64,000 bases of DNA, taken from positions 372,001 to 436,000 of the forward strand of contig NZ_QYAC01000002.1 of assembly GCF_016758195.1 (NCBI RefSeq), in the 5' to 3' direction. Source of the stretch: Leucobacter chromiireducens subsp. solipictus (lineage in GTDB: Bacteria > Actinomycetota > Actinomycetes > Actinomycetales > Microbacteriaceae). Shown here one piece after another: positions 1 through 64,000 of this stretch. The notes beneath the pieces were generated by a model. That model did not search any database. It saw nothing but the letters and a program-made list of their open reading frames with translations, and had not been told where the DNA came from. Numbering within the stretch: the first letter of the stretch is position 1; each line of letters opens with the position of its first letter. The position numbers and the translations under genes are program-made.

Positions 1-1
1 C

Positions 2-121
2 GGTGGCACCGCGCGCATCGTGCCGGGACCGGGTGGCGGCACCTCGGTGCGGCTCGGAATCCCGCGCGAAGATCCCGCACCCCCGCCCGTCCCCACCGAG
101 GAGCCCAGCAGCGATGAGTAG
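2..121 (+). CDS. Sensor histidine kinase, C-terminal end only (partial)
   Basis: The reading frame is open from the window edge and ends at TAG 119-121. It encodes about 39 residues whose first part (GGTARIVPGPGGGTSVRLGIP) is the last glycine-rich strand of a histidine-kinase ATPase domain of the NarL-partner type, followed by a proline-rich tail. It overlaps the start of the LuxR-type response regulator by 8 bases, the usual arrangement of a kinase-regulator pair. The start and the sensor part lie outside the window, so the signal cannot be told. Confidence 0.7.
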   Translation, partial: GGTARIVPGPGGGTSVRLGIPREDPAPPPVPTEEPSSDE

Positions 122-785
122 CGAACCGACATCCGCGAACCCCCCGATTCGTGTGGTCATCGTCGACGATCACCAGATCTTCCGCACCGGACTCCGCGCC
201 GAACTCGGTCCGGAACTCGACGTTGTGGGCGAGGCCGCCACCGTGGACGAAGCCGTGAGCGTGATTGCCGCGACCGCGCCCGACGTGGTGCTGCTCGACG
301 TGCACCTCCCGGGCGGAACCGGCGGTGGCGGCGCCGAGGTGCTGCGGTTGCTCGCGCCGGCCGCCACGCGAGTCCTGGCGCTGAGCGTGTCCGACGCCGC
401 GGACGACGTGGTGAGCGTGATCCGGGCGGGGGCGCGTGGTTACCTCACGAAGACCGCTTCTGGGGCCGAGGTCACCGCCGCGGTCGTGCGGGTGCACGGC
501 GGCGACGCGGTGTTCTCGCCCCGGCTTGCGGGGTTCGTGCTCGACGCCTTCGGGGCGGGCGGCGGGGAGATCGCCGCGGCCGACGACGAGCTCGACAGGC
601 TCTCGGCGCGTGAACAGGAAGTGATGCGCATGATCGCCCGCGGCTACGCCTACAAAGAGGTCGCCGCTGAGCTGTTCCTGTCCGTGAAGACCGTGGAAAC
701 CCACGTGTCGAAGGTGCTCCGCAAGCTCCAACTCTCGAACCGGCACGAACTCACCGCCTGGGCGCTGTCCCGCCGCCTCTTGTAG
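114..785 (+). CDS. NarL/LuxR-family response regulator
   Basis: The protein has 224 residues from ATG 114; an in-frame upstream extension to base 3 lies inside the preceding kinase gene and is rejected. Residues 12-130 form a receiver domain with acidic pair D18-D19, phospho-acceptor D62 (LLDVHLP) and the conserved lysine in YLTKTASG. The last 65 residues are a LuxR/GerE helix-turn-helix (LSAREQEVMRMI, then KTVETHVSKVLRKL). It is a DNA-binding transcription factor phosphorylated by the overlapping upstream kinase. Many actinobacterial pairs of this kind have a PspC-domain kinase, but that part is outside the window. The target genes are unknown. Confidence 0.93.
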   Translation: MSSEPTSANPPIRVVIVDDHQIFRTGLRAELGPELDVVGEAATVDEAVSVIAATAPDVVLLDVHLPGGTGGGGAEVLRLLAPAATRVLALSVSDAADDVVSVIRAGARGYLTKTASGAEVTAAVVRVHGGDAVFSPRLAGFVLDAFGAGGGEIAAADDELDRLSAREQEVMRMIARGYAYKEVAAELFLSVKTVETHVSKVLRKLQLSNRHELTAWALSRRLL

Positions 786-965
786 CTCCCGCACTCCCGG
801 GCTGTGCCTCTCAGGCCTGCCCCCGGGGATGTCCGGGCACACGACCGGCGTCGAACCCTCAGAAACGTGCGTTCTCGGCCCCTGGGAGCGCGCGAAACTG
901 GCTTCTTGAGGGGACTGGGGCGCGGTGCTCGGGAACTCGAGGCCGAGGGCTGCGGCGGTGCCGGA

Positions 966-2537
966 TCAGGCCCAGCCCGGGAGCCACAGGTGTGCGCGCC
1001 AGAACCAGTCCGCGATGGGCTGTCCGCTCCACGCGGGGAAAAAGAACAGGGCCAGCGCGAGCGCACACGCCACGAAGAGGGCCGCCGCAATCCGGCGGCC
1101 CTGGAGCTCAGCCGCGGCGGGCGCACGGAACCCGAGCTCGTCCGCGGCGCGACTGAGCGCGCCGATCCGGCAGGCGACGCCGAGAACGAGTGCCAGGGCG
1201 AGCGCGGCGAACGGCGTCAAGACGACCGCGTAAAACTGGAAGACTGCCGAACGGGAGACCGTGGCCACCCACGGCAGCCAGCCCGACAGATACCCGATCA
1301 GCACGAACCCGCTCACGGTGCCGAGCGGGATCGCGAGTGCCGGGGCGGGGGCCGGGCCAAGCCGTGGCGGCACGGCGTGCCGGGCGGTGGTCAGCACCGC
1401 ACTGGCCCGCCGCACGCGGACCGAGCGCACCGCGAACCACAACAGCACCCCGAGCGCGAACACGCCACCCCACGTCACCAGGGGGTTCGGGAGGGGGGAG
1501 ACCGCGGACACGCATTCCGTCCACGGGCAGCCGTCCGCCCAACGGTGCTCGTACATGGCGGTGGGACGGAGCGCGAGCGGCCACGTCAGCGGGTGCGCCT
1601 GGTACGGGTGCGGCGCGCTGAGGGTGCTGTGCCACTCCAGCATGTCGCGGTGGTAGCGCACGAGCGCCGGGAACCAGTGCTCGCCCGGAGTCCGGCCCCA
1701 GCCGCCCGGCGCGAGGATCCAGCCGATCCAGCTCGCGAGATACGTGAGCGCCGTGAGGGGGAGCGTGAGCAGTGCCGCGACGCCCGCCTGGCCCACGGCG
1801 CGGGACCACGGCCGCGGGGTGCGGGATCGCAGCCGCAGCAGGAGGTCCCGGATCGTCACGAAGATGAGGAACGCGGCGAGCGGGTACAGGCCCGACCATT
1901 TCACCGCCGCGGCGGCGCCGAACGCGAGGCCCGCCGCGACGAGCCAGGGCCGCGCCCACACGACCGGGAGCGGGCGCTTCGGATCCACCGCAGCGTCGCG
2001 GAAGCGCTGCGCGAGCGCCAATTGATCCTGCCAGACGAACAGGGCACCGAGAGCGATGAACATCGCGAGGAATCCGTCGAGCAGCCCGACCCGGCTGAGC
2101 ACGACGTTGACGCCGTCGATCGCGAGCAGCAGCCCCGCCAGGCACGCCACAAGCATGCTGCGCGAAAGCAGCCAGCCGAGCCGCATGACGATCCCGACGG
2201 TAGCGACACCGGCAAAGGCCGAGGCGCTGCGCCAGCCCCAGCCGCTCTCCGGTCCGAAGAGCAGCACGCCGAGCCCAATGAGCCACTTCCCCAGCGGCGG
2301 GTGCACCGCGTTTGTCGGATCCGCCGTGAACGCTGTGGCGCGATCTCCCGACATATCGGGTTCGCTGTCGGGCCAGATGGTGGGGAAGCCATGGCTCAGC
2401 TGGCTGATCGCATCCCGGACGTAATACAGCTCGTCGAAGACCAGCGTGCCGGGCCGATCGAGCGCCCAGAAGCGGAGCGCCGCGGCGATCCCGAGCACGA
2501 TGACCGGTGCCACCCATCTCAGCTGCCGCGTGCGCAT
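966..2537 (-). CDS. pmt: Dolichyl-phosphate-mannose-type protein O-mannosyltransferase
   Basis: The 523-residue integral membrane protein matches the bacterial PMT family (Rv1002c-like). It transfers mannose from polyprenyl-phosphate-mannose to Ser/Thr of proteins being exported through the Sec machinery. The first luminal loop carries the catalytic acidic pair (LVFDELYYVRDA) and VHPPLGKWLIGLG, both typical of the family, and about ten hydrophobic segments follow. The ATG start lies 6 nt after a TAGTCT -10 box, so the transcript is probably leaderless. The donor would come from the polyprenol-phosphate mannose synthase at 26789-27556. Likely substrates are secreted proteins such as the surface proteins at 36-44 kb (inference). 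Confidence 0.9.
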   Translation of the reverse strand: MRTRQLRWVAPVIVLGIAAALRFWALDRPGTLVFDELYYVRDAISQLSHGFPTIWPDSEPDMSGDRATAFTADPTNAVHPPLGKWLIGLGVLLFGPESGWGWRSASAFAGVATVGIVMRLGWLLSRSMLVACLAGLLLAIDGVNVVLSRVGLLDGFLAMFIALGALFVWQDQLALAQRFRDAAVDPKRPLPVVWARPWLVAAGLAFGAAAAVKWSGLYPLAAFLIFVTIRDLLLRLRSRTPRPWSRAVGQAGVAALLTLPLTALTYLASWIGWILAPGGWGRTPGEHWFPALVRYHRDMLEWHSTLSAPHPYQAHPLTWPLALRPTAMYEHRWADGCPWTECVSAVSPLPNPLVTWGGVFALGVLLWFAVRSVRVRRASAVLTTARHAVPPRLGPAPAPALAIPLGTVSGFVLIGYLSGWLPWVATVSRSAVFQFYAVVLTPFAALALALVLGVACRIGALSRAADELGFRAPAAAELQGRRIAAALFVACALALALFFFPAWSGQPIADWFWRAHLWLPGWA

Positions 2538-2543
2538 GTGTCC

Positions 2544-2549
2544 AGACTA
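2544..2549 (-). promoter_or_regulatory. -10 box of a probable leaderless promoter (pmt)
   Basis: Minus-strand TAGTCT followed by exactly 6 nt and the ATG at 2537. This matches the -10 to start spacing seen at many other genes in the window. Confidence 0.55.
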
Positions 2550-2574
2550 GGCGTTCAGGGCCTGGTGAGAGGGC

Positions 2575-2580
2575 TACGAT
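2575..2580 (+). promoter_or_regulatory. -10 box of a probable leaderless promoter (proS)
   Basis: TACGAT, then 6 nt, then GTG 2587 immediately followed by ATG 2590. The 6-nt spacing favours initiation at the GTG. No Shine-Dalgarno sequence is present. The box is divergent from the pmt promoter 26 nt away. Confidence 0.55.
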
Positions 2581-2586
2581 GGTGGG

Positions 2587-4353
2587 GTGATGACACGGCT
2601 CAGCAACTACTTTCTGAAGACCCTGCGCGAGGATCCCGCCGACGCCGAGGTGGCGAGCCACCGACTGCTGGTGCGGGCGGGATATATTCGGCGCCAGTCC
2701 CCGGGTGTGTTCGGGTGGCTGCCACTCGGCCTGCGGGTCAAGGGCAAGCTCGAGCAGATCATCCGCGAGGAGATGGCGACCGCGGGGGCGCACGAGGTGC
2801 ACTTCCCGGCCCTGCTGCCGCGTGAGCCCTACGAGGCCACGGGCCGGTGGGAAGAGTACGGCGAGACGATGTTCCGCCTGCAGGATCGACACGGCGCGGA
2901 CCACCTGCTCGCGCCCACCCACGAGGAAGCCTTCACCCTGATGGTGAAGGACATCGTGAACTCCTACAAGGATCTTCCGCTGCAGCTGTTCCAGATCCAG
3001 GACAAGTACCGCGATGAGGCGCGGCCGCGTGCCGGGCTGCTCCGCGGGCGCGAGTTCACGATGAAGGACGCGTACTCCTTCGACGTGAGCGACGAGGGCC
3101 TCGCGGCCGCGTACCAGAAGCAGCGCGATGCCTACGAGCGGATCTTCACGCGGCTCGGGCTCGACTACGTGATCGTCTCCGCCGACGCGGGGGCGATGGG
3201 CGGTTCGCGCAGCGAGGAGTTCCTGCTGCCCATTCCGATCGGCGAGGACACCTTCGTGCGCTCCGCGGGCGGCTACGCGGCCAACGTCGAGGCGTACGCG
3301 ACGCCGGTGCCCGAGGAGATCCCGTTCGACGACGCCCCGGCAGCGGTCGTGTTCGATTCGCCCGATACGCCCACCATCGACACCCTGGTCGCGCTCGTGA
3401 ACGCCGAGCTGCCCCGCCAGGACGGGCGCGAGTGGAACGCCGCGGATACGCTCAAGAACGTGGTGCTCGCGGTGACGCCGATCGGGGGAGAGCGCGAGCT
3501 GGTCGTCGTCGGGATGCCCGGCGACCGTGACGCCGACCTGAAGCGCGCCGAGGTCGCCTTCGGCGGCGCGGACATCGAGCCTGCGACCGCGGCGGACTTC
3601 GAGCAGCACCCGGGCCTCGTGCGCGGGTACATCGGGCCTGTGCGCGGCGGCGAAGCCGTGCTCGGCACCGAGGGCAGCACCGGCGTGCGGTACCTGGTTG
3701 ACCCGCGGGTGGTGTCCGGCACGTCCTGGATCACCGGCGCGAACGAGGCCGAAAAGCACGTCGCGTATCTCGTCGCCGGGCGGGACTTCACGGCCGACGG
3801 CGTGATCGATATCGCCACGGTTCGGGATGGCGACCCCGCGCCCGACGGCTCCGGTCCGATCGAGACCGCGCGCGGCATGGAAATTGGCCACGTGTTCCAG
3901 CTGGGCCGCAAGTACGCCGAGGCCCTGGGCCTGAAGGTGCTCGACGAGAACGGTAAGCTCGTGACGGTCACGATGGGCTCCTACGGTATCGGCGTGACGC
4001 GCATCATGGCGATCCTCGCAGAGCTCAACCACGACGAGCGCGGACTGGTCTGGCCGCGCTCGATCGCGCCCTTCGATGTGCACCTCGTCGCCACGGGCAA
4101 GGATCCGGTGGTCGCCGAGGTCGCCGAGAACCTCGGCGCTGAGCTCGAGGCTGCCGGTCTCGATGTGCTCTTCGACGACCGGCCCAAGGTGTCCCCGGGC
4201 GTGAAGTTCGGCGATGCCGAGCTGCTGGGTGTGCCGCGTGTGGTGGTGGTCGGCCGCGATGCCGCGGAGGGCTTCGCTGAGGTCTGGGACCGCGCAGCTG
4301 GCACGAAGGAGCGGGTCGCGCTCACCGACGTGGCCGCGCTGTTCAGCGCGTAG
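2587..4353 (+). CDS. proS: Prolyl-tRNA synthetase (bacterial type)
   Basis: The 588-residue protein begins with the class II signature region ([15 protein letters not shown]... [12 protein letters not shown]), carries motif 2 ([20 protein letters not shown]) and motif 3 ([12 protein letters not shown]), and ends with the anticodon-binding domain (~490-588). The middle (~225-385) is the YbaK-like editing insertion of bacterial-type ProRS, which clears mischarged Ala-tRNA-Pro. The start is GTG 2587 or the adjacent ATG 2590; the leaderless -10 spacing favours the former. A strong hairpin terminator follows directly, so the gene is monocistronic. Confidence 0.97.
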
Positions 4354-4367
4354 TCATCGCCACCTGA

Positions 4368-4414
4368 ACGGGGCGGGGCCGTCGCACACGATGCGACGGC
4401 CCCGCCCCGTTTTT
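4368..4414 (+). terminator. Intrinsic terminator of proS
   Basis: Perfect 19-bp stem: left arm 4368-4386, 5-nt loop CACGA, right arm 4392-4410, followed by TTTTT. It is the clearest rho-independent terminator in the window. Confidence 0.92.
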
Positions 4415-4534
4415 CATGTTTGCATTCCTGAAACGGAATTCCTTGACACGACGATCTGGGTATATTCCGGTTTCGAGATGTGCGCCTGCGAGAGTGGAAC
4501 CCGAACGACACATCCCTGAACGAAGGAGTTCGCC

Positions 4535-5014
4535 ATGACCGAGACGACTGACCAGGCAGCGAAGCCGACCCCCGCATTCGTGGGGGCCTCGTGGGTGGCA
4601 CTCCTGCTCGGCATGGGCGCGTACTTGATCGGCCTGTTCAACGCCGGCATGGAGCTGAACGAGAAGGGCTACTACTTCACCCTCCTGATGTTCGGCCTGT
4701 TCGCCGCGGTGTCGCTGCAGAAGACCGTGCGTGATCGCGCCGACGGGCTCCCCGTCACCAACCTCTATACGGGGATTGCGTGGTTCGCGCTGGTGGTGTC
4801 CCTCGCGATGCTGGCCATCGGACTGTGGAACGCCGGCAGCATCACGCTCAGCGAGAAGGGGTTCTACGGCATCAGCTTCGCGATGAGCCTGTTCGCTTCG
4901 GTGGCGGTGCAGAAGAATGTGCGCGACCTGGCCCAGTTTGCGAGCGAGGAAGATGGCGAAGGCATCGACGCCCCGAGCGGAGTTGCCGCCGTCAGCGACG
5001 GCTACATGCGCTAG
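4535..5014 (+). CDS. YiaA/YiaB-family inner membrane protein
   Basis: The 159-residue protein has four hydrophobic segments in two similar halves: residues ~17-38 and 46-58, then ~80-100 and 109-122. Each half pairs a helix ending in LFNAG or LWNAG with a second ending in LQKTVRD or VQKNVRD. This internal duplication is the signature of the YiaA/YiaB two-helix domain. The function of that family is not established. A GGAG-type ribosome site (GAAGGAG, 4520-4526) precedes ATG 4535. The gene stands alone between the proS terminator and nusA. The hydrophilic C-terminal tail has no recognisable motif. Confidence 0.85.
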   Translation: MTETTDQAAKPTPAFVGASWVALLLGMGAYLIGLFNAGMELNEKGYYFTLLMFGLFAAVSLQKTVRDRADGLPVTNLYTGIAWFALVVSLAMLAIGLWNAGSITLSEKGFYGISFAMSLFASVAVQKNVRDLAQFASEEDGEGIDAPSGVAAVSDGYMR

Positions 5015-5156
5015 GACGTATATGCCGGGTCCTGTATGGGGCGCGTCGCCGCGAACCGCCGGGATCCGCACCGCTCTGGCGAGATCCAGACCGCTAGAGT
5101 ACGCTGGTCACTTCTCCGCGCCGGAAGGCGTGACAGCTGAATAGACAGTTCAATAC

Positions 5157-5164
5157 AGAGGAGG
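5157..5164 (+). promoter_or_regulatory. Strong ribosome binding site of nusA
   Basis: AGAGGAGG lies 5 nt before ATG 5170 and fixes that start. A possible -10 box TAGAGT is at 5095-5100. Confidence 0.7.
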
Positions 5165-5169
5165 CTGCG

Positions 5170-6165
5170 ATGAAAATCGAGCTGGTAACGCTACGACAGA
5201 TCGAACGTGAGAAAGAGATTCCGTTCGACGAACTGGTCGAGATTATTGAGCAGGCCATCCAGACCGCGTACCTGCGTCACGCGGAAAACCAGAATCTCCC
5301 GGTGCCCCGCGAATCCGATGTGCGGGTGACGCTGGACCGCAAGACCGGCGAGATTTCCGTGCTCGTGCCCGAACTCGACGACGACGGTCAGGTGATCGGC
5401 GAGGCCTACGTCACCACCGACGAGTTTGGACGCGTCGCGTCGAGCGCCGCGAAGCAGGTCATCAACCAGCGGCTGCGCGACCTGAGCGATGACGCCGTCC
5501 TCGGCACCTTCAAGGATCGCGAGGGTCAGATCGTCTCGGGCGTCGTGCAGCAGGGCCCGAACCCGCGGATGGTGCACATCGACCTGGGCGAGCTTGAGGC
5601 GATCCTCCCTCCCGAGGAGCAGATCGCCGGCGAGAAGTACCCGCACGGCATGCGCATCCGCGTCTACGTGACCAGCGTCTCCAAGGGCACGAAGGGCCCG
5701 CAGGTTGTCGTCTCCCGCACGCACCCGGGCCTCGTGCGCAAGCTCTTCGAACGGGAGGTTCCGGAGCTTGCCGAGGGGCTCGTCGAAATCGTGTCGCTCG
5801 CCCGTGAGGCGGGGCACCGCTCGAAGGTGGCGGTGCGCGCGAAGCAGGCTGGCATCAACGCGAAGGGCACCTGCATCGGCGAGATGGGGAGCCGTGTGCG
5901 CGCCGTCATGGCTGAGCTCGGTGAAGAGAAGATCGACATCGTGGATTACTCGCCGGAACTGCCGAAGTTCGTCGCGAACGCCCTGTCGCCCGCGAAGGTG
6001 ACCGACGTCTTCATGCTGAACGAGTCGCTGAAGCAGGTGCGCGCACTCGTCCCCGACTTCCAGCTCTCGCTGGCTATCGGCAAGGAGGGCCAGAACGCCC
6101 GCCTCGCCGCGAAGCTGACGGGCGCGAAGATCGACATCCAGCCCGACTCGATCATGAACGACTAA
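5170..6165 (+). CDS. nusA: Transcription termination/antitermination factor NusA
   Basis: The 331-residue length is typical of actinobacterial NusA, which lacks the C-terminal acidic repeats of E. coli. The order is the N-terminal RNA polymerase-binding domain (1-~125), an S1 RNA-binding domain (~130-200, with GQIVSGVVQQGPNPRMVHID), then two KH domains (~225-331, with GTCIGEMGSRVRAV and IGKEGQNARLAA). It acts in pausing, termination and rRNA antitermination. In most actinobacteria rimP lies just upstream; here the neighbours are proS and yiaA and no rimP is seen. The last ~45 bases are copied, once inverted and once directly, in the spacer downstream. Confidence 0.97.
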   Translation: MKIELVTLRQIEREKEIPFDELVEIIEQAIQTAYLRHAENQNLPVPRESDVRVTLDRKTGEISVLVPELDDDGQVIGEAYVTTDEFGRVASSAAKQVINQRLRDLSDDAVLGTFKDREGQIVSGVVQQGPNPRMVHIDLGELEAILPPEEQIAGEKYPHGMRIRVYVTSVSKGTKGPQVVVSRTHPGLVRKLFEREVPELAEGLVEIVSLAREAGHRSKVAVRAKQAGINAKGTCIGEMGSRVRAVMAELGEEKIDIVDYSPELPKFVANALSPAKVTDVFMLNESLKQVRALVPDFQLSLAIGKEGQNARLAAKLTGAKIDIQPDSIMND

Positions 6166-6191
6166 CGCTCTCTGGATGTCGATCTTCGCGC
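6122..6191. repeat. 19-bp perfect inverted repeat across the nusA stop codon
   Basis: Bases 6122-6140, inside the nusA coding end, are the exact reverse complement of 6173-6191 in the spacer, with 32 nt between them. The transcript could form a long hairpin enclosing the stop codon. There is no T-tract. This looks like an inverted partial copy of the gene end rather than a normal terminator. Confidence 0.85.
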
Positions 6192-6235
6192 GTTTCACGG
6201 AAGGGCGGAGCCCTGACGTGGAACGTCCGTATTGC

Positions 6236-6335
6236 CGACATCCAGCCCGCGCGGATTCCTAGGGCGAGAACGCGTCAGCGTTCTCGCGGGATCCGCGGTG
6301 ACGCTTCTGCGTCACATCATGAACGACTAACGCTC
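6236..6335 (+). repeat. Direct copy of the nusA 3' end split by a 66-nt palindromic insertion
   Basis: Bases 6236-6249 equal 6132-6145 of nusA, and 6316-6335 equal 6151-6170, including the stop codon. In nusA these blocks are 5 nt apart; here they flank 66 nt (6250-6315). The inserted part contains two hairpins: GCGAGAACGC-GTCA-GCGTTCTCGC (6264-6287), enclosed by imperfect CGCGGAT/ATCCGCG arms, and GTGACGC-TTCT-GCGTCAC (6297-6314). See findings. Confidence 0.85.
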
Positions 6336-6343
6336 CGCCCGAA

Positions 6344-6411
6344 CCCGACCGAGACACCAATTTCGCACCTTCTTCACACGAGAACGGTGCGAGATTGGTG
6401 TCTCGGTCGGG
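6344..6411. repeat. Long hairpin, 26-bp stem, upstream of ylxR
   Basis: Left arm 6344-6369 and right arm 6386-6411 pair at 25 of 26 positions, and the remaining pair is a G-U wobble in RNA. The loop is 16 nt. No T-tract follows, so this is not a classical terminator. It could be an RNA-processing or transcript-stability structure, or another mobile palindrome. Confidence 0.8.
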
Positions 6412-6541
6412 AGCGTGCGGGAGGTGGCGCACCGCGGCGGAGCGCGACACGCGTGCAGAGCGCCCGCGACACGCGGTGACTTGCTGAGCGTTGTACGCGC
6501 GCTGAGCGAACGGCGCAATGAAGAAGTGGGAAGCTGGTAAG

Positions 6542-6799
6542 ATGGATGCGGTTCGGACCTGTGTCGCGTGCCGCGCGCGTGAATCGCGCGGGGCACTCCT
6601 TCGGGTGGTGATGCACGATGGGCAACTCTGCGTTGACGATCGTGCGGCGCTTCCCGGAAGAGGTTCGTGGGTACATCCCACGGCCGAGTGTCTGAAACTG
6701 GCAGTGACTCGCGGAGCCTTTCCGCGGGCGTTGCGTGTGTCGGGGAAGCCCGACGCAAGCCCTTTAGAGAACAGGCTGAAAACACTCATGGACAACTAA
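6542..6799 (+). CDS. ylxR: YlxR-family RNA-binding protein (DUF448)
   Basis: A small basic protein of about 85 residues with the family signature RTCVACRAR near the N-terminus and the RGSWVHPTAECL segment in the middle. It sits between nusA and infB, the conserved position of ylxR, whose products are nucleoid or RNA-binding regulators. I choose ATG 6542 rather than ATG 6518 because the family begins a few residues before RTC and GGGAAG (6528-6533) is correctly placed. An unusually long 376-nt spacer packed with hairpins separates it from nusA. Confidence 0.88.
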   Translation: MDAVRTCVACRARESRGALLRVVMHDGQLCVDDRAALPGRGSWVHPTAECLKLAVTRGAFPRALRVSGKPDASPLENRLKTLMDN

Positions 6800-6873
6800 T
6801 GAGCGGCTCACGATGAGACCCGTCCAGTAATTTTGGTTCTCGCCTGTCTGGCGTGAACCCAGACAGGAGAAAA

Positions 6874-9633
6874 GTGGCTAACCCACGCGTACACGAGATC
6901 GCTGCGGAGATCGGTGTCGACAGCAAGGTCGTTCTGGCCAAGCTGAAAGAAATGGGCGAGTTCGTGAAAGCGTCCTCGTCGAGCGTTGCACCCCCGGTCG
7001 CACGCAAGGTCAAGGCAGCACTGGCTGCTGATGGCGCGACCGGCTCTGCCGGTGGCGCACCCGCCGCGCCGGCGGCCCCCGCCGCCCCCAAGCGCCCGAG
7101 TGCTCAGAAGCCCGGCCCCCGGCCCGGCCCGAAGCCCGCGGCCCCCGCTCCGGAGCCGGCAGCACCCGCGGCTCCGGCTGCTCCGAGCCCTGCCCCGGCA
7201 ACGCCGGCCGCGGAGGCACCCACGGATGCGAAGCCCGGGAGCCCGGCAAAGCCCGGCGCGGCGAAGCCTGCGAGCCCGGCCAAGCCTGGCGCGGCAAAGC
7301 CGGCCACCCCGGCAAAGCCCGGCGGCAAGGCAGCACCGAAGCCGGGCGGCCCCCGCCCCGGGAACAACCCGTTCGCTTCGAGCCAGGGCATGGGCATTCC
7401 TCGCCCGCCGCGCCCCGGCAACAACCCCTTCAACTCCAACCAGGGCATGCCCCGTCCCGGTGGCGGCGCAGGCCGCCCGAACCCGGGCAACATCCCGCGG
7501 CCTTCGCCGCGTCCGGCACCCGGCGCAGCCGGTGCGGGGCGTCCCGGCGGTCCCGGTCGTCCGGGCGGCGGCGGTCGTCCCGGTGGCGGTGGCTTTAACC
7601 GTCCCGGCGGCGGTGGCGCGGGTGCTCCCGGCACCGGCTTCGCGGGTCCCCGTCCCGGCGGCGGCTTCGCTGGCCGCGGGCGCGGCGGCCGTGGCGCGGG
7701 CACCGCTGGCGCATTCGGTCGTGGCGGCTCCAAGAGCAAGGCACGCAAGTCGAAGCGGGCGAAGCGGGCAGAATTCGAGATGCGCGAGGCGCCGTCGCTG
7801 GGCGGCGTGAGCGTACCCCGCGGCGACGGATCGACTCAGATCCGCCTGCGCCGTGGCGCATCGCTCTCGGACTTTGCCGACAAGATCAACACGAGCGCCT
7901 CGAACCTCGTGACCGTGCTGTTCCACCTCGGTGAGATGGCAACGGCAACGGAGTCGCTCGACGAGGCGACGTTCCAGATCCTCGGTGAGGAGCTGGGCTA
8001 CAAGATCCAGGTCGTCTCGCCCGAGGACGAGGACCGCGAACTGCTCGAGGGCTTCGACATCGACATCGAGTCGGAGCTTGAGGAAGAGGGCGACGACGTC
8101 CTGCAGCCCCGCCCGCCCGTGGTCACGGTCATGGGTCACGTCGACCACGGTAAGACCCGACTGCTTGACGCGATCCGTAAGGCGAACGTGGGCAGCGGTG
8201 AGGCCGGCGGCATCACCCAGCACATTGGTGCCTACCAGGTCCACACCGAGCACGACGGCATCGACCGCGCGCTCACCTTCATCGATACCCCGGGTCACGA
8301 GGCGTTCACCGCCATGCGTGCTCGTGGTGCTCAGGTCACCGATATCGCGATCCTCGTGGTCGCGGCAGACGACGGCATCATGCCGCAGACCATTGAGGCG
8401 TTGAACCACGCACAGTCGGCGAACGTGCCGATCGTGGTCGCGGTCAACAAGATCGATAAGGAAGACGCGAACCCGGAGAAGGTGCGCCAGCAGCTCACCG
8501 AGTTCGGCCTGGTGTCCGAGGAGTGGGGCGGCGACGTCATGTTCGTCGACGTCTCGGCGAAGAACAACATCGGTATCACCGAGCTGCTCGACGCGGTTCT
8601 GCTGACGGCTGACGCAGGGCTCGACCTGCGCGCCAACCCGGACAAGGACGCGCGCGGCGTCGCCATTGAGGCGAAGCTCGATAAGGGTCGTGGCTCGGTT
8701 GCGACCGTGCTTATCCAGTCGGGTACGCTCCGCGTGGGTGACGCGATCGTTGCGGGCACGGCCTACGGGCGTGTCCGTGCGATGCACGACGAGAACGGCG
8801 ATCCCGTGCTCGAGGCGCTGCCCTCGCGCCCCGTGTCGGTGCAGGGTCTGTCCAGCGTCCCGCGCGCCGGTGACAACTTCATCGTGACCCCCGAGGACCG
8901 CACGGCTCGTCAGATCGCTGAGAAGCGTGAAGCCGCCGAGCGCAACGCGATGCTGGCGAAGGCCCGCAAGCGGATCAGCCTCGAAGAGTTCACGAAGGCG
9001 CTTGAGGATGGCAAGGTTGAGTCGCTCAACCTCATCATCAAGGGTGATGTGTCGGGTGCCGTCGAGGCACTCGAGGAATCGCTCATGAAGATCGAGGTCG
9101 ACGATTCGGTCCAGCTCCGGATCCTGCACCGCGGTGTGGGTGCGATCACCGAGTCGGATGTGGATCTCGCCACGATCGACAACGCGATCGTCATCGGCTT
9201 CAACGTGCGTCCCGACGTCAAGGCTCGCGAGCGCGCCGCGCGCGAGGGCATCGACATCCGCTTCTACAACGTCATCTACAACGCACTCGATGACATTGAG
9301 GGTGCGCTCAAGGGCATGCTCAAGCCCGAGTACGAGGAGAAGCAGTCCGGTGTTGCGGAGGTCCGCGAGGTCTTCCGTTCGTCGAAGTTCGGCAACATCG
9401 CGGGTGTCATCGTTCGCTCCGGCACGATCACGCGCAACGCGAAGGCCCGCGTCATCCGCGAGGGTGTCGTCGTGGCCGATGGCCTGGCGATCGAGTCGCT
9501 GCGCCGCTTCAAGGACGACGTCACCGAGGTGAAGACGGACTTCGAGGCAGGCATTGGCCTCGGCAAGCACAACGACATCCAGATCGGCGACGAGATCGAG
9601 ACGACCGAGATGGTGGAGAAGCCGCGCGACTAA
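6874..9633 (+). CDS. infB: Translation initiation factor IF-2
   Basis: The start is GTG 6874, set by AGGAGA (6865-6870); the protein then begins [15 protein letters not shown], as in other actinobacterial IF-2. It has about 919 residues. After the N-terminal IF2_N helices comes a ~230-residue Ala/Pro/Lys then Gly/Arg/Pro-rich low-complexity linker, typical of the phylum. A second IF2_N (~325-375) is followed by the GTPase domain with [16 protein letters not shown] and NKID, and by domains II-IV that bind fMet-tRNA and the ribosome. It promotes 70S initiation-complex assembly. A strong palindromic terminator follows. Confidence 0.97.
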
Positions 9634-9644
9634 TGCGAGGCGAC

Positions 9645-9682
9645 AACGGCCCGGGCAGCGCACGCTGCCCGGGCCGTTTCCG
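9645..9682. terminator. Hairpin terminator after infB
   Basis: Perfect 16-bp stem (9645-9660 with 9663-9678) with a 2-nt loop, followed by TCCGTT. It lies between the converging infB and the VOC gene and could serve both strands. Confidence 0.75.
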
Positions 9683-9718
9683 TTGGGTGAGCCGCCTGCG
9701 GCGCCCGCCGGGCGGAGC

Positions 9719-10126
9719 TCACAGCTGCTGCACGCGCACCGTGTTGCCCGCCGGGTCCCGGAAGGCGAAGTCGCGGGTGCCCCAGTCCTGGTCCATGGGC
9801 TCCTGCAGGATCTCGGTGCCCGCGGCCTCGACTCGTGCGAACAGCGATTCGAGCTCGTCAGTGGCGAACACGATCGAGGCGTAGGAACCCTTCGCGATGA
9901 GCTCGGCGATGACGCGCCGTTCGTCGTCGGTGAGGCCCGGATCGACCGCGGGCGGACTGAGCACGATCGAGGTGTCCGGCTGGTTCGTCGGGCCGACCGT
10001 GAGCCAGCGCATGTCGCCGTAGCCGACGTCGTTGCGCAGCTCGAAGCCGAGGACGTCGCGGTAGAAGGTGAGTGACGCCTCGGCGTCGGTGTGCGGCAGG
10101 AAGGTCACGTGAATGTTGATGTTCAT
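9719..10126 (-). CDS. VOC-superfamily (glyoxalase/bleomycin-resistance fold) protein
   Basis: A protein of about 135 residues beginning MNINIHVTFLPHTD, with one betaalphabetabetabeta half (FYRDVLGFELRNDV) and a second half ending DFAFRDPAGNTVRVQQL. This is the layout of the PhnB/glyoxalase-like VOC family. The substrate cannot be told from sequence. A GTG at 10135 is an alternative start, 1 nt after the araC-type gene's stop. It is the last gene of a probable DUF805-AraC-VOC operon, so the AraC protein is a plausible regulator. Confidence 0.85.
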   Translation of the reverse strand: MNINIHVTFLPHTDAEASLTFYRDVLGFELRNDVGYGDMRWLTVGPTNQPDTSIVLSPPAVDPGLTDDERRVIAELIAKGSYASIVFATDELESLFARVEAAGTEILQEPMDQDWGTRDFAFRDPAGNTVRVQQL

Positions 10127-10136
10127 GCCGGCCACG

Positions 10137-10577
10137 CTACTCCGGCTCTGCTCCGGGAACTTCTCGATTCCTGACCGGTTTGGTGGCGCGCAGCGTCACG
10201 ATCCCGGGGAGCCCCGTGAGCGGCCCGCCGCCCTCGCGGCGATACCGCCCGGGTGGCATCCCGACGAGTTCCGTGAACCGCGTGGTGAACGTGCCGAGCG
10301 AACCGTAGCCCACGGCGAAACACACCTCGGTGACGGAGAGATCGCCGCGCCGGAGGAGCGTCATCGCGCGTTCGATCCGGCGCGTCATGAGGTAGCTGTA
10401 GGGCGATTCGCCGTAGGCGGCGCTGAACTCCCGGCTGAGGTGTCCCGCGGACATGCCCACGCCGCGTCCGAGCTCGGCGACGTCGAGCGGCTCGGCGTAG
10501 TCCCGGTCGATCCGGTCGCGCACGCGTCGCAGCAGACGGAGCGTCCGGAGGCGCGGCTCGTCCGCCGCGGTGTTCAT
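10137..10577 (-). CDS. AraC-family transcriptional regulator (short form)
   Basis: The 146-residue protein carries an AraC/XylS DNA-binding domain at ~12-115: two helix-turn-helix units, the first at LDVAELGRGVGMSAGHLSRE and the second at SVTEVCFAVGYGSLGTFTTR, with the PPGRYRR ending. It lacks the usual ligand-binding domain, so it may answer to abundance or to a partner. Its ATG overlaps the stop of the DUF805 gene by 4 bases and the VOC gene follows at once, indicating one coupled operon. Confidence 0.9.
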   Translation of the reverse strand: MNTAADEPRLRTLRLLRRVRDRIDRDYAEPLDVAELGRGVGMSAGHLSREFSAAYGESPYSYLMTRRIERAMTLLRRGDLSVTEVCFAVGYGSLGTFTTRFTELVGMPPGRYRREGGGPLTGLPGIVTLRATKPVRNREVPGAEPE

Positions 10578-11263
10578 CGCCCTGCGGGGCCCGGGTGCGC
10601 GGCCGAGGGATGCGGTGCCGCGTGCGGGAGGTCAAAGCGACGACCCTCCGGCCGCGAGGGCAGCAGGAGCAGCACGAGCACGGCGAGATCGCCGAGGGGC
10701 ACGAGCGCGAGAAACCAGAGCGGTCCGGGCAGGTTCGCGTCATGGAGCCGACGCCAGGTGATGGCGAGGGTGGGGAGCACGAAGCCCAGCAGTGCGAGGG
10801 CCCCGAGGATGAAGAGCGCGGCGGCCAGGGGCTCCGCCAGGGAATCAGGCAGGCTCAGCACGATCCCGGCGGCGACGCCCCACGCGCCGACGAGGAGGAC
10901 GCAGAACAGCCGGGAGAACCAGTATTCGCTGAGCGAGGCGCGTCCGCTGAATCGCGCGTAGCCCTGGAAGAACCGGCCGATCGCTTGCCCGAATGTCGCG
11001 CCGTAGCGGGGGCGGTGCAGCTCGCGCGGATCCTGTGCGCCGTCGAAGGGCTCCCCGGGTCCCGGAAGGAGTCGCGTGTATCCGGAAGAAGCTGGCGTTG
11101 CGTACTGCGGTGCCGCGTACTGCGGTGCGGCGTACTGCGGTGCGGCGTACTGCGGTGCCGCGTATTGCGGTGTCGCGTACTGCGGTGCGGCGTACCGCGG
11201 TTCGGGCGGCGTGCCCGCGGCGGGATCGCGGGGCGGCACTGGATCCGAAGGATGATCGTTCAC
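10574..11263 (-). CDS. DUF805 membrane protein with YAAPQ repeats
   Basis: I start at GTG 11263 (VNDHPSDPVPP); the longer frame runs into the divergent rbfA. The N-terminus contains about seven tandem five-residue repeats of the YA(A/T)PQ type, encoded by a 15-bp DNA repeat at ~11098-11200. The C-terminal ~130 residues are a DUF805 domain: FFQGYARFSGRASLSEYWF, four hydrophobic helices, and the WRRLHDANLPG motif. Function is unknown, probably envelope-related. The stop overlaps the next gene's start (ATGA). Confidence 0.85.
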   Translation of the reverse strand: MNDHPSDPVPPRDPAAGTPPEPRYAAPQYATPQYAAPQYAAPQYAAPQYAAPQYATPASSGYTRLLPGPGEPFDGAQDPRELHRPRYGATFGQAIGRFFQGYARFSGRASLSEYWFSRLFCVLLVGAWGVAAGIVLSLPDSLAEPLAAALFILGALALLGFVLPTLAITWRRLHDANLPGPLWFLALVPLGDLAVLVLLLLPSRPEGRRFDLPHAAPHPSAAHPGPAGR

Positions 11264-11346
11264 GAGACCACTTTCGTCAGCGGGACGGGGTGACCTCCAC
11301 GTTACCGGCGATCCCGTGGGCGCGGGCCACGCGAGCCGGTCCCGGC

Positions 11347-11352
11347 TAGGAT
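11347..11352 (+). promoter_or_regulatory. -10 box of a probable leaderless promoter (rbfA)
   Basis: TAGGAT, then 6 nt, then ATG 11359. Confidence 0.55.
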
Positions 11353-11358
11353 AGAGGT

Positions 11359-11793
11359 ATGAGTAATCCACGTGCGGGGAAGGTCGCCGAGCGGATCCAG
11401 CAGATCATCGCACGGCGTTTGGAGAAGGGGCTGCGGGATCCGCGGCTCGGGTTCGTCACCATCACGGATGTGCGGGTCACGGGTGATCTGCAGCAGGCGA
11501 GCGTGTTCTACACGGTCCTGGGCGACGAGCAGGAGCAGCGGGATACTGCCGCGGCGTTGAAGGCGGCGACCGGAATGTTGCGCACCGAGGTGGGCAAGCA
11601 GCTCGGCACGCGACTGACGCCGACCCTGGAGTTCATCCACGATGAGCTGCCCGAGAGCGCGAACCATCTGAGCGAGCTGCTCGCGGAAGCCAAGCGGCGC
11701 GACGATGAGTCCGCAGCGCTGGCGGCGAACGCCACGTTCGCCGGGGACGCGGATCCCTACACGAAGCCGCGCGACGAGGACGACGAGCGGTAG
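11359..11793 (+). CDS. rbfA: Ribosome-binding factor A
   Basis: The 144-residue protein carries the RbfA KH-like fold: [27 protein letters not shown] (residues ~6-33), the VFYTVLG strand, and [13 protein letters not shown] near residue 90. It binds 30S subunits during late maturation of the 16S rRNA 5' end. The C-terminal ~30 residues are an acidic, probably disordered tail. It has its own leaderless-type promoter and converges with mutY, with only 9 bp between the two stop codons. Confidence 0.96.
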
Positions 11794-11802
11794 TTCCGCT
11801 GC

Positions 11803-12690
11803 CTATGGCAGGCGCAGCGCGTCTCCCGCGGCCACGATCAGGCCGTCGCTGAGCAACGAGCTGACGGCACGTTCTGCCTGCGCGGGATCCCGGGGGCTCG
11901 GGTCGGGCGCGGCTGCGGCCAGTGCGGCCGCGCGCGTCACCGGGCCGTGTGCGGCGCGCAGGGCGGCCATGACGCGGCCGCGCGCCTGACGGTCGCTGCC
12001 CTCGAAACGAGCCTGCTTGGGTCGCTTGGCCGGCGCGTTGTCGGGATAGCCGCTGCCGCGCCACTCGCACCACTCGGCGATCGGGCAGACGTCGCAGCGC
12101 GGGGCGCGCGCGGTGCAGACGATCGCTCCGAGCTCCATGGCCGCGGCGTTAAAGACCGCGGCTGCGGCGGGATCGTCCGGGAGCAGCTTCGCCATGTCAT
12201 CGAGATCGCGGGCGGCGGGCATCCCCGCCGCGGCGCGTCCGTGGACGGCGCGCGCGATGACGCGGCGCGTGTTGGTGTCGACCACCGGGTGGCGCTCCCC
12301 GAACGCGAATGCGGCAACGGCGCGCGCCGTGTACGGTCCGACGCCGGTGAGGGCGAGGAGGTCGTCAACGGCCGAGGGGACGCGGTTCCCGTGCCGCTCG
12401 GCGATCTCCACGGCGGCCTGGTGGAGCCACAGCGCCCGGCGCGGGTATCCCAGCCGGTCCCAGGCGCGCACCGCTTCCCCTGGGGGATCCGCCGCGAGCG
12501 CAGCGGGGGTGGGCCAGCGTTCGATCCACGCGGTCCAACGCGGCAGTACCCGCTCGACCTGGGTTTGCTGCAGCATGAACTCCGACACGAGCACGGCCCA
12601 GGCGGGCGTTGCCGGATCGCGCCACGGCAGGTCGCGGGCCGCGGTGCCGAACCAGGAGTTCACTGCGTCTACGATCCCGATCTTGTCCAT
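11803..12690 (-). CDS. mutY: A/G-specific adenine DNA glycosylase MutY
   Basis: It removes adenine mispaired with 8-oxoguanine. The start is ATG 12690 (MDKIGIVDAVNSWF), 295 residues; the longer frame upstream crosses truB. It carries WRDPATPAWAVLVSEFMLQQTQVERV with the catalytic Glu, the helix-hairpin-helix LLALTGVGPYTARAVAAFAF followed by VVDTNTRRV with the catalytic Asp, and a 4Fe-4S cluster of spacing C-x6-C-x2-C-x5-C (CTARAPRCDVCPIAEWC). The C-terminal NUDIX-like domain of E. coli MutY is replaced by a short winged-helix-like end, as is common in actinobacteria. A TAGACT box lies 8 nt upstream. Confidence 0.95.
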   Translation of the reverse strand: MDKIGIVDAVNSWFGTAARDLPWRDPATPAWAVLVSEFMLQQTQVERVLPRWTAWIERWPTPAALAADPPGEAVRAWDRLGYPRRALWLHQAAVEIAERHGNRVPSAVDDLLALTGVGPYTARAVAAFAFGERHPVVDTNTRRVIARAVHGRAAAGMPAARDLDDMAKLLPDDPAAAAVFNAAAMELGAIVCTARAPRCDVCPIAEWCEWRGSGYPDNAPAKRPKQARFEGSDRQARGRVMAALRAAHGPVTRAAALAAAAPDPSPRDPAQAERAVSSLLSDGLIVAAGDALRLP

Positions 12691-12698
12691 CGTCTCCC

Positions 12699-12704
12699 AG
12701 TCTA
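12699..12704 (-). promoter_or_regulatory. -10 box of mutY
   Basis: Minus-strand TAGACT 8 nt before ATG 12690. It is divergent from the truB box 11 nt away, so the two promoters are packed back to back. Confidence 0.45.
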
Positions 12705-12715
12705 CGACGGGGCGG

Positions 12716-12721
12716 TAGGCT
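12716..12721 (+). promoter_or_regulatory. -10 box of a probable leaderless promoter (truB)
   Basis: TAGGCT, then 6 nt, then GTG 12728. Confidence 0.5.
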
Positions 12722-12727
12722 GGTCTG

Positions 12728-13696
12728 GTGTCCAATCCTTCGGTCTCACTGCCTCCGCACGGCGGAATCCTGCTGCTTGATAAATCGGAGGGGTGGACGA
12801 GCCACGATGCCGTGGCGAAGTCGCGCCGCGCGCTGGGCACGCGAAAGGTGGGGCACGCGGGGACGCTCGATCCCATGGCGACGGGGCTGCTCGTGCTGGG
12901 GACGGGTCCGGCGACGCGCCTGCTCACGCACCTGGTGGGCCTCGACAAGACCTACACGACCACGATCCGCTTGGGCGTGGCGACCGTGACGGACGACCGC
13001 GAGGGCGAGCGAATCTCGGCGGCCGATCCGGCAGCGGTCGCGGCGGTGCTCGCGGATCCTGCCAGGATCGCGGCGGAGGTTCGTGCGCTGACCGGGGATA
13101 TCGAGCAAGCGCCGAGCGCGGTCAGCGCGATCAAGGTGGACGGGCAGCGCGCGTACGATCGGGTGCGCGCCGGGGAAATCGTCGAGTTGCAGCGCCGACC
13201 GGTGACCATTCACGCGTTTGAAGCTTCCGCGGCGGTCGCGGCGGTCGCGGCTGACGGGACCGCGGTGATCGACGTGGATGCCACCGTACGCTGCTCGACC
13301 GGCACCTATATTCGCGCGCTGGCACGGGACCTGGGGGCGGCCCTCGGGCTCGGGGGGCACCTGACCGCGCTGCGGCGCACCGCGGTGGGTCCGTTCGATG
13401 TCGCGGACGCGGGCACGATCGAGCAGTTGGTGTCGGGGGATCGGGCGGAACTGCTGTCCCCGGCGAGCGTCGCAACGCGCCTGTTCCCCGAACTGCGGCT
13501 TGACACGGCGCAGGCACGGGATCTCGGGCATGGCAAGCGGGTGTCGGTGGGCGAGGTGCCGGATGCGAAGCTCGCCGCGGCGACCGGGCCGGATGGCGCG
13601 CTGCTCGGGCTGGTGTCGGTGGCGCGCGGGCGGACGCGGGTCGTCACGAACTTCCCGACGCCGGACACGGCTGCTGCGGCGGAGGGGGACGCATGA
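12728..13696 (+). CDS. truB: tRNA pseudouridine(55) synthase TruB
   Basis: The 322-residue protein makes pseudouridine 55 in the T-loop of tRNAs. It has the TruB motifs GGILLLDKSEGWTSHD, KVGHAGTLDPMATGLL (catalytic Asp in GTLDPMA), DKTYTTTIRLG, and RCSTGTYIRALARDLG. The C-terminus (~250-310) is the PUA-like domain. The GTG start agrees with the leaderless -10 spacing. It is translationally coupled (ATGA overlap) to the small membrane protein that follows. Confidence 0.96.
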   Translation: MSNPSVSLPPHGGILLLDKSEGWTSHDAVAKSRRALGTRKVGHAGTLDPMATGLLVLGTGPATRLLTHLVGLDKTYTTTIRLGVATVTDDREGERISAADPAAVAAVLADPARIAAEVRALTGDIEQAPSAVSAIKVDGQRAYDRVRAGEIVELQRRPVTIHAFEASAAVAAVAADGTAVIDVDATVRCSTGTYIRALARDLGAALGLGGHLTALRRTAVGPFDVADAGTIEQLVSGDRAELLSPASVATRLFPELRLDTAQARDLGHGKRVSVGEVPDAKLAAATGPDGALLGLVSVARGRTRVVTNFPTPDTAAAAEGDA

Positions 13697-14049
13697 TTCT
13701 CGGGTACGCGATCGCAGTGATCGCCGCGGGCGTGCTCGGCGGCGTGCTGTGCCTCGTGGAGGCGCTTCGGAAGCGCGGGCCGAACGATTTTACGATGGGG
13801 GCCACGCTGATTGTGGCGCTCATGTTGCTGGCGCAAGTTGTCATTTCGATCGTGGCCCCGTTCGCGGGAAACCACGCCACGGGGGATCTGCTGGAGTTCT
13901 GGATGTACCTCATCGTGGCGTTTGCGCTCCCGATCGGAGCGGGTTTCTGGGCGCTGGTCGATCGTACGAGGTGGGCCAACTTGGTGCTCGCGGTTGCGCA
14001 CCTCGCGGTCGCGGTCATGGTCTACCGGATGCTGGTGATCTGGGGCTGA
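13693..14049 (+). CDS. Small four-helix membrane protein, unknown function
   Basis: The 118-residue protein has four hydrophobic helices at about residues 3-22, 38-58, 68-86 and 94-113, with short charged loops. The ATG overlaps the truB stop by 4 bases, so it is co-translated with truB. I do not recognise a family. Similar small polytopic proteins next to truB exist in Microbacteriaceae as far as I recall, but no function is known. Nothing suggests an enzyme. Confidence 0.75.
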   Translation: MILGYAIAVIAAGVLGGVLCLVEALRKRGPNDFTMGATLIVALMLLAQVVISIVAPFAGNHATGDLLEFWMYLIVAFALPIGAGFWALVDRTRWANLVLAVAHLAVAVMVYRMLVIWG

Positions 14050-14129
14050 ATCCGGGGTCGTCGCAGCGGCACCGCGCCTCGGCGGTACATTCCGCGAGTG
14101 GCACATGACGGGCGGAAGCGTGTCTATAG

Positions 14130-14157
14130 CCTCAAGTTGGCCTTGAGGGTTTAGAAT
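14130..14157 (+). promoter_or_regulatory. Candidate whiB promoter with operator-like inverted repeat
   Basis: CCTCAAG-TTGGC-CTTGAGG (14130-14148) has 7-bp arms and covers a weak -35 (TTGGCC). A TAGAAT -10 box lies at 14152-14157. The leader to the TTG start would be about 90 nt. A regulator binding site is possible, but its owner is unknown. Confidence 0.4.
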
Positions 14158-14254
14158 CTTCGGCTTGACTTGGGCGAATCACAACGGTGTAATTAATGCA
14201 TTGTGTTGCCGCCGACGGCGCGACACGCGGAAGCAGTACGGAAAGGAGCGTCAG

Positions 14255-14563
14255 TTGAGCGAATCACCGCACACTCCGGTTCCCAGTAACTGGTTCGTCG
14301 ACCCGGTGTTCCTGGGGGTCCCTGGCACCCGCGATGATGACGAGGCATTGGCCTGGCAGGGTGACGCGCTGTGCGCGCAGACGGATCCCGAAGCCTTCTT
14401 CCCGGAAAAGGGCGGCTCGACGCGGGAGGCGAAGCGCATTTGCGAAAGCTGCGAGGTCCGGTCCGAGTGCCTGGATTACGCGCTGGAGAATGACGAGCGC
14501 TTCGGTATCTGGGGCGGCCTGTCGGAACGAGAGCGCCGCCGGCTGCGGCGCGAGGCGATGTAA
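14255..14563 (+). CDS. whiB: WhiB-family iron-sulfur transcription factor
   Basis: The 102-residue protein probably starts at TTG 14255, because AAAGGAG (14242-14248) is correctly spaced and no ATG is near; the upstream extension to 14165 has no family similarity. The four cluster cysteines are C in DALCAQTD, then the C-x2-C-x5-C of CESCEVRSEC. The GIWGG beta-turn follows, then the basic DNA-binding tail ERRRLRREA. The sequence is closest to the WhiB2/WhmD class, which acts in septation, and the gene's position ahead of envelope genes also fits that class. The regulon is not visible here. Confidence 0.93.
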   Translation: MSESPHTPVPSNWFVDPVFLGVPGTRDDDEALAWQGDALCAQTDPEAFFPEKGGSTREAKRICESCEVRSECLDYALENDERFGIWGGLSERERRRLRREAM

Positions 14564-14618
14564 TCGCCGGATCCCAGACCACGCGGCCAGGCTCCAGGCT
14601 CTGGACCTCGGGCGCGCC

Positions 14619-14624
14619 TAGACT
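14619..14624 (+). promoter_or_regulatory. -10 box upstream of the giant glycosyltransferase
   Basis: TAGACT ending 9 nt before ATG 14634. The spacing is slightly longer than at the other leaderless-type starts. Confidence 0.45.
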
Positions 14625-14633
14625 GGGCGCGAT

Positions 14634-17600
14634 ATGCGCACGAGAGTAACTGTCATCCTGGTCGCCCAACAGGGCGGGGAGTGGCTAGACCAGACCATTG
14701 CCGGCATCGCGGCGCAATCCGTCGCGCCCTCGGCGATGGTCGCCGTCAATAACGGCGGCCCAGAGAGCGTCGGGCAGCAGCTCCTGACCAGCGGTGCGGA
14801 GCGGGTGATCGGCGTCGGCTCCCGCGTCTCATTCGGTCAGGCCGTGGCGCAGGGCGTGCAGGCCGCGGGCACCCCGAATGACGACCCGGACACCACGGAG
14901 TGGCTCTGGCTGTTGAGCGAGGACGCCTGCCCTGAGCCGCAGGCGCTCGAACGCATTCTGAGCGCGGTGCAGCGCGCCCCTTCGGTGGCGGTCGCGGGTC
15001 CGAAGCTTGTGGACTGGGACCGTCCCGAGTACATCATCGAACTGGGGCAGAGCCTCACGCGGACCGGTGCGCGGTGGACCCTGCGTCGTCAGGAACTCGA
15101 CCAGCAGCAGTACGACCATATGCAGGACGTGTTGGGCGTGGGGCCGGTCGGGATGCTGGTGCGCCGTGACGTGTGGGAGCAGCTGGGCGGCTTCGATCCG
15201 GCGCTTCCCGTCTACGATGACGGACTCGACTTCTGCGTGCGCGCGCGTCTCGCGGGACACCGCGTCGAGGTCGCCCCGGCGTCACGCGTTCGCTTCGCCC
15301 AGAGCGGGGTGGCTGGCCCGCGCATTGATCGCCAGCGTTCCGTACTGCGGCAGGCGCACCGCCAAGCCCGGACGGCCCATCTCCATCGCCGGATCGCCTA
15401 CGCTCCGGCCCCGCTCGCGTTCCTGGCGTGGCTCGGGCTTCCGCTGCTTGCGCTGTTCCGGGTCGCCTGGGCCCTGATCCGGGAACAACCGGGAAATATG
15501 CTCGGCGAGTTCGTGTCGGCCATGAGCGTGTTCTTCCGGCCCCACGCGATCCTCGCGTCGCGCCGCCGAATCAAGGCGCATAATACGGCGGGCTGGGCCG
15601 CGCTCCGACAGCTCAGGATCGATCCGAAGAGCGTGCGCACCGCGCGCATGATCGACCGCGAGGCGATCCTGGCCTCGACCGGGCGCCAGCGCCACGAACT
15701 GCACTTCATCTCCTCCGGCGGCCTCGCCGTGCTGGTGGCCGCCGTCGTCGCAGCGATCGCCCTGAGCTGGTGGGCGCTGCCACGCACGAACCTGGCCGGC
15801 GGAAGCCTGGCACCGCTGAGCGACATCGGTCAGCTGTGGTGGAACACCCGCGCACTCGACGGGGTCCCCGCTGATCCCTTCACCTGGGTCCTTGCGCTGC
15901 TCGGCTCCCTGACGTTCTGGAACCCCTCACACGCGGTCGTGCTGCTGTTGGTCGCGGCGATCCCGCTGACGGCGCTGGGCGCATGGATCTGGGCGGCCCA
16001 GCTCACCGAGTCGAAGGCGGGCCGCGCGCTCGCTGCACTCGGATTCGCGCTCAGCCCCGTCCTGCTCGGGTCGATGGCGAGCGGGATGCTGCCGACCCTC
16101 GTGCTCACCGTGGTGCTGCCGTGGCTGCTGCTTGCGGCGACCCGGTCACGCGAATCCTGGAGCTGGGCGGGTACGGCGTCGCTGCTCGCCGGGGTGGCGC
16201 TGGCCGCGGCCCCCGTGCTCTTGCCCGCAGCGGCCGTGCTGTTCGTGGTGGGCCTGTGCACGACGCTGCGAGGTGCCGCTCGGGTCCTGACCACCGCGCT
16301 CGTCCCGGTGGTGCTCTTCGCGCCGAAGATCGTGACGAGCGTGCTCGCGGGACGCCCCCTCGACATTCTGCTGGATCCGGGGATCGTGACGCCGTTCACG
16401 GCGGCAACGCCGTGGCACCTGCTGCTGGGCTTCCCGGAGTTTGGCCTCGACGGCTGGGGCACGATCCTTGACGGTGCGGGCGTGACGGGTGTTCCCGCAA
16501 CGCTGGTGGTCGGCGTCCTGATGCTCCCGATCGCGCTGCTCGCGATTCTCGGCATGTTCACGGGTCGCGTCGCCGTCACGCTGTTCAGCGCGCTGCTCGG
16601 CGGCCTCGGAATTCTCACGGCACTTGCTGCCTCGCAGCTCCGGCTCGTGGTGGTCGGCGACGAGAGCGTCGCGCTCTGGACCGGATCCGGCCTCGCGGTG
16701 TACTGGCTCGCGATCCTGAGCCTCGCCGCGGTCGGGGCGGGCACGCTCCGCCGGGCTGCGGGCTCGCTCGTGGCGGTTGCCCTGGTCGCCGCACTCCTCG
16801 CGGTCACTCCGGTCGGCGCTCAGCTGCTGCTCGCCAAGGTGCCGTTCGGTCCCGCGAGTTCGCAAATGCCCGCGCTGGTGCAGGCAGCGGGAGAACAGCA
16901 GCCCGGGATCAAGACGCTCACGATCACCGCCGAGGCCCCGCACGCCGTGCGTGCCCAGGTGATCACCGGATCCGGGCTCCGACTCGACCAAATCCGGAGC
17001 GCGGAACGCACCCCGGAGAGCACCGCCGCGGACCGCGCACTCGCGGAGCTCGTGGGCGGCCTGGCGAGCGTCGGCGGCCCGGATCTGAGCGGCGAGCTCC
17101 GCGACGCCGGGATCGGCTTCGTGCTGCTCCCGAGCACGGGGAGCGACACCGAGCGCGCCGAGTTGCAGCGGATGTTCGATCAGCACGATGCGCTCGCCAG
17201 CGCGGGCCTCACCGATCAGGGGCTGTTGTGGCGTGTGGTGGACCCGGAGACCGAGCAGGAGGCACCCGGGGACGCCACCCAGCGCGTGGGCGGGACGTCG
17301 CTGAGCGGCCAAACCATCTGGGCGATCCAGCTCGTCGTGTTGCTCGGCGTGCTGCTGCTCGCTCTCCCGACCGGCGAGGTGACCTACCGGCCTGAACGCC
17401 GGATCCGCCCCTCACGTCGGAAGCAGCGCGCGGCCGCTCGGGCGGCACGCAAGGCGGCGGGGAGCCCGGCCCCCGTGGTCGTCGCGCCGGCCCCGGTCCC
17501 CGAACCCGAGGACGTGGCGGCGCAGCCAGCGCAAGCGCAGGAACCCGCCGTAGATCCGGCGGCCGAAGTCGAGCCAGCGTCCGAGGTGGAGGCGGCACCC

Positions 17601-17981
17601 GTGGTGGAGCCGGCACCCGCAGCGGCGCCCGCGCCAGAGGCGGAGTCCGCGCCTGAAGTGGCTCCGGCGTCCGAGGCGGTGCCCGAGCCCGAGGTGGATC
17701 CGGCGCTCGAGGCGGTGCCCGTGCCCGAGCCCGAGCTTGCGCCCGTGTCCGAGGCGGAGCCGGCGTCCGAGCCGGTGCACGAGGTGGCGCCGACACCCGA
17801 GGTCGACCCGGTGCCCGACGCGGAGCCAGCGCCGACAGCCGTGACCGGCATTGACCCCGAACCCAGCGCGGATCTCGAGCCGAACCCGGACACGGATCCG
17901 GGCCCGAGTCACGACACCGATGCCGACCCGAGCCCGGACACTGACCCGGGCACCGATCCCACAGGGGGAGCGAAGCGATGA
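14634..17981 (+). CDS. Large multi-domain family-2 glycosyltransferase, membrane-bound
   Basis: The 1115-residue protein begins with a GT-A glycosyltransferase domain (~1-260: VTVILVAQQGGEWLDQTIAGI, VAVNNGG, WLLSEDACPEPQAL, DDGLDFCVRARLAGHRVEV). A central part follows with about a dozen hydrophobic helices (~260-740), then an extracellular region (~740-890), one more helix (~895-920, ending EVTYRPERR) and a ~190-residue Ala/Pro/Glu tail of PEPE and PASE-type repeats. It probably transfers a sugar to a cell-wall or lipid-linked glycan. The position between whiB and DUF5719 is conserved in actinobacteria. The acceptor is unknown. Confidence 0.85.
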   Translation: MRTRVTVILVAQQGGEWLDQTIAGIAAQSVAPSAMVAVNNGGPESVGQQLLTSGAERVIGVGSRVSFGQAVAQGVQAAGTPNDDPDTTEWLWLLSEDACPEPQALERILSAVQRAPSVAVAGPKLVDWDRPEYIIELGQSLTRTGARWTLRRQELDQQQYDHMQDVLGVGPVGMLVRRDVWEQLGGFDPALPVYDDGLDFCVRARLAGHRVEVAPASRVRFAQSGVAGPRIDRQRSVLRQAHRQARTAHLHRRIAYAPAPLAFLAWLGLPLLALFRVAWALIREQPGNMLGEFVSAMSVFFRPHAILASRRRIKAHNTAGWAALRQLRIDPKSVRTARMIDREAILASTGRQRHELHFISSGGLAVLVAAVVAAIALSWWALPRTNLAGGSLAPLSDIGQLWWNTRALDGVPADPFTWVLALLGSLTFWNPSHAVVLLLVAAIPLTALGAWIWAAQLTESKAGRALAALGFALSPVLLGSMASGMLPTLVLTVVLPWLLLAATRSRESWSWAGTASLLAGVALAAAPVLLPAAAVLFVVGLCTTLRGAARVLTTALVPVVLFAPKIVTSVLAGRPLDILLDPGIVTPFTAATPWHLLLGFPEFGLDGWGTILDGAGVTGVPATLVVGVLMLPIALLAILGMFTGRVAVTLFSALLGGLGILTALAASQLRLVVVGDESVALWTGSGLAVYWLAILSLAAVGAGTLRRAAGSLVAVALVAALLAVTPVGAQLLLAKVPFGPASSQMPALVQAAGEQQPGIKTLTITAEAPHAVRAQVITGSGLRLDQIRSAERTPESTAADRALAELVGGLASVGGPDLSGELRDAGIGFVLLPSTGSDTERAELQRMFDQHDALASAGLTDQGLLWRVVDPETEQEAPGDATQRVGGTSLSGQTIWAIQLVVLLGVLLLALPTGEVTYRPERRIRPSRRKQRAAARAARKAAGSPAPVVVAPAPVPEPEDVAAQPAQAQEPAVDPAAEVEPASEVEAAPVVEPAPAAAPAPEAESAPEVAPASEAVPEPEVDPALEAVPVPEPELAPVSEAEPASEPVHEVAPTPEVDPVPDAEPAPTAVTGIDPEPSADLEPNPDTDPGPSHDTDADPSPDTDPGTDPTGGAKR

Positions 17982-19375
17982 GTGATCGATCTCGGATCCT
18001 GCGCGGGAGCGCGCGGGCGGTCACCGGCCTCCTCGTGGTCGGCGTCGCCGCAACGGCCTCGGTGCTGATTGGCAATATGACGCTGCCCGGCGTCACGAGC
18101 GCCCCGGAGCCCGTGGTCGTGGATACCACCCACAACGCGAACCGCACCCTCGTGTGCGCAGGTGCGTTCGGTGTGCTCGGCGCGGATCCGGACCGGCCCG
18201 GAGTGACCATCCCCATCGGGGCGCCGGAGGTCGTGGTCTCGGGCACGGCGAGCAATGCGGTGAGCGTCACGCGGCCCGAGGGCGGCGAAGGCTTGACGGC
18301 GGCGCTGACCGCCCCGATGTCCGAGCCGCTTGCGGCCGCGCAGCTCCAGTCCGTGCAGACGGAAACCCTCCGCGGTGTGGTGGGCAGTGCCTGCGCGGAA
18401 CCGGTGAATGAACAGTGGGTCCTCGGCGGCGCGAGCTCGCTGGGCGTCTCGACCACCCTGAGCCTCGCGAACCCGGGCACAGTGCCCGCGACCGTGGTCG
18501 TGTCGGTGTTCGACGAGAACGGGCCGGTCGACGATCTCCAGATGGCCAGCGTGCTCGTCCCTGCGGGGTCCGAGCAAACGGTTTCGGTCAACGGTTATGC
18601 GCCAGACCGGGAACGCCTCGCGGTGCGAGTCGTGAGCACCGGCGCGCCGGTCACGGCGAGCCTGGGCGTGGGGCAGAGCCTGGGGATCGAGCCGTTCGCG
18701 ATTTCTTCCGTGTCCCGGCAGGCCGCACCCGAGACGCAGCTGGTGATCCCGGCGATCGCGAACGAGAGCGACCACGAGCACGGCCCCTCCGATTCCGGTG
18801 AGGGGGACGAATTCCCCGTTCTGCTGCGCGCGCTCGCATCCGGAGACACGGGTGGCCAGCTGCGCGCCCGAGCGATCGACGCGTCCGGAACGGCCACCGA
18901 GCTCGGCGTCATCGACCTCGTCCCCGGTGCGGTGGGCGAACTCAGCATCCCCGTCTGGCCGAAGGGCGCGCACGCCCTGGTGGTGGACTCGGACGTGCCG
19001 GTCATCGCTAGCGCCCTCGGCTCGGTGACCAAGCGTCAGCACCACGACAACGAGTGGTTCGTGCCGGCCCCAGCGATCGCCGCGGACACTCCGACCGCGG
19101 CCCCGGTGGTCTCCGGTGGGCAACTGGTGATCGCAAACGTGGGCGCGGAACCCGCCAAGGTGGAGGTCGCCGCCGCGAGCGGGAAGGGGAAGCCGCGAAC
19201 GCTGACCGTCGCATCGGGTGCCGCGGCAACCGTTTCCGCGCCGAGCGACGCCGTGGTGACGAGCTCCGAGCCGGTGCACGCGGGCGTCCGGTTCCTCCAG
19301 GGCGGGGACCTCGCCGGGTACCCCGTGGTGGCGCCGGATCCGCGCGACGGCGAGCTCACCGTCTTCACGCGGTAG
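17978..19375 (+). CDS. DUF5719-family secreted protein
   Basis: The 465-residue protein has a short basic N-terminus and one N-terminal membrane anchor or signal (residues ~13-34). The rest is extracytoplasmic, rich in beta-strands, with one pair of cysteines (LVCAGAFG and GSACAEP). The order glycosyltransferase, DUF5719, small metallopeptidase-like gene downstream of whiB is seen widely in actinobacteria and identifies it as DUF5719. Its role is not known; the 4-base overlap (ATGA) with the glycosyltransferase suggests a shared envelope-glycan function. Confidence 0.82.
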   Translation: MSDRSRILRGSARAVTGLLVVGVAATASVLIGNMTLPGVTSAPEPVVVDTTHNANRTLVCAGAFGVLGADPDRPGVTIPIGAPEVVVSGTASNAVSVTRPEGGEGLTAALTAPMSEPLAAAQLQSVQTETLRGVVGSACAEPVNEQWVLGGASSLGVSTTLSLANPGTVPATVVVSVFDENGPVDDLQMASVLVPAGSEQTVSVNGYAPDRERLAVRVVSTGAPVTASLGVGQSLGIEPFAISSVSRQAAPETQLVIPAIANESDHEHGPSDSGEGDEFPVLLRALASGDTGGQLRARAIDASGTATELGVIDLVPGAVGELSIPVWPKGAHALVVDSDVPVIASALGSVTKRQHHDNEWFVPAPAIAADTPTAAPVVSGGQLVIANVGAEPAKVEVAAASGKGKPRTLTVASGAAATVSAPSDAVVTSSEPVHAGVRFLQGGDLAGYPVVAPDPRDGELTVFTR

Positions 19376-19408
19376 CGCCGCGCTCGCGTGACGGGAGTCG
19401 CGGCCCCG

Positions 19409-19414
19409 TAGACT
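19409..19414 (+). promoter_or_regulatory. -10 box of a probable leaderless promoter
   Basis: TAGACT, then 6 nt, then ATG 19421. Confidence 0.5.
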
Positions 19415-19420
19415 GGGAGC

Positions 19421-19837
19421 ATGTCTGGTCGCGTGCGTCACTCCCGTCGTCACGGGCGGCGACCGATCCGATCATCGATTGTCGGGCCCGGCCTGCCGGA
19501 TCCGGCGAGCCGTATCGCGCGCTTCGAGGTGCAGGCTCGGGGAGTCGTGTCGCTCCTGCAGGCGCACTTTCCCGAGGAACTCGACGGGGTACGCATCGGC
19601 TTCCAGACCGCCCCGACGGGTGACGGCGGTGGGGGGAACCCCCTGCTCTACACCGTCGATCGCGCGGCGCGGACCATCATGCTGTTCCGGATGCCCATTC
19701 AGCGTGCCCGCGGCTTGCACGTCGACGACGACGAGCATCGGCGCTACTTTGTCGAGCACTGCGTCTATCTTGCGGTGTGCGAGTACCTGGGGCGCGAGCC
19801 CTGGGAACTGCTTCCCGGCCGCTTCGACCACTACTAG
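19421..19837 (+). CDS. Zincin-like metallopeptidase-family protein lacking HExxH
   Basis: The 138-residue protein occupies the conserved place after DUF5719 of the metallopeptidase family PF06262 in actinobacteria. The expected helix near the C-terminus reads YFVEHCVYLAVCEYLG, so the HExxH zinc motif is absent; the following WELLPGRFDHY resembles the usual end of the family. It may be a catalytically dead or differently active member. The assignment rests on context and weak similarity. It has its own leaderless-type promoter. Confidence 0.6.
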   Translation: MSGRVRHSRRHGRRPIRSSIVGPGLPDPASRIARFEVQARGVVSLLQAHFPEELDGVRIGFQTAPTGDGGGGNPLLYTVDRAARTIMLFRMPIQRARGLHVDDDEHRRYFVEHCVYLAVCEYLGREPWELLPGRFDHY

Positions 19838-19961
19838 CTCGCCTCGGCGGAGCAGCGTGGTGCCGTCGGCGACGTGTCGCGGTTCCCGCTCCGCTCGGAC
19901 GCTCCGGAATCACGGGTCTCGGGAGCGGAGCCCGGTCTGAGCACTTCGGGCGTCGATCATT

Positions 19962-20031
19962 CCGCAGGAGATCCACGGAATCCGAGGAGATTTTCCCCCG
20001 AAAACGGACCCTGGGCGCAGGATCTCCGAGG
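19962..20031 (+). repeat. 70-nt dispersed palindromic element, copy 1
   Basis: Starts CCGCAGGAGATCC and ends GGATCTCCGAGG; the GGAGATCC/GGATCTCC ends pair. An internal GGAGATTTTC could compete for the same partner. It belongs to the family of eight copies described in the findings and lies between the converging zincin-like gene and the aquaporin. Confidence 0.75.
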
Positions 20032-20038
20032 TTTCGGT

Positions 20039-20101
20039 GGGCGCGGCTGGATCCGGCGCTGGTAGGTGCGGCTGGTGGGCGCGGCTGGATCCGGCGCTGG
20101 T
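20039..20101 (+). repeat. 38-bp tandem repeat, about two copies plus degenerate units
   Basis: A 25-nt block starting GGGCGCGGCTGGATCCGGCG occurs at 20039 and again at 20077. Shorter GGCGCGGCTGGT units follow to about 20170. The ~440-bp spacer 19838-20277 holds no convincing gene, only this, the palindromic element and a hairpin. Confidence 0.7.
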
Positions 20102-20216
20102 GGGCGCGGCTGGTAGGCGCGGCTGGTTCCGGGGCGGCTGGGGTGGCCCCGAAGTCTTGGTCGGCGCGGCTGGGCCTGCGGCGCGCGTGACCGGCACGTG
20201 CGCGCCGCGGAGACAC

Positions 20217-20258
20217 GCGCGCGGGTGCGGCCCCACCCTCGGGGCCGCACCCGCGCGT
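20217..20258 (-). terminator. Hairpin downstream of the aquaporin gene
   Basis: A 17-18 bp GC stem (20217-20234 with 20241-20258) and a 6-nt loop, 20 nt past the aquaporin stop. There is no T-tract, so termination is likely but not proven. Confidence 0.6.
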
Positions 20259-20277
20259 CGCGTGTGGTGTGCCGCGA

Positions 20278-20937
20278 CTACGCGGCAACCCGCTTCTGGC
20301 GCTGAATCACGTCGTCGCTGTTGAGGAGACGGAACGCGAGCGCGCCGAGCACGCCGCCGACGAGCGGAGCGAGGAAGTAGAGCCACATGTTGGCCCAGTC
20401 GAACTGGCCCGAGAACCCGAGGCCGAGCGCGACCGCGGGGTTGAAGCCGCCGCCGGAGACGGGGCCGGCGGCCGCGGCACCCACGACGATGGTCGAGCCG
20501 ATGGCCAGGCCGTAGAAGGAGTTGTCAGGGTGATCCTTCGACGTGGCGACGTTCAGGATCACGTAGACGAGCACAAACGTGACGATGGCCTCGACGAGGA
20601 ACGCGGGGCCCACCTCGATCTGCATGGGGCCCGCCTCGGGTGCTGGCCAGATCGTCGACGCCAGCAGGGCGCCGAGCACGCCGCCCACGAACTGAGCGAT
20701 GACGTAGGCGATGAATTCCCCGCCCGAGATCACGCCGCGCATCAGCGCTGCGAGCGAGACGACGGGGTTGAGGTGGCCACCCGAGATATGGCCGGTGGCG
20801 AAGATCAGTGACATCAGCGCGAAGCCGATGACGATGGGCGTGAGGCCGCCAGCGTTGTTCACCGCCGCAACGATGACAAACACAAACAAGAAGGTGGCGA
20901 GTGCTTCCGCCGCCGCACTGCGGGCGGTTCCAGTCAT
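20278..20937 (-). CDS. Aquaporin-family (MIP) channel
   Basis: The 219-residue protein has six hydrophobic helices and the two half-helix motifs of the MIP fold: GHLNPVVSLA in the first half and GGGFNPAVALG in the second. The first motif reads NPV instead of NPA, a variation that occurs in some glycerol or atypical channels. The start is ATG 20937 (MTGTARSAAAEALATFLF); longer frames run into the divergent mtrA promoter. It is probably a water or small-solute channel. The residues that decide water against glycerol cannot be judged safely without alignment. Confidence 0.92.
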   Translation of the reverse strand: MTGTARSAAAEALATFLFVFVIVAAVNNAGGLTPIVIGFALMSLIFATGHISGGHLNPVVSLAALMRGVISGGEFIAYVIAQFVGGVLGALLASTIWPAPEAGPMQIEVGPAFLVEAIVTFVLVYVILNVATSKDHPDNSFYGLAIGSTIVVGAAAAGPVSGGGFNPAVALGLGFSGQFDWANMWLYFLAPLVGGVLGALAFRLLNSDDVIQRQKRVAA

Positions 20938-21040
20938 AACAGCTCTCTTTCTGAGAATCCCGGGCATTTCCACAGGTAATTTTATTATGACAAAACACTG
21001 CACGACACGGTGGAACCCCACAATCTTCAGGTGGCACCGC

Positions 21041-21046
21041 CATAAT
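21041..21046 (+). promoter_or_regulatory. -10 box of a probable leaderless promoter (mtrA)
   Basis: CATAAT, then 6 nt (GGGAGC), then ATG 21053. Confidence 0.5.
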
Positions 21047-21052
21047 GGGAGC

Positions 21053-21736
21053 ATGAGTGCGCGCATCTTGGTGGTTGATGATGACAGGGCGCTTGCCGAG
21101 ATGCTGGGCATGGTGCTGCAGGGCGAGGGCTTCGAGACCGAGTTCTCCTTCGACGGCACGGACGCCGTAGAGCGATTTCGTGAGATGCGGCCAGACCTGG
21201 TACTGCTTGATGTGATGCTCCCGGGCCTCGACGGCATCGAGGTTGCCGAGAAGATCCGGTCTGAATCTGGCACCCCGATCATCATGCTGACGGCTCGGAC
21301 GGACACACGCGACGTGGTCCGCGGACTCGAGGCCGGTGCCGACGATTACGTGGTGAAGCCGTTCAACCCGGTGGAGCTGATCGCGCGGATCCGGGCCCGG
21401 CTGCGTGAGCCGCAACAGGAGGCCACGGAGACCCTGCGCATCGGCGACCTGACGATCGATGTCGCGGCGCACGAGGTCCGCCGCGGCGCGCAGGCGATCC
21501 CGCTGACGCCGCTGGAGTTCGACCTGCTCACCATCCTCGCGCGGAAACCCCAGCAGGTGTTCACCCGTGAGGTGCTGCTCGAACGGGTGTGGGGCTACCA
21601 GTACAAGGCCGATACGCGGCTCGTCAACGTGCACGTGCAGCGGCTGCGCGCCAAGATCGAGCAGGATCCGGACCATCCGACCATCGTGACGACGGTCCGT
21701 GGCGTGGGGTACCGCGCCGGTGCGCCTGTCGAGTAA
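21053..21736 (+). CDS. mtrA: Response regulator MtrA
   Basis: The 227-residue OmpR/PhoB-type regulator has a receiver domain (VVDDDRALAEMLG; phospho-acceptor in LVLLDVMLPGLDG; TARTDTRDVVRGLEAGADDYVVKPFNP) and a winged helix ending VRGVGYRAG. It is nearly identical in its motifs to mycobacterial MtrA, which controls cell division and wall genes. It heads the mtrA-mtrB-lpqB operon; the kinase gene overlaps its end. The start at ATG 21053 fits the MSARILVVDDD beginning typical of MtrA. Confidence 0.97.
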   Translation: MSARILVVDDDRALAEMLGMVLQGEGFETEFSFDGTDAVERFREMRPDLVLLDVMLPGLDGIEVAEKIRSESGTPIIMLTARTDTRDVVRGLEAGADDYVVKPFNPVELIARIRARLREPQQEATETLRIGDLTIDVAAHEVRRGAQAIPLTPLEFDLLTILARKPQQVFTREVLLERVWGYQYKADTRLVNVHVQRLRAKIEQDPDHPTIVTTVRGVGYRAGAPVE

Positions 21737-23444
21737 CGCGGGCACCGTGCGCACCCGCCGCTCGCGCCTCGCGATCGCCCTGCGCCGGCTGCAGCTCCGT
21801 TGGACGCGCTGGTCGCAGCCCGTCTTCGGGCCGTTTCGTGCGCGGTGGCGCCGCTCCCTGATGGTGCGGACCATGACGATCACGGGGCTCGTCACCGGCT
21901 TCATGGTGCTCATCGCGGGGGTCTTCATCCTCACGAGCATCGGGAACGATCTGTACAGTTCGCGCAAAGAGCAGGCGCTGCAGGACTCGGCGCGCGCCAC
22001 CCTCGCGGCCCAACGGCACATTGACGCCTCGGATGCCTCGGATCGCGGCGGTCTCTCGCTCCTCTCGACCACGGTGCGACGCATGGTGCAAGACACCTCA
22101 TCGAGTCAGCTCATGTACCTGCGCCGCCAGCCGGGACAGGCGGCGTTTCCGGAGGCTCCGCCCCCCACCACCACGGCGAACATGCTGATCGACACGGTCA
22201 CGCCGGAACTCTCGGAGGCGCTCGTGTCCGAGCGTGAACCGCAGCACTGGCAGGCGGTCACGTTCCTCGGGGAGGACGGTTCGAGTTCGCCCGGCATCAT
22301 CGTGGGGTCCACGCTGGAGTTTCCGGCCGGCGCGGGAACCTACGACCTGTTCATCGGCTACAACCTCGCGGACACCCAGTCGACCCTGAGCTTCGTGCAG
22401 CGCACGCTCCTGATTACCGCCGCGGCGATGATGGCGTTCATCGGGATCCTGGTGTGGATCATGTCCCGGATCGTGTTCCGCCCGCTCCGGGCCGCGGCCG
22501 CGGCGAGCCGGCGGCTCGCGGCGGGCGAGAGCGATGCGCGGATGCCGCAGCAGAACGACGAGGACTTCGACGTGCTGTCGGAGGGCTTCAACGACATGGC
22601 CGACACGCTCCAGGCGCGCATTCAAGAGCTCGACACGCTCTCCGAGATGCAGCAGCGCTTCGTCTCGGACGTGTCGCACGAGCTACGGACACCGCTCACC
22701 ACGATCCGGCTCGCGAGCGAGGTCCTGCAGAGCACCGCGGGTGGATTGCCCGCGGGCCAGCAGCGCGCGGTGGAAGTGTTGGGAACGCAGGTCGAGCGGT
22801 TCGAGGTCTTGCTGGGCGACCTGCTCGAGATCTCCCGCTACGACGCGGGTCGAGTGACGCTGGAAACGGAGTCGGTGAACCTGGTTGCGCTCGCCACCGA
22901 GGTCGTCGACAGCCTTCGGACCCTCTCACCCGGGCCCATCGAGGTGCACGCGCTGGGCGGGTATGCCCCGATCGAAGTGGACCCGCGACGCGTGCGGCGA
23001 ATCATCTCGAATCTGGTCGGGAACGCGATCGAGCACGGTGAGGATCAGGCGATCGACATCACGATCGACTCGAACGCGTCCGCGATTGCGTTGTCGGTTC
23101 GAGACTGGGGCGTGGGGATGACGGCGGCCGAACTCGAGCAGGTCTTCGACCGGTTCTGGCGCGCCGATCCATCCCGCAAACGCACGCTCGGGGGCACGGG
23201 GCTCGGCCTCGCCATCGCCCAGGAAGATGCGGCCGTGCACGGAGGCATTCTCGAGGCGTGGTCGCGCCCGGGTGTGGGCACCAACTTCCGGCTGACGCTC
23301 CCGCGCGACGAACACATCACCAGTTTCGTGTCGCCGTTGCCCCTGGTGCCGGAGGGCGTTGAAGTGGAAGCGGGCGACCCGCGGCCGTCCGGTGGCTGGC
23401 TGCGCCGGCCCGGGCGACGGATTCGGAAGGACAAGCGGCGATGA
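21720..23444 (+). CDS. mtrB: Sensor histidine kinase MtrB
   Basis: The order is two membrane helices (one at MTITGLVTGFMVLIAGVFIL, one at LLITAAAMMAFIGILVWIM) around a ~150-residue outer domain, a HAMP linker, the HisKA H-box (DVSHELRTPLTTIRLASEV), and the ATPase domain (GNAIEHGE; RDWGVGMT; FWRADPSRKRTLGGTGLGLA). It phosphorylates MtrA. The start is uncertain: GTG 21720 overlaps mtrA by 17 bases, and GTG 21747 lies after its stop. LpqB, encoded next, is known in mycobacteria to bind the MtrB outer domain. Confidence 0.95.
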   Translation: MRLSSNAGTVRTRRSRLAIALRRLQLRWTRWSQPVFGPFRARWRRSLMVRTMTITGLVTGFMVLIAGVFILTSIGNDLYSSRKEQALQDSARATLAAQRHIDASDASDRGGLSLLSTTVRRMVQDTSSSQLMYLRRQPGQAAFPEAPPPTTTANMLIDTVTPELSEALVSEREPQHWQAVTFLGEDGSSSPGIIVGSTLEFPAGAGTYDLFIGYNLADTQSTLSFVQRTLLITAAAMMAFIGILVWIMSRIVFRPLRAAAAASRRLAAGESDARMPQQNDEDFDVLSEGFNDMADTLQARIQELDTLSEMQQRFVSDVSHELRTPLTTIRLASEVLQSTAGGLPAGQQRAVEVLGTQVERFEVLLGDLLEISRYDAGRVTLETESVNLVALATEVVDSLRTLSPGPIEVHALGGYAPIEVDPRRVRRIISNLVGNAIEHGEDQAIDITIDSNASAIALSVRDWGVGMTAAELEQVFDRFWRADPSRKRTLGGTGLGLAIAQEDAAVHGGILEAWSRPGVGTNFRLTLPRDEHITSFVSPLPLVPEGVEVEAGDPRPSGGWLRRPGRRIRKDKRR

Positions 23445-25129
23445 CGACTCCTGCACAGTCCCGACGCCCCCGAGCACGCGCGATTGCGGCGCTTCTCGCG
23501 GGCGGCATGCTCCTGGCGGGGTGCACCGCGATCCCGAACTCGGGTCCGGTGCAGGGGGGCCTGAAAGACCTGCAGCAGGTGGATCAGGTGTACCAGTACA
23601 AGCCCTCCGGGCCGATTACCGGGGCGAGCCAGGAAGACCTCGTGCGCGGGTTTGTTCTCGCCGCGACCTCGTCGGTCGACGACTACGCCACCGCGCGCGA
23701 GTTCCTGACCGCGGAGTACTCGAGCCAGTGGGATCCGTACTACGGCGTGCTCATCGACGAGGGCACCCGGCCGTACCGACAGGATGGGAACACCGCGGGC
23801 GTACTCTCGCTGTCGACCACCGCCAAGCTGGACTCCGCGGGGGACATGCTGCCCGTCGCCCCCGGGCCCAGCATGGAGATGCGGTTCGAGTTCGAGCGCG
23901 TTGCGGGGGAGTGGCGGATCTCATCGGCCCCCAGCGGGATCATCCTCGACGCAAACACGTTCTCCACGATTTGGTCGTCTCACCAGTTGTACTTCGTGGG
24001 GGCAGGGAACCTGTTGGTGCCCGAGACCCGCTGGTTCCTCACGCGAACCGCGTTGGTGACCGAGATCGTCGGCGCGCTTCTTGAAGGGCCCGGGGAGCGC
24101 ATGCGCGAGGTCGTCCGCAGCGGCTTCCCCGCGGGCACGTCTCTCGCATCGAATTCGGTGCCGGTCGTGGACGGGAAAGCGCGTATCGACCTCACCAACA
24201 CGGTCCTCGAAGCCGGCCCCGAAGCGATGGGGCAGATCCGTCAGCAGTTGAAGACGAGTTTGCAGACCGTACCTGGAGTGACCGGCTTCGAGCTGCTGGT
24301 GGAGGGAACACCGTTGCGGCCGACCCCGGAGGAGGACGCCACGGCACCCCGCCCGGTCACCCTGACCCAGGCCCCCGCCGTCATGATCGGCGACGAGTTC
24401 GGCACGGTGGTCTCGGGCGAGTTCTCCGCCTGGCAGGGCCTGGGCGCGAGCCTGCACGACTTCGATCCGCAATCGATCACGCTGTCTGCCGACGAGCAGA
24501 CGGCCGCCGTGCTGAACGAATCCGGCGTGACCCGAGTGGACGCCAACGGTGCCATTCTCGTCGACGGACGCGAAGATCTGTTGGATCCAAGCCTTGATCC
24601 GCTCGGCTATGTGTGGACCGTGTCGCGCTCGGACTCCGCCGCGCTGCTGGCGACCGCCCCGGATGGAACGGCAACGGAGGTGCCGACGCCCTGGCTTGCC
24701 GGGCGCTCGCCCGCCGCGGTGCGGCTGTCGCCGGACGGCAGCAGGGTCGCCGCGCTGGTCGCGGATGGGGAGGAATCCCACGTGCTCGTCTCGGGCGTTA
24801 TCCGAGACGAGAGCGGCCTGCCGCTGCGCACCGTGGAGGGCGCGGACACGAAGCTCTGGGCGGCGGGAACCCCGCGTGACCTGGACTGGGTGGGACAGCT
24901 CAGCTTTGCGGCGCTGACGGGCGTCGGATCCGCGGGCAAGGTCACGGTGGGCGGTGTCGGTCTGTTCGGGATCGAACGGACGTCGGTCCCCGGGGGCATC
25001 CACGTGAGCGGCGGCGGCGGACGTTCCGCCTTGCGGGTGTTGGGATCTGATGGGGACCTCTTCTCGCCGCAGGGCGCGGGGTGGCAACGCAGCGAGGACG
25101 AGATCGAGGTACTCGCGAAGCGCGGGTAG
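23441..25129 (+). CDS. lpqB: Lipoprotein LpqB
   Basis: The 562-residue protein has a signal peptide with lipobox LLAGC, so it is anchored by a lipidated cysteine on the outer face. It has the LpqB N-terminal region, a GerMN domain in the middle (LVPETRWFLTRTALVTEIVGALLEG, then VPVVDGKARIDLTNTV), and a C-terminal beta-propeller-like half. In mycobacteria LpqB modulates MtrB signalling. Its ATG overlaps the mtrB stop by 4 bases. Confidence 0.95.
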   Translation: MTTPAQSRRPRARAIAALLAGGMLLAGCTAIPNSGPVQGGLKDLQQVDQVYQYKPSGPITGASQEDLVRGFVLAATSSVDDYATAREFLTAEYSSQWDPYYGVLIDEGTRPYRQDGNTAGVLSLSTTAKLDSAGDMLPVAPGPSMEMRFEFERVAGEWRISSAPSGIILDANTFSTIWSSHQLYFVGAGNLLVPETRWFLTRTALVTEIVGALLEGPGERMREVVRSGFPAGTSLASNSVPVVDGKARIDLTNTVLEAGPEAMGQIRQQLKTSLQTVPGVTGFELLVEGTPLRPTPEEDATAPRPVTLTQAPAVMIGDEFGTVVSGEFSAWQGLGASLHDFDPQSITLSADEQTAAVLNESGVTRVDANGAILVDGREDLLDPSLDPLGYVWTVSRSDSAALLATAPDGTATEVPTPWLAGRSPAAVRLSPDGSRVAALVADGEESHVLVSGVIRDESGLPLRTVEGADTKLWAAGTPRDLDWVGQLSFAALTGVGSAGKVTVGGVGLFGIERTSVPGGIHVSGGGGRSALRVLGSDGDLFSPQGAGWQRSEDEIEVLAKRG

Positions 25130-25164
25130 CGTCGCTCACAACCCGTGCGGCATCGGGCAACGCC

Positions 25165-25198
25165 GCCAGGTTTTCCACACCTGGCGCACCCGGTGTGG
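25165..25198 (+). repeat. Two overlapping, mutually exclusive hairpins upstream of comFC
   Basis: GCCAGGT (25165-25171) pairs with ACCTGGC (25179-25185). CCACACC (25175-25181), inside it, instead pairs with GGTGTGG (25192-25198). Only one can form at a time. It may be chance or a small leader switch. Confidence 0.35.
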
Positions 25199-25229
25199 GG
25201 CTGCCGCGCGAAGGGCGGACACTGGGGAT

Positions 25230-26018
25230 ATGCGAATCCTCCCGTGGCTGCGAGAACTCGGCCTCGACCTGCTCGCCGTGCTGTGGCCGACGGCATGCGT
25301 GAGCTGCGGCACCCCGGACCGTGACTGTTGCGCGCGGTGCCTGCAAGTGGTGCGCGAGACGGTCCTGCTCCGGAGCATGCTGGAGGAGATTTCGTGCTTC
25401 GCCCGCGCGAGATACGAGGGGCCGATCGCCGCGCTGCTGGTCGCGTTCAAACACGGAGGTCACGTGCGATTTGCGCGTGAACTGGGACGGCAGCTCGTGG
25501 GGCCGCTCGGTGCCGGGATTGCCGCCGCGGCCGGTCCGGCGCCGCCGCTTGTCGTGTGCGCGCCGTCTCGCCCGGCTCGGACGCGCGAACGCGGGTATCG
25601 CCACGTCGAAGTGCTGGTGCGGTCCGCGGTCACTGTGGCGCGGCTCGGACGGCCGTACCGGCCCGTCCGTGCGCTCCGCACACGTCGTGGGCGCCGGAGC
25701 CAGGTGGGACTCAGCCCGGCACAGCGTGCGGAGAATGCGGCGCGAGTCGCCGTGCGAGCGCGGGCTCGCGCCCGACTCCGGGGACGGGAGATCGTGCTCG
25801 TCGATGACGTCCTCACCACGGGGGCCACCCTGCGAGCAGCGCGGGCATGCCTCGAAACGGCGGGTGCCCGAGTCGTCGCGACCGCGGTCCTCTGCGTGGC
25901 GGAGCGCAGACCACCGGCGTCGGGAAAATGCTCAGATGAGGGGGTGGAAACCGGATCGCGGAGTGGAGTAGAGTTCGGGAAAGGCGTAGCGGTGCGCCGC
26001 ACTGGCCCACCCGCCTGA
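25230..26018 (+). CDS. comFC: ComF-family amidophosphoribosyltransferase-like protein
   Basis: The 262-residue protein starts at ATG 25230 (MRILPWLRELGLDLLAVLWP). An N-terminal zinc-finger-like set (CVSCGTPDRDCCARC) is followed by a type I phosphoribosyltransferase fold: YEGPIAALLVAFKHGG, RTRERGYRH, the QVGLSPAQRAENA segment and the PRPP loop IVLVDDVLTTGATL. ComFC acts in DNA uptake in competent bacteria; no competence genes are near, so the role here is open. The C-terminal ~30 residues look unstructured and reach to 18 nt before hpf. Confidence 0.9.
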   Translation: MRILPWLRELGLDLLAVLWPTACVSCGTPDRDCCARCLQVVRETVLLRSMLEEISCFARARYEGPIAALLVAFKHGGHVRFARELGRQLVGPLGAGIAAAAGPAPPLVVCAPSRPARTRERGYRHVEVLVRSAVTVARLGRPYRPVRALRTRRGRRSQVGLSPAQRAENAARVAVRARARARLRGREIVLVDDVLTTGATLRAARACLETAGARVVATAVLCVAERRPPASGKCSDEGVETGSRSGVEFGKGVAVRRTGPPA

Positions 26019-26036
26019 GTCCCCTGGGAGGTCACC

Positions 26037-26666
26037 ATGGACGTCAACATTCGCGGAAAGAACGTCGGGATCACCGATCGCTTCGAGCAGTATGTCGAGT
26101 CGCGGGCCGAGAAGGTCGCGGGGTTGCTGCCGAAGGCGCAGTCGCTTGAGATTCGGGTGTCCCGGCAAACCGACCGGAGCCCCCAAAACGGCGACCAGGT
26201 GGAGATCACCCTGGTGGGACCGGGACCCGTGATTCGTGCGGAGTCCCACGGGAGCGACAAGTACACCGCCTTCGACATCGCCTACGGGCGCGTGCTCGAG
26301 CGGATCCGGCGAATGAAGGACCGACTGCAGGATCGACGCGGGCGGGGCCGAGTGTCGCTGGGAGATGCGACCGCGAATGATTTTGGCATGGTCGATATCG
26401 AACCGGCACCGCTCGAGGTGCTGGAGGCGGTCGCGAACGGCAGCGAGCCCGCGGGCGGTGATGGTGCGGAAGAGCAGTACTCGCCCGTGGTGATCCGCAG
26501 CAAGGAGTTCCCCGCTGAGCAGCTCTCCGTTGAGGATGCCGTCGACCAGATGGAGCTCGTGGGTCACGACTTCTTCTTGTTCGTGGAGACCGAAAGCGGG
26601 AAGCCGAGCGTGGTCTACCGTCGGAAGGGATGGAACTACGGCGTCATCTCGCTCGCGGAGGTGTAG
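26037..26666 (+). CDS. hpf: Long-form ribosome hibernation promoting factor
   Basis: The 209-residue protein has an N-terminal RaiA/HPF domain (MDVNIRGKNVGITDRFEQYV, residues 1-~105), a short linker, and a C-terminal dimerisation domain (~150-209: YSPVVIRSKEFPAEQLSVED, then GHDFFLFVETESGKPSVVYRR). The long form makes 100S ribosome dimers in stationary phase. The position between comFC and secA is widely conserved; here the glycosyltransferase and katA genes intervene before secA. GGGAGG (26027-26032) sits just upstream. Confidence 0.96.
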   Translation: MDVNIRGKNVGITDRFEQYVESRAEKVAGLLPKAQSLEIRVSRQTDRSPQNGDQVEITLVGPGPVIRAESHGSDKYTAFDIAYGRVLERIRRMKDRLQDRRGRGRVSLGDATANDFGMVDIEPAPLEVLEAVANGSEPAGGDGAEEQYSPVVIRSKEFPAEQLSVEDAVDQMELVGHDFFLFVETESGKPSVVYRRKGWNYGVISLAEV

Positions 26667-26701
26667 CCTTCCTGAGCGGCTCTGAACGCCACAGGATGGC
26701 A

Positions 26702-26738
26702 TGCCCCCGACCCCGTGAAATCTGCGGGGCCGGGGGCA
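26702..26738. terminator. Bidirectional hairpin terminator between hpf and the mannose synthase
   Basis: A 14-bp stem with one mismatch (26702-26715 with 26725-26738) and a 9-nt loop, followed on the plus strand by GTTCT. It is placed between two converging genes. Confidence 0.65.
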
Positions 26739-26788
26739 GTTCTCTGCGTGCACCGCGGGAAGGCACACGAGTGCGGCCGCGCCCGGGG

Positions 26789-27556
26789 TTACGGCTCCCG
26801 ACGGGGGAAGCGCAATCGCCAGCCCCAGCGCAGCACGCCTGCCAGCGCTTCCCACACAATGCCGACGCTCATCTTCGAGCGCCCCTCGGTCCGCTCCACA
26901 AAGGTGATGGGAACCTCGGCGATCGGGCACCCGAGACGTTCGAGCGACCAGGCCGTTTCCACCTGAAACGCGTACCCCTGCGAATCGAGCTCACGCAGGT
27001 CGAGGTGCTGCAGCCACCGCGTATCCAGCACGCGGAACCCGCTCGTGAGGTCGTGCAGCGAGGAACGAAGCGCGAGCCGCGCCACGGAAGTGCCCGTGCG
27101 GGAGATCCAGCGCCGATACCAGGGCCAGTTCACGATCCGACCGCCCGGGATCCAGCGCGTGCCGATCACGAGCCCGGCTCCCGCCCGCGCCGCCGCGAGC
27201 AGCGCTGGCAACTCTGCGGCGAGGTGTGAGCCGTCGGAATCCATCTCGACGGCGTAGCGGTAGCCGCGATCCTGCGCCGCCTGAAAGCCCCAGGAGTACG
27301 CGGTGCCGAGCCCGAGCTTGCCGGTGCGGTGGTGCACGCTGACCCGGGGGTCTGCGGCGAGCTCGTCGGCGATCCGCCCGGTCCCATCGGGGCTGCCGTC
27401 GTCGATGATGAGCAGGTGCGCGTCAGGAACATGATGCAGGATTCCGGCGACCGTGGCGGGCAGCGTCGCGCGCTCGTTGTAGGTCGGGAGCAGCACGAGC
27501 ACCTCGCCACGCGGGGCGTCCCGGGGCGGCGTCTCGGTGCGATCCATCGCTTCCAT
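26789..27556 (-). CDS. Polyprenol monophosphomannose synthase
   Basis: The 255-residue cytoplasmic family-2 glycosyltransferase is of the Dpm1/Ppm1-catalytic type. It has VLLPTYNERATLP, LLIIDDGSPDGTG, YRYAVEMDSDGSH (the metal-binding DxD-type site), GTRWIPGG, DLTSGFRVLDT and FVERTEGRSKMS. It makes polyprenyl-phosphate-mannose from GDP-mannose, the donor for the O-mannosyltransferase at 966-2537 and for lipoglycans. The Lnt-like N-acyltransferase domain, fused in mycobacteria, is absent. The start may be ATG 27556 or ATG 27547. Confidence 0.93.
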   Translation of the reverse strand: MEAMDRTETPPRDAPRGEVLVLLPTYNERATLPATVAGILHHVPDAHLLIIDDGSPDGTGRIADELAADPRVSVHHRTGKLGLGTAYSWGFQAAQDRGYRYAVEMDSDGSHLAAELPALLAAARAGAGLVIGTRWIPGGRIVNWPWYRRWISRTGTSVARLALRSSLHDLTSGFRVLDTRWLQHLDLRELDSQGYAFQVETAWSLERLGCPIAEVPITFVERTEGRSKMSVGIVWEALAGVLRWGWRLRFPRREP

Positions 27557-27606
27557 CCTGTCAGAGTGTGTGAGGTTCGCGACCCCGCGGACGGTGGGGA
27601 ATGCAC

Positions 27607-27638
27607 ACGGGAGGCCGCCCCGCAGGGCGACCTCCCGT
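27607..27638 (-). terminator. Hairpin downstream of katA
   Basis: ACGGGAGG (27607-27614) pairs with CCTCCCGT (27631-27638), with further internal GC pairing. It lies 13 nt past the katA stop. There is no T-tract. Confidence 0.5.
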
Positions 27639-27650
27639 CAGCGAATGCAC

Positions 27651-29111
27651 CTACGCGGCGTAGTTCGCGCGCAGGATCTGGCCGAGCTCCGCGTCCACAT
27701 TCGACCAGTACTGGAAGAAGCGCTCGCGGATCTCATCCACCGTGATCGCCTTGGCCTGGCCGCCGAGGACCGCCTGGAAGCGCTCCTTGGCCGCGGCGTC
27801 GAACACATCCCGGTACAGGGTGCCGGGCTGACCGAAATCATCGTCGTCGGCGCGAAGCGTGTACGCGCTGCGCACCAGCTCGCCGTCCGACTCCCAGCTC
27901 GCTTCCACGCCCGCCTGCGGGTCGGCGGCGGGACCGCCGGCAGCGCCGTAGGAGTTCGGCGTGTACGTGCGGTGCTCGGGGCCGTTGAAACGGTACTGCA
28001 TGTTGCCCTCGTGCATGTAGTTGCGCACCTCGGCCGCGTGCGGCTGGTTCACGGGCAGCTGGTTGAAGTTCGTGCCGATCCGGTAGCGGTGTGCGTCCGC
28101 GTAGGAGAACACGCGCGCCATCAGCATCTTGTCCGGCGAGATACCGGTGCCGGGGACCTGGTTGCCGGGCGAGAATGCCGCCTGCTCGATCTGCGCGAAG
28201 AAGTTCTCCGGGTTGCGGTTCAGCGTGAAGGTGCCGACCTTGATGCGGGGGTAGTCCGCCTTGGGCCAGGTCTTCGTGAGGTCGAACGGGTTGAAGCGGT
28301 AGGTCTTCGCCTCCTCGTACGGCATAATCTGCACGTAGACGTCCCACGACGGGTACTCTTCGCGCGCGATCGCGTCAAAGAGATCGCGGCGGTAGTAGTC
28401 CGCGTCGGATCCGGCCAGCTGCTCGGCAACCTCGGGGGAGAGGTGCTCGACGCCCTGCTGAGAGAGGAAGTGGTACTTCACCCAGAACCGCTCGCCCGCG
28501 GCATTGACCCACTGGTAGGTGTGCGAGCCGTACCCGTTCAGGTGACGCCAGCTCTTCGACAGGCCGCGGTCGCCCATGAGGTACGTCACCTGGTGTGCGG
28601 ACTCGGGGGAGAGGGTCCAGAAGTCCCACTGCATGTCCGCGTCGCGCAGACCCGAGTCGCCGAGGCGCTTCTGCGAGTGGATGAAGTCGGGGAACTTGAT
28701 GCCGTCGCGGATGAAGAACGTCGGGGTGTTGTTGCCCACGATGTCGAGGTTGCCCTCGGTCGTGTAGAAGCGCAGCGAGAAGCCGCGCACGTCGCGCCAG
28801 GTGTCGGGGGAGCCCTGCTCGCCCGCGACGGAGGAGAAACGGATCAGCGTCTCGCTCTTCGCGCCGGGCTGGAACACCGCAGCACGGGTGTACTGGGACA
28901 CGTCCTCGGTCACCACGAACTCGCCGAACGCGCCGCCGCCCTTGGCGTGCGGGTTGCGCTCGGGCACGCGCTCACGGTTGAAGGACGCGAGCTTCTCGAC
29001 CAGGTAGCGGTCGTGGAGCACGGTGGGGCCGTCGGCCCCAACGGTCAGCGAGAACTCGTCACTCGCGACCGGCGTGCCGGTCTGGGTGGTAGTGGGCTGC
29101 TTTTCAGACAT
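27651..29111 (-). CDS. katA: Monofunctional haem catalase
   Basis: The 486-residue small-subunit catalase breaks down H2O2. Distal active-site region: [22 protein letters not shown] with the catalytic His; the conserved Asn lies in [15 protein letters not shown]. The haem-ligand helix is [16 protein letters not shown] with the axial Tyr. GAAAGAGG precedes ATG 29111. It is downstream of and co-directional with the Fur-type gene, with a 75-nt gap, a pairing typical of FurA/CatR/PerR peroxide regulation. Confidence 0.96.
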
Positions 29112-29186
29112 CGTGCCTCTTTCAGGGTCGGGTCGGGAAGGTGGTCCGTGGGGAGTGCGTGCGGGACGAGGTGCCCGTGGCGCGGG

Positions 29187-29621
29187 CTACTGCGACGCCG
29201 CAGTGCAGGCTGCGCACACTCCGTAAAACGTGATCTCGGCGGTATCGACCGTGAAGCCGTGGTCTTCCGCCGGGGTGAGGCAGGGGGCGCGGCCGATGAC
29301 GCAGGGCACATCCTCGATGCGCCCGCAGGAGCGACACACCAGATGATGGTGATTGTCCACCCGAGCCTCGTAATGGGCGGGCCCGCCGTCATGAGCGACG
29401 CGGCGCACGAGCCCCGCGTCTGTGAGTGCGCCGAGCACCCCGTACACCGCCTGGAGCGAGGTGCCGGGGAGTGTGGTGCGCAGGCGCTCATAAACGCCGC
29501 TCGCGTCCAGATGACCACCCGGCTCGAGCATCTCGAGCACCGCACGTCGCGGCGCCGTCGAACGCAGGCCAGCGGAGCTCAGCTGAGCGTCCGTGGCGGA
29601 GCGTGGTGCGCGGGGGGTCAT
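29187..29621 (-). CDS. Fur-family peroxide or metal regulator (CatR/FurA/PerR-like)
   Basis: A protein of about 144 residues from ATG 29621 (MTPRAPRSATDAQL). It has an N-terminal winged helix (LRSTAPRRAVLEMLEPGGHLDASGVYERL, then TSLQAVYGVLGALTDAGLV), then the metal-binding part: HYEARVDNHHHLVCRSCGRIEDV and a C-terminal second CxxC (YGVCAACTA), which together make the structural zinc site. It is probably a peroxide-sensing repressor of the downstream katA and of itself. A perfect operator palindrome covers its promoter. Fur against PerR cannot be settled by eye. Confidence 0.93.
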   Translation of the reverse strand: MTPRAPRSATDAQLSSAGLRSTAPRRAVLEMLEPGGHLDASGVYERLRTTLPGTSLQAVYGVLGALTDAGLVRRVAHDGGPAHYEARVDNHHHLVCRSCGRIEDVPCVIGRAPCLTPAEDHGFTVDTAEITFYGVCAACTAASQ

Positions 29622-29627
29622 GCCTCC

Positions 29628-29633
29628 AGTGTA
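29628..29633 (-). promoter_or_regulatory. -10 box of the fur-katA promoter
   Basis: Minus-strand TACACT, then GGAGGC, then ATG 29621. The 6-nt spacing suggests a leaderless transcript, although GGAGG would also serve as a ribosome site. Confidence 0.5.
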
Positions 29634-29662
29634 TCGCTTTTTTGAATCATTCAAAAAAGCGA
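29634..29662. promoter_or_regulatory. Perfect 29-bp Fur-type operator
   Basis: Arms TCGCTTTTTTGAAT (29634-29647) and its exact reverse complement (29649-29662) surround a single central base. The centre TGAATCATTCA has the 7-1-7 form of Fur/PerR boxes. It abuts the -10 box of the fur gene and covers its -35 region, so it should autoregulate fur-katA. Confidence 0.82.
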
Positions 29663-29704
29663 CATTCCCAGCGGGTCGTCTCGACGCGTTGCTAAGCTGA
29701 GGCA

Positions 29705-29723
29705 GTTGTCACAATTTGACAAC
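29705..29723 (+). promoter_or_regulatory. Inverted repeat in the secA leader
   Basis: GTTGTCA-CAATT-TGACAAC, 7-bp arms, starting about 7 nt after a TAAGCT -10 candidate (29693-29698). It would be a hairpin at the very 5' end of the secA mRNA, or an operator. Confidence 0.4.
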
Positions 29724-29780
29724 GGCGCTGTGCGAGCTCCCCGAGAGCGGCGCAGCGTGTCAACCTACAGGAGAGACAAC

Positions 29781-32519
<2,739 letters not shown>

Positions 32520-32579
32520 GGCGACCCGCCCGCACCAGACCGTGCTCCGCACTCGCGGACCGATGGGGAGATATACCGA

Positions 32580-33536
32580 ATGGCAAGCGAGAACACCGGT
32601 CGTCTGACCAAGAACGAGCGACGCACGCAGGCGCGCGAACAGGCGCGCAAGGCCCGGGAACAGGAGAAGAAGCGGGAGAAGCGCAATCGCCTCTTCCTGC
32701 AGGGAGGCATCGTCATCGGTGTCCTCGCGATCCTCGGCATCGTGGCGCTCGTCCTCACGCAGACCATGAAGCCCGCGGGCCCCGGCCCCGAGAACATGGC
32801 GTCCGGTGGCGTCGTGTTCAGCAAGGACCTCAAGGTCGTGGAGGGTCCCGCACTCGAATCCGGCGCGGAGCGTCAGGCGCGCACCGTGAACCGCGATGAG
32901 CTGCCCCTCGACGTGACCGTGTACGCCGACTACATGTGCCCCGCGTGTGGCGCCTTCGAGCAGCAGTACGGCACCATGCTGGAGAACTACGTCGGTGCCG
33001 GCGATATCGAGCTCGAGATCTACCCGCTGAACTTCCTCGACGGCGCATCGCTCGGCTCGAAGTACTCGACCCGCGCCGCGAACCTCCTCGCCTGCGTGGT
33101 CGAGGAGCAGCCCGACGTGGCCTTCTCGCTGCACACCCGACTCCTGAGCCCCGAGGTGCAGCCGAAGGAAGGCACCACCGGGCTGAGCGATGAGCAGCTC
33201 CTCGAAGAGGCGAAGGCCGCGGGCGCTGAGGTCACCCCCGAACTGCGCTCCTGCGTCTCGGACGTCACCTTCGGAAGCTTCATCTCCGCGAACTACAAGT
33301 CCGCCAGCGAGACCGGCATCAAGGGGCTCGCCGAGGGCGCGCTGATGCTGAGCAGCGACGGCGCCACCCCGCAGCCCGCGGACGGCCCGCAGCGCCTGGT
33401 CTCCACGCCCACCGTGATCGTGAACGGCCAGCAGTGGAACCAGGCCCGCGACGGCGACCTCGAGTCGTACCTCCTGAAGGTGAAGGGCGAGTACGAGCAG
33501 GCTCAGGAGAAGTCCGACGCCAAGAAATCTGAGTAG
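32580..33536 (+). CDS. Membrane-anchored DsbA-family thioredoxin-fold protein
   Basis: The 318-residue protein has a highly charged cytoplasmic N-terminus (~1-38, KKREKR coiled-coil-like), one membrane helix (LFLQGGIVIGVLAILGIVAL), then an outer thioredoxin-fold domain with active site CPAC (YADYMCPACGAF) and the cis-proline loop STPTVIVNG. Two further cysteines (LLACVVEE and LRSCVSD) may form a structural disulfide. It is probably a thiol oxidoreductase that folds secreted proteins. It follows secA by 60 nt, consistent with export. Confidence 0.9.
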   Translation: MASENTGRLTKNERRTQAREQARKAREQEKKREKRNRLFLQGGIVIGVLAILGIVALVLTQTMKPAGPGPENMASGGVVFSKDLKVVEGPALESGAERQARTVNRDELPLDVTVYADYMCPACGAFEQQYGTMLENYVGAGDIELEIYPLNFLDGASLGSKYSTRAANLLACVVEEQPDVAFSLHTRLLSPEVQPKEGTTGLSDEQLLEEAKAAGAEVTPELRSCVSDVTFGSFISANYKSASETGIKGLAEGALMLSSDGATPQPADGPQRLVSTPTVIVNGQQWNQARDGDLESYLLKVKGEYEQAQEKSDAKKSE

Positions 33537-33544
33537 ACTACTCA

Positions 33545-33570
33545 TGGGGCGGCCGCATGCGGCCGCCCCA
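33545..33570. terminator. Perfect 26-nt palindrome downstream of the dsbA-like gene
   Basis: TGGGGCGGCCGCA followed at once by its reverse complement. There is no loop and no T-tract. It sits 9 nt after the stop codon and just 5' of tRNA-Thr; terminator or processing site. Confidence 0.5.
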
Positions 33571-33574
33571 CAGT

Positions 33575-33650
33575 GCCGCCTTAGCTCATCTGGTAGAGCA
33601 GCGCCCTTGTAAAGCGCAGGTGATCGGTTCGAGTCCGATAGGCGGCTCCA
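33575..33650 (+). tRNA. tRNA-Thr (anticodon TGT)
   Basis: A 76-nt cloverleaf with encoded CCA. Acceptor GCCGCCT pairs with AGGCGGC, D stem GCTC/GAGC, anticodon loop CTTGTAA, T loop TTCGAGT. The anticodon TGT reads ACA and, by wobble, other ACN codons. The 31-39 pair at the base of the anticodon loop is a C-A mismatch, the only weak pair. The 3' half of this tRNA is copied, inverted and direct, in the 150 bases downstream. Confidence 0.95.
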
Positions 33651-33654
33651 CGCT

Positions 33655-33677
33655 GGCCCCGCTTCGCGGGGCCTTTT
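33655..33677 (+). terminator. Intrinsic terminator of tRNA-Thr
   Basis: GGCCCCGC-TTC-GCGGGGCC followed by TTTT, 4 nt after the CCA end. Confidence 0.85.
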
Positions 33678-33684
33678 GCGTGTC

Positions 33685-33710
33685 GCCGCCTATCGGACTC
33701 TGAACCGATC
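33685..33710 (-). repeat. Inverted copy of the tRNA-Thr 3' half
   Basis: Reverse complement of tRNA bases 33622-33646 (T arm and 3' acceptor strand) with one extra base. It is not a second tRNA, because the 5' half is missing. Two small perfect hairpins follow directly: CCGGCGAAGC-AC-GCTTCGCCGG (33711-33732) and GCAACGC-TTC-GCGTTGC (33743-33759). Confidence 0.85.
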
Positions 33711-33776
33711 CCGGCGAAGCACGCTTCGCCGGCTTGCCGCGCGCAACGCTTCGCGTTGCCCTGAGCGCGTCAAGCA

Positions 33777-33795
33777 AGTCCGATAGGCGGCTCCA
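33777..33795 (+). repeat. Direct 19-nt copy of the tRNA-Thr 3' end
   Basis: Identical to 33632-33650, the last 19 bases of the tRNA including CCA. It resembles an att-site duplication, but only 126 bp separate the two copies and no integrase is present. Confidence 0.85.
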
Positions 33796-33969
33796 GTAAG
33801 AAAACGCGAAGCGTTTTCGACCGGAGTCGGTGCCGCCACTGCGGCACTTGCAGATGGACACTGTCGCGGAGCGTCCGGTTTCCAGTAAGAAAACGCGAAG
33901 CGTTTTCGACCGGAGTCGGTGCCGCCACTGCGGCACGTGCAGATGAGCACTGTCGCGGAGCGTCCGGCT
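33792..33969 (+). repeat. 89-bp tandem duplication with a perfect hairpin
   Basis: Two copies (33792-33880 and 33881-33969) differ at about four positions. Each begins TCCAGTAAG, so the first overlaps the CCA of the tRNA copy. Each carries GAAAACGC-GAA-GCGTTTTC (33800-33818 and 33889-33907). The spacer 33678-34196 holds no gene that I can support. Confidence 0.88.
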
Positions 33970-34196
33970 CCACTCGCTGTGCTCGGTGCGCCGCACCCAG
34001 CCGAGATGGCAATGGTGCGCGTTATTGCCGCGCGAATGGTGCGCAATTGCGTTGTCGGGCGGGAAGACGCGCGTATTCTCAGCGGCGCGGGTGCTCTATT
34101 GCGTTCTCGGCGCAGCCGCCTGAGGGGTGGGGGAGGGCACTCGTCCGGTTGGGCGTCGATGGCCGGCCCGGGTGCCTGCGGATTGCCGGAGGCGAG

Positions 34197-34202
34197 TAGG
34201 GT
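34197..34202 (+). promoter_or_regulatory. -10 box of a probable leaderless promoter (DMT transporter)
   Basis: TAGGGT, then 6 nt, then GTG 34209. Confidence 0.5.
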
Positions 34203-34208
34203 AGCGGG

Positions 34209-35162
34209 GTGAACCGTTCTCGATCCTTCCCCGTGTGGGCCGCGCTGCTGGGCTCGGGACTGGCGGGCGTCCTCGTGGCCCTGCAATCCCGCATTAACGG
34301 GGGCCTCAGCCAAGAGCTCGGCAACGGCTACGTCACCGCGGCAGTCTCCTTTGGCATCGGCCTCATTGTGATGACGGTGGTGCTGTTGCTCTCGCGGCGA
34401 GGGCGGGCAGGACTCACGCAGGTCCGCGCCGAGGTTCGGGCCGGGCGGCTTCCCGCATGGACGCTGGTCGGCGGAGCGGGCGGGGCGTTCTTCGTGCTGA
34501 GCCAGGGGCTCGTCGCACCGCTCACGGGCCTGGCGCTGTTCACTGTGGGGATCGTCGCCGGCCAGGTGCTCGGCGGATTGGTGCTCGATCGCATCGGGCT
34601 TGGCCCGGGCGGACGGATCGATCCCACACCAACCCGAATCGTGGGCACCGTGCTCGCGGTGGTCGCGGTGTTCGTCTCGGTGGGCCTCAGCGGTGGCGCA
34701 GCGGAAGGGAGCGTGCTGTGGCTCGTGGTCTTTCCCGTGATCGTCGGGGTGCTCGTGTCGGCGCAGTCGATGGTGAATGGGCTCGTGCGCTCCGCGGCGC
34801 AGAGCGCGATCACGGCCACGTTTGTGAATTTCGTGGTGGGGACCACGCTGCTCGGGATCATCGCGGTTGTCTCGGTGCTCGTGTCCGGGTGGCCGACAAG
34901 CTGGCCGTCGTCGCCGCTCTACTATCTCGGCGGGGTGATCGGGACCATCTTCATCGCGGTCGCGGCGATGCTCGTGCGAACCGCGGGCGTGCTGCTCCTG
35001 AGCATGTCGAACGTGGCGGGTCAGCTCCTCGCAGCCCTCGCGTTTGATGCGGGCGCGCCACTGAGCGGCGGGCTGAGCCAGGGGATGATCGCCGGCACCG
35101 CGGTCGCCCTCCTCGCGGTCGTTATTGCGGCCCTGCCGGGGCGCTCGGCTCGAGCTCGGTGA
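34209..35162 (+). CDS. YdcZ/DUF606-type DMT-superfamily membrane transporter
   Basis: The 317-residue protein has about ten hydrophobic helices in two repeats of five, as in fused EamA/YdcZ (DUF606) proteins: LAGVLVALQSRINGGLSQELGNGY near the N-terminus and SAQSMVNGLVRSAAQSAITATFVNF in the second half are the paired DUF606 signatures. It is probably an efflux or metabolite transporter; the substrate is unknown. The 3' end overlaps the convergent nitroreductase gene by 41 bp. Confidence 0.85.
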   Translation: MNRSRSFPVWAALLGSGLAGVLVALQSRINGGLSQELGNGYVTAAVSFGIGLIVMTVVLLLSRRGRAGLTQVRAEVRAGRLPAWTLVGGAGGAFFVLSQGLVAPLTGLALFTVGIVAGQVLGGLVLDRIGLGPGGRIDPTPTRIVGTVLAVVAVFVSVGLSGGAAEGSVLWLVVFPVIVGVLVSAQSMVNGLVRSAAQSAITATFVNFVVGTTLLGIIAVVSVLVSGWPTSWPSSPLYYLGGVIGTIFIAVAAMLVRTAGVLLLSMSNVAGQLLAALAFDAGAPLSGGLSQGMIAGTAVALLAVVIAALPGRSARAR

Positions 35163-35700
35163 GATATCGATCCGGATCGAGCGGCTTCCGCGGCTTCGGC
35201 TTCCGATCCCGCTCAGGGACGCCGCCGACGTAGAGCCACCCGAGGAGATACTCGTCGGGGCTGAGCTCGTGGGCCGCATGGACCTCGGGCGTCCGCGTGA
35301 GCGAGCCGGTGCGCCAGAACGTGCCCCACCCCGCCTCGTGCAGCAGTAAGCCCAGCGTGTGGGCCACACCGCTGGCCACGGCCTCCTGCTCCCACACCGG
35401 GACCTTGTGTTTCAGCCGAGGGGAAACGACGAGTGCCAAGACGAGTGGGGCGCGGGTGGCCTTCGCGAGGTACTTCTCCCGCTTGCCTCCGGCCGCGGCG
35501 GCGAGCCCCTCGCCGAGCCGAAGACGTGCGTCACCGCGCATCTCGATGATCCGCCAGGGGCGGAGTCCCGAATGATCGGCAATGCTCGCGAGCGCAGCGA
35601 TCAGATCTCTCAGCTCTGCGCGGCTGGGTGCAGTATCGGTGACCTTCGAGTGGGAACGACGGTCCCGGACCGCGGCGGCGGCCGGTGCAGACTCGTTCAC
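35122..35700 (-). CDS. Nitroreductase-family FMN oxidoreductase
   Basis: The 192-residue protein has the nitroreductase fold: RRSHSKVTDTAPSRAELRDLI at the N-terminus, ADHSGLRPWRII (FMN phosphate region), VASGVAHTLGLLLHEAGWGTFWRTG, and ELSPDEYLLGWLYVGGVPE at the C-terminal side. The usual RRSxR is slightly altered. The substrate is not predictable. The start overlaps the msrB stop by 4 bases (co-translation with msrB) and the end overlaps the convergent transporter gene. Confidence 0.9.
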   Translation of the reverse strand: MNESAPAAAAVRDRRSHSKVTDTAPSRAELRDLIAALASIADHSGLRPWRIIEMRGDARLRLGEGLAAAAGGKREKYLAKATRAPLVLALVVSPRLKHKVPVWEQEAVASGVAHTLGLLLHEAGWGTFWRTGSLTRTPEVHAAHELSPDEYLLGWLYVGGVPERDRKPKPRKPLDPDRYLTELEPSAPAGPQ

Positions 35701-36137
35701 TCGTCGGTTTCGGGCGTCGCGCCCGCGTCGAAGGTCAGCGCCAGCGAGTTCATGCAGTACCGGTCACCGGTGGGTGTGCCGAAGCCGTCGGGGAAGACAT
35801 GGCCCAGATGCGAGCCGCAGTCCGCGCACCGGACCTCAGTGCGGACCATGCCCAGGGACGAATCCTCGAGCAGTTCGACGGCTTCCGGCCGGACGCTCTC
35901 GTAAAAGCTGGGCCAGCCGCACCCGGAGTCGAATTTCGTCCCGGCGACGAAGAGCTCGTTCCCGCAGGCGCGGCAGCGGTACAGGCCGTCGCGCTCCTCA
36001 TTCAGGAGAGCCCCGGTCCCGGCACGCTCCGTCGCGGCTTCGCGCAGGATCGCATATTCGTCGGGGCTCAACCGCTCACGCCAGTCGCTCTGGGAGAGCT
36101 GCACCGGATACTCGGGAGAATCAATGGGCTTCGTCAT
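35697..36137 (-). CDS. msrB: Peptide methionine-(R)-S-oxide reductase MsrB
   Basis: The 146-residue enzyme repairs oxidised methionine. It has two zinc CxxC pairs (YRCRACGNEL and RCADCGSHLGHVF), the FDSGCGWPSFYESV resolving region, and the catalytic cysteine in DRYCMNSLAL. The start is ATG 36137 (MTKPIDSPEYPVQLSQSDW) with GGAGG upstream; the longer frame crosses the divergent promoter region. It forms an operon with the nitroreductase gene, a plausible oxidative-stress pair. Confidence 0.96.
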   Translation of the reverse strand: MTKPIDSPEYPVQLSQSDWRERLSPDEYAILREAATERAGTGALLNEERDGLYRCRACGNELFVAGTKFDSGCGWPSFYESVRPEAVELLEDSSLGMVRTEVRCADCGSHLGHVFPDGFGTPTGDRYCMNSLALTFDAGATPETDE

Positions 36138-36326
36138 GAGTGCCTCCGTAGTCTGCGCAACGAGTACTGCAGGGCCCAGCGTAGCCCTCTCTGCTGGGTG
36201 CCCAGGCACGGCAGAGCTAGCGGAAGCCACCGGCATTGTCTGGGGCCCGTCAACGCAGGGTTCTGTGCGCAGTACGATCAGGTTTTGCGCGTTGCGCAGC
36301 ACATCGGACACACTGGACGGACGGTT

Positions 36327-38615
36327 ATGCAGCTTCTTGTCAGAAGACTCACCGGGCTGCCGAAGCGAGCTGTAGCGCTCGCTCTCGGCGCGACCTTGGT
36401 GCTCTCCATTCTCACGCTCCTGCCCGGAGGGGTCCCGAGCGCCCGGGCGGCTGACGGCACGCGCACCATCTCGGGCACGGTGGTACTCCCCGACGAGGTG
36501 CCGACCACGGCGTTGAGCGGTGTACAGCTGCGTGCCCTGGCCGACGGACAAGCGGTCACCGAGGGGGTGCCTGGCTCGATCGCTGAGTCCGGGGAGTATA
36601 TGATCTCGGGCTTGGAGCCCGGGACGTATCGCGTCGTCGCCGAGACCCAGGGGGATGCGGCTGCGCACGTTGCGACGACATTCCACGGCCAGAGTGCGGT
36701 GCTGCCGACGGGTGCCTCCGTCGATGTCCTCGCTGCGGATCAGTCGAACGTGGATGTGGTGCTCACCCGCGCTGACGGTGCCGGGGCCAGGGGCCTCGGT
36801 GGACCTGACGCCGACGCGGTTGCGCAGGATCCGGCACAGCTTACGCCCGCGGAGGCGACGGTCCTGTCGCCCTCAGTAGCGCCCGCCCCCGAAGCATCTG
36901 AGCCGACCGGGCTCTCGGACCATGACACCGAGGATGAGCAGCTGCTCGCCGACCTGCTCTTGCGTGCGCAGACCGAGGAGAGCGCGAGCGAGCGGCTGCA
37001 GCAGGCTACGGCCGAGCAGAACCCGAACGATCCACACGTGCAAGGTGCCGTTGACGGGCCAAAGCCCGTCACGTCAGTTTGGGGCGGAGTCGGCGAACCC
37101 GTGTATGCCGCAGCCGCAGGGACAACACGCACCATCTCCGGAAAGGTCACCCTCCCCGCGGCGCAAACGTCATGGCTGTCGACTATGAAGGTGTTCGTCT
37201 ACGACCCGAACGTGTCCGGAAACTCCCGGTTGGTGAACGTGAACCCGACGACGGGAGCCTGGGAAGCCACGGTCGCGCCGTCGCAGTACAAGGTGCAGTT
37301 CAGCTCCGAGCCCCCGGCGTACGACACCCGTATCACCGTCACGAACTGGTTCCCGAATGCGCAGTCGCTCAGCGAAGGCCGCTACGTCGACCTGCGCTCG
37401 CGAAACGCCTCGGGGATCAACGCCTCGGTGAAGCCCGGGGCAACGATCTCCGGGAAAGTATCGCTGCCGTCGGGATTCGCGCTGAATCGGAGCCGCGTGT
37501 ACGCGCTCGACGCGAGTGCGACCCCGGTGGATGTCTACTACCTCGGTGCTGATGGCACGTACACCTTCTCCCGGCTCCCCGTGCAACCGACCTGGTTCCA
37601 GGTAGTGACGTTCGACGCCCAGTACAACCTGCAGATGATGCAGTTCCTCCGCACCGGTGGCTCAACGAAACACACGCTCCCGCTCGGTGTCCGCTCAACC
37701 CGCAACCTGGCCGGAACCGCGGCGAAATCTCAGATCCAGGGCCGCATCGATGTTGCAGGTGGGCTGCCGAAAGATTTCCTGCGTGCGGCGAACGTCTTCC
37801 AGAAGGTGGACGGAAACTGGTTCCCCACGTACTACGCATGGCAGAACTCTCCCGAATACACCGGGATCGCGCTCGCTCAGGGTGAGTACGCGGTGGAGTT
37901 TACGGCCAAGACTGGGCGTGACGTTGCCAAGGGCGAATGGTGGAACACGCAGGCCTCGCGTGAGGCTTCGACGCGGATCACCCTCACGGGCAGCAACATC
38001 GCCAGGGGGATCAACGGGACTCTGCGGACGGGCAGCTCAGGCCAAGTTTCCCCGTTCGTTGATGTGAAGTCGAACCACAAGTTCTACAAGGAAATCGCGT
38101 GGATGTACGTTTCCAAGACCTCCACGGGAACGAAGCGATCCGACGGACGGTACTACTTCCCCAAGACGGGGGTGTCCCGGGAAGCGATGGCCGCGTTCAT
38201 GTACCGTATGAACGCTCCCGCGAACTATCGCGCCCCTGCGAAGTCACCGTTCATCGACGTGCCGACCTCCCACAAGTTCTATACGGAGATCGCGTGGATG
38301 TCGACGTCGGGGCTCTCAACCGGCGTGAAGACGCCGGCGGGGCGGACATATCAACCCACGCAGCCGGTCTCGCGTGAAGCGATGGCGGCGTTCATGTTCC
38401 GTCAGTACGCGCCATCGTCGTACCGGGCACCCGGGTACTCACGCTTCGACGATGTGAAAACCTCTCACAAGTTCTTCACGGAGATCTCCTGGATGTACGA
38501 CTCGGGTTTGTCCACCGGGGTGCGCTCAGGCACCAAACGCAACTACCAGGGCGGCACCGTTGTTACCCGAGAGGCGATGGCGGCGTTCCTGTACCGGAAC
38601 GCGCTGTATAGCTAG
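36327..38615 (+). CDS. Secreted protein with carboxypeptidase-regulatory-like and S-layer-homology-like repeats
   Basis: The 762-residue protein has a signal peptide ending SARA-ADG near residue 42. Several beta-sandwich repeats starting with (R)TISGxVxLP follow (~45, ~265 and ~365), resembling carboxypeptidase-regulatory or SpaA-like folds. The last ~189 residues are three ~64-residue repeats with the pattern F-x-D-V, HKF(Y/F)xEI(A/S)WM, STG, REAMAAF(M/L)(Y/F)R, like S-layer homology domains that bind secondary wall polymers. It is probably attached to the cell wall. It stands first in the surface and haem cluster. The start is ATG 36327. Confidence 0.85.
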   Translation: MQLLVRRLTGLPKRAVALALGATLVLSILTLLPGGVPSARAADGTRTISGTVVLPDEVPTTALSGVQLRALADGQAVTEGVPGSIAESGEYMISGLEPGTYRVVAETQGDAAAHVATTFHGQSAVLPTGASVDVLAADQSNVDVVLTRADGAGARGLGGPDADAVAQDPAQLTPAEATVLSPSVAPAPEASEPTGLSDHDTEDEQLLADLLLRAQTEESASERLQQATAEQNPNDPHVQGAVDGPKPVTSVWGGVGEPVYAAAAGTTRTISGKVTLPAAQTSWLSTMKVFVYDPNVSGNSRLVNVNPTTGAWEATVAPSQYKVQFSSEPPAYDTRITVTNWFPNAQSLSEGRYVDLRSRNASGINASVKPGATISGKVSLPSGFALNRSRVYALDASATPVDVYYLGADGTYTFSRLPVQPTWFQVVTFDAQYNLQMMQFLRTGGSTKHTLPLGVRSTRNLAGTAAKSQIQGRIDVAGGLPKDFLRAANVFQKVDGNWFPTYYAWQNSPEYTGIALAQGEYAVEFTAKTGRDVAKGEWWNTQASREASTRITLTGSNIARGINGTLRTGSSGQVSPFVDVKSNHKFYKEIAWMYVSKTSTGTKRSDGRYYFPKTGVSREAMAAFMYRMNAPANYRAPAKSPFIDVPTSHKFYTEIAWMSTSGLSTGVKTPAGRTYQPTQPVSREAMAAFMFRQYAPSSYRAPGYSRFDDVKTSHKFFTEISWMYDSGLSTGVRSGTKRNYQGGTVVTREAMAAFLYRNALYS

Positions 38616-38625
38616 CGAGTGACGT

Positions 38626-38674
38626 GTTCGACCCCCGATGCTCATATTCGTGGCATTGGGGGTCGAACCCTTTT
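38626..38674 (+). terminator. Intrinsic terminator of the first surface-protein gene
   Basis: A 16-bp stem (38626-38641 with 38653-38668, one G-U pair), an 11-nt loop, then CCTTTT. Confidence 0.85.
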
Positions 38675-38804
38675 GGGGTATGCGGTGACGTCAGAAATCC
38701 TGGAAAGCAGGGAGGGAAAGTACCCAAATCAGGCGCTCCGGAAGCCCGGTATGCTCAGCGAACTTGCATCGTCAGACGATATTCGTCAGACTATAGGACG
38801 GTGC

Positions 38805-38823
38805 TGAGGTAAGGTGCACCTCA
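38805..38823. promoter_or_regulatory. Candidate DtxR/IdeR iron box upstream of the second surface-protein gene
   Basis: TGAGGTAAGGTGCACCTCA matches the DtxR consensus (TTAGGTTAGSCTAACCTAA) at about 13 of 19 positions and has perfect TGAGGT/ACCTCA ends. It lies just downstream of a TATA-containing promoter region (around 38790), 67 nt before the ATG. Confidence 0.6.
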
Positions 38824-38889
38824 CTTCGATCCGATGAGCGCCTCCACGACAGCGTGCAGGCCACCGACGCGTAAAGGACTGCAATCGTC

Positions 38890-40686
38890 ATGACTGCACA
38901 CACGAGCTGGCGGAGGCGCTCCGCCTCGGTGCTGGCCACCGCCACGGCGGTACTCCTCGCCGCCAGCGGCGCCTTGATGGCTCCGGCCGCGGCGTTCGCC
39001 GAGGAGGCACCCGCCGGCCCCACAATTACGGTTACGCCGAACGTTGATCTCGACCGTTCCGGCGCTACGGTGACTGTTTCTGGCTCGGGCTATGACCCGA
39101 ACAAGCCGATCTATGTGACGACATGCGCGGATATCGCCCTGGAGCAGCTCGACTTCACCTACATCAACAAGGGGTGCACCAGCGGGGCGAAGCAGATCAA
39201 GCTGGGAGCGGAGTCGACGCCGGGGACCGATGCGTTCCAGACCGATGGCACCTTCTCGACGACCTTGCAGGTCGCACCGAAGGCCGGAGCTGAGTCCACC
39301 GCGGTCTTCACTATCGCCAACCATTTGGCGATGCAGGACCGTTCGCAGGATGCAAAGGCGGTCCTGAACTTCGCTGCTGAGGCTGCGGTTCCTTCGGCTG
39401 TGTCAACGGTTGCAGCGGCTACCACGGCGGGCTTGACTGTTGCTACCGACCTGGCGAATATTCCTGGCCCGAACGGCGCATACGTTGCGGTTATTGAGGC
39501 CGGTACTTCGGGGAACATCTCCCGTGACAACATGGGAGTCGCCTCTGCGTGGGTGCGTCCTGCGGATCTCGTCGATGGGGCAGCCCAGAATTCTCTCGAG
39601 GTCCCCTCTGCCGGGCTTGATCGCACGAAGAACTACGAGGTGCTCGTGTGGAAGGGGCACACGATGCCTGGTGCCGACACAACGCTCAGTCTTGCGCCGC
39701 TTGTCGTTTCGGCAGCCCAGTGGGATGCAGTGTTCCCGCCTGTTGTCGCACCTGCCTCAAGCGTTACCGCTCAGGTTTCCGCAACTAAGACCGGGCTTAC
39801 CTTGGACGCTGAGATCAAGAATGTCTTTAATGCAGATGGTGCGTATATCACTGTCATTGAGGCTGGAAAGATCGGCGATGTCAACCAGCAGGATATGGGA
39901 ATCGGCGCAGAATGGGTGCGCGGAAGCGCATTCTCTGAGGGGGCCGCGAAAGTGAAGCTGACCCTCCCGAAAGCTGAGCTTGACCGCAAGAAGCAGTACG
40001 AAGTGATCGTGTGGCCGTCGAAGTCGTTCCCGAACTCTGCAAACCTGCTTGCTCAGACGAAGCTCAACGTGACCAAGGCACAGTGGGACACCGTGTTCCC
40101 GACGGTCGCCCCGAAGATTCCCTTCACCGACATGAAGTCGGGCGACAAGTTCTACAAGGAGATCTCGTGGATGTACACGAGCAAGCTCTCGACCGGCATG
40201 AAGCAGCCTGACGGTTCCGTGATTTACGCGCCGAAGCAGAACGTTTCGCGTGAGGCGATGGCCGCGTTCCTGTTCCGCCAGTACGCGAAACCGGGCTACA
40301 AGGCACCCGCGAAGTCGCCGTTCACGGACGTGAAGACGAGTGACAAGTTCTACAAGGAGATCGCGTGGATGAAGGACGCGAAGATCTCGACGGGCGTGAA
40401 GCAGGCCAACGGCACGGTGAAGTACCTGCCGAAGTCGAGCATCACCCGTGAGGCGATGGCGGCGTTCATGTACCGGATCGACGAGGGCTCGAAGCCGGCG
40501 ACGCCAAAGGTGTCCCCGTTCTCCGATATGAAGCCGGGCGATAAGTTCTTCAAGGAAATCGCGTGGATGCACTCGAGCGGTCTGTCGACGGGTATCAAGC
40601 AGCCCAGTGGCAAGCCGACGTATGCGCCGAAGTCGAACGTGACGCGTGAGGCGATGGCGGCGTTCCTCTACCGCGCACAGCCGTAA
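38890..40686 (+). CDS. Secreted protein with AQW modules and three S-layer-homology-like repeats
   Basis: The 598-residue protein has a signal peptide (cleavage after AAAFA, ~39). An Ig-like domain (~45-165) carries VTVSGSGYDPN and a cysteine pair (TTCADIA, KGCTSG), like those found with HtaA domains. Two ~115-residue modules follow (~167-285 and ~288-405), each with GAY(V/I)xVIEAG, YEV(L/I)VW and ending AQWDxVFP. The last ~190 residues are three S-layer-like repeats (FxDMKSGDKFYKEISWM... REAMAAFLFR). A related module occurs in the next HtaA protein. With the iron box upstream, a wall-bound part in haem capture is likely (inference). Confidence 0.82.
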   Translation: MTAHTSWRRRSASVLATATAVLLAASGALMAPAAAFAEEAPAGPTITVTPNVDLDRSGATVTVSGSGYDPNKPIYVTTCADIALEQLDFTYINKGCTSGAKQIKLGAESTPGTDAFQTDGTFSTTLQVAPKAGAESTAVFTIANHLAMQDRSQDAKAVLNFAAEAAVPSAVSTVAAATTAGLTVATDLANIPGPNGAYVAVIEAGTSGNISRDNMGVASAWVRPADLVDGAAQNSLEVPSAGLDRTKNYEVLVWKGHTMPGADTTLSLAPLVVSAAQWDAVFPPVVAPASSVTAQVSATKTGLTLDAEIKNVFNADGAYITVIEAGKIGDVNQQDMGIGAEWVRGSAFSEGAAKVKLTLPKAELDRKKQYEVIVWPSKSFPNSANLLAQTKLNVTKAQWDTVFPTVAPKIPFTDMKSGDKFYKEISWMYTSKLSTGMKQPDGSVIYAPKQNVSREAMAAFLFRQYAKPGYKAPAKSPFTDVKTSDKFYKEIAWMKDAKISTGVKQANGTVKYLPKSSITREAMAAFMYRIDEGSKPATPKVSPFSDMKPGDKFFKEIAWMHSSGLSTGIKQPSGKPTYAPKSNVTREAMAAFLYRAQP

Positions 40687-40698
40687 GGAAATTCGGAC

Positions 40699-40736
40699 TC
40701 GGGCGTGAGGGTGACTTCGGTCGCACTCACGCCCGA
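40699..40736 (+). terminator. Hairpin after the second surface-protein gene
   Basis: TCGGGCGTGAG (40699-40709) pairs with CTCACGCCCGA (40726-40736), with part of the 16-nt interior also pairing. There is no T-tract. Confidence 0.6.
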
Positions 40737-40891
40737 ACCCGTTGGTGCTGGACGAAATTTCCGCATCAAGTTGCAACATCAGATGATGTTCAGCAGACTG
40801 GAAATACTGCACGAGACGATAGTGAACTCGGGTACTCACGCCGCGAGAAGACCGACGCAGAGAATGCGTCACACGCAGGGAGACTGAACAG

Positions 40892-43324
40892 ATGCGTACA
40901 CGAAATGTGTTCCGGGGGCTCGCAGCAGCGACGTTGTCTGCAGCACTTGTCGTGGGCGGCGCACTCGGCACACCCGCCTTTGCGGAAGAGTCGGTCGACA
41001 CCGCAGCGCAGCAGACAGAATCCGCGATTCCGGTGGCCGATGCGTCGGAGCACGTTGCGCCTCAGAATACGGATCTGAGTGCATCGGTAGAGAACCCGGA
41101 CGCAGACACTGCTGCAAGCGAATCCGGTGCGGTGGGGTCCGAACACACACCGGACCCGGCCTCTAACACCGCACCTGAAGGGCCTCAGGGGGCGAGCGAG
41201 GTTCCGGGGGAGCACTCAAATCAGGTGGAGCCCACGCCCGAAGCGTCTGCCGCAACCAGTGAACCCGCGGTGCCCTCGGAGCAGCCGGAGGCACCCCTGG
41301 ACATTGCCCTCAAACTGACGACCACGGTCAAGGCCAAACGGAGCCTGAGCGTGCAAGTAACGGCCACCGGGCTCCCGGCCGACTTTGCCGAAGTCTCAGC
41401 TGCGCTGATTCCGACCGGTGATGAAGCGAGTCTGCTCGGCCCTGAAAACCAGATCCCGGCGCTGGCGTCGCCGAAGCCGCAGGTGCAGGACGGCAAGGCG
41501 AGCTTCCCTCTGATTGCTCCGGTCGAGCGGCTCACGCGCGGAACGCAGTACGTCGTGGTGCTGTGGCCGAACAACGCGAAGCCCGAACCCGCAAATATCC
41601 TTGCCCGCGCGGACGCCGCGGTGACCGCAGCCCAGTGGGAGCAGCTCCTGGGTGTCCCACCGCAGCCGGACTGGAACGAGAAGGCCGCGGTGGGCAGCTT
41701 TGACTGGGGCCTCCGGGATAAGTTCCGCGAGTATGTGACCGGCGGAATCGCCAAAGGGAAGATCACCGTTCAGAAGCCGGCGACCGGCAGCAGTGTGTAC
41801 CGCTTTCCGCAGACCTCGAACACCTGGGACCCCAAGACACTCACCGGAACGGTGAAGTATGCCGGTCTCGTGAACTTCTGGGGACACGACGGTGTACTCG
41901 ACCTGAACCTTGCGAACCCCGAAGTCACGGTCCGCAATGCGAATAGCGCGGAACTCAACGTCCCCTATGCGGGCAAGATGTTGAAGATTGCCACCATCGA
42001 CCTCAGCGCGAAGTCTGCGTCGAAGAATGTGCTTCCCGACGGTTCGGTGCAGTTCCGCAACACACAAGTGACTTTGACCGCGGACGGCCGGGACGTGTAT
42101 TTCGAGGAGTACATGTCGGCGGACATGGAGCTTGCGCCGCTCACCTTCACGGTGGGTGCGGATTCGAAGACCGAGCAACCCGTGAAGCCCCCGACAACGA
42201 AACCTGGGACGTCCAAGCCCAAGCCCACCCCCAAGCCTGTCCCGAAGCCGCTGCCGCCCACCACCGTGTACGGTGGGGCAACCGGTGCGCAGGCCGCGGG
42301 TTCGTTGAGCTGGGGGGTCTCGAGCGCGTTCTCGAGCTACGTCACGGGTCCGATCGCGAAGGGTGCCGTCACGACCAGTGGGGTCGGCAGCTCCGGCGGC
42401 GGCTACCTCTTCCCGCAGGCCGCGGGTGGGAGCTGGGACACCGCCACTCAGACCGGTTCCGTGCAGTACTCGGGTGTGATCTCGTTCACCGGCCACAAGG
42501 GTCTGCTGAGCGAAAGCATGAGCAACCCGACGATTCAGGTCACTGGCCCCGACACGGGAGTGATCTACAACGGGGGCGCCCAGTGGGGCACGCTCAATCT
42601 CGCGGCAGCCTCGAAATCGGTGGGACCGAACGGTGAGGTCACGTGGAGCGGCGTTCCGGTGAGCGGCGGCTTCTCGGGCGGAGCGTCCGGCGGCAGCCAG
42701 TACACCCTCGCGGCGGACCCCCTGACGTTCACCGTGGGCACCGCGAGCGGAGTCAGCTACGGATCCACCGCGGTGAGTAACGACTCGCTGAAGCGGACGG
42801 CCGCGGCAAGCGCGCCCACGACGAGCGGGATCCGGATCCTCACCGACACGAAGAAGATCGTTCCCGGTGGCGAGATCGAGCTGGAAGCGCCCGGCTTCAC
42901 TGCGAAGGAACGAGAGGCCCTCGTGGTGCTGTACCCCGGCGTGATCGTTCTGGATGAGGCCGCAGGTGCTGACGCCTCCGGAACCGTGCGCTGGATCGGC
43001 ACGATCCCCGAAGACCTGCCCCTCGGTGAGTACGTGATCACCGTGCAGGGGAGCACCGACGCTGGCGCGGTCATGGAAGTGCGCAAGCCCGAGCCGAAGG
43101 CGAAGGCTGCGGCGAACCAGCAGCGCGTGGCCGAACTCGCGGCGCAGGCGGAGGCCGGAGAGCCAGCTGCGGCGGGAGTGCTTCCCGCCGCCGAGGCGCA
43201 GGCGACCTGGATGTGGTGGGCGGCTTCGCTCGGCCTGCTCCTCGTCGCCGGGGTCATGGGCGGACTGGTTGTCGCGCAGCGTCGGAACGCCGCCGCGGCC
43301 CACACACCCGGATCCGGATCGTAG
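40892..43324 (+). CDS. Cell-surface haem-binding protein with two HtaA domains
   Basis: The 810-residue protein has a signal peptide (cleavage after AFA at ~31), a ~100-residue Pro/Glu/Ser-rich spacer, and one AQW module (~136-254: YVVVLWPNN, VTAAQWEQLLG). HtaA domain 1 (~266-430) has GSFDWGLRDKFREYVTG and FWGHDG; a Lys/Pro linker leads to HtaA domain 2 (~470-635) with GSLSWGVSSAFSSYVTG and FTGHKG. A beta domain and a C-terminal membrane helix (WMWWAASLGLLLVAGVMGG) complete it. HtaA domains bind haem through a conserved Tyr and His; the shared GH motif is a candidate ligand site. It should pass haem to the HmuTUV importer. Confidence 0.9.
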   Translation: MRTRNVFRGLAAATLSAALVVGGALGTPAFAEESVDTAAQQTESAIPVADASEHVAPQNTDLSASVENPDADTAASESGAVGSEHTPDPASNTAPEGPQGASEVPGEHSNQVEPTPEASAATSEPAVPSEQPEAPLDIALKLTTTVKAKRSLSVQVTATGLPADFAEVSAALIPTGDEASLLGPENQIPALASPKPQVQDGKASFPLIAPVERLTRGTQYVVVLWPNNAKPEPANILARADAAVTAAQWEQLLGVPPQPDWNEKAAVGSFDWGLRDKFREYVTGGIAKGKITVQKPATGSSVYRFPQTSNTWDPKTLTGTVKYAGLVNFWGHDGVLDLNLANPEVTVRNANSAELNVPYAGKMLKIATIDLSAKSASKNVLPDGSVQFRNTQVTLTADGRDVYFEEYMSADMELAPLTFTVGADSKTEQPVKPPTTKPGTSKPKPTPKPVPKPLPPTTVYGGATGAQAAGSLSWGVSSAFSSYVTGPIAKGAVTTSGVGSSGGGYLFPQAAGGSWDTATQTGSVQYSGVISFTGHKGLLSESMSNPTIQVTGPDTGVIYNGGAQWGTLNLAAASKSVGPNGEVTWSGVPVSGGFSGGASGGSQYTLAADPLTFTVGTASGVSYGSTAVSNDSLKRTAAASAPTTSGIRILTDTKKIVPGGEIELEAPGFTAKEREALVVLYPGVIVLDEAAGADASGTVRWIGTIPEDLPLGEYVITVQGSTDAGAVMEVRKPEPKAKAAANQQRVAELAAQAEAGEPAAAGVLPAAEAQATWMWWAASLGLLLVAGVMGGLVVAQRRNAAAAHTPGSGS

Positions 43325-43344
43325 GACCATCACGTATCGTGGGT

Positions 43345-43377
43345 GGGCGAGGCTCCAGAACTGGAGCGCCCCCGCCC
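43345..43377 (+). terminator. Hairpin between the two HtaA genes
   Basis: GCTCCAG-AA-CTGGAGC core with outer GGGCG/CGCCC pairing. There is no T-tract; possible attenuator or processing site inside the operon. Confidence 0.4.
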
Positions 43378-43421
43378 GAACCGGGCACTATCCCGTCCCA
43401 GGAACACAAGGAGACTCAATC

Positions 43422-44357
43422 GTGCAGAACCCTCAGGACCTCGGGCGTCGACACCCGCGACGCGCGCTCGCTCTGGTCGGCGGAGGTCTCATCGCAGCGG
43501 GGGCGCTGTTCGTCCCGACGGCCGCCACCGCGGCACCGGCGGGCCCGGTGCCGGCAACGCCGCTCTCGGCGACCGCGACCACCGCGGACCCAACGTGCAC
43601 GGTGAGCTCCGGGACGCTCACCTGGGGCGTGAAAGAGAGCTTCCGCTCGTACATCAGCGGATCCATCGCCAACGGCGAGTGGACCGTGAGCGACGACATG
43701 CGCTACGAAACCCCGAGCTTCATCTGGGACCAGGTGACTGGGGCCGTCTCGAGCGACCTGGCCGAGGGAACTATCGCCTTCACCGGGGCGATCCACTTCA
43801 CTGGGCATAGCGGCGCGATGGAGCTGGATCTGTCGGATCCGAAGCTCGAGTTCACCGGTGACGACACGGCCTACCTGACGCTCACGATCGGGGCGACCGA
43901 TGCCGCGGATGCTGGGGGCGAGGCGACAGCCGAGACGCTGCGCGCCGCGAAGATCGACCTGACGGATGCGGTCACCGCGGGCGGCACCGAGCTCTCCCTG
44001 GAGAGCGCGATCCCGCGCCTCACCGCCGAGGGGGCTGCCGCCCTGAACGGCGAGTACGGCAGCTATGTCGCGGGGGAGGAGCTCGACCCGATCGCGCTCA
44101 CCGCAACCGTGTCCGGCTGCGAGCTGGGGGAGAGTACCGCGGTGGTCATGCCCGAGACGGAGATGCCGAGCGCACCGACGCCGGCTCCAGGCGCGACCGA
44201 CACCGAGAACGCCGCCCCGGCAATCCCGTGGCTGCCGATCGGCATCGGTGCCGTCGCGCTCCTCGTCATCGGAGTGACCGGCGGGATGCTGCTTGGCGGA
44301 CGCAAGCGGCCGAACGCTCAGCCGTCCGAGACCGACCCCGGAAACGACGCACCCTAG
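43422..44357 (+). CDS. HtaA-domain haem-binding membrane-anchored protein
   Basis: The protein of about 311 residues starts at GTG 43422 because AAGGAG (43408-43413) is correctly placed and the signal peptide then begins at once (RRALALVGGGLIAAGALF, cleavage near ATAAP). It has one HtaA domain (~60-235: SGTLTWGVKESFRSYISG, FTGHSG), a Thr/Pro linker, a C-terminal helix (IPWLPIGIGAVALLVIGVTGG) and a basic tail that keeps it in the membrane. It is a second-stage haem receptor, 97 bp after the larger HtaA gene. Confidence 0.9.
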   Translation: MQNPQDLGRRHPRRALALVGGGLIAAGALFVPTAATAAPAGPVPATPLSATATTADPTCTVSSGTLTWGVKESFRSYISGSIANGEWTVSDDMRYETPSFIWDQVTGAVSSDLAEGTIAFTGAIHFTGHSGAMELDLSDPKLEFTGDDTAYLTLTIGATDAADAGGEATAETLRAAKIDLTDAVTAGGTELSLESAIPRLTAEGAAALNGEYGSYVAGEELDPIALTATVSGCELGESTAVVMPETEMPSAPTPAPGATDTENAAPAIPWLPIGIGAVALLVIGVTGGMLLGGRKRPNAQPSETDPGNDAP

Positions 44358-44393
44358 TCCGGCGCTCGGAGATCCGACCCCGAACTGGCACAG

Positions 44394-44433
44394 CGGCCCC
44401 GAAACCGACGGAATTTCCGTGGGTTCGGGGCCG
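44394..44433. terminator. Convergent hairpin between htaA and hmuV
   Basis: CGGCCCCGAA and its complement near 44433 form a long imperfect stem with an internal GGAATTCC-like core. There is no T-tract. Confidence 0.6.
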
Positions 44434-44536
44434 TGATGCAAGGAGCGGGTCGGTTCTGGGCGGTGGCAGTGCGGGGCGCCGAGTGCCGGTGCTGGTGCCG
44501 GGTGCTGGTGCCCGGTGCCGGTATCGGTGCGTCGCG

Positions 44537-45352
44537 CTACGCGCGCTTAGGCATGACGATCCCCTGCCCGGTGACGGGGTGCGGGATCACCTCGACCGGG
44601 GTGCGGTACACCTCGCTGACGATCTCCGCGGTGAGCACCTCTGCGGGGGCGTCGCAGGCGTAAATCTTGCCGTCGCGCAGCAGCGCGATCCGATCCGAGT
44701 ACGCCGCGGCGAGATTGAGATCGTGCAGGACCACGAGGACCGCGTCACCGGCAGCCGCGCGCTCCCGCGCAAGTCCGAGCACCGCTTCCTGGTGCCCGAG
44801 ATCCAGCGCGGCTGTCGGCTCGTCGAGCATCAGCACGCCGGTGCGGCCCGCGATCACCCGAGCGAACGCGGTTCGGGCGCGCTCCCCACCCGAGAGCGAG
44901 GGGACGCGGCGGTTGCCGAGGTGGGCGATGTCGGCGGACGCAATGGCCTCGGAGATCGCCTCGTTGTCTTCGTCCTCGAACGGGGTTTTCCGCCAGGGCG
45001 CGCGGCCCATCTCGACGACCTGGTGCACCGTGAAGGGGAAGAGCAACTGGTTGTCCTGGAGCAACACGCTGCGCCGGCGTGATAGCTCGCCGAGCGACCA
45101 CTCTGCGATCGGACGACCGCCGAAGCGGGCGACGCCCGAATCGGCCGCGACGTCACCGGACAGCACGCTCAGCAACGTTGACTTCCCGGCACCGTTCGGT
45201 CCGAGCAGTGCGAGCACCTCGCCCGCGCGGACCTCGAGCGAAACCTGATCCAGCAGTGCGCGGCCGCCGCGCTTCAGGCCCACGTTCTCTGCGGCGCAGA
45301 CGACCTCGCCGACGGCGGCGCGAGTCGGGAGCGCCAAGTGTCGCGCGCTCAT
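44537..45352 (-). CDS. hmuV: Haem ABC transporter ATPase HmuV
   Basis: A protein of about 271 residues from ATG 45352 (alternative ATG 45358). It has Walker A GPNGAGKST, Q-loop LLQDNQLLFPF, signature LSGGERAR, Walker B VLMLDEPTAALDL and switch VVLHDLNLAA. The lengthened HmuV-type ABC fold powers haem import through HmuU. The start overlaps the end of hmuU, so the two are co-translated on the minus strand. Confidence 0.93.
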   Translation of the reverse strand: MSARHLALPTRAAVGEVVCAAENVGLKRGGRALLDQVSLEVRAGEVLALLGPNGAGKSTLLSVLSGDVAADSGVARFGGRPIAEWSLGELSRRRSVLLQDNQLLFPFTVHQVVEMGRAPWRKTPFEDEDNEAISEAIASADIAHLGNRRVPSLSGGERARTAFARVIAGRTGVLMLDEPTAALDLGHQEAVLGLARERAAAGDAVLVVLHDLNLAAAYSDRIALLRDGKIYACDAPAEVLTAEIVSEVYRTPVEVIPHPVTGQGIVMPKRA

Positions 45353-46416
45353 CCCCAACCTCCACTTCGCTTGCGGGTTCGTCGCAACAGCCAGAAGAAG
45401 AACGGGCCGCCGACGAGGGCGGTAAGCATGCCGATCGGCATGTCCGCCATGGGAACCAGGGTGCGGGCGGCGAGATCCGCCAGGGTCAGCAGGAGCGCAC
45501 CGCCGAGGGCGCTCGCCGTGACGAGGGGGAGGTGCGCCGGGCCCAGGATCATGCGCATCAGATGCGGGATCACGAGCCCCACGAAGGAGATGATGCCCGC
45601 AAACGCGACGGCGGCACCGACGAGCAGGGCGACGACGAAGATCATGACGATCCGGAGTGCTTCGACGTTGACGCCGAGATGCCGCGCGTTGCGCTCGCCG
45701 AGCGCCAGCAGATCGAGTTTGTGTGCCGCGATATAGGCCGCGAGCAGCCCCACCGCGATGATCGGGGCGATGATCAGGACCTGCGACCAGCGGCTGCCAG
45801 CGAGGCTGCCGAGCTGCCAGAACACGATCTGCTCACGCGACTGCGTGTCCCCGAGGAACGTCAGGAGCGCAATCCCGGCACCGCCGATCGCGTTCACCGC
45901 GATACCGGTGAGGACGAGCGTGACCACCTCGGTTTTCCCGTCGGCGCGACTCATCGCGTACACGATGAGGGTGGCGCCGAGGCCGAAGATGAAGGCGAGG
46001 ATCGCCGTGGTCCACTCGCCGAACAGCGTCAGCCCGAACACGATCGCGAGCCCCGCGCCCACAGCGGCACCCGAAGAGATGCCGATCACGCCGGGTTCCG
46101 CGAGCGGGTTCCCGAAGATCGCCTGCATGAGGAGACCCGAGACCGCAAGCCCGGCGCCGACCAGCGCTGCCATCGAGACGCGTGGGAACCGGATCGCCCA
46201 CAGCGTCTGATCGCCGGCGGGGTGGCTCGGCATGGGGAGCCAGTCGATCCCGACGCGGTGCAGCAGGGATCCGAGGACCTCCTGCGGGGGCACCCCGAGC
46301 TGGCCGGTGCCGGCGGAAACGAGTACTGAGACGATGAGCGCGACCGCGAGCGACGTGAACAGGATCGTCGTCTTCGCGGCGTGCCGGGAACCGGTCCGTT
46401 TCTGAAGGGCAGTCAT
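45349..46416 (-). CDS. hmuU: Haem ABC transporter permease HmuU (FecCD family)
   Basis: A protein of about 355 residues from ATG 46416 (MTALQKRTGSRHAAKTTILF); an ATG at 46473 is possible. It has about ten membrane helices with the FecCD marks: WAIRFPRVSMAALVGAGLAVSGLLMQ, GNPLAEPGVIGISSGAAVGA, ERNARHLGVNVEALR and FAGIISFVGLVIPHLMRMILG (coupling helix region). It forms the channel for haem delivered by HmuT. The divergent hmuT gene and a DtxR box lie upstream. Confidence 0.93.
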   Translation of the reverse strand: MTALQKRTGSRHAAKTTILFTSLAVALIVSVLVSAGTGQLGVPPQEVLGSLLHRVGIDWLPMPSHPAGDQTLWAIRFPRVSMAALVGAGLAVSGLLMQAIFGNPLAEPGVIGISSGAAVGAGLAIVFGLTLFGEWTTAILAFIFGLGATLIVYAMSRADGKTEVVTLVLTGIAVNAIGGAGIALLTFLGDTQSREQIVFWQLGSLAGSRWSQVLIIAPIIAVGLLAAYIAAHKLDLLALGERNARHLGVNVEALRIVMIFVVALLVGAAVAFAGIISFVGLVIPHLMRMILGPAHLPLVTASALGGALLLTLADLAARTLVPMADMPIGMLTALVGGPFFFWLLRRTRKRSGGWG

Positions 46417-46524
46417 GCGTGCGAAGGACAGCTTTCGTGAGAGTTCGTGGGTCAGGATCCCGGGCGCGCGCACGCGCCGAGTGCCACGTCCCCGCGACGA
46501 CCCTGTAGCTTCATCATACCTTCA

Positions 46525-46543
46525 CTAGGTTAGACTTACCCCC
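46525..46543. promoter_or_regulatory. DtxR/IdeR iron box between hmuU and hmuT
   Basis: CTAGGTTAGACTTACCCCC keeps the AGGTTAG-N-CT-N-ACC core and matches the 19-bp DtxR consensus at about 13 positions. It sits in the divergent promoter region, so iron-loaded DtxR could repress both hmuUV and hmuT. Confidence 0.72.
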
Positions 46544-46627
46544 GCTGGCGTACGGGAAATGCGCAGGGGCGTGTGATGCCTGATGCACCATCGGTCCCGG
46601 GACGCATCGCAGAATCGAAGGGACCCC

Positions 46628-47755
46628 ATGCACACGTTCCGCGGTCGGCGCACGCGTCGCGCTCTCGCACTCGCCACCGTCGCGTTGCTGGGGCTGGGGT
46701 TGACGGCGTGCCAGAGCGTTGGTGCCCCGGGTGGCCTGGAGTCCGCCGAGACGGTGGAGCTGCCCCCGATTTCGGACCTCACCCCCGCGCCGGATCCGAG
46801 CAACATTCAAGGCCCCACGACCGCGCTGATCGGGGGCCCCTCGATCGCGCCCGTCGCCGAGGCACCCACGCCGGAGCTGCCCGCAACGGTGACCTCGCAC
46901 GACCGATCCGGCGACACCGAGGTGACGGTGACCGACACCTCCCGCGTGCTCGCGCTGTCCCTGAGCGGTTCGCTCGGCGAGCTTGTGCACGCCTACGGCC
47001 TCTCGGATCAGCTGGTGGGTCGCGACATCTCGACCAACTTCCCCGGTTCGGAGGATCTGCCGATCGTCACCCGTGACGGGCACTCGATTGATGCCGAGAG
47101 CGTGTTGGGGCTGAGCCCGACGGTGATCCTCACGGACGGGTCGATCGGCCCGACGGACGTGGTGCTGCAAATGCGTGACGCCGGGATCCCCGTGATCACC
47201 GTGGATCGCGCGGTCGACGCGGAGAGCACCTTCGTGACGGCGCAGCAGGTCGCTGACGCGCTGGGGGTGCCCGATTCGGCACCGCCGCTGATCGATACGC
47301 TGCAGGCGGCGATCGCAGCCAAGGAGGCGGAGGTCGCGACGCTCCTTCCCGAGGACCCGGAGAAGCTCCCACGCGTGGCATTCCTCTACGTTCGTGGCAC
47401 CTCGGGGATCTACTACCTGTTTGGTGAGGGCAGCGGCGTGGATAGCCTGATCCGGTCGATCGGCGCCGTTGACGTCGCCGCGGAGATCGGGTGGAAGGGC
47501 GAAAAGCCGATGACGGACGAGGCGCTCATCGCGATCGATCCCGATGTCATTCTCGTCATGACCAAGGGCCTGGAGAGCGCCGGCGGGGTAGACGGCCTGC
47601 TGGAGGCGCAGCCCAGTATCGCGCTGACGACGGCCGGCAAGAATCGCCGAATCATCGACGTGGACGACACCCTGCTGTTCGCCGGCGGCACGCGGATCCC
47701 GGACGTGATCGACGGCCTCGCCCGCGCGGTGTATGCACCGGATTCGCTGGGGTAA
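46628..47755 (+). CDS. hmuT: Haem-binding lipoprotein HmuT
   Basis: A protein of about 375 residues from ATG 46628 (MHTFRGRRTRRALALATVAL). The lipobox is GLTAC, so it is lipid-anchored outside the membrane. The class III periplasmic-binding fold has two lobes joined by a helix: VLALSLSGSLGELVHAYGLSDQLVGRD, then SPTVILTD, VAFLYVRGTSGIYYL and the C-terminal lobe ending FAGGTRIPDVIDGLARAVYA. It receives haem from HtaA proteins and hands it to HmuUV. It is divergent from hmuUV. Confidence 0.92.
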   Translation: MHTFRGRRTRRALALATVALLGLGLTACQSVGAPGGLESAETVELPPISDLTPAPDPSNIQGPTTALIGGPSIAPVAEAPTPELPATVTSHDRSGDTEVTVTDTSRVLALSLSGSLGELVHAYGLSDQLVGRDISTNFPGSEDLPIVTRDGHSIDAESVLGLSPTVILTDGSIGPTDVVLQMRDAGIPVITVDRAVDAESTFVTAQQVADALGVPDSAPPLIDTLQAAIAAKEAEVATLLPEDPEKLPRVAFLYVRGTSGIYYLFGEGSGVDSLIRSIGAVDVAAEIGWKGEKPMTDEALIAIDPDVILVMTKGLESAGGVDGLLEAQPSIALTTAGKNRRIIDVDDTLLFAGGTRIPDVIDGLARAVYAPDSLG

Positions 47756-47775
47756 CGTGCGCGTCCCGCTCACAT

Positions 47776-47795
47776 GAAAACGCGTGAGCGTTTTC
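47776..47795. repeat. Perfect hairpin GAAAACGC-GTGA-GCGTTTTC
   Basis: Same arms as the two hairpins beside tRNA-Thr, 21 nt after the hmuT stop. Imperfect outer pairing (CGCGTCCCGC with GCGGGTCGCG) lengthens it. Confidence 0.8.
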
Positions 47796-47967
47796 GTGCG
47801 GGTCGCGCCGGGGCTCCTGTCACGGTATGCGATCCGGTGCTGGGTGCGCGTGCGCGCCCAGCCGACGGGCGTAGCCCGGGGGATGATTCGCTGACGGAGT
47901 ACCTGAGCGCCTGAGCGCCTCGCTCGACCGACCGCGCGTGAGCGCGTTTGTGCGTGACGCGCCAGGG
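47781..47967 (+). repeat. Diverged direct repeat in the hmuT to LytR_C spacer
   Basis: A ~34-nt block starting CGCGTGAGCG recurs at 47935-47967 with about 75% identity by eye. The 363-bp spacer 47756-48118 contains these repeats and a possible TACTCT -10 (48053-48058), but no gene that I can support. Confidence 0.55.
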
Positions 47968-48118
47968 CCCGCGGGCCGTTCCCGCGCGAAGCTTTCGCCC
48001 ATGACCATGGGGATTCGGTGCCGGATCCACCGTCCTGGCAGGAATCACGTTGTACTCTAGGGGCTGATCCTGCGGTTTCATCGTGGTGATCCACCGCAGA
48101 CTGACCGAGGAGAACCGC

Positions 48119-48916
48119 GTGGCGAAACGAACCGAAGACGCAGGGGCGCGTCCGGGGGGCCGTCAGGACTACCCCGAGGATCGGTTCGACCGTATTTCGC
48201 GGAGTGGGCGAGTGGGGGCCCACCGGGTGACCGCGCGGCCGCGATACACGTGGCAGTACGTCATTGCCGGGCTCTTGGGGTTTGCGATTCTGACGACGCT
48301 CGGCGTGCTCGCGGTGCACGCGATCGGCGATGCGGGGAAGCTGCCCATCCGTGGCGACAGCCTGACCTCCTCGGCCACGCAGGAGAAGCCCGACGCTGAG
48401 ATTAACCCGGATGCGACGATCGCGGTGCTCAACGGGACCACCACGGAGCATCTGGCGGCCGCGGTCGACAAGATCGTGACGGAAGAGGCCTGGGGCAAGA
48501 TCCTGTTCTCGGGCAGCGCCTCCGCGTCGGACGTGCAGATCTCGGCGGTGTTCTACTCGGACCCTGCGGACGAGGGGGCCGCGGCCGGGCTCGCCGCGAA
48601 ACTCGGTGGACTCTCGACGTACACGACCGCGGACTACGAGCAGTACGGGGCCCAGCTGGTGGTGCTGATCGGCGCGGATTACCAAGGCCCGGGGCTCACC
48701 GAAGCGGCGCAGATCGCCGCGGACACCGACCCTGGAACTGACGGGTCGATCTCCATGGGCGGTGCCGGGAACGGTGCGAGCGAGGAACCCGAGATCGATC
48801 CGGCGACCGGCTGGGAAATTGATCCGGCAACCGGCTTCCCGATCGATCCGGCGACGGGGCTGCCCGTGGACCCGGCGACGGGCCTCGCGGTGGATCCTGC
48901 CGCAGCCACTCCCTAG
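48119..48916 (+). CDS. LytR C-terminal-domain protein, membrane-anchored
   Basis: A protein of about 265 residues from GTG 48119, set by GAGGAG (48107-48112). It has a basic cytoplasmic N-terminus, one membrane helix (YVIAGLLGFAILTTLGVLAVHAI), then an outer LytR_C domain (~95-200: IAVLNGTTTEHLAAAVDKIV, VVLIGADYQGPG). The last ~40 residues are five tandem copies of a DPATG-x-x-(I/V) repeat. LytR_C domains occur alone or fused to LytR-CpsA-Psr wall-polymer ligases. Precedes groEL. Confidence 0.85.
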   Translation: MAKRTEDAGARPGGRQDYPEDRFDRISRSGRVGAHRVTARPRYTWQYVIAGLLGFAILTTLGVLAVHAIGDAGKLPIRGDSLTSSATQEKPDAEINPDATIAVLNGTTTEHLAAAVDKIVTEEAWGKILFSGSASASDVQISAVFYSDPADEGAAAGLAAKLGGLSTYTTADYEQYGAQLVVLIGADYQGPGLTEAAQIAADTDPGTDGSISMGGAGNGASEEPEIDPATGWEIDPATGFPIDPATGLPVDPATGLAVDPAAATP

Positions 48917-48969
48917 TCGGTAGGCCTCCCGGACCCTCGCTCCTTGTTCGCTGTACGCGAGCGATACCG

Positions 48970-48996
48970 CTTGCACTCACCCCGCGTGAGTGCCAA
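48970..48996. promoter_or_regulatory. CIRCE element 1 (HrcA operator) of groEL
   Basis: CTTGCACTC-N9-GAGTGCCAA, close to the CIRCE consensus TTAGCACTC-N9-GAGTGCTAA. Confidence 0.85.
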
Positions 48997-49004
48997 GATT
49001 GGTG

Positions 49005-49031
49005 TTAGCAGTCGAATCGACTGAGTGCTAA
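49005..49031. promoter_or_regulatory. CIRCE element 2 (HrcA operator) of groEL
   Basis: TTAGCAGTC-N9-GAGTGCTAA: the right arm is perfect and the left arm has one change. It starts 8 nt after element 1. The tandem operators indicate HrcA repression. Confidence 0.92.
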
Positions 49032-50726
<1,695 letters not shown>

Positions 50727-50738
50727 GTCCTGCACCTT

Positions 50739-50781
50739 CACAGGGGGTCGCGCCTTCGGGCGCGGCCCCCTGTGGCGTTTT
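50739..50781 (+). terminator. Intrinsic terminator of groEL
   Basis: CACAGGGGG and CGCGCC pair across a TTCG tetraloop with GGCGCG and CCCCCTGTG (one internal mismatch), followed by GCGTTTT. Confidence 0.9.
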
Positions 50782-50959
50782 CAGGGGTGTGGCTTGTACG
50801 GGGTGCGGCGGTTGCCTGGGGCGGTTAGGCGAGGGCGCGGGGTGTGCGAGGGTGCGGGGTACATGTGCGCGTGTGCGCGGGGTCCAGCGGCGGCCCGAAT
50901 CCGGCGTGATCCCTGCGGATCCGGCGACGCGACCGCGGCGTGATCCCGGATCACCAATA

Positions 50960-51029
50960 CCTCGGAGATTCTTCGCCCTCGACCCTGTTCGGGGGTGCAA
51001 CCTCCTAGGCGTTCGCGAATCTCCTGTGG
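50960..51029 (-). repeat. 70-nt dispersed palindromic element, copy 2 (inverted)
   Basis: Read on the minus strand it begins CCACAGGAGATTCGCGAA and ends GAATCTCCGAGG. The spacer 50782-51176 holds this element and GTG-rich simple sequence but no gene that I can support. Confidence 0.7.
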
Positions 51030-51176
51030 GTTCGTCGTTGCCAGGTCGGGCGCGCGACGTCGGCGGCCCGAGTAAGCCTGGCGGACCAGGGTGGGGATAC
51101 AGCGCTGGCTGCGATAGTTATCCACAGTGAGGCGGTGGGGTCACCGCGGAGCGCGAGCGTGTCGAACACTGGAGGG

Positions 51177-52013
51177 ATGAACCCCATACGGTACCTCCAG
51201 CGCAATGACGGTATCTCGCGCACCCGCAGGCTCATCGAGCGCGGCCTGAGCGCCCACAGCATCCGAGCGCTCGTGGCTCGTGCGCAATTGGTGCGCCCTG
51301 CACACGGGTGGATCGCGCTTCCCGATGTCGCCCCGCAGCTCGTACACGCGGTACAACACGGTGCCGTGCTGAGCTGCATGTCGGTTGTCGAACTGCGTGG
51401 CCTATGGATGCCGACACCCCTGGTGCGCCCCCACGTCGCGTCGCGCACCCCAAAATCACAGGTCATTCCTGGCGACCACGTCTGTCACTGGGCGATGCCG
51501 AAGCTGCGCCGCGCACCCTTCCAAGTAGTGGATCACCTGGAGAACGCACTCGTGTTCGCCGCCGCGTGCCTCCCAACCGAGCACGCGCTCGCCGTGTGGG
51601 AGTCGGCACTGCGGCGGGGCGCGACGACACGGGCGAGACTCGCATTGCTCGCGCTCAACCGGCGTGAGCGGGGGCTTCTGGACGCCTGCAGTGAGTTCTC
51701 GGACTCGGGTCTAGAGAGTTACGTGGGCCACCGACTTCGCTCACTCCAGTTGCACGTGGTGCCGCAGGCCTGGGTGCTGGGGCACCGCGTGGACTTTCTC
51801 ATTGAGCGCGCCCTGGTACTGCAGATCGACGGCGGGCATCACGTCGGGCCGCAGCGCGACGCCGACAACCTTCAGGACGCCGAACTCGCAGTGAACGGGT
51901 ACGTGACGATCCGTGTGAGTTCGCGCCAAGTGGAGCGCGACTGGCCCGAGGTGCAACGGCTCATTATGACGGCGCTGTCGCAGCTGCGTGCCCGCCCGCA
52001 GCTCCCGGGCTGA
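51177..52013 (+). CDS. DUF559-like protein with N-terminal AbiEi-type winged helix
   Basis: A protein of about 278 residues starting at ATG 51177 with GGAGGG directly before it. The N-terminus (NPIRYLQRNDGISRTRRLIERG, ARAQLVRPAHGWIAL) resembles the winged helix of AbiEi-type proteins. The last ~100 residues resemble the DUF559/Vsr endonuclease-like fold: SGLESYVGHRLRSL, LGHRVDFLIERALVLQIDGGHHV, then a beta-strand ending VTIRVSSRQV. Such proteins are common in actinobacteria; the function is unknown and a toxin-antitoxin link is only a guess. No partner gene is seen. Confidence 0.75.
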   Translation: MNPIRYLQRNDGISRTRRLIERGLSAHSIRALVARAQLVRPAHGWIALPDVAPQLVHAVQHGAVLSCMSVVELRGLWMPTPLVRPHVASRTPKSQVIPGDHVCHWAMPKLRRAPFQVVDHLENALVFAAACLPTEHALAVWESALRRGATTRARLALLALNRRERGLLDACSEFSDSGLESYVGHRLRSLQLHVVPQAWVLGHRVDFLIERALVLQIDGGHHVGPQRDADNLQDAELAVNGYVTIRVSSRQVERDWPEVQRLIMTALSQLRARPQLPG

Positions 52014-52106
52014 CGTCGGCGCAGTGCTCGTCCGCGCGCGGCGTTGGCCAGTGCGCGGTGCTCGCTCGGGTGTGCGGTGCTTGCCTCGGTGCAGCGACGT
52101 TCGCCC

Positions 52107-52185
52107 AGGAGATCCTTCGGCGAGGGGAAGTTTGCCTCTGAAAATCTCCTGCGGAATCGTGAATCTCCGTGATTTTGGTGAGCCA
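52107..52185 (-). repeat. 79-bp dispersed element copy, array position 1
   Basis: AGGAGATCC to AGCCA, 79 nt. It is the most diverged of the five array copies. Same family as 19962, 50960 and 59899, read inverted. Confidence 0.85.
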
Positions 52186-52327
52186 GTGCAGGAGGCCCGA
52201 GCCCGGGAGACCCGAACACACGGGTGCCTGAGCACACGAGCACCTGAGCACACGAGCACCTGAGCGCACGGGCGTGCCGGGGTGCCCACTTGCCCCGGTG
52301 CGGTGCGTCGTGCGGTGACAGGTTCCT

Positions 52328-52406
52328 AGGAGATCCATCGGCGAGGGGGCATTTGCCCCAGAAAAACTCCTGCGGACTCGTGAATCTCCGTGGTTTTGGT
52401 GAGCCA
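52328..52406 (-). repeat. 79-bp dispersed element copy, array position 2
   Basis: Exactly 79 nt. The preceding ~26 nt (GCGGTGCGTCGTGCGGTGAC and following) also precede position 5. Confidence 0.88.
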
Positions 52407-52448
52407 GGGCCACGGCGCATGAGACTTCGAGTGCGGTGACAGGTCACT

Positions 52449-52527
52449 AGGAGATCCTTCGGCGAGGGGGCATTTGCCCCAGAAAAACTCCTGCGGACTC
52501 GTGAATCTCCGTGGTTTTGGTGAGCCA
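52449..52527 (-). repeat. 79-bp dispersed element copy, array position 3
   Basis: 121 bp after position 2. Element and 42-bp linker are repeated together in positions 2-4. Confidence 0.9.
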
Positions 52528-52569
52528 GGGCCACGGCGCATGAGACTTCGAGTGCGGTGACAGGTCACT

Positions 52570-52648
52570 AGGAGATCCTTCGGCGAGGGGGCATTTGCCC
52601 CAGAAAAACTCCTGCGGACTCGTGAATCTCCGTGGTTTTGGTGAGCCA
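52570..52648 (-). repeat. 79-bp dispersed element copy, array position 4
   Basis: 121 bp after position 3 and identical to it over the element as far as I can read. Confidence 0.9.
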
Positions 52649-52778
52649 GGGCCACGGTGCCCGAGGCTTCGGGCTCGCTGGTGCGCAAACACGCGGGCAC
52701 CCGGGGCACCCGGGACCCCGGGGTGCCCCGGGTGCCCGTCAGCCCACGGCGCGGTGCGTCGTGCGGTGACAGGTCCCT

Positions 52779-52857
52779 AGGAGATCCATCGGCCAGGGGA
52801 CGTTTGCCCTTGGAGATCTCCTGCGGACTCGTGAATCTCCGTGGTTTTGGTGAGCCA
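52779..52857 (-). repeat. 79-bp dispersed element copy, array position 5
   Basis: 79 nt. It differs in the middle (TTGCCCTTGGAGATCTCC), which strengthens an internal palindrome. The whole 52014-52984 interval has no supportable gene; the open frames across it are made by the repeat. Confidence 0.85.
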
Positions 52858-52984
52858 AAGCCACGGTGTATGAGACTCGGGCGCGGGAGGACCGGGGTTC
52901 CCCGCTCGACTGAAGCGCGGGCCCGAGGCCCAGGCCTAGGCCTAGGCTCGGGTCCAACCCCAGGCCCGACCCCAGACCTCGCAG

Positions 52985-54484
52985 CTAGTCGCCCGCGGGG
53001 AGCGGGGTGGAGCCGGTGGCGGGCTGCTCGTGCGCCGGCAGGTCCACGCGGAAGGTTGCGCCGCCGCCCGGGGTATCGTGCACGCTCACGGTGCCGCGGT
53101 GCGCCTCCACGATCGACTGCACGATCGCAAGGCCCAGCCCGGAGCCGCCCGTCTCCCGGTTGCGGGAGGAGTCCGCGCGCCAGAGGCGGCCGAATATCTT
53201 GTCCCGGATCTGTTCGGGCACGCCCTCGCCGTGGTCGACGATCTCGAAGCGGCCGATCGTGGGTGCGCCCTCCGCCACGGGCGGCGCGGAGACCACGATC
53301 TCGATCGGACTGCCCTCGGGGGTGTGCCGCATGGCGTTGCCGATGAGGTTCGTGAGGAGCTGTCGCACCTTGTGCTCGTCGCCGGTCACGGTGGGGTCGG
53401 CCGCGTCCTCGACGACGGTGACCTCTCGGTCGGGTGCCTGTGCGCGGGCGTCGAGGGCGGCGTCCCGGGCAAGCTGGTTCAGGGGGAGGGACGTAAGCTG
53501 CAGCGGCCGGCGTTCGTCGAGGCGCGCGAGGGCCAGAAGATCCTCCACGAGGGAGGTCATGCGGATCGCTTCTTTCTCGATCCGCTCCATCGCCTGTCCG
53601 ACCTGTTCGGTGTCCTGCAGCGCGCCCATCCGGTAGAGCTCGGCGTAGCCGCGGACGGACACGAGGGGCGTGCGGAGTTCATGGCTCGCGTCACCGATGA
53701 AGCGGCGCATCCGGTCGATCGTGTGCGCTTGCTCTTCGATGGACCCGTCGAGCCGATCGAGCATGATGTTCAGGGATTCCCCGAGGTGCCCCACCTCCGT
53801 GTGCGGGCTTGCCACCATGATCCGCTTCGAGGTGTCGCCGCGGGCGATCTCGAGCGCCGTTTGTTCGACCTCCGCGAGGGGTAGGAACGTGGTGGTGACG
53901 AGGAGCCGCGTGAGCGCCGCACCGAGTAGGATCACGGCGATGCCGAAGCCCGTGAAGATGATGACGTACTGCGCGACGACCTGATTGATCCCCGCCATGG
54001 AAGAGGCGATGAGCAGGATGGCGCTCTGCTCGCCCGGTACCAGGATCGGGATCGCAATGGCACGCCAATCGACGCGGTCCGGGCTCGTCATCTGGATGAT
54101 CTGCGCCGGATCCTGCGTGACCGAGTCGAGGGTCATCGGGTGTTGCAGCTCAGGCACGGAGGAGGGCCGCAGCCCCAGGGTGTTGTCGTACTGCAGCGCG
54201 CCTGAGGAGTCGAAGAGCGCCACGTAGTACTGCTGGTTCGCGTAGCGAATGTCCTCCGGGCTGAGCTGCGAACCGTTCGCGTCAACCGCGAGTGCGGCGG
54301 TCGGATCCTTGCGCAGCTGCAGCAGGGAGGAGGTTTGATTGGAGAGCAGCATCGGCCGCAGCACCGAGAGGGTGCCGACTCCCGCAACGACGAGTCCCAG
54401 GAACAGGATGAACACCGTGACCCCGGTGATCTTCGCGCGCAGCGAGATGTCGGCCCATCGGTCGGTGAAGCTCTGCCGGGCCAC
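52985..54484 (-). CDS. OmpR-partner sensor histidine kinase
   Basis: The 499-residue protein has two membrane helices (VTVFILFLGLVVAGVGTLSVL and YVIIFTGFGIAVILLGAAL) around a ~140-residue outer sensor, a HAMP linker, the H-box GDASHELRTPLVSVRGYAELY, the N-box NLIGNAMRHTPEG, then VDHGEGVPEQI and ETGGSGLGLAIVQSIVEAH. It phosphorylates the regulator encoded 1 nt upstream in the operon. It resembles the mycobacterial TcrY/MprB class; the signal is unknown. It ends beside the repeat array. Confidence 0.93.
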   Translation of the reverse strand: MARQSFTDRWADISLRAKITGVTVFILFLGLVVAGVGTLSVLRPMLLSNQTSSLLQLRKDPTAALAVDANGSQLSPEDIRYANQQYYVALFDSSGALQYDNTLGLRPSSVPELQHPMTLDSVTQDPAQIIQMTSPDRVDWRAIAIPILVPGEQSAILLIASSMAGINQVVAQYVIIFTGFGIAVILLGAALTRLLVTTTFLPLAEVEQTALEIARGDTSKRIMVASPHTEVGHLGESLNIMLDRLDGSIEEQAHTIDRMRRFIGDASHELRTPLVSVRGYAELYRMGALQDTEQVGQAMERIEKEAIRMTSLVEDLLALARLDERRPLQLTSLPLNQLARDAALDARAQAPDREVTVVEDAADPTVTGDEHKVRQLLTNLIGNAMRHTPEGSPIEIVVSAPPVAEGAPTIGRFEIVDHGEGVPEQIRDKIFGRLWRADSSRNRETGGSGLGLAIVQSIVEAHRGTVSVHDTPGGGATFRVDLPAHEQPATGSTPLPAGD

Positions 54485-54485
54485 G

Positions 54486-55187
54486 CTACTTTGCTTCGGT
54501 CTTGAGCATGTACCCGAAGCCGCGCTTCGTCTGGATCAGCGATTCCTCGGTCAGCGGATCAAGCTTGCGGCGCAGGTAGGAGATGTAGGACTCGACGATG
54601 CCGGCGTCGCCGTTGAAGTCGTATTCCCACACGTGATCGAGGATCTGCGCTTTCGACAAGACGCGGTTCGCGTTCTGCATCAGGTACCGCAGCAGCTTGA
54701 ACTCGGTGGGGGAGAGCTCCACGGAGGCGCCCCCGACGGAGACCTCGTGGGTGTCCTGATCCATGGTGATCGGGCCGACCGTGAGGACCGAGTCCTCGTC
54801 CTCCTGGATGGTGCGGCGGAGCACGGCCTTGATGCGCGCGATGATCTCGTCGAGGCTGAACGGCTTCGTGACGTAGTCGTCGCCGCCGACCGTGAGGCCC
54901 TCGATCTTGTCCTCGGTGTCGTCCTTCGCGGTGAGGAAGATAATGGGTGCGGTATAGCCGGCGGAGCGGAGCCGCTTCGTGACACTGAATCCGTTCATGT
55001 CGGGCAGCATCACGTCGAGCACGATCAGGTCGGGCTCCTCCTCCAGTACGGCGGAGATGGTCTGCGCGCCGTTGGCGACGGCGCGCACACCGAACCCAGC
55101 GAACCGGAGGCTCGTGCTGAGCAGCTCGCGGATGTTGGGCTCGTCGTCAACGATCAGAATCCGGGGTCCCTTTGGCTGAGTGTTCAT
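54486..55187 (-). CDS. OmpR/PhoB-family response regulator
   Basis: The 233-residue protein starts at ATG 55187 (MNTQPKGPRILIVDDEPNIR). The receiver domain has its phospho-acceptor Asp in IVLDVMLPDMNGF and KPFSLDEI at its end. The winged helix (~135-230) has SPTEFKLLRYLMQNANRVLSKAQ, ESYISYLRRKLD and KRGFGYML. It is paired with the downstream kinase. The longer frame to 55457 runs through GGAGCC repeats and is rejected. Confidence 0.95.
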   Translation of the reverse strand: MNTQPKGPRILIVDDEPNIRELLSTSLRFAGFGVRAVANGAQTISAVLEEEPDLIVLDVMLPDMNGFSVTKRLRSAGYTAPIIFLTAKDDTEDKIEGLTVGGDDYVTKPFSLDEIIARIKAVLRRTIQEDEDSVLTVGPITMDQDTHEVSVGGASVELSPTEFKLLRYLMQNANRVLSKAQILDHVWEYDFNGDAGIVESYISYLRRKLDPLTEESLIQTKRGFGYMLKTEAK

Positions 55188-55237
55188 GTTCCCAGTCTCT
55201 GATTGTTTGCTATGAACTAGCTGGAAGGTAGGTCCGC

Positions 55238-55329
55238 GTGTCGCCGGAGCCGGAGCCGGAGCTGGACCGGAGCCGGAGCCGGAGCAGGAGCCGGGCCCAG
55301 GACGGAGCGGGCACCGGCCCCGGCGACAC
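55238..55329. repeat. GGAGCC microsatellite inside a 10-bp perfect inverted repeat
   Basis: GTGTCGCCGG (55238-55247) and CCGGCGACAC (55320-55329) bracket ~70 nt of GGAGCC/GGAGCA repeats. It lies between the regulator's start and the end of the solute-binding-protein gene; could end that transcript. Confidence 0.6.
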
Positions 55330-55345
55330 GCAGCGCAGGATCGGC

Positions 55346-56467
55346 CTACGCCCCGGTCACCCACTTCGCCCAGGCATCGGACATCGCGTCGTAGTTCTCG
55401 ACCCAGAAGTCGAAGTTCGGGACGTGGCCGGTCTCGAAGCGCGTGCTCGCGAGCCACTCGGCGAGCACGTCGTCAACCTGGGGCTCCGCGTTGACGTTCA
55501 CCGGCGACATCGAGTTCAGCTCGGTCATCCCCGCCTGCTGCTCCGCCCCGAGGAAGTAGTTGATCGCGGCGTGCGAGGCGGCGGGATCCTTCGCTCCCTT
55601 CGGGATCGCGGTCGAGTCGATCGCGACGAGCCACTCATCCCACACGGGGGCGATCGGGGCCCCGGCCTCCGCGGCACCGTAGCCGCGACCGGACCACACG
55701 AAGCCCATGACGGCCTCGCCGCTTTCGAGCTGCTGCTGCGCCTGGGCGCCGGTAGACCACGCGATCATGTCGCTGCCGAGGCTCTCGTACTTCGCGATGG
55801 CCTGGTCGATGTGTTCCGGCTGCAGATTGTCGAGGTCCACGCCGTCGGCGAGCAGCGGGAACTCGAGGTTCTGCGGGTCGACGTAGGTGGTCTGGGGCAC
55901 GGTGCGCTTGCCCGGGAACTTCTCGGTGTCGAAGAAGTCGGCGGCGCTCTTCGGCGGATTGTCCCCAAACGCCTCGGTGTTGTACGCGATCACGAAGCCG
56001 TACATCACGTTCGGGATCATGCACTCATCTGTGATGGTGCCCTCGGGGAGCTCCGAGGTGTCGATCAGTGAACGGTCGATCTTCTCGTAGAGCGTGCCGC
56101 AGCCGCGCGCGGTGTCGACCTGCGAGGTGTCGACGATGTCCCAGACCACATTGCCACCGTCGACCATGGCCTTGAGCTTGCCGGAGTCGAATGCGTCCAT
56201 CTGCATCGTCGCGCCCGAGGCCGTCGCGAACGGCTGCCAGATCGCTTCGTCCTGGCCCTCCTGGAAGATGCCGCCGGGTCCGGCGTAGGTGAGGGTGGTG
56301 CCGGCGAGGATTCCCTCGGGGATCTCGCCGACGACGGGGGTGCCGAAGTCGCGGTCGGCCGCGGGCTCGGCGGCCGGGCTCGCGCACGCGGCGAGCAGGA
56401 TCCCCGCGGCGCCGAGGAGCGCGACCGCGGAGAGCGGGCGGGTGAGTGAGCGGGAGAGGGTCGTCAT
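55346..56467 (-). CDS. PotD-like extracellular solute-binding lipoprotein
   Basis: The 373-residue protein has lipobox LLAAC and the family-1 binding fold of spermidine/putrescine-type receptors: VWDIVDTSQVDTA, YGFVIAYNTEAFGDNPPKSAADFFD, FPGKRTVP, then SGEAVMGFVWSGRGYGAA and ASHAAINYFLGAEQQ. It probably binds a polyamine or guanidino compound. It is the last gene of the ureohydrolase operon (55-nt gap). No permease or ATPase gene is adjacent, so it must share a transporter encoded elsewhere. Confidence 0.88.
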   Translation of the reverse strand: MTTLSRSLTRPLSAVALLGAAGILLAACASPAAEPAADRDFGTPVVGEIPEGILAGTTLTYAGPGGIFQEGQDEAIWQPFATASGATMQMDAFDSGKLKAMVDGGNVVWDIVDTSQVDTARGCGTLYEKIDRSLIDTSELPEGTITDECMIPNVMYGFVIAYNTEAFGDNPPKSAADFFDTEKFPGKRTVPQTTYVDPQNLEFPLLADGVDLDNLQPEHIDQAIAKYESLGSDMIAWSTGAQAQQQLESGEAVMGFVWSGRGYGAAEAGAPIAPVWDEWLVAIDSTAIPKGAKDPAASHAAINYFLGAEQQAGMTELNSMSPVNVNAEPQVDDVLAEWLASTRFETGHVPNFDFWVENYDAMSDAWAKWVTGA

Positions 56468-56522
56468 TGATTCTTCCGTTTCGTCGTGCGGGTGCCCGTG
56501 GGCACCCGCGGGATGGGGTGGG

Positions 56523-57500
56523 TCAGCGCCCCCAGAGGGACAGGAACTCGTACGCGACGTGCGCCGCGGCGAGCGAGGTGACGTCGGCGTGGTCGTAGGC
56601 CGGGGCGACCTCGACGACGTCGGCGCCGACGATGTTCAACGGGGCCAGGCCCCGGATCAGGTACAGGAGCTCGCGACTGGTGAGGCCGCCGGGCTCCGGG
56701 GTGCCGGTGCCGGGCGCGAACGCCGGATCGAGCACGTCGATGTCGACGGACACGTACACGGGCCGGCCATCGAGTCGGCGCAGCATCTGGTCGAGGATCC
56801 CCTCGAGCCCGGTCGTGGAGAACTCGCTCGAGTGCACGGTCTGGAAGCCCAGCGCGCGATCCTCCGACAGATCCTGCGGACCGTAAAGCGGCCCGCGGAT
56901 CCCGATGTGCATGCAGCCCTCGGGGTCGAGCAGGCCCTCCTCCGAAGCCCGCCGGAAGGGGGTGCCGTGGTGCATGGCGGCCCCGAAGTAGGTCCCGAAG
57001 GTGTCGATGTGTGCGTCGAAGTGGAGGACGGAGATGGGGCCGTGGTGCCGCGCCAGTGTCTTGATCGAGGGGTAGGCGATGGTGTGGTCCCCGCCCAGGA
57101 GCACCAGCTTGCCGGCGCGCTCGCGGGCCGCGGCGAGCCCGGTGAGCATGGCATCGACGGCGCGGTCCACGCCGAAGGGGGTGACCGCCAGGTTCCCGAC
57201 GTCGGCGACCTGGTGCGCGGCGAACGGGAACGAATCGAGTTCGACGTTGTAGGGGCGGATCAGGTGGCTGGCCCCGCGGATGCCCTCGGGGCCAAAGCGT
57301 GCGCCCGGGCGGAAGGTGACGCCCGAGTCAAACGGGATGCCGATCACCCCGGCCTGCGCTTCGCCGACCTCGGCCAGGCTGGGCAGGCCTGCGAAGGTGC
57401 CGGGGCCCGCGAAGCGGGGCACCTGGGAGAAATCGACCTGGCCGGTGACGGGGCGGCCGTCGCGGCTCACGCCGGTGGTGTAGGGGAGTTCGAGGGTCAT
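56523..57500 (-). CDS. Ureohydrolase (agmatinase or guanidinobutyrase-like)
   Basis: The 325-residue protein is of the arginase/agmatinase superfamily. All manganese ligands are present: His in GGDHTIAYP, D-x-H-x-D in FDAHIDTF, and D-x-D in SVDIDVLDPAFAPGTGTPEPGG. It removes urea from a guanidino substrate. With a 2-ketoarginine-decarboxylase-like gene overlapping by 4 bases, 4-guanidinobutyrate is the more likely substrate than agmatine (inference from context). Start: ATG 57500. Confidence 0.92.
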   Translation of the reverse strand: MTLELPYTTGVSRDGRPVTGQVDFSQVPRFAGPGTFAGLPSLAEVGEAQAGVIGIPFDSGVTFRPGARFGPEGIRGASHLIRPYNVELDSFPFAAHQVADVGNLAVTPFGVDRAVDAMLTGLAAARERAGKLVLLGGDHTIAYPSIKTLARHHGPISVLHFDAHIDTFGTYFGAAMHHGTPFRRASEEGLLDPEGCMHIGIRGPLYGPQDLSEDRALGFQTVHSSEFSTTGLEGILDQMLRRLDGRPVYVSVDIDVLDPAFAPGTGTPEPGGLTSRELLYLIRGLAPLNIVGADVVEVAPAYDHADVTSLAAAHVAYEFLSLWGR

Positions 57501-59125
57501 GCGGGGGTGCCTTCCTGGAGTGCATCGGCTTCGACGCGGTGCTCGGCCGGGGCCTGCACCACGATGACGGAGAGGCCTGGCTCAGCGGTCGCGGCGCGCA
57601 ACGCCGCGGTGAGTTCGGCCGGGCTGGTGGGGCGCGCGATCTCGGCACCGAAACCCGCGGCGATCATGCCGAGATCCTGTGCGGTGGTGCGCACGCCCGC
57701 GGGACGGATGTCGGTGCGGGCGAACGAGACTTCGATCTCGCGGTAGCCGCCGTTGTCCCAGATCACGAACGTGATGTTCGCACCGAGATCGCGCGCTGTG
57801 GCCAGCTCCGGCAGCGTGAAGAGTGCGCTGCCATCGCCGGCGAGCGCCACGACGGGCGTGTCCGGGGCGGCGATGGCGGCACCGATCGCCATGGGGAGCG
57901 CGGGGCCGAGGGTACCGTAGCCGTAGGGTGCGAGCCACCGTCCCGGGGTGTCGAGCGGGAGGAAGTGGTGCGCCTGATACGCGAGCTGCGCGGAGTCCGC
58001 GGTGAGAATGGCGCCCTCCGGGAGGGCATCGGCCACCGCGTCGATCCAGGGGGTGTGCGGATCCGCGGCGCGCTCAGCTGCGAGACCGGCGCGGGCCGCC
58101 GCCGCTCGTGCCGTTCCGGCGGCGCTCGCCGCAGCGTCCGGTGCCGGGAGTGCCGCGAGTGCGGCCTCGGCGAACGCGGCGACGCGGAGCGCGAGCGTCG
58201 GCTGGTGCTGGTCCGGGTGGGTCACCGCGGGGTCGATGTCCACGCGGAGGACGTCCGCGAGCCGGGGTTCCGGGGTGCCGGTGAACAACACCTCAAAATC
58301 GGAGAGTTCGGTGCCGAGGCCGATCACGAGATCCGCGGCGCTGACGAGTTCCTGTGTGCGCGGGAACGGCATGCTGATGCCCGCGTTCAGCGGGTGCGCC
58401 TCGGGCAGTAGCCCCTTGGCGTTGCCGGTCAGGATGACGGGGGCCGCGAGGCGCTCGGCGAGCGCCTGCACGGCGGGGCCGTCGTGGCGTGCTCCGCCGC
58501 CCGCGATGATGACGGGGGAGCTGGCCGCCGAAAGTCGTGCAAGTTCCGCCGCGAGGCGGGGCGCGGGTGCGGCATCGGGTGCGGCCTCGGGATTCGGCGC
58601 GGGCCGGTGCAGCTCGCCCACCTCCTCCGCAAGGAGGTCGCGCGGGATCCCGATGTAGACGGGGCGCGGACGCTCCCGCTCCCAGCGGGTGAAGGCCTCG
58701 TCGATGAGCTCGGGCACGCGTTCGGCCGTGGTCACGGTTTCGCTGAACAGGGTGAACGGGCGGAGCACCTCGGCGAGGTCCGGGGTGTCGTGCAGCGTGC
58801 CGCGGTGGGCGCCGAGCTGTTCGCGCGTGACCGTGGACCCGATGACGAGCATGGGGATGGAATCGTGCCAGGCCTGCCCGATCGGTGTGAGCGCGTTGAG
58901 TACCCCGGGCCCGGTGATCAGGTAGCACACGCCGGGGGTGCCGGAGACGCGCGTGTAGGCGTCCGCCATAAACGCGGCACCTTGCTCGTGGCGCGGGATG
59001 GTGACGCTGAGCCCGCTCCGGTCGATATCGCGGAAGAGTTCGAGCGTGTGCACCCCGGGGATTCCGAAGACCTGCGAGATGCCGTATTCGCTGAGCAGTG
59101 AGCTGATGGCCTGGCCGAGCCGCAT
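57497..59125 (-). CDS. ThDP-dependent decarboxylase, acetolactate-synthase-like; possibly 5-guanidino-2-oxopentanoate decarboxylase
   Basis: The 542-residue three-domain ThDP enzyme has the Pyr domain with VFGIPGVHTLELF and the catalytic Glu in RHEQGAAFMADAY, a central domain with IIAGGGARHDG, and the PP domain with the ThDP motif GDGSALFTLPELATA...WDNGGY. In ALS itself a FAD site and a regulatory partner would be expected; no small subunit is near. With the ureohydrolase it matches the AruI/GbuA arginine-transaminase route of Pseudomonas. The specific substrate is inference. Confidence 0.85.
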   Translation of the reverse strand: MRLGQAISSLLSEYGISQVFGIPGVHTLELFRDIDRSGLSVTIPRHEQGAAFMADAYTRVSGTPGVCYLITGPGVLNALTPIGQAWHDSIPMLVIGSTVTREQLGAHRGTLHDTPDLAEVLRPFTLFSETVTTAERVPELIDEAFTRWERERPRPVYIGIPRDLLAEEVGELHRPAPNPEAAPDAAPAPRLAAELARLSAASSPVIIAGGGARHDGPAVQALAERLAAPVILTGNAKGLLPEAHPLNAGISMPFPRTQELVSAADLVIGLGTELSDFEVLFTGTPEPRLADVLRVDIDPAVTHPDQHQPTLALRVAAFAEAALAALPAPDAAASAAGTARAAAARAGLAAERAADPHTPWIDAVADALPEGAILTADSAQLAYQAHHFLPLDTPGRWLAPYGYGTLGPALPMAIGAAIAAPDTPVVALAGDGSALFTLPELATARDLGANITFVIWDNGGYREIEVSFARTDIRPAGVRTTAQDLGMIAAGFGAEIARPTSPAELTAALRAATAEPGLSVIVVQAPAEHRVEADALQEGTPA

Positions 59126-59225
59126 GTGCTGCGTCCCTTCTGCGGACCTCGTCGTCCGCGCCGTGTTTTATGTGACAATACTCTGTGAGGTCATACTAAA
59201 CAGCAGTCGCGGCTTTCGTCAACGG

Positions 59226-59231
59226 TAGACT
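59226..59231 (+). promoter_or_regulatory. -10 box of a probable leaderless promoter (XRE-cupin)
   Basis: TAGACT, then 6 nt, then ATG 59238. The divergent 112-bp spacer likely also holds the decarboxylase promoter and the regulator's operator. Confidence 0.5.
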
Positions 59232-59237
59232 CCGTGC

Positions 59238-59831
59238 ATGACCGAACGAAGTACCACGGTGCGTCAGCCCCACACGGGCGCGTCTGAACAGCTGGCGCAG
59301 ATCGGCTTCCGGCTGCGCGTCGCCCGCGAGGAACGGGGCATGACGATCAGCAGCGTCGCCGACTTCACCGGCCTCACCAAGGGCTTCATCTCGCAGGTCG
59401 AGCGCGGCCTCGCCTCGGCCTCGATCTCCTCACTCGCCGCGATCTGCGACGCGCTCACCATGCCGATGGGGCGGCTCTTCGACCCGCCGAAGATCTACGT
59501 CAATCGCCTGGCGGAGCGGAAGCCGGCCATGCTCATGGGCGACGGCGTGGCCGACACGATCCTCACCCCGCCCGGGCAGAGCGACGTGCAGGTCATCGAG
59601 ACCTGGGTCGAGCCGGGTGGCGGCTTCGAGCCTGAGCCCTACCGGCTTCCCGTGGACCGCGAATTCGTGGTCGTGCTGGCGGGCGAACTGGAACTCCGGA
59701 TCGAGGCCGAGACGTTCCTCCTCGCCGAGGGGGACACCATGAGCTTCGACGCGCGGCACGCCCACATCTGGCGCAACCCCTCGGAGACCGAGCGGACGCG
59801 GGTGATGTGGGTGCTCTCCTCCCGCGTCTAG
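59238..59831 (+). CDS. XRE-family regulator with C-terminal cupin domain
   Basis: The 197-residue protein has an N-terminal helix-turn-helix (~22-80: LRVAREERGMTISSVADFTG, FISQVERGLASASISSL) and a C-terminal cupin (~115-195: ETWVEPGGGFEPEPYR, FVVVLAGELELRIEAETFLLAEGD, HIWRNPS). This PuuR/SutR-like plan usually binds a small metabolite and represses a neighbouring catabolic operon. It is divergent from the ThDP decarboxylase, ureohydrolase and solute-binding-protein operon, which it probably controls. Confidence 0.93.
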   Translation: MTERSTTVRQPHTGASEQLAQIGFRLRVAREERGMTISSVADFTGLTKGFISQVERGLASASISSLAAICDALTMPMGRLFDPPKIYVNRLAERKPAMLMGDGVADTILTPPGQSDVQVIETWVEPGGGFEPEPYRLPVDREFVVVLAGELELRIEAETFLLAEGDTMSFDARHAHIWRNPSETERTRVMWVLSSRV

Positions 59832-59898
59832 GGACGGGAGCGGAGGCGCGGCGGGTCTGTCGCATTGCGCGGCGCACCCATTTCGCGCGTCGCACAAA

Positions 59899-59968
59899 CC
59901 ACAGGAGATTCACGAAATCCGCGGAGATTTTCTCCCGAAATCGGGCCTGGGCGCAGGATCTCCTGTGG
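59899..59968 (+). repeat. 70-nt dispersed palindromic element, copy 8
   Basis: CCACAGGAGATTC and GGATCTCCTGTGG ends pair at 12 of 13 positions. This is the most regular copy. It sits between the converging XRE-cupin and XPB genes, in the 199-bp gap. Confidence 0.8.
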
Positions 59969-60030
59969 ATGTGGTGGTCGCGGCGGCGCGATTGCGGGGC
60001 CGGGGCCCGTGGGGGCCGGCGGCAGACTCG

Positions 60031-61665
60031 CTAGACCTGATCCTCGTCGAGGATCGTGTACGCGTAGCCCTGCTCCGCGAGGAACCGCTGCCGGTTCTGG
60101 GCGAAGTCCTGATCGACGGTGTCGCGAGTGATCAGCGTGTAGAACGACGCGGTCGCCCCGTTCGCCTTCGGGCGCAGCAGGCGGCCCAGGCGCTGCGCCT
60201 CCTCCTGCCGGGACCCGAAGGATCCGGAGATCTGAATCGCGACGGACGCATCCGGGAGATCTACGGAGAAGTTCGCCACCTTGGACACGACGAGGATCTT
60301 CTCTTCGCCGGAACGGAACGCCCCGAAGAGTCGTTCGCGCTCGTCCACCGGGGTCTGCCCCGTAATCAGTGGGGCCCCGAGCGCCTCCGACATGGATTCG
60401 AGCTGGTCGATGTACTGACCGATGACGAGCACGCTCTCGCCGGGGTGGTTGTCGATGATCCGGCGCGCGACCCGCTCCTTCACCGGGGCGCTCGCCGCGA
60501 TCCGGTAGCGGTCCTGATCTTCCGCGATCGCGTACTCCATGCGCTCGGACTCGGTGAGCCCCACGCGCACCTCGAAGCAGGCGGCCGGGGCAATGAAGCC
60601 CTGCGCCTCGATGTCTTTCCACGCGGCGTCGTAGCGCTTCGGCCCGATGAGGCTGAAGACGTCGCCCTCTCGACCGTCCTCACGGACGAGGGTCGCCGTG
60701 AGCCCCAGGCGACGGCGCGCCTGCAGGTCCGCGGTCAGCTTGAACACGGGCGCGGGGAGCAGGTGCACCTCGTCGTAGACGATGACGCCCCAGTCCTCGG
60801 CGTCGAGCAGCGACAGATGCGCGTACTCGCCCTTCCGGCGACTCGTGAGGATCTGGTACGTCGCGATCGTGACCGGCTTCACCTCTTTCACCTGCCCGGA
60901 ATACTCGCCGATCTCGTCCTCGGTGAGGCTCGTGCGGCGGAGAAGTTCGTCGCGCCACTGCCGCGCGGAGACGGCATTCGTGACGAGGATCAGCGTCTTC
61001 GCACCGACGGCCACCATCGAGGCCGCGCCCACGATGGTTTTCCCCGCGCCGCAGGGCAGCACGACCACCCCGGAGCCGCCGCGCTGGAAGGCTTCCACGG
61101 CTTTCGCCTGGTAGTCGCGAAGTTCCCAGCCCTCCTCGGCGAGGGCGATGTCGTAGGGTTCGCCCGGCGTATACCCGGCGAGATCCTCGGCAGGCCAGCC
61201 TCGGGCGACGAGCTGCTGTTTGAGTTCGCCGCGCGCCCACGCCTCGACCGGGTAGGTGAACTCGTCGCGCCGGTTGCCGAGCAGGGGTGCGATCTTCTTC
61301 GCGCTCGTCACCTCGCGCAGCACGGCGGCGTCTTCGGAGCGCAGGATCAGCTCGCCCTCGGCATCGCGCTCAATCGTGAGCCGGCCGTAGCGCCGCATCG
61401 TGTCCGCGATTTCCTCGGCGACGCCGGACGGGACCGGGAACTTTGCGTGCGTGTTCAGGGTCTCGAGGATCTCCTCGGCGGTGTGCCCGGCGGCCCGCGC
61501 GTTCCAGAGCCCGAGCCGGGTCACGCGATAGGTGTGGATGTGCTCGGGCGCGCGCTCCAGCTCCGCAAACACGGCGAGCTCGTGCCGAGCGTCCTCGGCG
61601 TCCGGGTGAGCGACCTCCAGAAGGACGGTGTGGTCGCTCTGCACGATGAGTGGGCCGAGTGTCAT
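60031..61665 (-). CDS. XPB/Rad25-type DNA repair helicase
   Basis: The 544-residue superfamily 2 helicase has an N-terminal helicase_C_3/DNA-damage-recognition part (~1-180), Walker A LPCGAGKTIV, DEVH box (VIVYDEVHLLPAP), TATLVREDGREGD, ITGQTPVDER, and motif VI FGSRQEEAQRLGRLLRP. Bacterial XPB unwinds DNA 3'-5' and is thought to act in repair. A TACACT box lies 8 nt before ATG 61665. The gene after it in the same direction, the helicase-associated protein, is its usual neighbour. Confidence 0.95.
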   Translation of the reverse strand: MTLGPLIVQSDHTVLLEVAHPDAEDARHELAVFAELERAPEHIHTYRVTRLGLWNARAAGHTAEEILETLNTHAKFPVPSGVAEEIADTMRRYGRLTIERDAEGELILRSEDAAVLREVTSAKKIAPLLGNRRDEFTYPVEAWARGELKQQLVARGWPAEDLAGYTPGEPYDIALAEEGWELRDYQAKAVEAFQRGGSGVVVLPCGAGKTIVGAASMVAVGAKTLILVTNAVSARQWRDELLRRTSLTEDEIGEYSGQVKEVKPVTIATYQILTSRRKGEYAHLSLLDAEDWGVIVYDEVHLLPAPVFKLTADLQARRRLGLTATLVREDGREGDVFSLIGPKRYDAAWKDIEAQGFIAPAACFEVRVGLTESERMEYAIAEDQDRYRIAASAPVKERVARRIIDNHPGESVLVIGQYIDQLESMSEALGAPLITGQTPVDERERLFGAFRSGEEKILVVSKVANFSVDLPDASVAIQISGSFGSRQEEAQRLGRLLRPKANGATASFYTLITRDTVDQDFAQNRQRFLAEQGYAYTILDEDQV

Positions 61666-61673
61666 AGCGAACC

Positions 61674-61679
61674 AGTGTA
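61674..61679 (-). promoter_or_regulatory. -10 box of the XPB helicase gene
   Basis: Minus-strand TACACT, 8 nt before ATG 61665. Confidence 0.45.
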
Positions 61680-61709
61680 GCTGGCGAGGATGAAAACAGT
61701 TCGTGCGGG

Positions 61710-63575
61710 CTAGACCGGCTCCACTGCGGTGATCATGCTCACGGGGAGCGTGCGCTCCACCCCCGCGTGCTGATCGGTCGCGCGGAGGCGGCCGCCGGTG
61801 ACGGAGACGGGGAGCAGCGTAAAGGTGTGCTGCTGGCCGCGGGCCTCCGCGGTCACCTGCACCGGGCTCCGGTCCCGGATCGCGAGTTCGAGACGACGGG
61901 TGAAGTCGCCCGTACCGGGCTCGGCACGGGCCGCCTCGTGGACCCGCTCGACGAGCGCGGTGTAGTGCTCCGCGAGCGGCTCCGAATCCTCGGGCGGCGA
62001 AGGCGGCGGGTCCGCGGAGACGATCGGGATCGCCGCGGTGGGGAGGTCTGGGTGCCTCGGGAGCGGGGCACGGCGGGTGCTGGTGAGCGCCGTGCCGCTC
62101 ATGGGGTGATAGCGCGCGTCGGTGAGCGCGGAGATCACGTGATCGGCGCGCAGCCGAGACCGCAGAATGACGGTGCCCGAATGCGTGAGGGGGGTCGGCG
62201 CCTGCCGGGTGAGCTGGAGATGCTGCAGCGAACGGTCCACGAGGAGCGTCTCAGCGAGATCCGGGCGCCCGACCGTGATCCGGGTGCGCCCGTCATCGTC
62301 GTCGACCTCGTCGACCACGAGATCCCCGAGACGCTGCGCCCGCGTGGCGAGCACATACTCGAGCGGCTGCGGGATCCCGGTGAGTGAGATCCGTGCGAAG
62401 AGTTCGCGGGCGGCGTCGGGGGAGACCCCCTGCTCGATCCCCTCGGCGATGCTTCCGTCGGTGATCCGCCGGGTGGAGGCCACGCCGATCTGCTCGGCGC
62501 GCGAGATCGCACTCAAGATCGCTTCGTCGCGGGGGTCGAGCGGGCCCGGCACCACCACAGAGAGATCGGGCTGGACGTAGACGCCGGGCGCCTGTCCCGG
62601 GGTCTGCTCGGCGATGAGGCTGCGTGCGGTCGCGAGCTCGCCCGCCCCGAGTGCTGCGGCCGGGGTGCTGAGCCGGCCGCCCACGGTCAGTCCGAGCTGC
62701 TCGGCCACGGCAACGAAGGCCGCTGCCGCCTCGACCTCGGCCTCGGGGAGAAGCGGGAAAAAATGAGGGATCGCCGCGGCGCCGGCCGCGAGATCGTTCG
62801 GCGTGGCGCGCAGTACGGCGCGCAACGAGGGGGGCGTCGCCCGCATAACAGCCTCACCCAGCACACGCCAGCGCTCGCGGTTATCGCTCGCCAGCCAGGT
62901 CGCGGCCGCATCGCCGACAACGAGCAGATGATCGTCGCGCCGGGGCACGGTCAGGCCGGCATGTCCGAGCGCGGTCAGGATGCGCGACACCGAGGTCACG
63001 TCGATGCTCGTCGCATCGGCGAGAGCGCGGAGGGATACGACCGCGACGGTGCCGTTGCGGTTGAGCTTGCCCGGGCGCAGGGCGAGGACGCGGAGGCACT
63101 CGGCGGCCTGCCCCACCGCGGTGAATGCTGGCGAGTACCAGGTATCCGTGTCGCGCGGGGACGCTGCCGGGTCCGCCGCCGGACCGCCACCGGGACGGTC
63201 GGCTTCCTCGGCCATGAGCGCGGCAGGGGCGAGCCCCGCAGCGGCGAGCGTCTCGCTCACGACCGCGGTGACCTCGGGCAGCGCGGCGGGGGCACCGCCA
63301 TCGGTGCCGACGAGACCGCGCGCGGAGAGCGTGGCCACGGTCGCCGCATCGGCGGTGCCGGGCCGCTCCGCGAGGAGTAGGAGCGCGCGGAGCGCCGCGC
63401 GGTCGAGCGGCAGGATGGCGCGGGTGATGGAGTCGCTGCGGAGCAGATCCGTTGCGAGCCCGATCGGATCGGTGATGCTCGCCGCCGCCTGGGGGCGGCG
63501 CTGCGCGACCACACCGCGCAGCGCACTCCGATCCATCTCGGCGATGGCGGAGGCGAGCGCGAGTGTGCCGCTCAT
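61710..63575 (-). CDS. Helicase-associated domain protein (Helicase_C_3)
   Basis: The 621-residue protein shares the helicase_C_3 winged-helix region with the N-terminus of XPB (C-terminal third: VYVQPDLSVVVPGPLDPRD, ARELFARISLTGIPQPLEYVLA, ATRAQRLGDLVVDEVDDDDGRTRI) but has no ATPase motor. The N-terminal two thirds are Ala/Leu-rich helical repeats. It is conserved beside XPB helicases in actinobacteria and is probably a partner or loading factor (inference). Confidence 0.88.
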   Translation of the reverse strand: MSGTLALASAIAEMDRSALRGVVAQRRPQAAASITDPIGLATDLLRSDSITRAILPLDRAALRALLLLAERPGTADAATVATLSARGLVGTDGGAPAALPEVTAVVSETLAAAGLAPAALMAEEADRPGGGPAADPAASPRDTDTWYSPAFTAVGQAAECLRVLALRPGKLNRNGTVAVVSLRALADATSIDVTSVSRILTALGHAGLTVPRRDDHLLVVGDAAATWLASDNRERWRVLGEAVMRATPPSLRAVLRATPNDLAAGAAAIPHFFPLLPEAEVEAAAAFVAVAEQLGLTVGGRLSTPAAALGAGELATARSLIAEQTPGQAPGVYVQPDLSVVVPGPLDPRDEAILSAISRAEQIGVASTRRITDGSIAEGIEQGVSPDAARELFARISLTGIPQPLEYVLATRAQRLGDLVVDEVDDDDGRTRITVGRPDLAETLLVDRSLQHLQLTRQAPTPLTHSGTVILRSRLRADHVISALTDARYHPMSGTALTSTRRAPLPRHPDLPTAAIPIVSADPPPSPPEDSEPLAEHYTALVERVHEAARAEPGTGDFTRRLELAIRDRSPVQVTAEARGQQHTFTLLPVSVTGGRLRATDQHAGVERTLPVSMITAVEPV

Positions 63576-63588
63576 CGTGACGGCCGCT

Positions 63589-63855
63589 CTACTTCCCGTT
63601 ATTCCGTCGGAACTCGCGCCGACGGCGGGCCTGCGTCAGGATCAGGAGCAAGATCAGGAGGACGAACCCGATCGGCAATCCGATCAGCGAGACGCCGTAG
63701 ACGAAAGGCCAGAGCCCCTCTGCCATGGCCTGGCGGTCGTTCATTCCCACGATGAGGGTGGCAAAGAACGAGAGCAGCGCGACCGCGATGATCGAGAGCG
63801 AACTGATCGCGAGGATCCGCTCCAGAAGTGATGGGGTGCTGGGTTCTGTGGACAT
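63589..63855 (-). CDS. Small two-helix membrane protein
   Basis: An 88-residue protein from ATG 63855 (MSTEPSTPSLLERIL); ATG 63864 is possible. Two hydrophobic helices (ILAISSLSIIAVALLSFFATLIV and FVYGVSLIGLPIGFVLLILLLIL) are followed by a basic tail RRRREFRRNNGK, placing both ends in the cytoplasm. The family is unknown to me. A TAAAAT box lies 7 nt upstream (63863-63868). It probably heads the operon with the helicase-associated gene 13 nt downstream. Confidence 0.8.
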   Translation of the reverse strand: MSTEPSTPSLLERILAISSLSIIAVALLSFFATLIVGMNDRQAMAEGLWPFVYGVSLIGLPIGFVLLILLLILTQARRRREFRRNNGK

Positions 63856-63905
63856 CCGCTCCATTTTAGCGCCTTCTGCCTCTCAGTGGGTGGAAGATCG
63901 GGCAC

Positions 63906-63911
63906 TACACT
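63906..63911 (+). promoter_or_regulatory. -10 box of the gene at the window end
   Basis: TACACT on the plus strand, divergent from the small membrane-protein gene. A leader of about 75 nt would precede ATG 63994; an in-frame ATG 63921, 9 nt from the box, is an alternative start. Confidence 0.4.
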
Positions 63912-63993
63912 GGTGAGGATATGCGGGTGCGGCAGGCTGCACCGAAGCGCGGTGGGCTGGGTGCGCACCCGCCGAGACGGAAAGGGACGAGGC

Positions 63994-64000
63994 ATGCCGA
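63994..64000 (+). CDS. First codons of a gene cut by the window end, possibly a cold-shock protein
   Basis: ATGCCGA follows GGGACGAGG at a good ribosome-site distance. Only Met-Pro is visible. In related actinobacteria a CspA-like gene beginning Met-Pro-Thr-Gly lies next to the helicase-associated gene, so that is my guess; the sequence here cannot prove it. Confidence 0.3.

Follow-up and report, generated by a model that had tools for sequence, protein, structure and literature searches.

Integrative elements directed at tRNA genes and icd, which are classical targets of integrases, use the 3' end of a conserved gene, which is restored while the old end is displaced. Integron cassettes form arrays sharing one junction sequence, with folded attC arms, extrahelical bases near the junction and R''/R' boxes of consensus RYYYAAC/GTTRRRY. 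Among smaller elements, the CGTC-tagged REPs are short palindromic repeats found mostly downstream of genes and lacking a dedicated transposase, some of which are inserted inside larger palindromes (Di Nocera et al. 2013, PMC3733652), while Rickettsia palindromic elements and bacterial MITEs add codons inside open reading frames (Delihas 2007, PMC2229807). Here we describe a structured repeat family, element E, to which copies at gene ends belong in a 64,000 nt stretch of Leucobacter chromiireducens subsp. solipictus (GCF_016758195.1, NZ_QYAC01000002.1; genome G000), hereafter the window, and in other members of the genus.

Element E is about 65 nt long and comprises an outer stem, a bulge on the 5' side (mostly 4–6 nt), an inner AACGC/GCGTT hairpin and a second hairpin whose loop is often CACT. 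It resembles integrative elements of tRNA genes and icd in its 3'-end target, restored end and displaced old end, but has no genes, is accompanied by an inverted copy and shows one structured core at many targets. As in integron cassettes, units sharing a junction form an array with folded arms and, in some copies, unpaired bases near the junction; however the units measure 57–145 bp and contain no gene, host gene ends take the place of R/L boxes as arms, and instead of attC boxes there is, by reading, the conserved AACGC/GCGTT stem with variable neighbours. Like CGTC REPs as described in PMC3733652, whose main text does not contain the word 'actinobacteria', E lies mostly 3' of genes, combines a stem with an unpaired motif and has no known transposase as far as the Y1, RVT_1 and IntI families go, and some intergenic copies are nested in CGTCATCCTGCG..CGCAGGAT palindromes whose tag and stem match the CGTC design. 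It differs from them, as described there, in its two-hairpin unit, its 5'-side bulge within the stem, its few copies in most genomes and its outer arms, which copy the last codons of the host gene and covary with them. By reading, E itself is without the CGTC tag, the 8–9-bp stem starting AT and the CCA-like tail. GTAG REPs and REPINs are, as described in the same paper, likewise non-autonomous hairpins, which often come in pairs and have an unpaired tetranucleotide next to the stem (PMC3733652), but E differs from these (RAYT, IS200/IS605-like Y1) in its locus-specific arms and in a genus that yielded no Y1 match (see below), and its bulge motifs (by reading TAGG, CTAG, ATAG, TTGG, TGAG, TCAGA, TCGGG and others) do not present the GTAG tag at a hairpin end. 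Since E lacks the tags of both REP superfamilies we do not file it as a member of either; by analogy, it would work like a REP or MITE. Rickettsia palindromic elements and MITEs, as far as PMC2229807 describes them, are also small mobile palindromes near or inside genes, but E sits at the gene end and reproduces existing last codons. As far as the literature covered goes, the new part is that the arms of E reproduce the host gene end; nothing on gene-end-copying repeats in Leucobacter was found in the open-access literature, which is no proof of absence in print.

Structure of element E and its copies in the window

A covariance model (R1) built from 16 copies of E, those of the window among them, places five copies in the window, of which one follows nusA, three follow tRNA-Thr and one follows a periplasmic-binding-protein gene (Table 1). 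Of the 19 pairs of the fold, 17 are changed on both sides among 41 distinct copies in the alignment fitted to the model, with 197 doubly changed cells compared to 53 in shuffles; the unfitted alignment gives 13 of 19 pairs and 55 cells compared to 17. Often the outer stem is made up of the final codons of the host gene and changes in step with it. A pattern for the inner hairpin alone has 31 matches in 13 of 54 Leucobacter genomes, some of them inside coding sequence, compared to two for a reversed control.

Table 1. Features of the window at the three loci with element E (R1, covariance model score)
Positions	Strand	Feature	Remarks
33575..33650	+	tRNA-Thr(TGT), host gene of element E	
33655..33677	+	GC hairpin then T-run (terminator-like), 3' of tRNA-Thr	tip of the tRNA-end/inverted-copy hairpin
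33685..33710	-	inverted copy of tRNA-Thr bases 33622-33646	one additional base at TTC^GAGTCC; CTCTGAACC form also in L013, L020
33712..33776	-	element E copy 1	R1 56.7 bits; bulge TCAGG, inner hairpin CAACGC/GCGTTG, second hairpin CCGGCGAAGC..
33777..33795	+	direct copy of tRNA-Thr 3' end (33632-33650)	exact, 19 bases
33788..33846	+	element E copy 2	R1 44.3 bits; outer 5' arm overlaps direct copy of tRNA-Thr end
33872..33935	+	element E copy 3	R1 39.5 bits; tandem with copy 2 (89-bp period, 33792-33967)
5170..6165	+	nusA, second host gene	NusA_N and NusA-like KH domains
6172..6191	-	inverted copy of nusA 6122-6141	perfect, 20 nt; immediately 3' of stop codon
6192..6224	+	hairpin GTTTCACG..CGTGGAAC	several other Leucobacter have similar hairpins 3' of nusA
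6236..6335	+	displaced direct copy of nusA end	split by E (6236-6249 and 6316-6335)
6250..6314	+	element E copy 4, within displaced nusA-end copy	R1 70.5 bits
47735..47747	+	last codons of periplasmic-binding-protein gene (Peripla_BP_2)	stop 47753-47755; inverted copy ~47830-47841
47760..47824	+	element E copy 5, between periplasmic-binding-protein gene end and its inverted copy	R1 45.7 bits

The first-pass annotation had described an inverted and a direct copy of the tRNA-Thr end, three hairpins and a tandem duplication, in a layout like that of nusA. Both copies are there, the inverted one with an inserted base (read back it is GGTTCAGAGTCC, the tRNA itself having GGTTCGAGTCC), as are the palindromes at 33711-33732, 33743-33759 and 33800-33818 and the duplication (97% over 87 aligned bases), and the nusA end reads in the same way. 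Taken as single-stranded DNA, 33622-33975 folds with z = -12.6, and the nusA region 6115-6425 gives z = -12.3, none of 100 shuffles being as stable in either case. The tRNA is the only match within the window to Rfam at gathering thresholds. A perfect 26-base palindrome (13-bp arms, no loop) lies at 33545-33570, between the DsbA-like gene and tRNA-Thr, and GC hairpins 3' of the DsbA-like gene are also seen by eye in relatives.

A segment followed within 350 bp by an inverted and a later direct copy (12-mers) was sought over 854,000 bases of the same genome (41 stretches, some overlapping, window included), giving 13 clusters on both strands compared to two in one single-strand Markov shuffle. 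The nusA and tRNA-Thr ends account for three of these clusters. Four further clusters were read, these being a GTGAATCTCCGTG repeat (L058, with which L069 and L071 share 12-mers), a match within an open reading frame (L067), a duplicated tRNA (L080, by reading) and L094. Plain tRNA duplication suits L080, but not the tRNA-Thr locus. Elsewhere in the genome at least three tRNA genes are duplicated as a tandem set (G000:C6:155102-156113, tRNA matches at 713-base spacing). The window also carries, at 52107-52860, a 121-bp tandem repeat of three copies with CTCGTGAATCTCCGTGG, a motif that recurs in L058, L069 and L071 and is distinct from E.

Distribution of element E and its host genes

With 98 first-look candidates scored per genome, R1 finds E in 42 of 54 Leucobacter genomes (E-value <= 0.01), in up to 37 copies per genome; four of the 42 rest on a single match with an E-value of 0.0016–0.0031. 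The window's genome contains at least 10 copies at five loci, namely nusA, tRNA-Thr, the Peripla_BP_2 gene, icd and a DUF4193 gene, all at or just past gene 3' ends, and weak copies may be missed in this count because 150 of 6,835 candidates were scored. In a sample of the family (150 genomes, 85 genera; 35 candidates scored per genome under stricter filters than in the genus scan), E was found in two genomes at an E-value <= 0.001, that of the window and one of another genus. In the latter it follows an HD-domain (dgt-like) gene just upstream of dnaG, and several Leucobacter carry E at that gene too. Carriage by phages was considered and, as far as a strict pattern of E goes, rejected, its one match in viral_contigs being read as a chance match within coding sequence. 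A lack of other examples genome-wide, which would have spoken against the first-pass annotation, is contradicted by the five loci in this genome and by E in 42 of 54 genomes. The same architecture is seen at the nusA, icd, DUF4193, HD-hydrolase (dgt-like) and tRNA ends of other Leucobacter.

The tRNA-Thr(TGT) gene lies directly downstream of the DsbA-like protein locus in all 19 relative records examined. R1 matches adjoin it at 7 of 20 loci including the window, which are the window, L003, L009, L013, L015 and L020 (best E-value <= 0.0007) and L017 (0.012); L012 gives a weak match (0.11) and the other loci none there. An inverted copy, hairpins and a direct copy follow the gene in L003, L013, L015 and L020, and in degenerate form in L007 (by eye). 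The direct copy in L013 has its own tRNA's GACAGGCGGC and that of the window has GATAGGCGGC, but one of the two direct copies in L020 is unlike its own tRNA-Thr.

A nusA match was present in 53 of 54 genomes of the genus, and of the 51 ends that could be placed 50 were scored, one contig ending too early. An inverted copy of host nusA bases lies no more than 75 nt past the stop in 17 of the 50 (edit distance 1–4, in each case under that of all 100 base shuffles of the stretch), and L108 and L205 are apparently weaker cases by eye. Set against every distinct sequence of the other genomes, the inverted copy matches the gene of its own host strictly better in 11 of the 17 and is best or tied in 13, the remainder being L111, L113, L115 and L122. 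In G028 (L200) and G040 (L202), the codons preceding the conserved QPDSIMND end of nusA are swapped for other sequence, altering the NusA C-terminus in frame; the new sequence in G028 resembles the right end of the element, as if fused by an imprecise deletion. The gap between nusA and ylxR is approximately 7 kb in two genomes (L126/L127; G020, G021) and less than 650 bases in the other 28 loci measured. A large element was considered there and rejected; the 16 ORFs Pfam-scanned in the two insertions include no integrase and are two-component and ABC-transporter genes, two G020 ORFs without a Pfam match overlapping those genes on the other strand.

For icd, matched in 43 of 54 genomes, 43 ends were read (L173 and L225 are one genome) and E was recognised 3' of the gene in 12 of the 43 by reading, in degenerate form in L217. 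In G033 (L173/L225) the left half of E stands alone (stop plus GCAAAACGCG), perhaps as a deletion scar. The last codons of icd and the inverted arm covary (CGCTTGGC/GCCAAGCG, CGCCTGGC/GCCAGGCG, CGTTTGGC/GCCAAACG); in G050 (L211) the arm, by reading, suits a different version than the present gene. One genome (G004) has E with LQQRLA-TAG, and the five other members of its clade end in LQARLA or LQARLG with TAA. On a quick 39-genome tree built from the coding sequences of icd and nusA, in which 10 of 36 inner branches are weak, the presence of E requires at least eight state changes at nusA and at least nine at icd (10 icd carriers in the tree); states were assigned by reading, remnants were excluded and the counts come without a shuffled-label control. 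At icd, the window's genome and G044, its sister in that tree, share the second hairpin while their last codons, inner hairpin and arm differ, a pattern like that of concerted change in an array. An array at the dgt-like gene has three units in G010 and two in G009 (94% identical there), and the inner loop is changed alike in every unit.

Stop codons, displaced ends and palindromes

Position was assessed at 49 loci, each array being represented by a single E; L275, L284 and L285 were removed because they repeat loci already counted, and the loci of the window are excluded. A long open reading frame on the strand of E stops at +8 to +18 of the element in 14 of these, no other 11-nt bin holding more than four, a share that is not unbiased because R1 was partly trained on icd and dgt-like copies. 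In the 14 loci, which represent about six genes (icd 5, dgt-like 4, one unnamed gene 2, three others), the stop codon sits in the bulge and the outer arm consists of the last codons.

Displaced nusA ends were compared with the current gene over the last nine codons plus stop, ungapped and with at most 8 of 30 mismatches, a cut that favours well-kept copies. The 14 copies retained, from 12 genomes, show 23 synonymous and six nonsynonymous codon differences, with TAA/TAG/TGA swaps scored as synonymous, compared to a neutral expectation of 20% synonymous. The two tandem copies in L116 and in L098 are identical and so enter the count twice; with the second ones struck out by hand, 18 synonymous and five nonsynonymous differences remain. 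Of the six nonsynonymous differences, four affect the first codon, where the junction lies. The 19 nusA loci with an inverted copy include seven that have no full-length ungapped displaced copy and were left out of the count, and decayed displaced copies with nonsynonymous changes are seen by eye in L101, L106, L108 and the third copy of L122. As the differences are mostly synonymous (23 of 29 codons), the displaced sequences were probably once functional gene ends.

Other copies of E lie, by reading, inside TTGAGCG..GTCGAAA palindromes or tRNA-end copies. The CGTCATCCTGCG..CGCAGGAT palindromes occur in Leucobacter genomes (L147, L148, L222-L224, L268), some of them with E at the centre. Of 13 such palindromes, nine have a middle of 12–32 nt without E and four a middle of 71–72 nt with E. 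A GAATGC-like arm is present in eight of the 49 loci and in one of these it is the DUF4193 gene end itself (G017, GCGGAATGCTCAGGC), which suggests that the intergenic copies with this arm may derive from the end of that gene.

Proposed origin and mobilisation of element E

We favour, with a probability of roughly 0.6, the view that E is a small mobile repeat, non-autonomous and of the REP/MITE kind, which inserts at gene ends and restores them. Its targets would be particular conserved genes and tRNAs, at their 3' ends, as well as other palindromes, which it would enter in the middle. On arrival at a gene, E would carry in final codons and a stop of its own, by which the host gene would be restored, and an inverted copy would pair with the new end while the old end was pushed downstream as a direct copy; repeated insertion and homogenisation of the array could then give rise to tandem units. 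Insertion would be additive rather than an allelic exchange, with a folded single strand as the likely substrate and a putative trans-acting enzyme to mobilise it. The sequences themselves show the fold and its covariation, the fixed stop position at some genes, the matching arms, the mostly synonymous displaced ends, the patchy distribution and changes in copy number, of which the last three bear on mobility indirectly. The junctions, placed by eye, are TTC^GAGTCC in tRNA-Thr and ATC^GACATCC in nusA, and one or two extra bases, mostly T, occur at the junction in a number of inverted copies. Among the loci compared, neither an empty/filled pair with sharp ends at a gene nor a target duplication of constant length was found. 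The suggestion of the first-pass annotation that one mechanism acts on gene 3' ends, common to nusA and tRNA-Thr, is supported at the level of sequence, as R1 matches both loci and the architecture recurs at other Leucobacter gene ends.

It is conceivable, though unlikely, that E is instead a resident functional structure of mRNA and tRNA 3' ends (a terminator, stabiliser or processing site), inherited vertically with its pairing kept by compensatory selection. Such a role would account for its place directly 3' of genes, for the stop fixed in the bulge at several of them and for arms that covary with the gene, but not readily for the same gene without E in close relatives, the many changes needed for 10 icd carriers in the tree, the copies in palindromes away from gene ends, or copy 1 at tRNA-Thr, which is on the strand opposite the gene although copies 2 and 3 are on the gene strand. 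Patchiness could also follow if E were immobile and had spread only as species exchanged the 3' ends of genes by allelic homologous recombination, in which case the arms would travel with the gene end and synonymous differences would arise too. We regard this as quite unlikely, because the old ends are displaced, which implies addition rather than replacement, and because E would have had to move to new sites to reach REP-like palindromes and many different genes.

Two further accounts seem very improbable to us. Replication may have slipped or folded back at a hairpin-rich gene end, copying that end inverted and direct by local template switching with no mobile element involved; hairpins favour such events, tandem units do homogenise, and the gene end and its inverted and direct copies are mostly matched locally. 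However, unrelated genes and another genus have the same inner and second hairpins, the inspected units show no copying of the bulge, and the displaced ends have synonymous and stop-codon differences as if derived from other lineages, which argues for a process that is more than a local copying error. We have similarly little confidence that these loci are internally deleted remnants of integrative elements with a tyrosine integrase and att sites, even though a restored end with a displaced copy resembles attL/attR and tyrosine recombinases are present in all 54 Leucobacter genomes. Here att sites would come without inverted copies, and unrelated integrases would not be expected to share one structured 65-nt core at many different targets. 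The first-pass annotation had held that clear att sites and an integrase would make the tRNA-Thr locus only a decayed element of this type; neither was noticed in the few hundred bases 3' of tRNA-Thr (20 loci) or nusA (51 ends), which speaks against such decay as far as short flanks read by eye and the 16 ORFs of the nusA–ylxR insertions go.

If E is a mobile repeat, it may, more tentatively, represent a new class of insertion element guided by base pairing, in which a folded strand of about 65 nt pairs through its inverted arm (the guide) with the flank just upstream of the junction, inserts and supplies the last codons and stop. We raise this possibility, which we consider doubtful at present, because the part of the inverted copy upstream of the junction pairs with the target flank and its remainder with the gene end that belongs to the element. 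A copy that settles at a new gene might renew its guide, and the intergenic GAATGC-arm copies, which resemble the DUF4193 gene end, may show such an escape.

Three enzyme families (Y1, RVT_1 and IntI) were searched as candidate mobilisers. The Y1 transposase domain (Y1_Tnp, PF01797) had no match in any of the 54 Leucobacter genomes while 5 of 14 control genomes were positive, and mobilisation of E by IS200/IS605 or RAYT was therefore rejected. An integron integrase was rejected with TIGR02249 over cut-off in one of 54 genomes; G047:C5:30965-31681 is the sole such gene above the NCBIfam cut-off. A reverse transcriptase was likewise set aside, RVT_1 being present in eight of 54 genomes (seven with E) compared to 42 with E. 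A tyrosine recombinase is a possible mobiliser.

REPs without a transposase are an open puzzle, and in the sample searched the E family is nearly confined to one genus. Its arms track each host gene's own end and the displaced copies would constitute a coding record of past insertions, so that the order of events may be read and the mobiliser searched for. If the inverted arm does guide targeting, E would be a very small DNA-guided insertion system whose conserved target genes are left unharmed.
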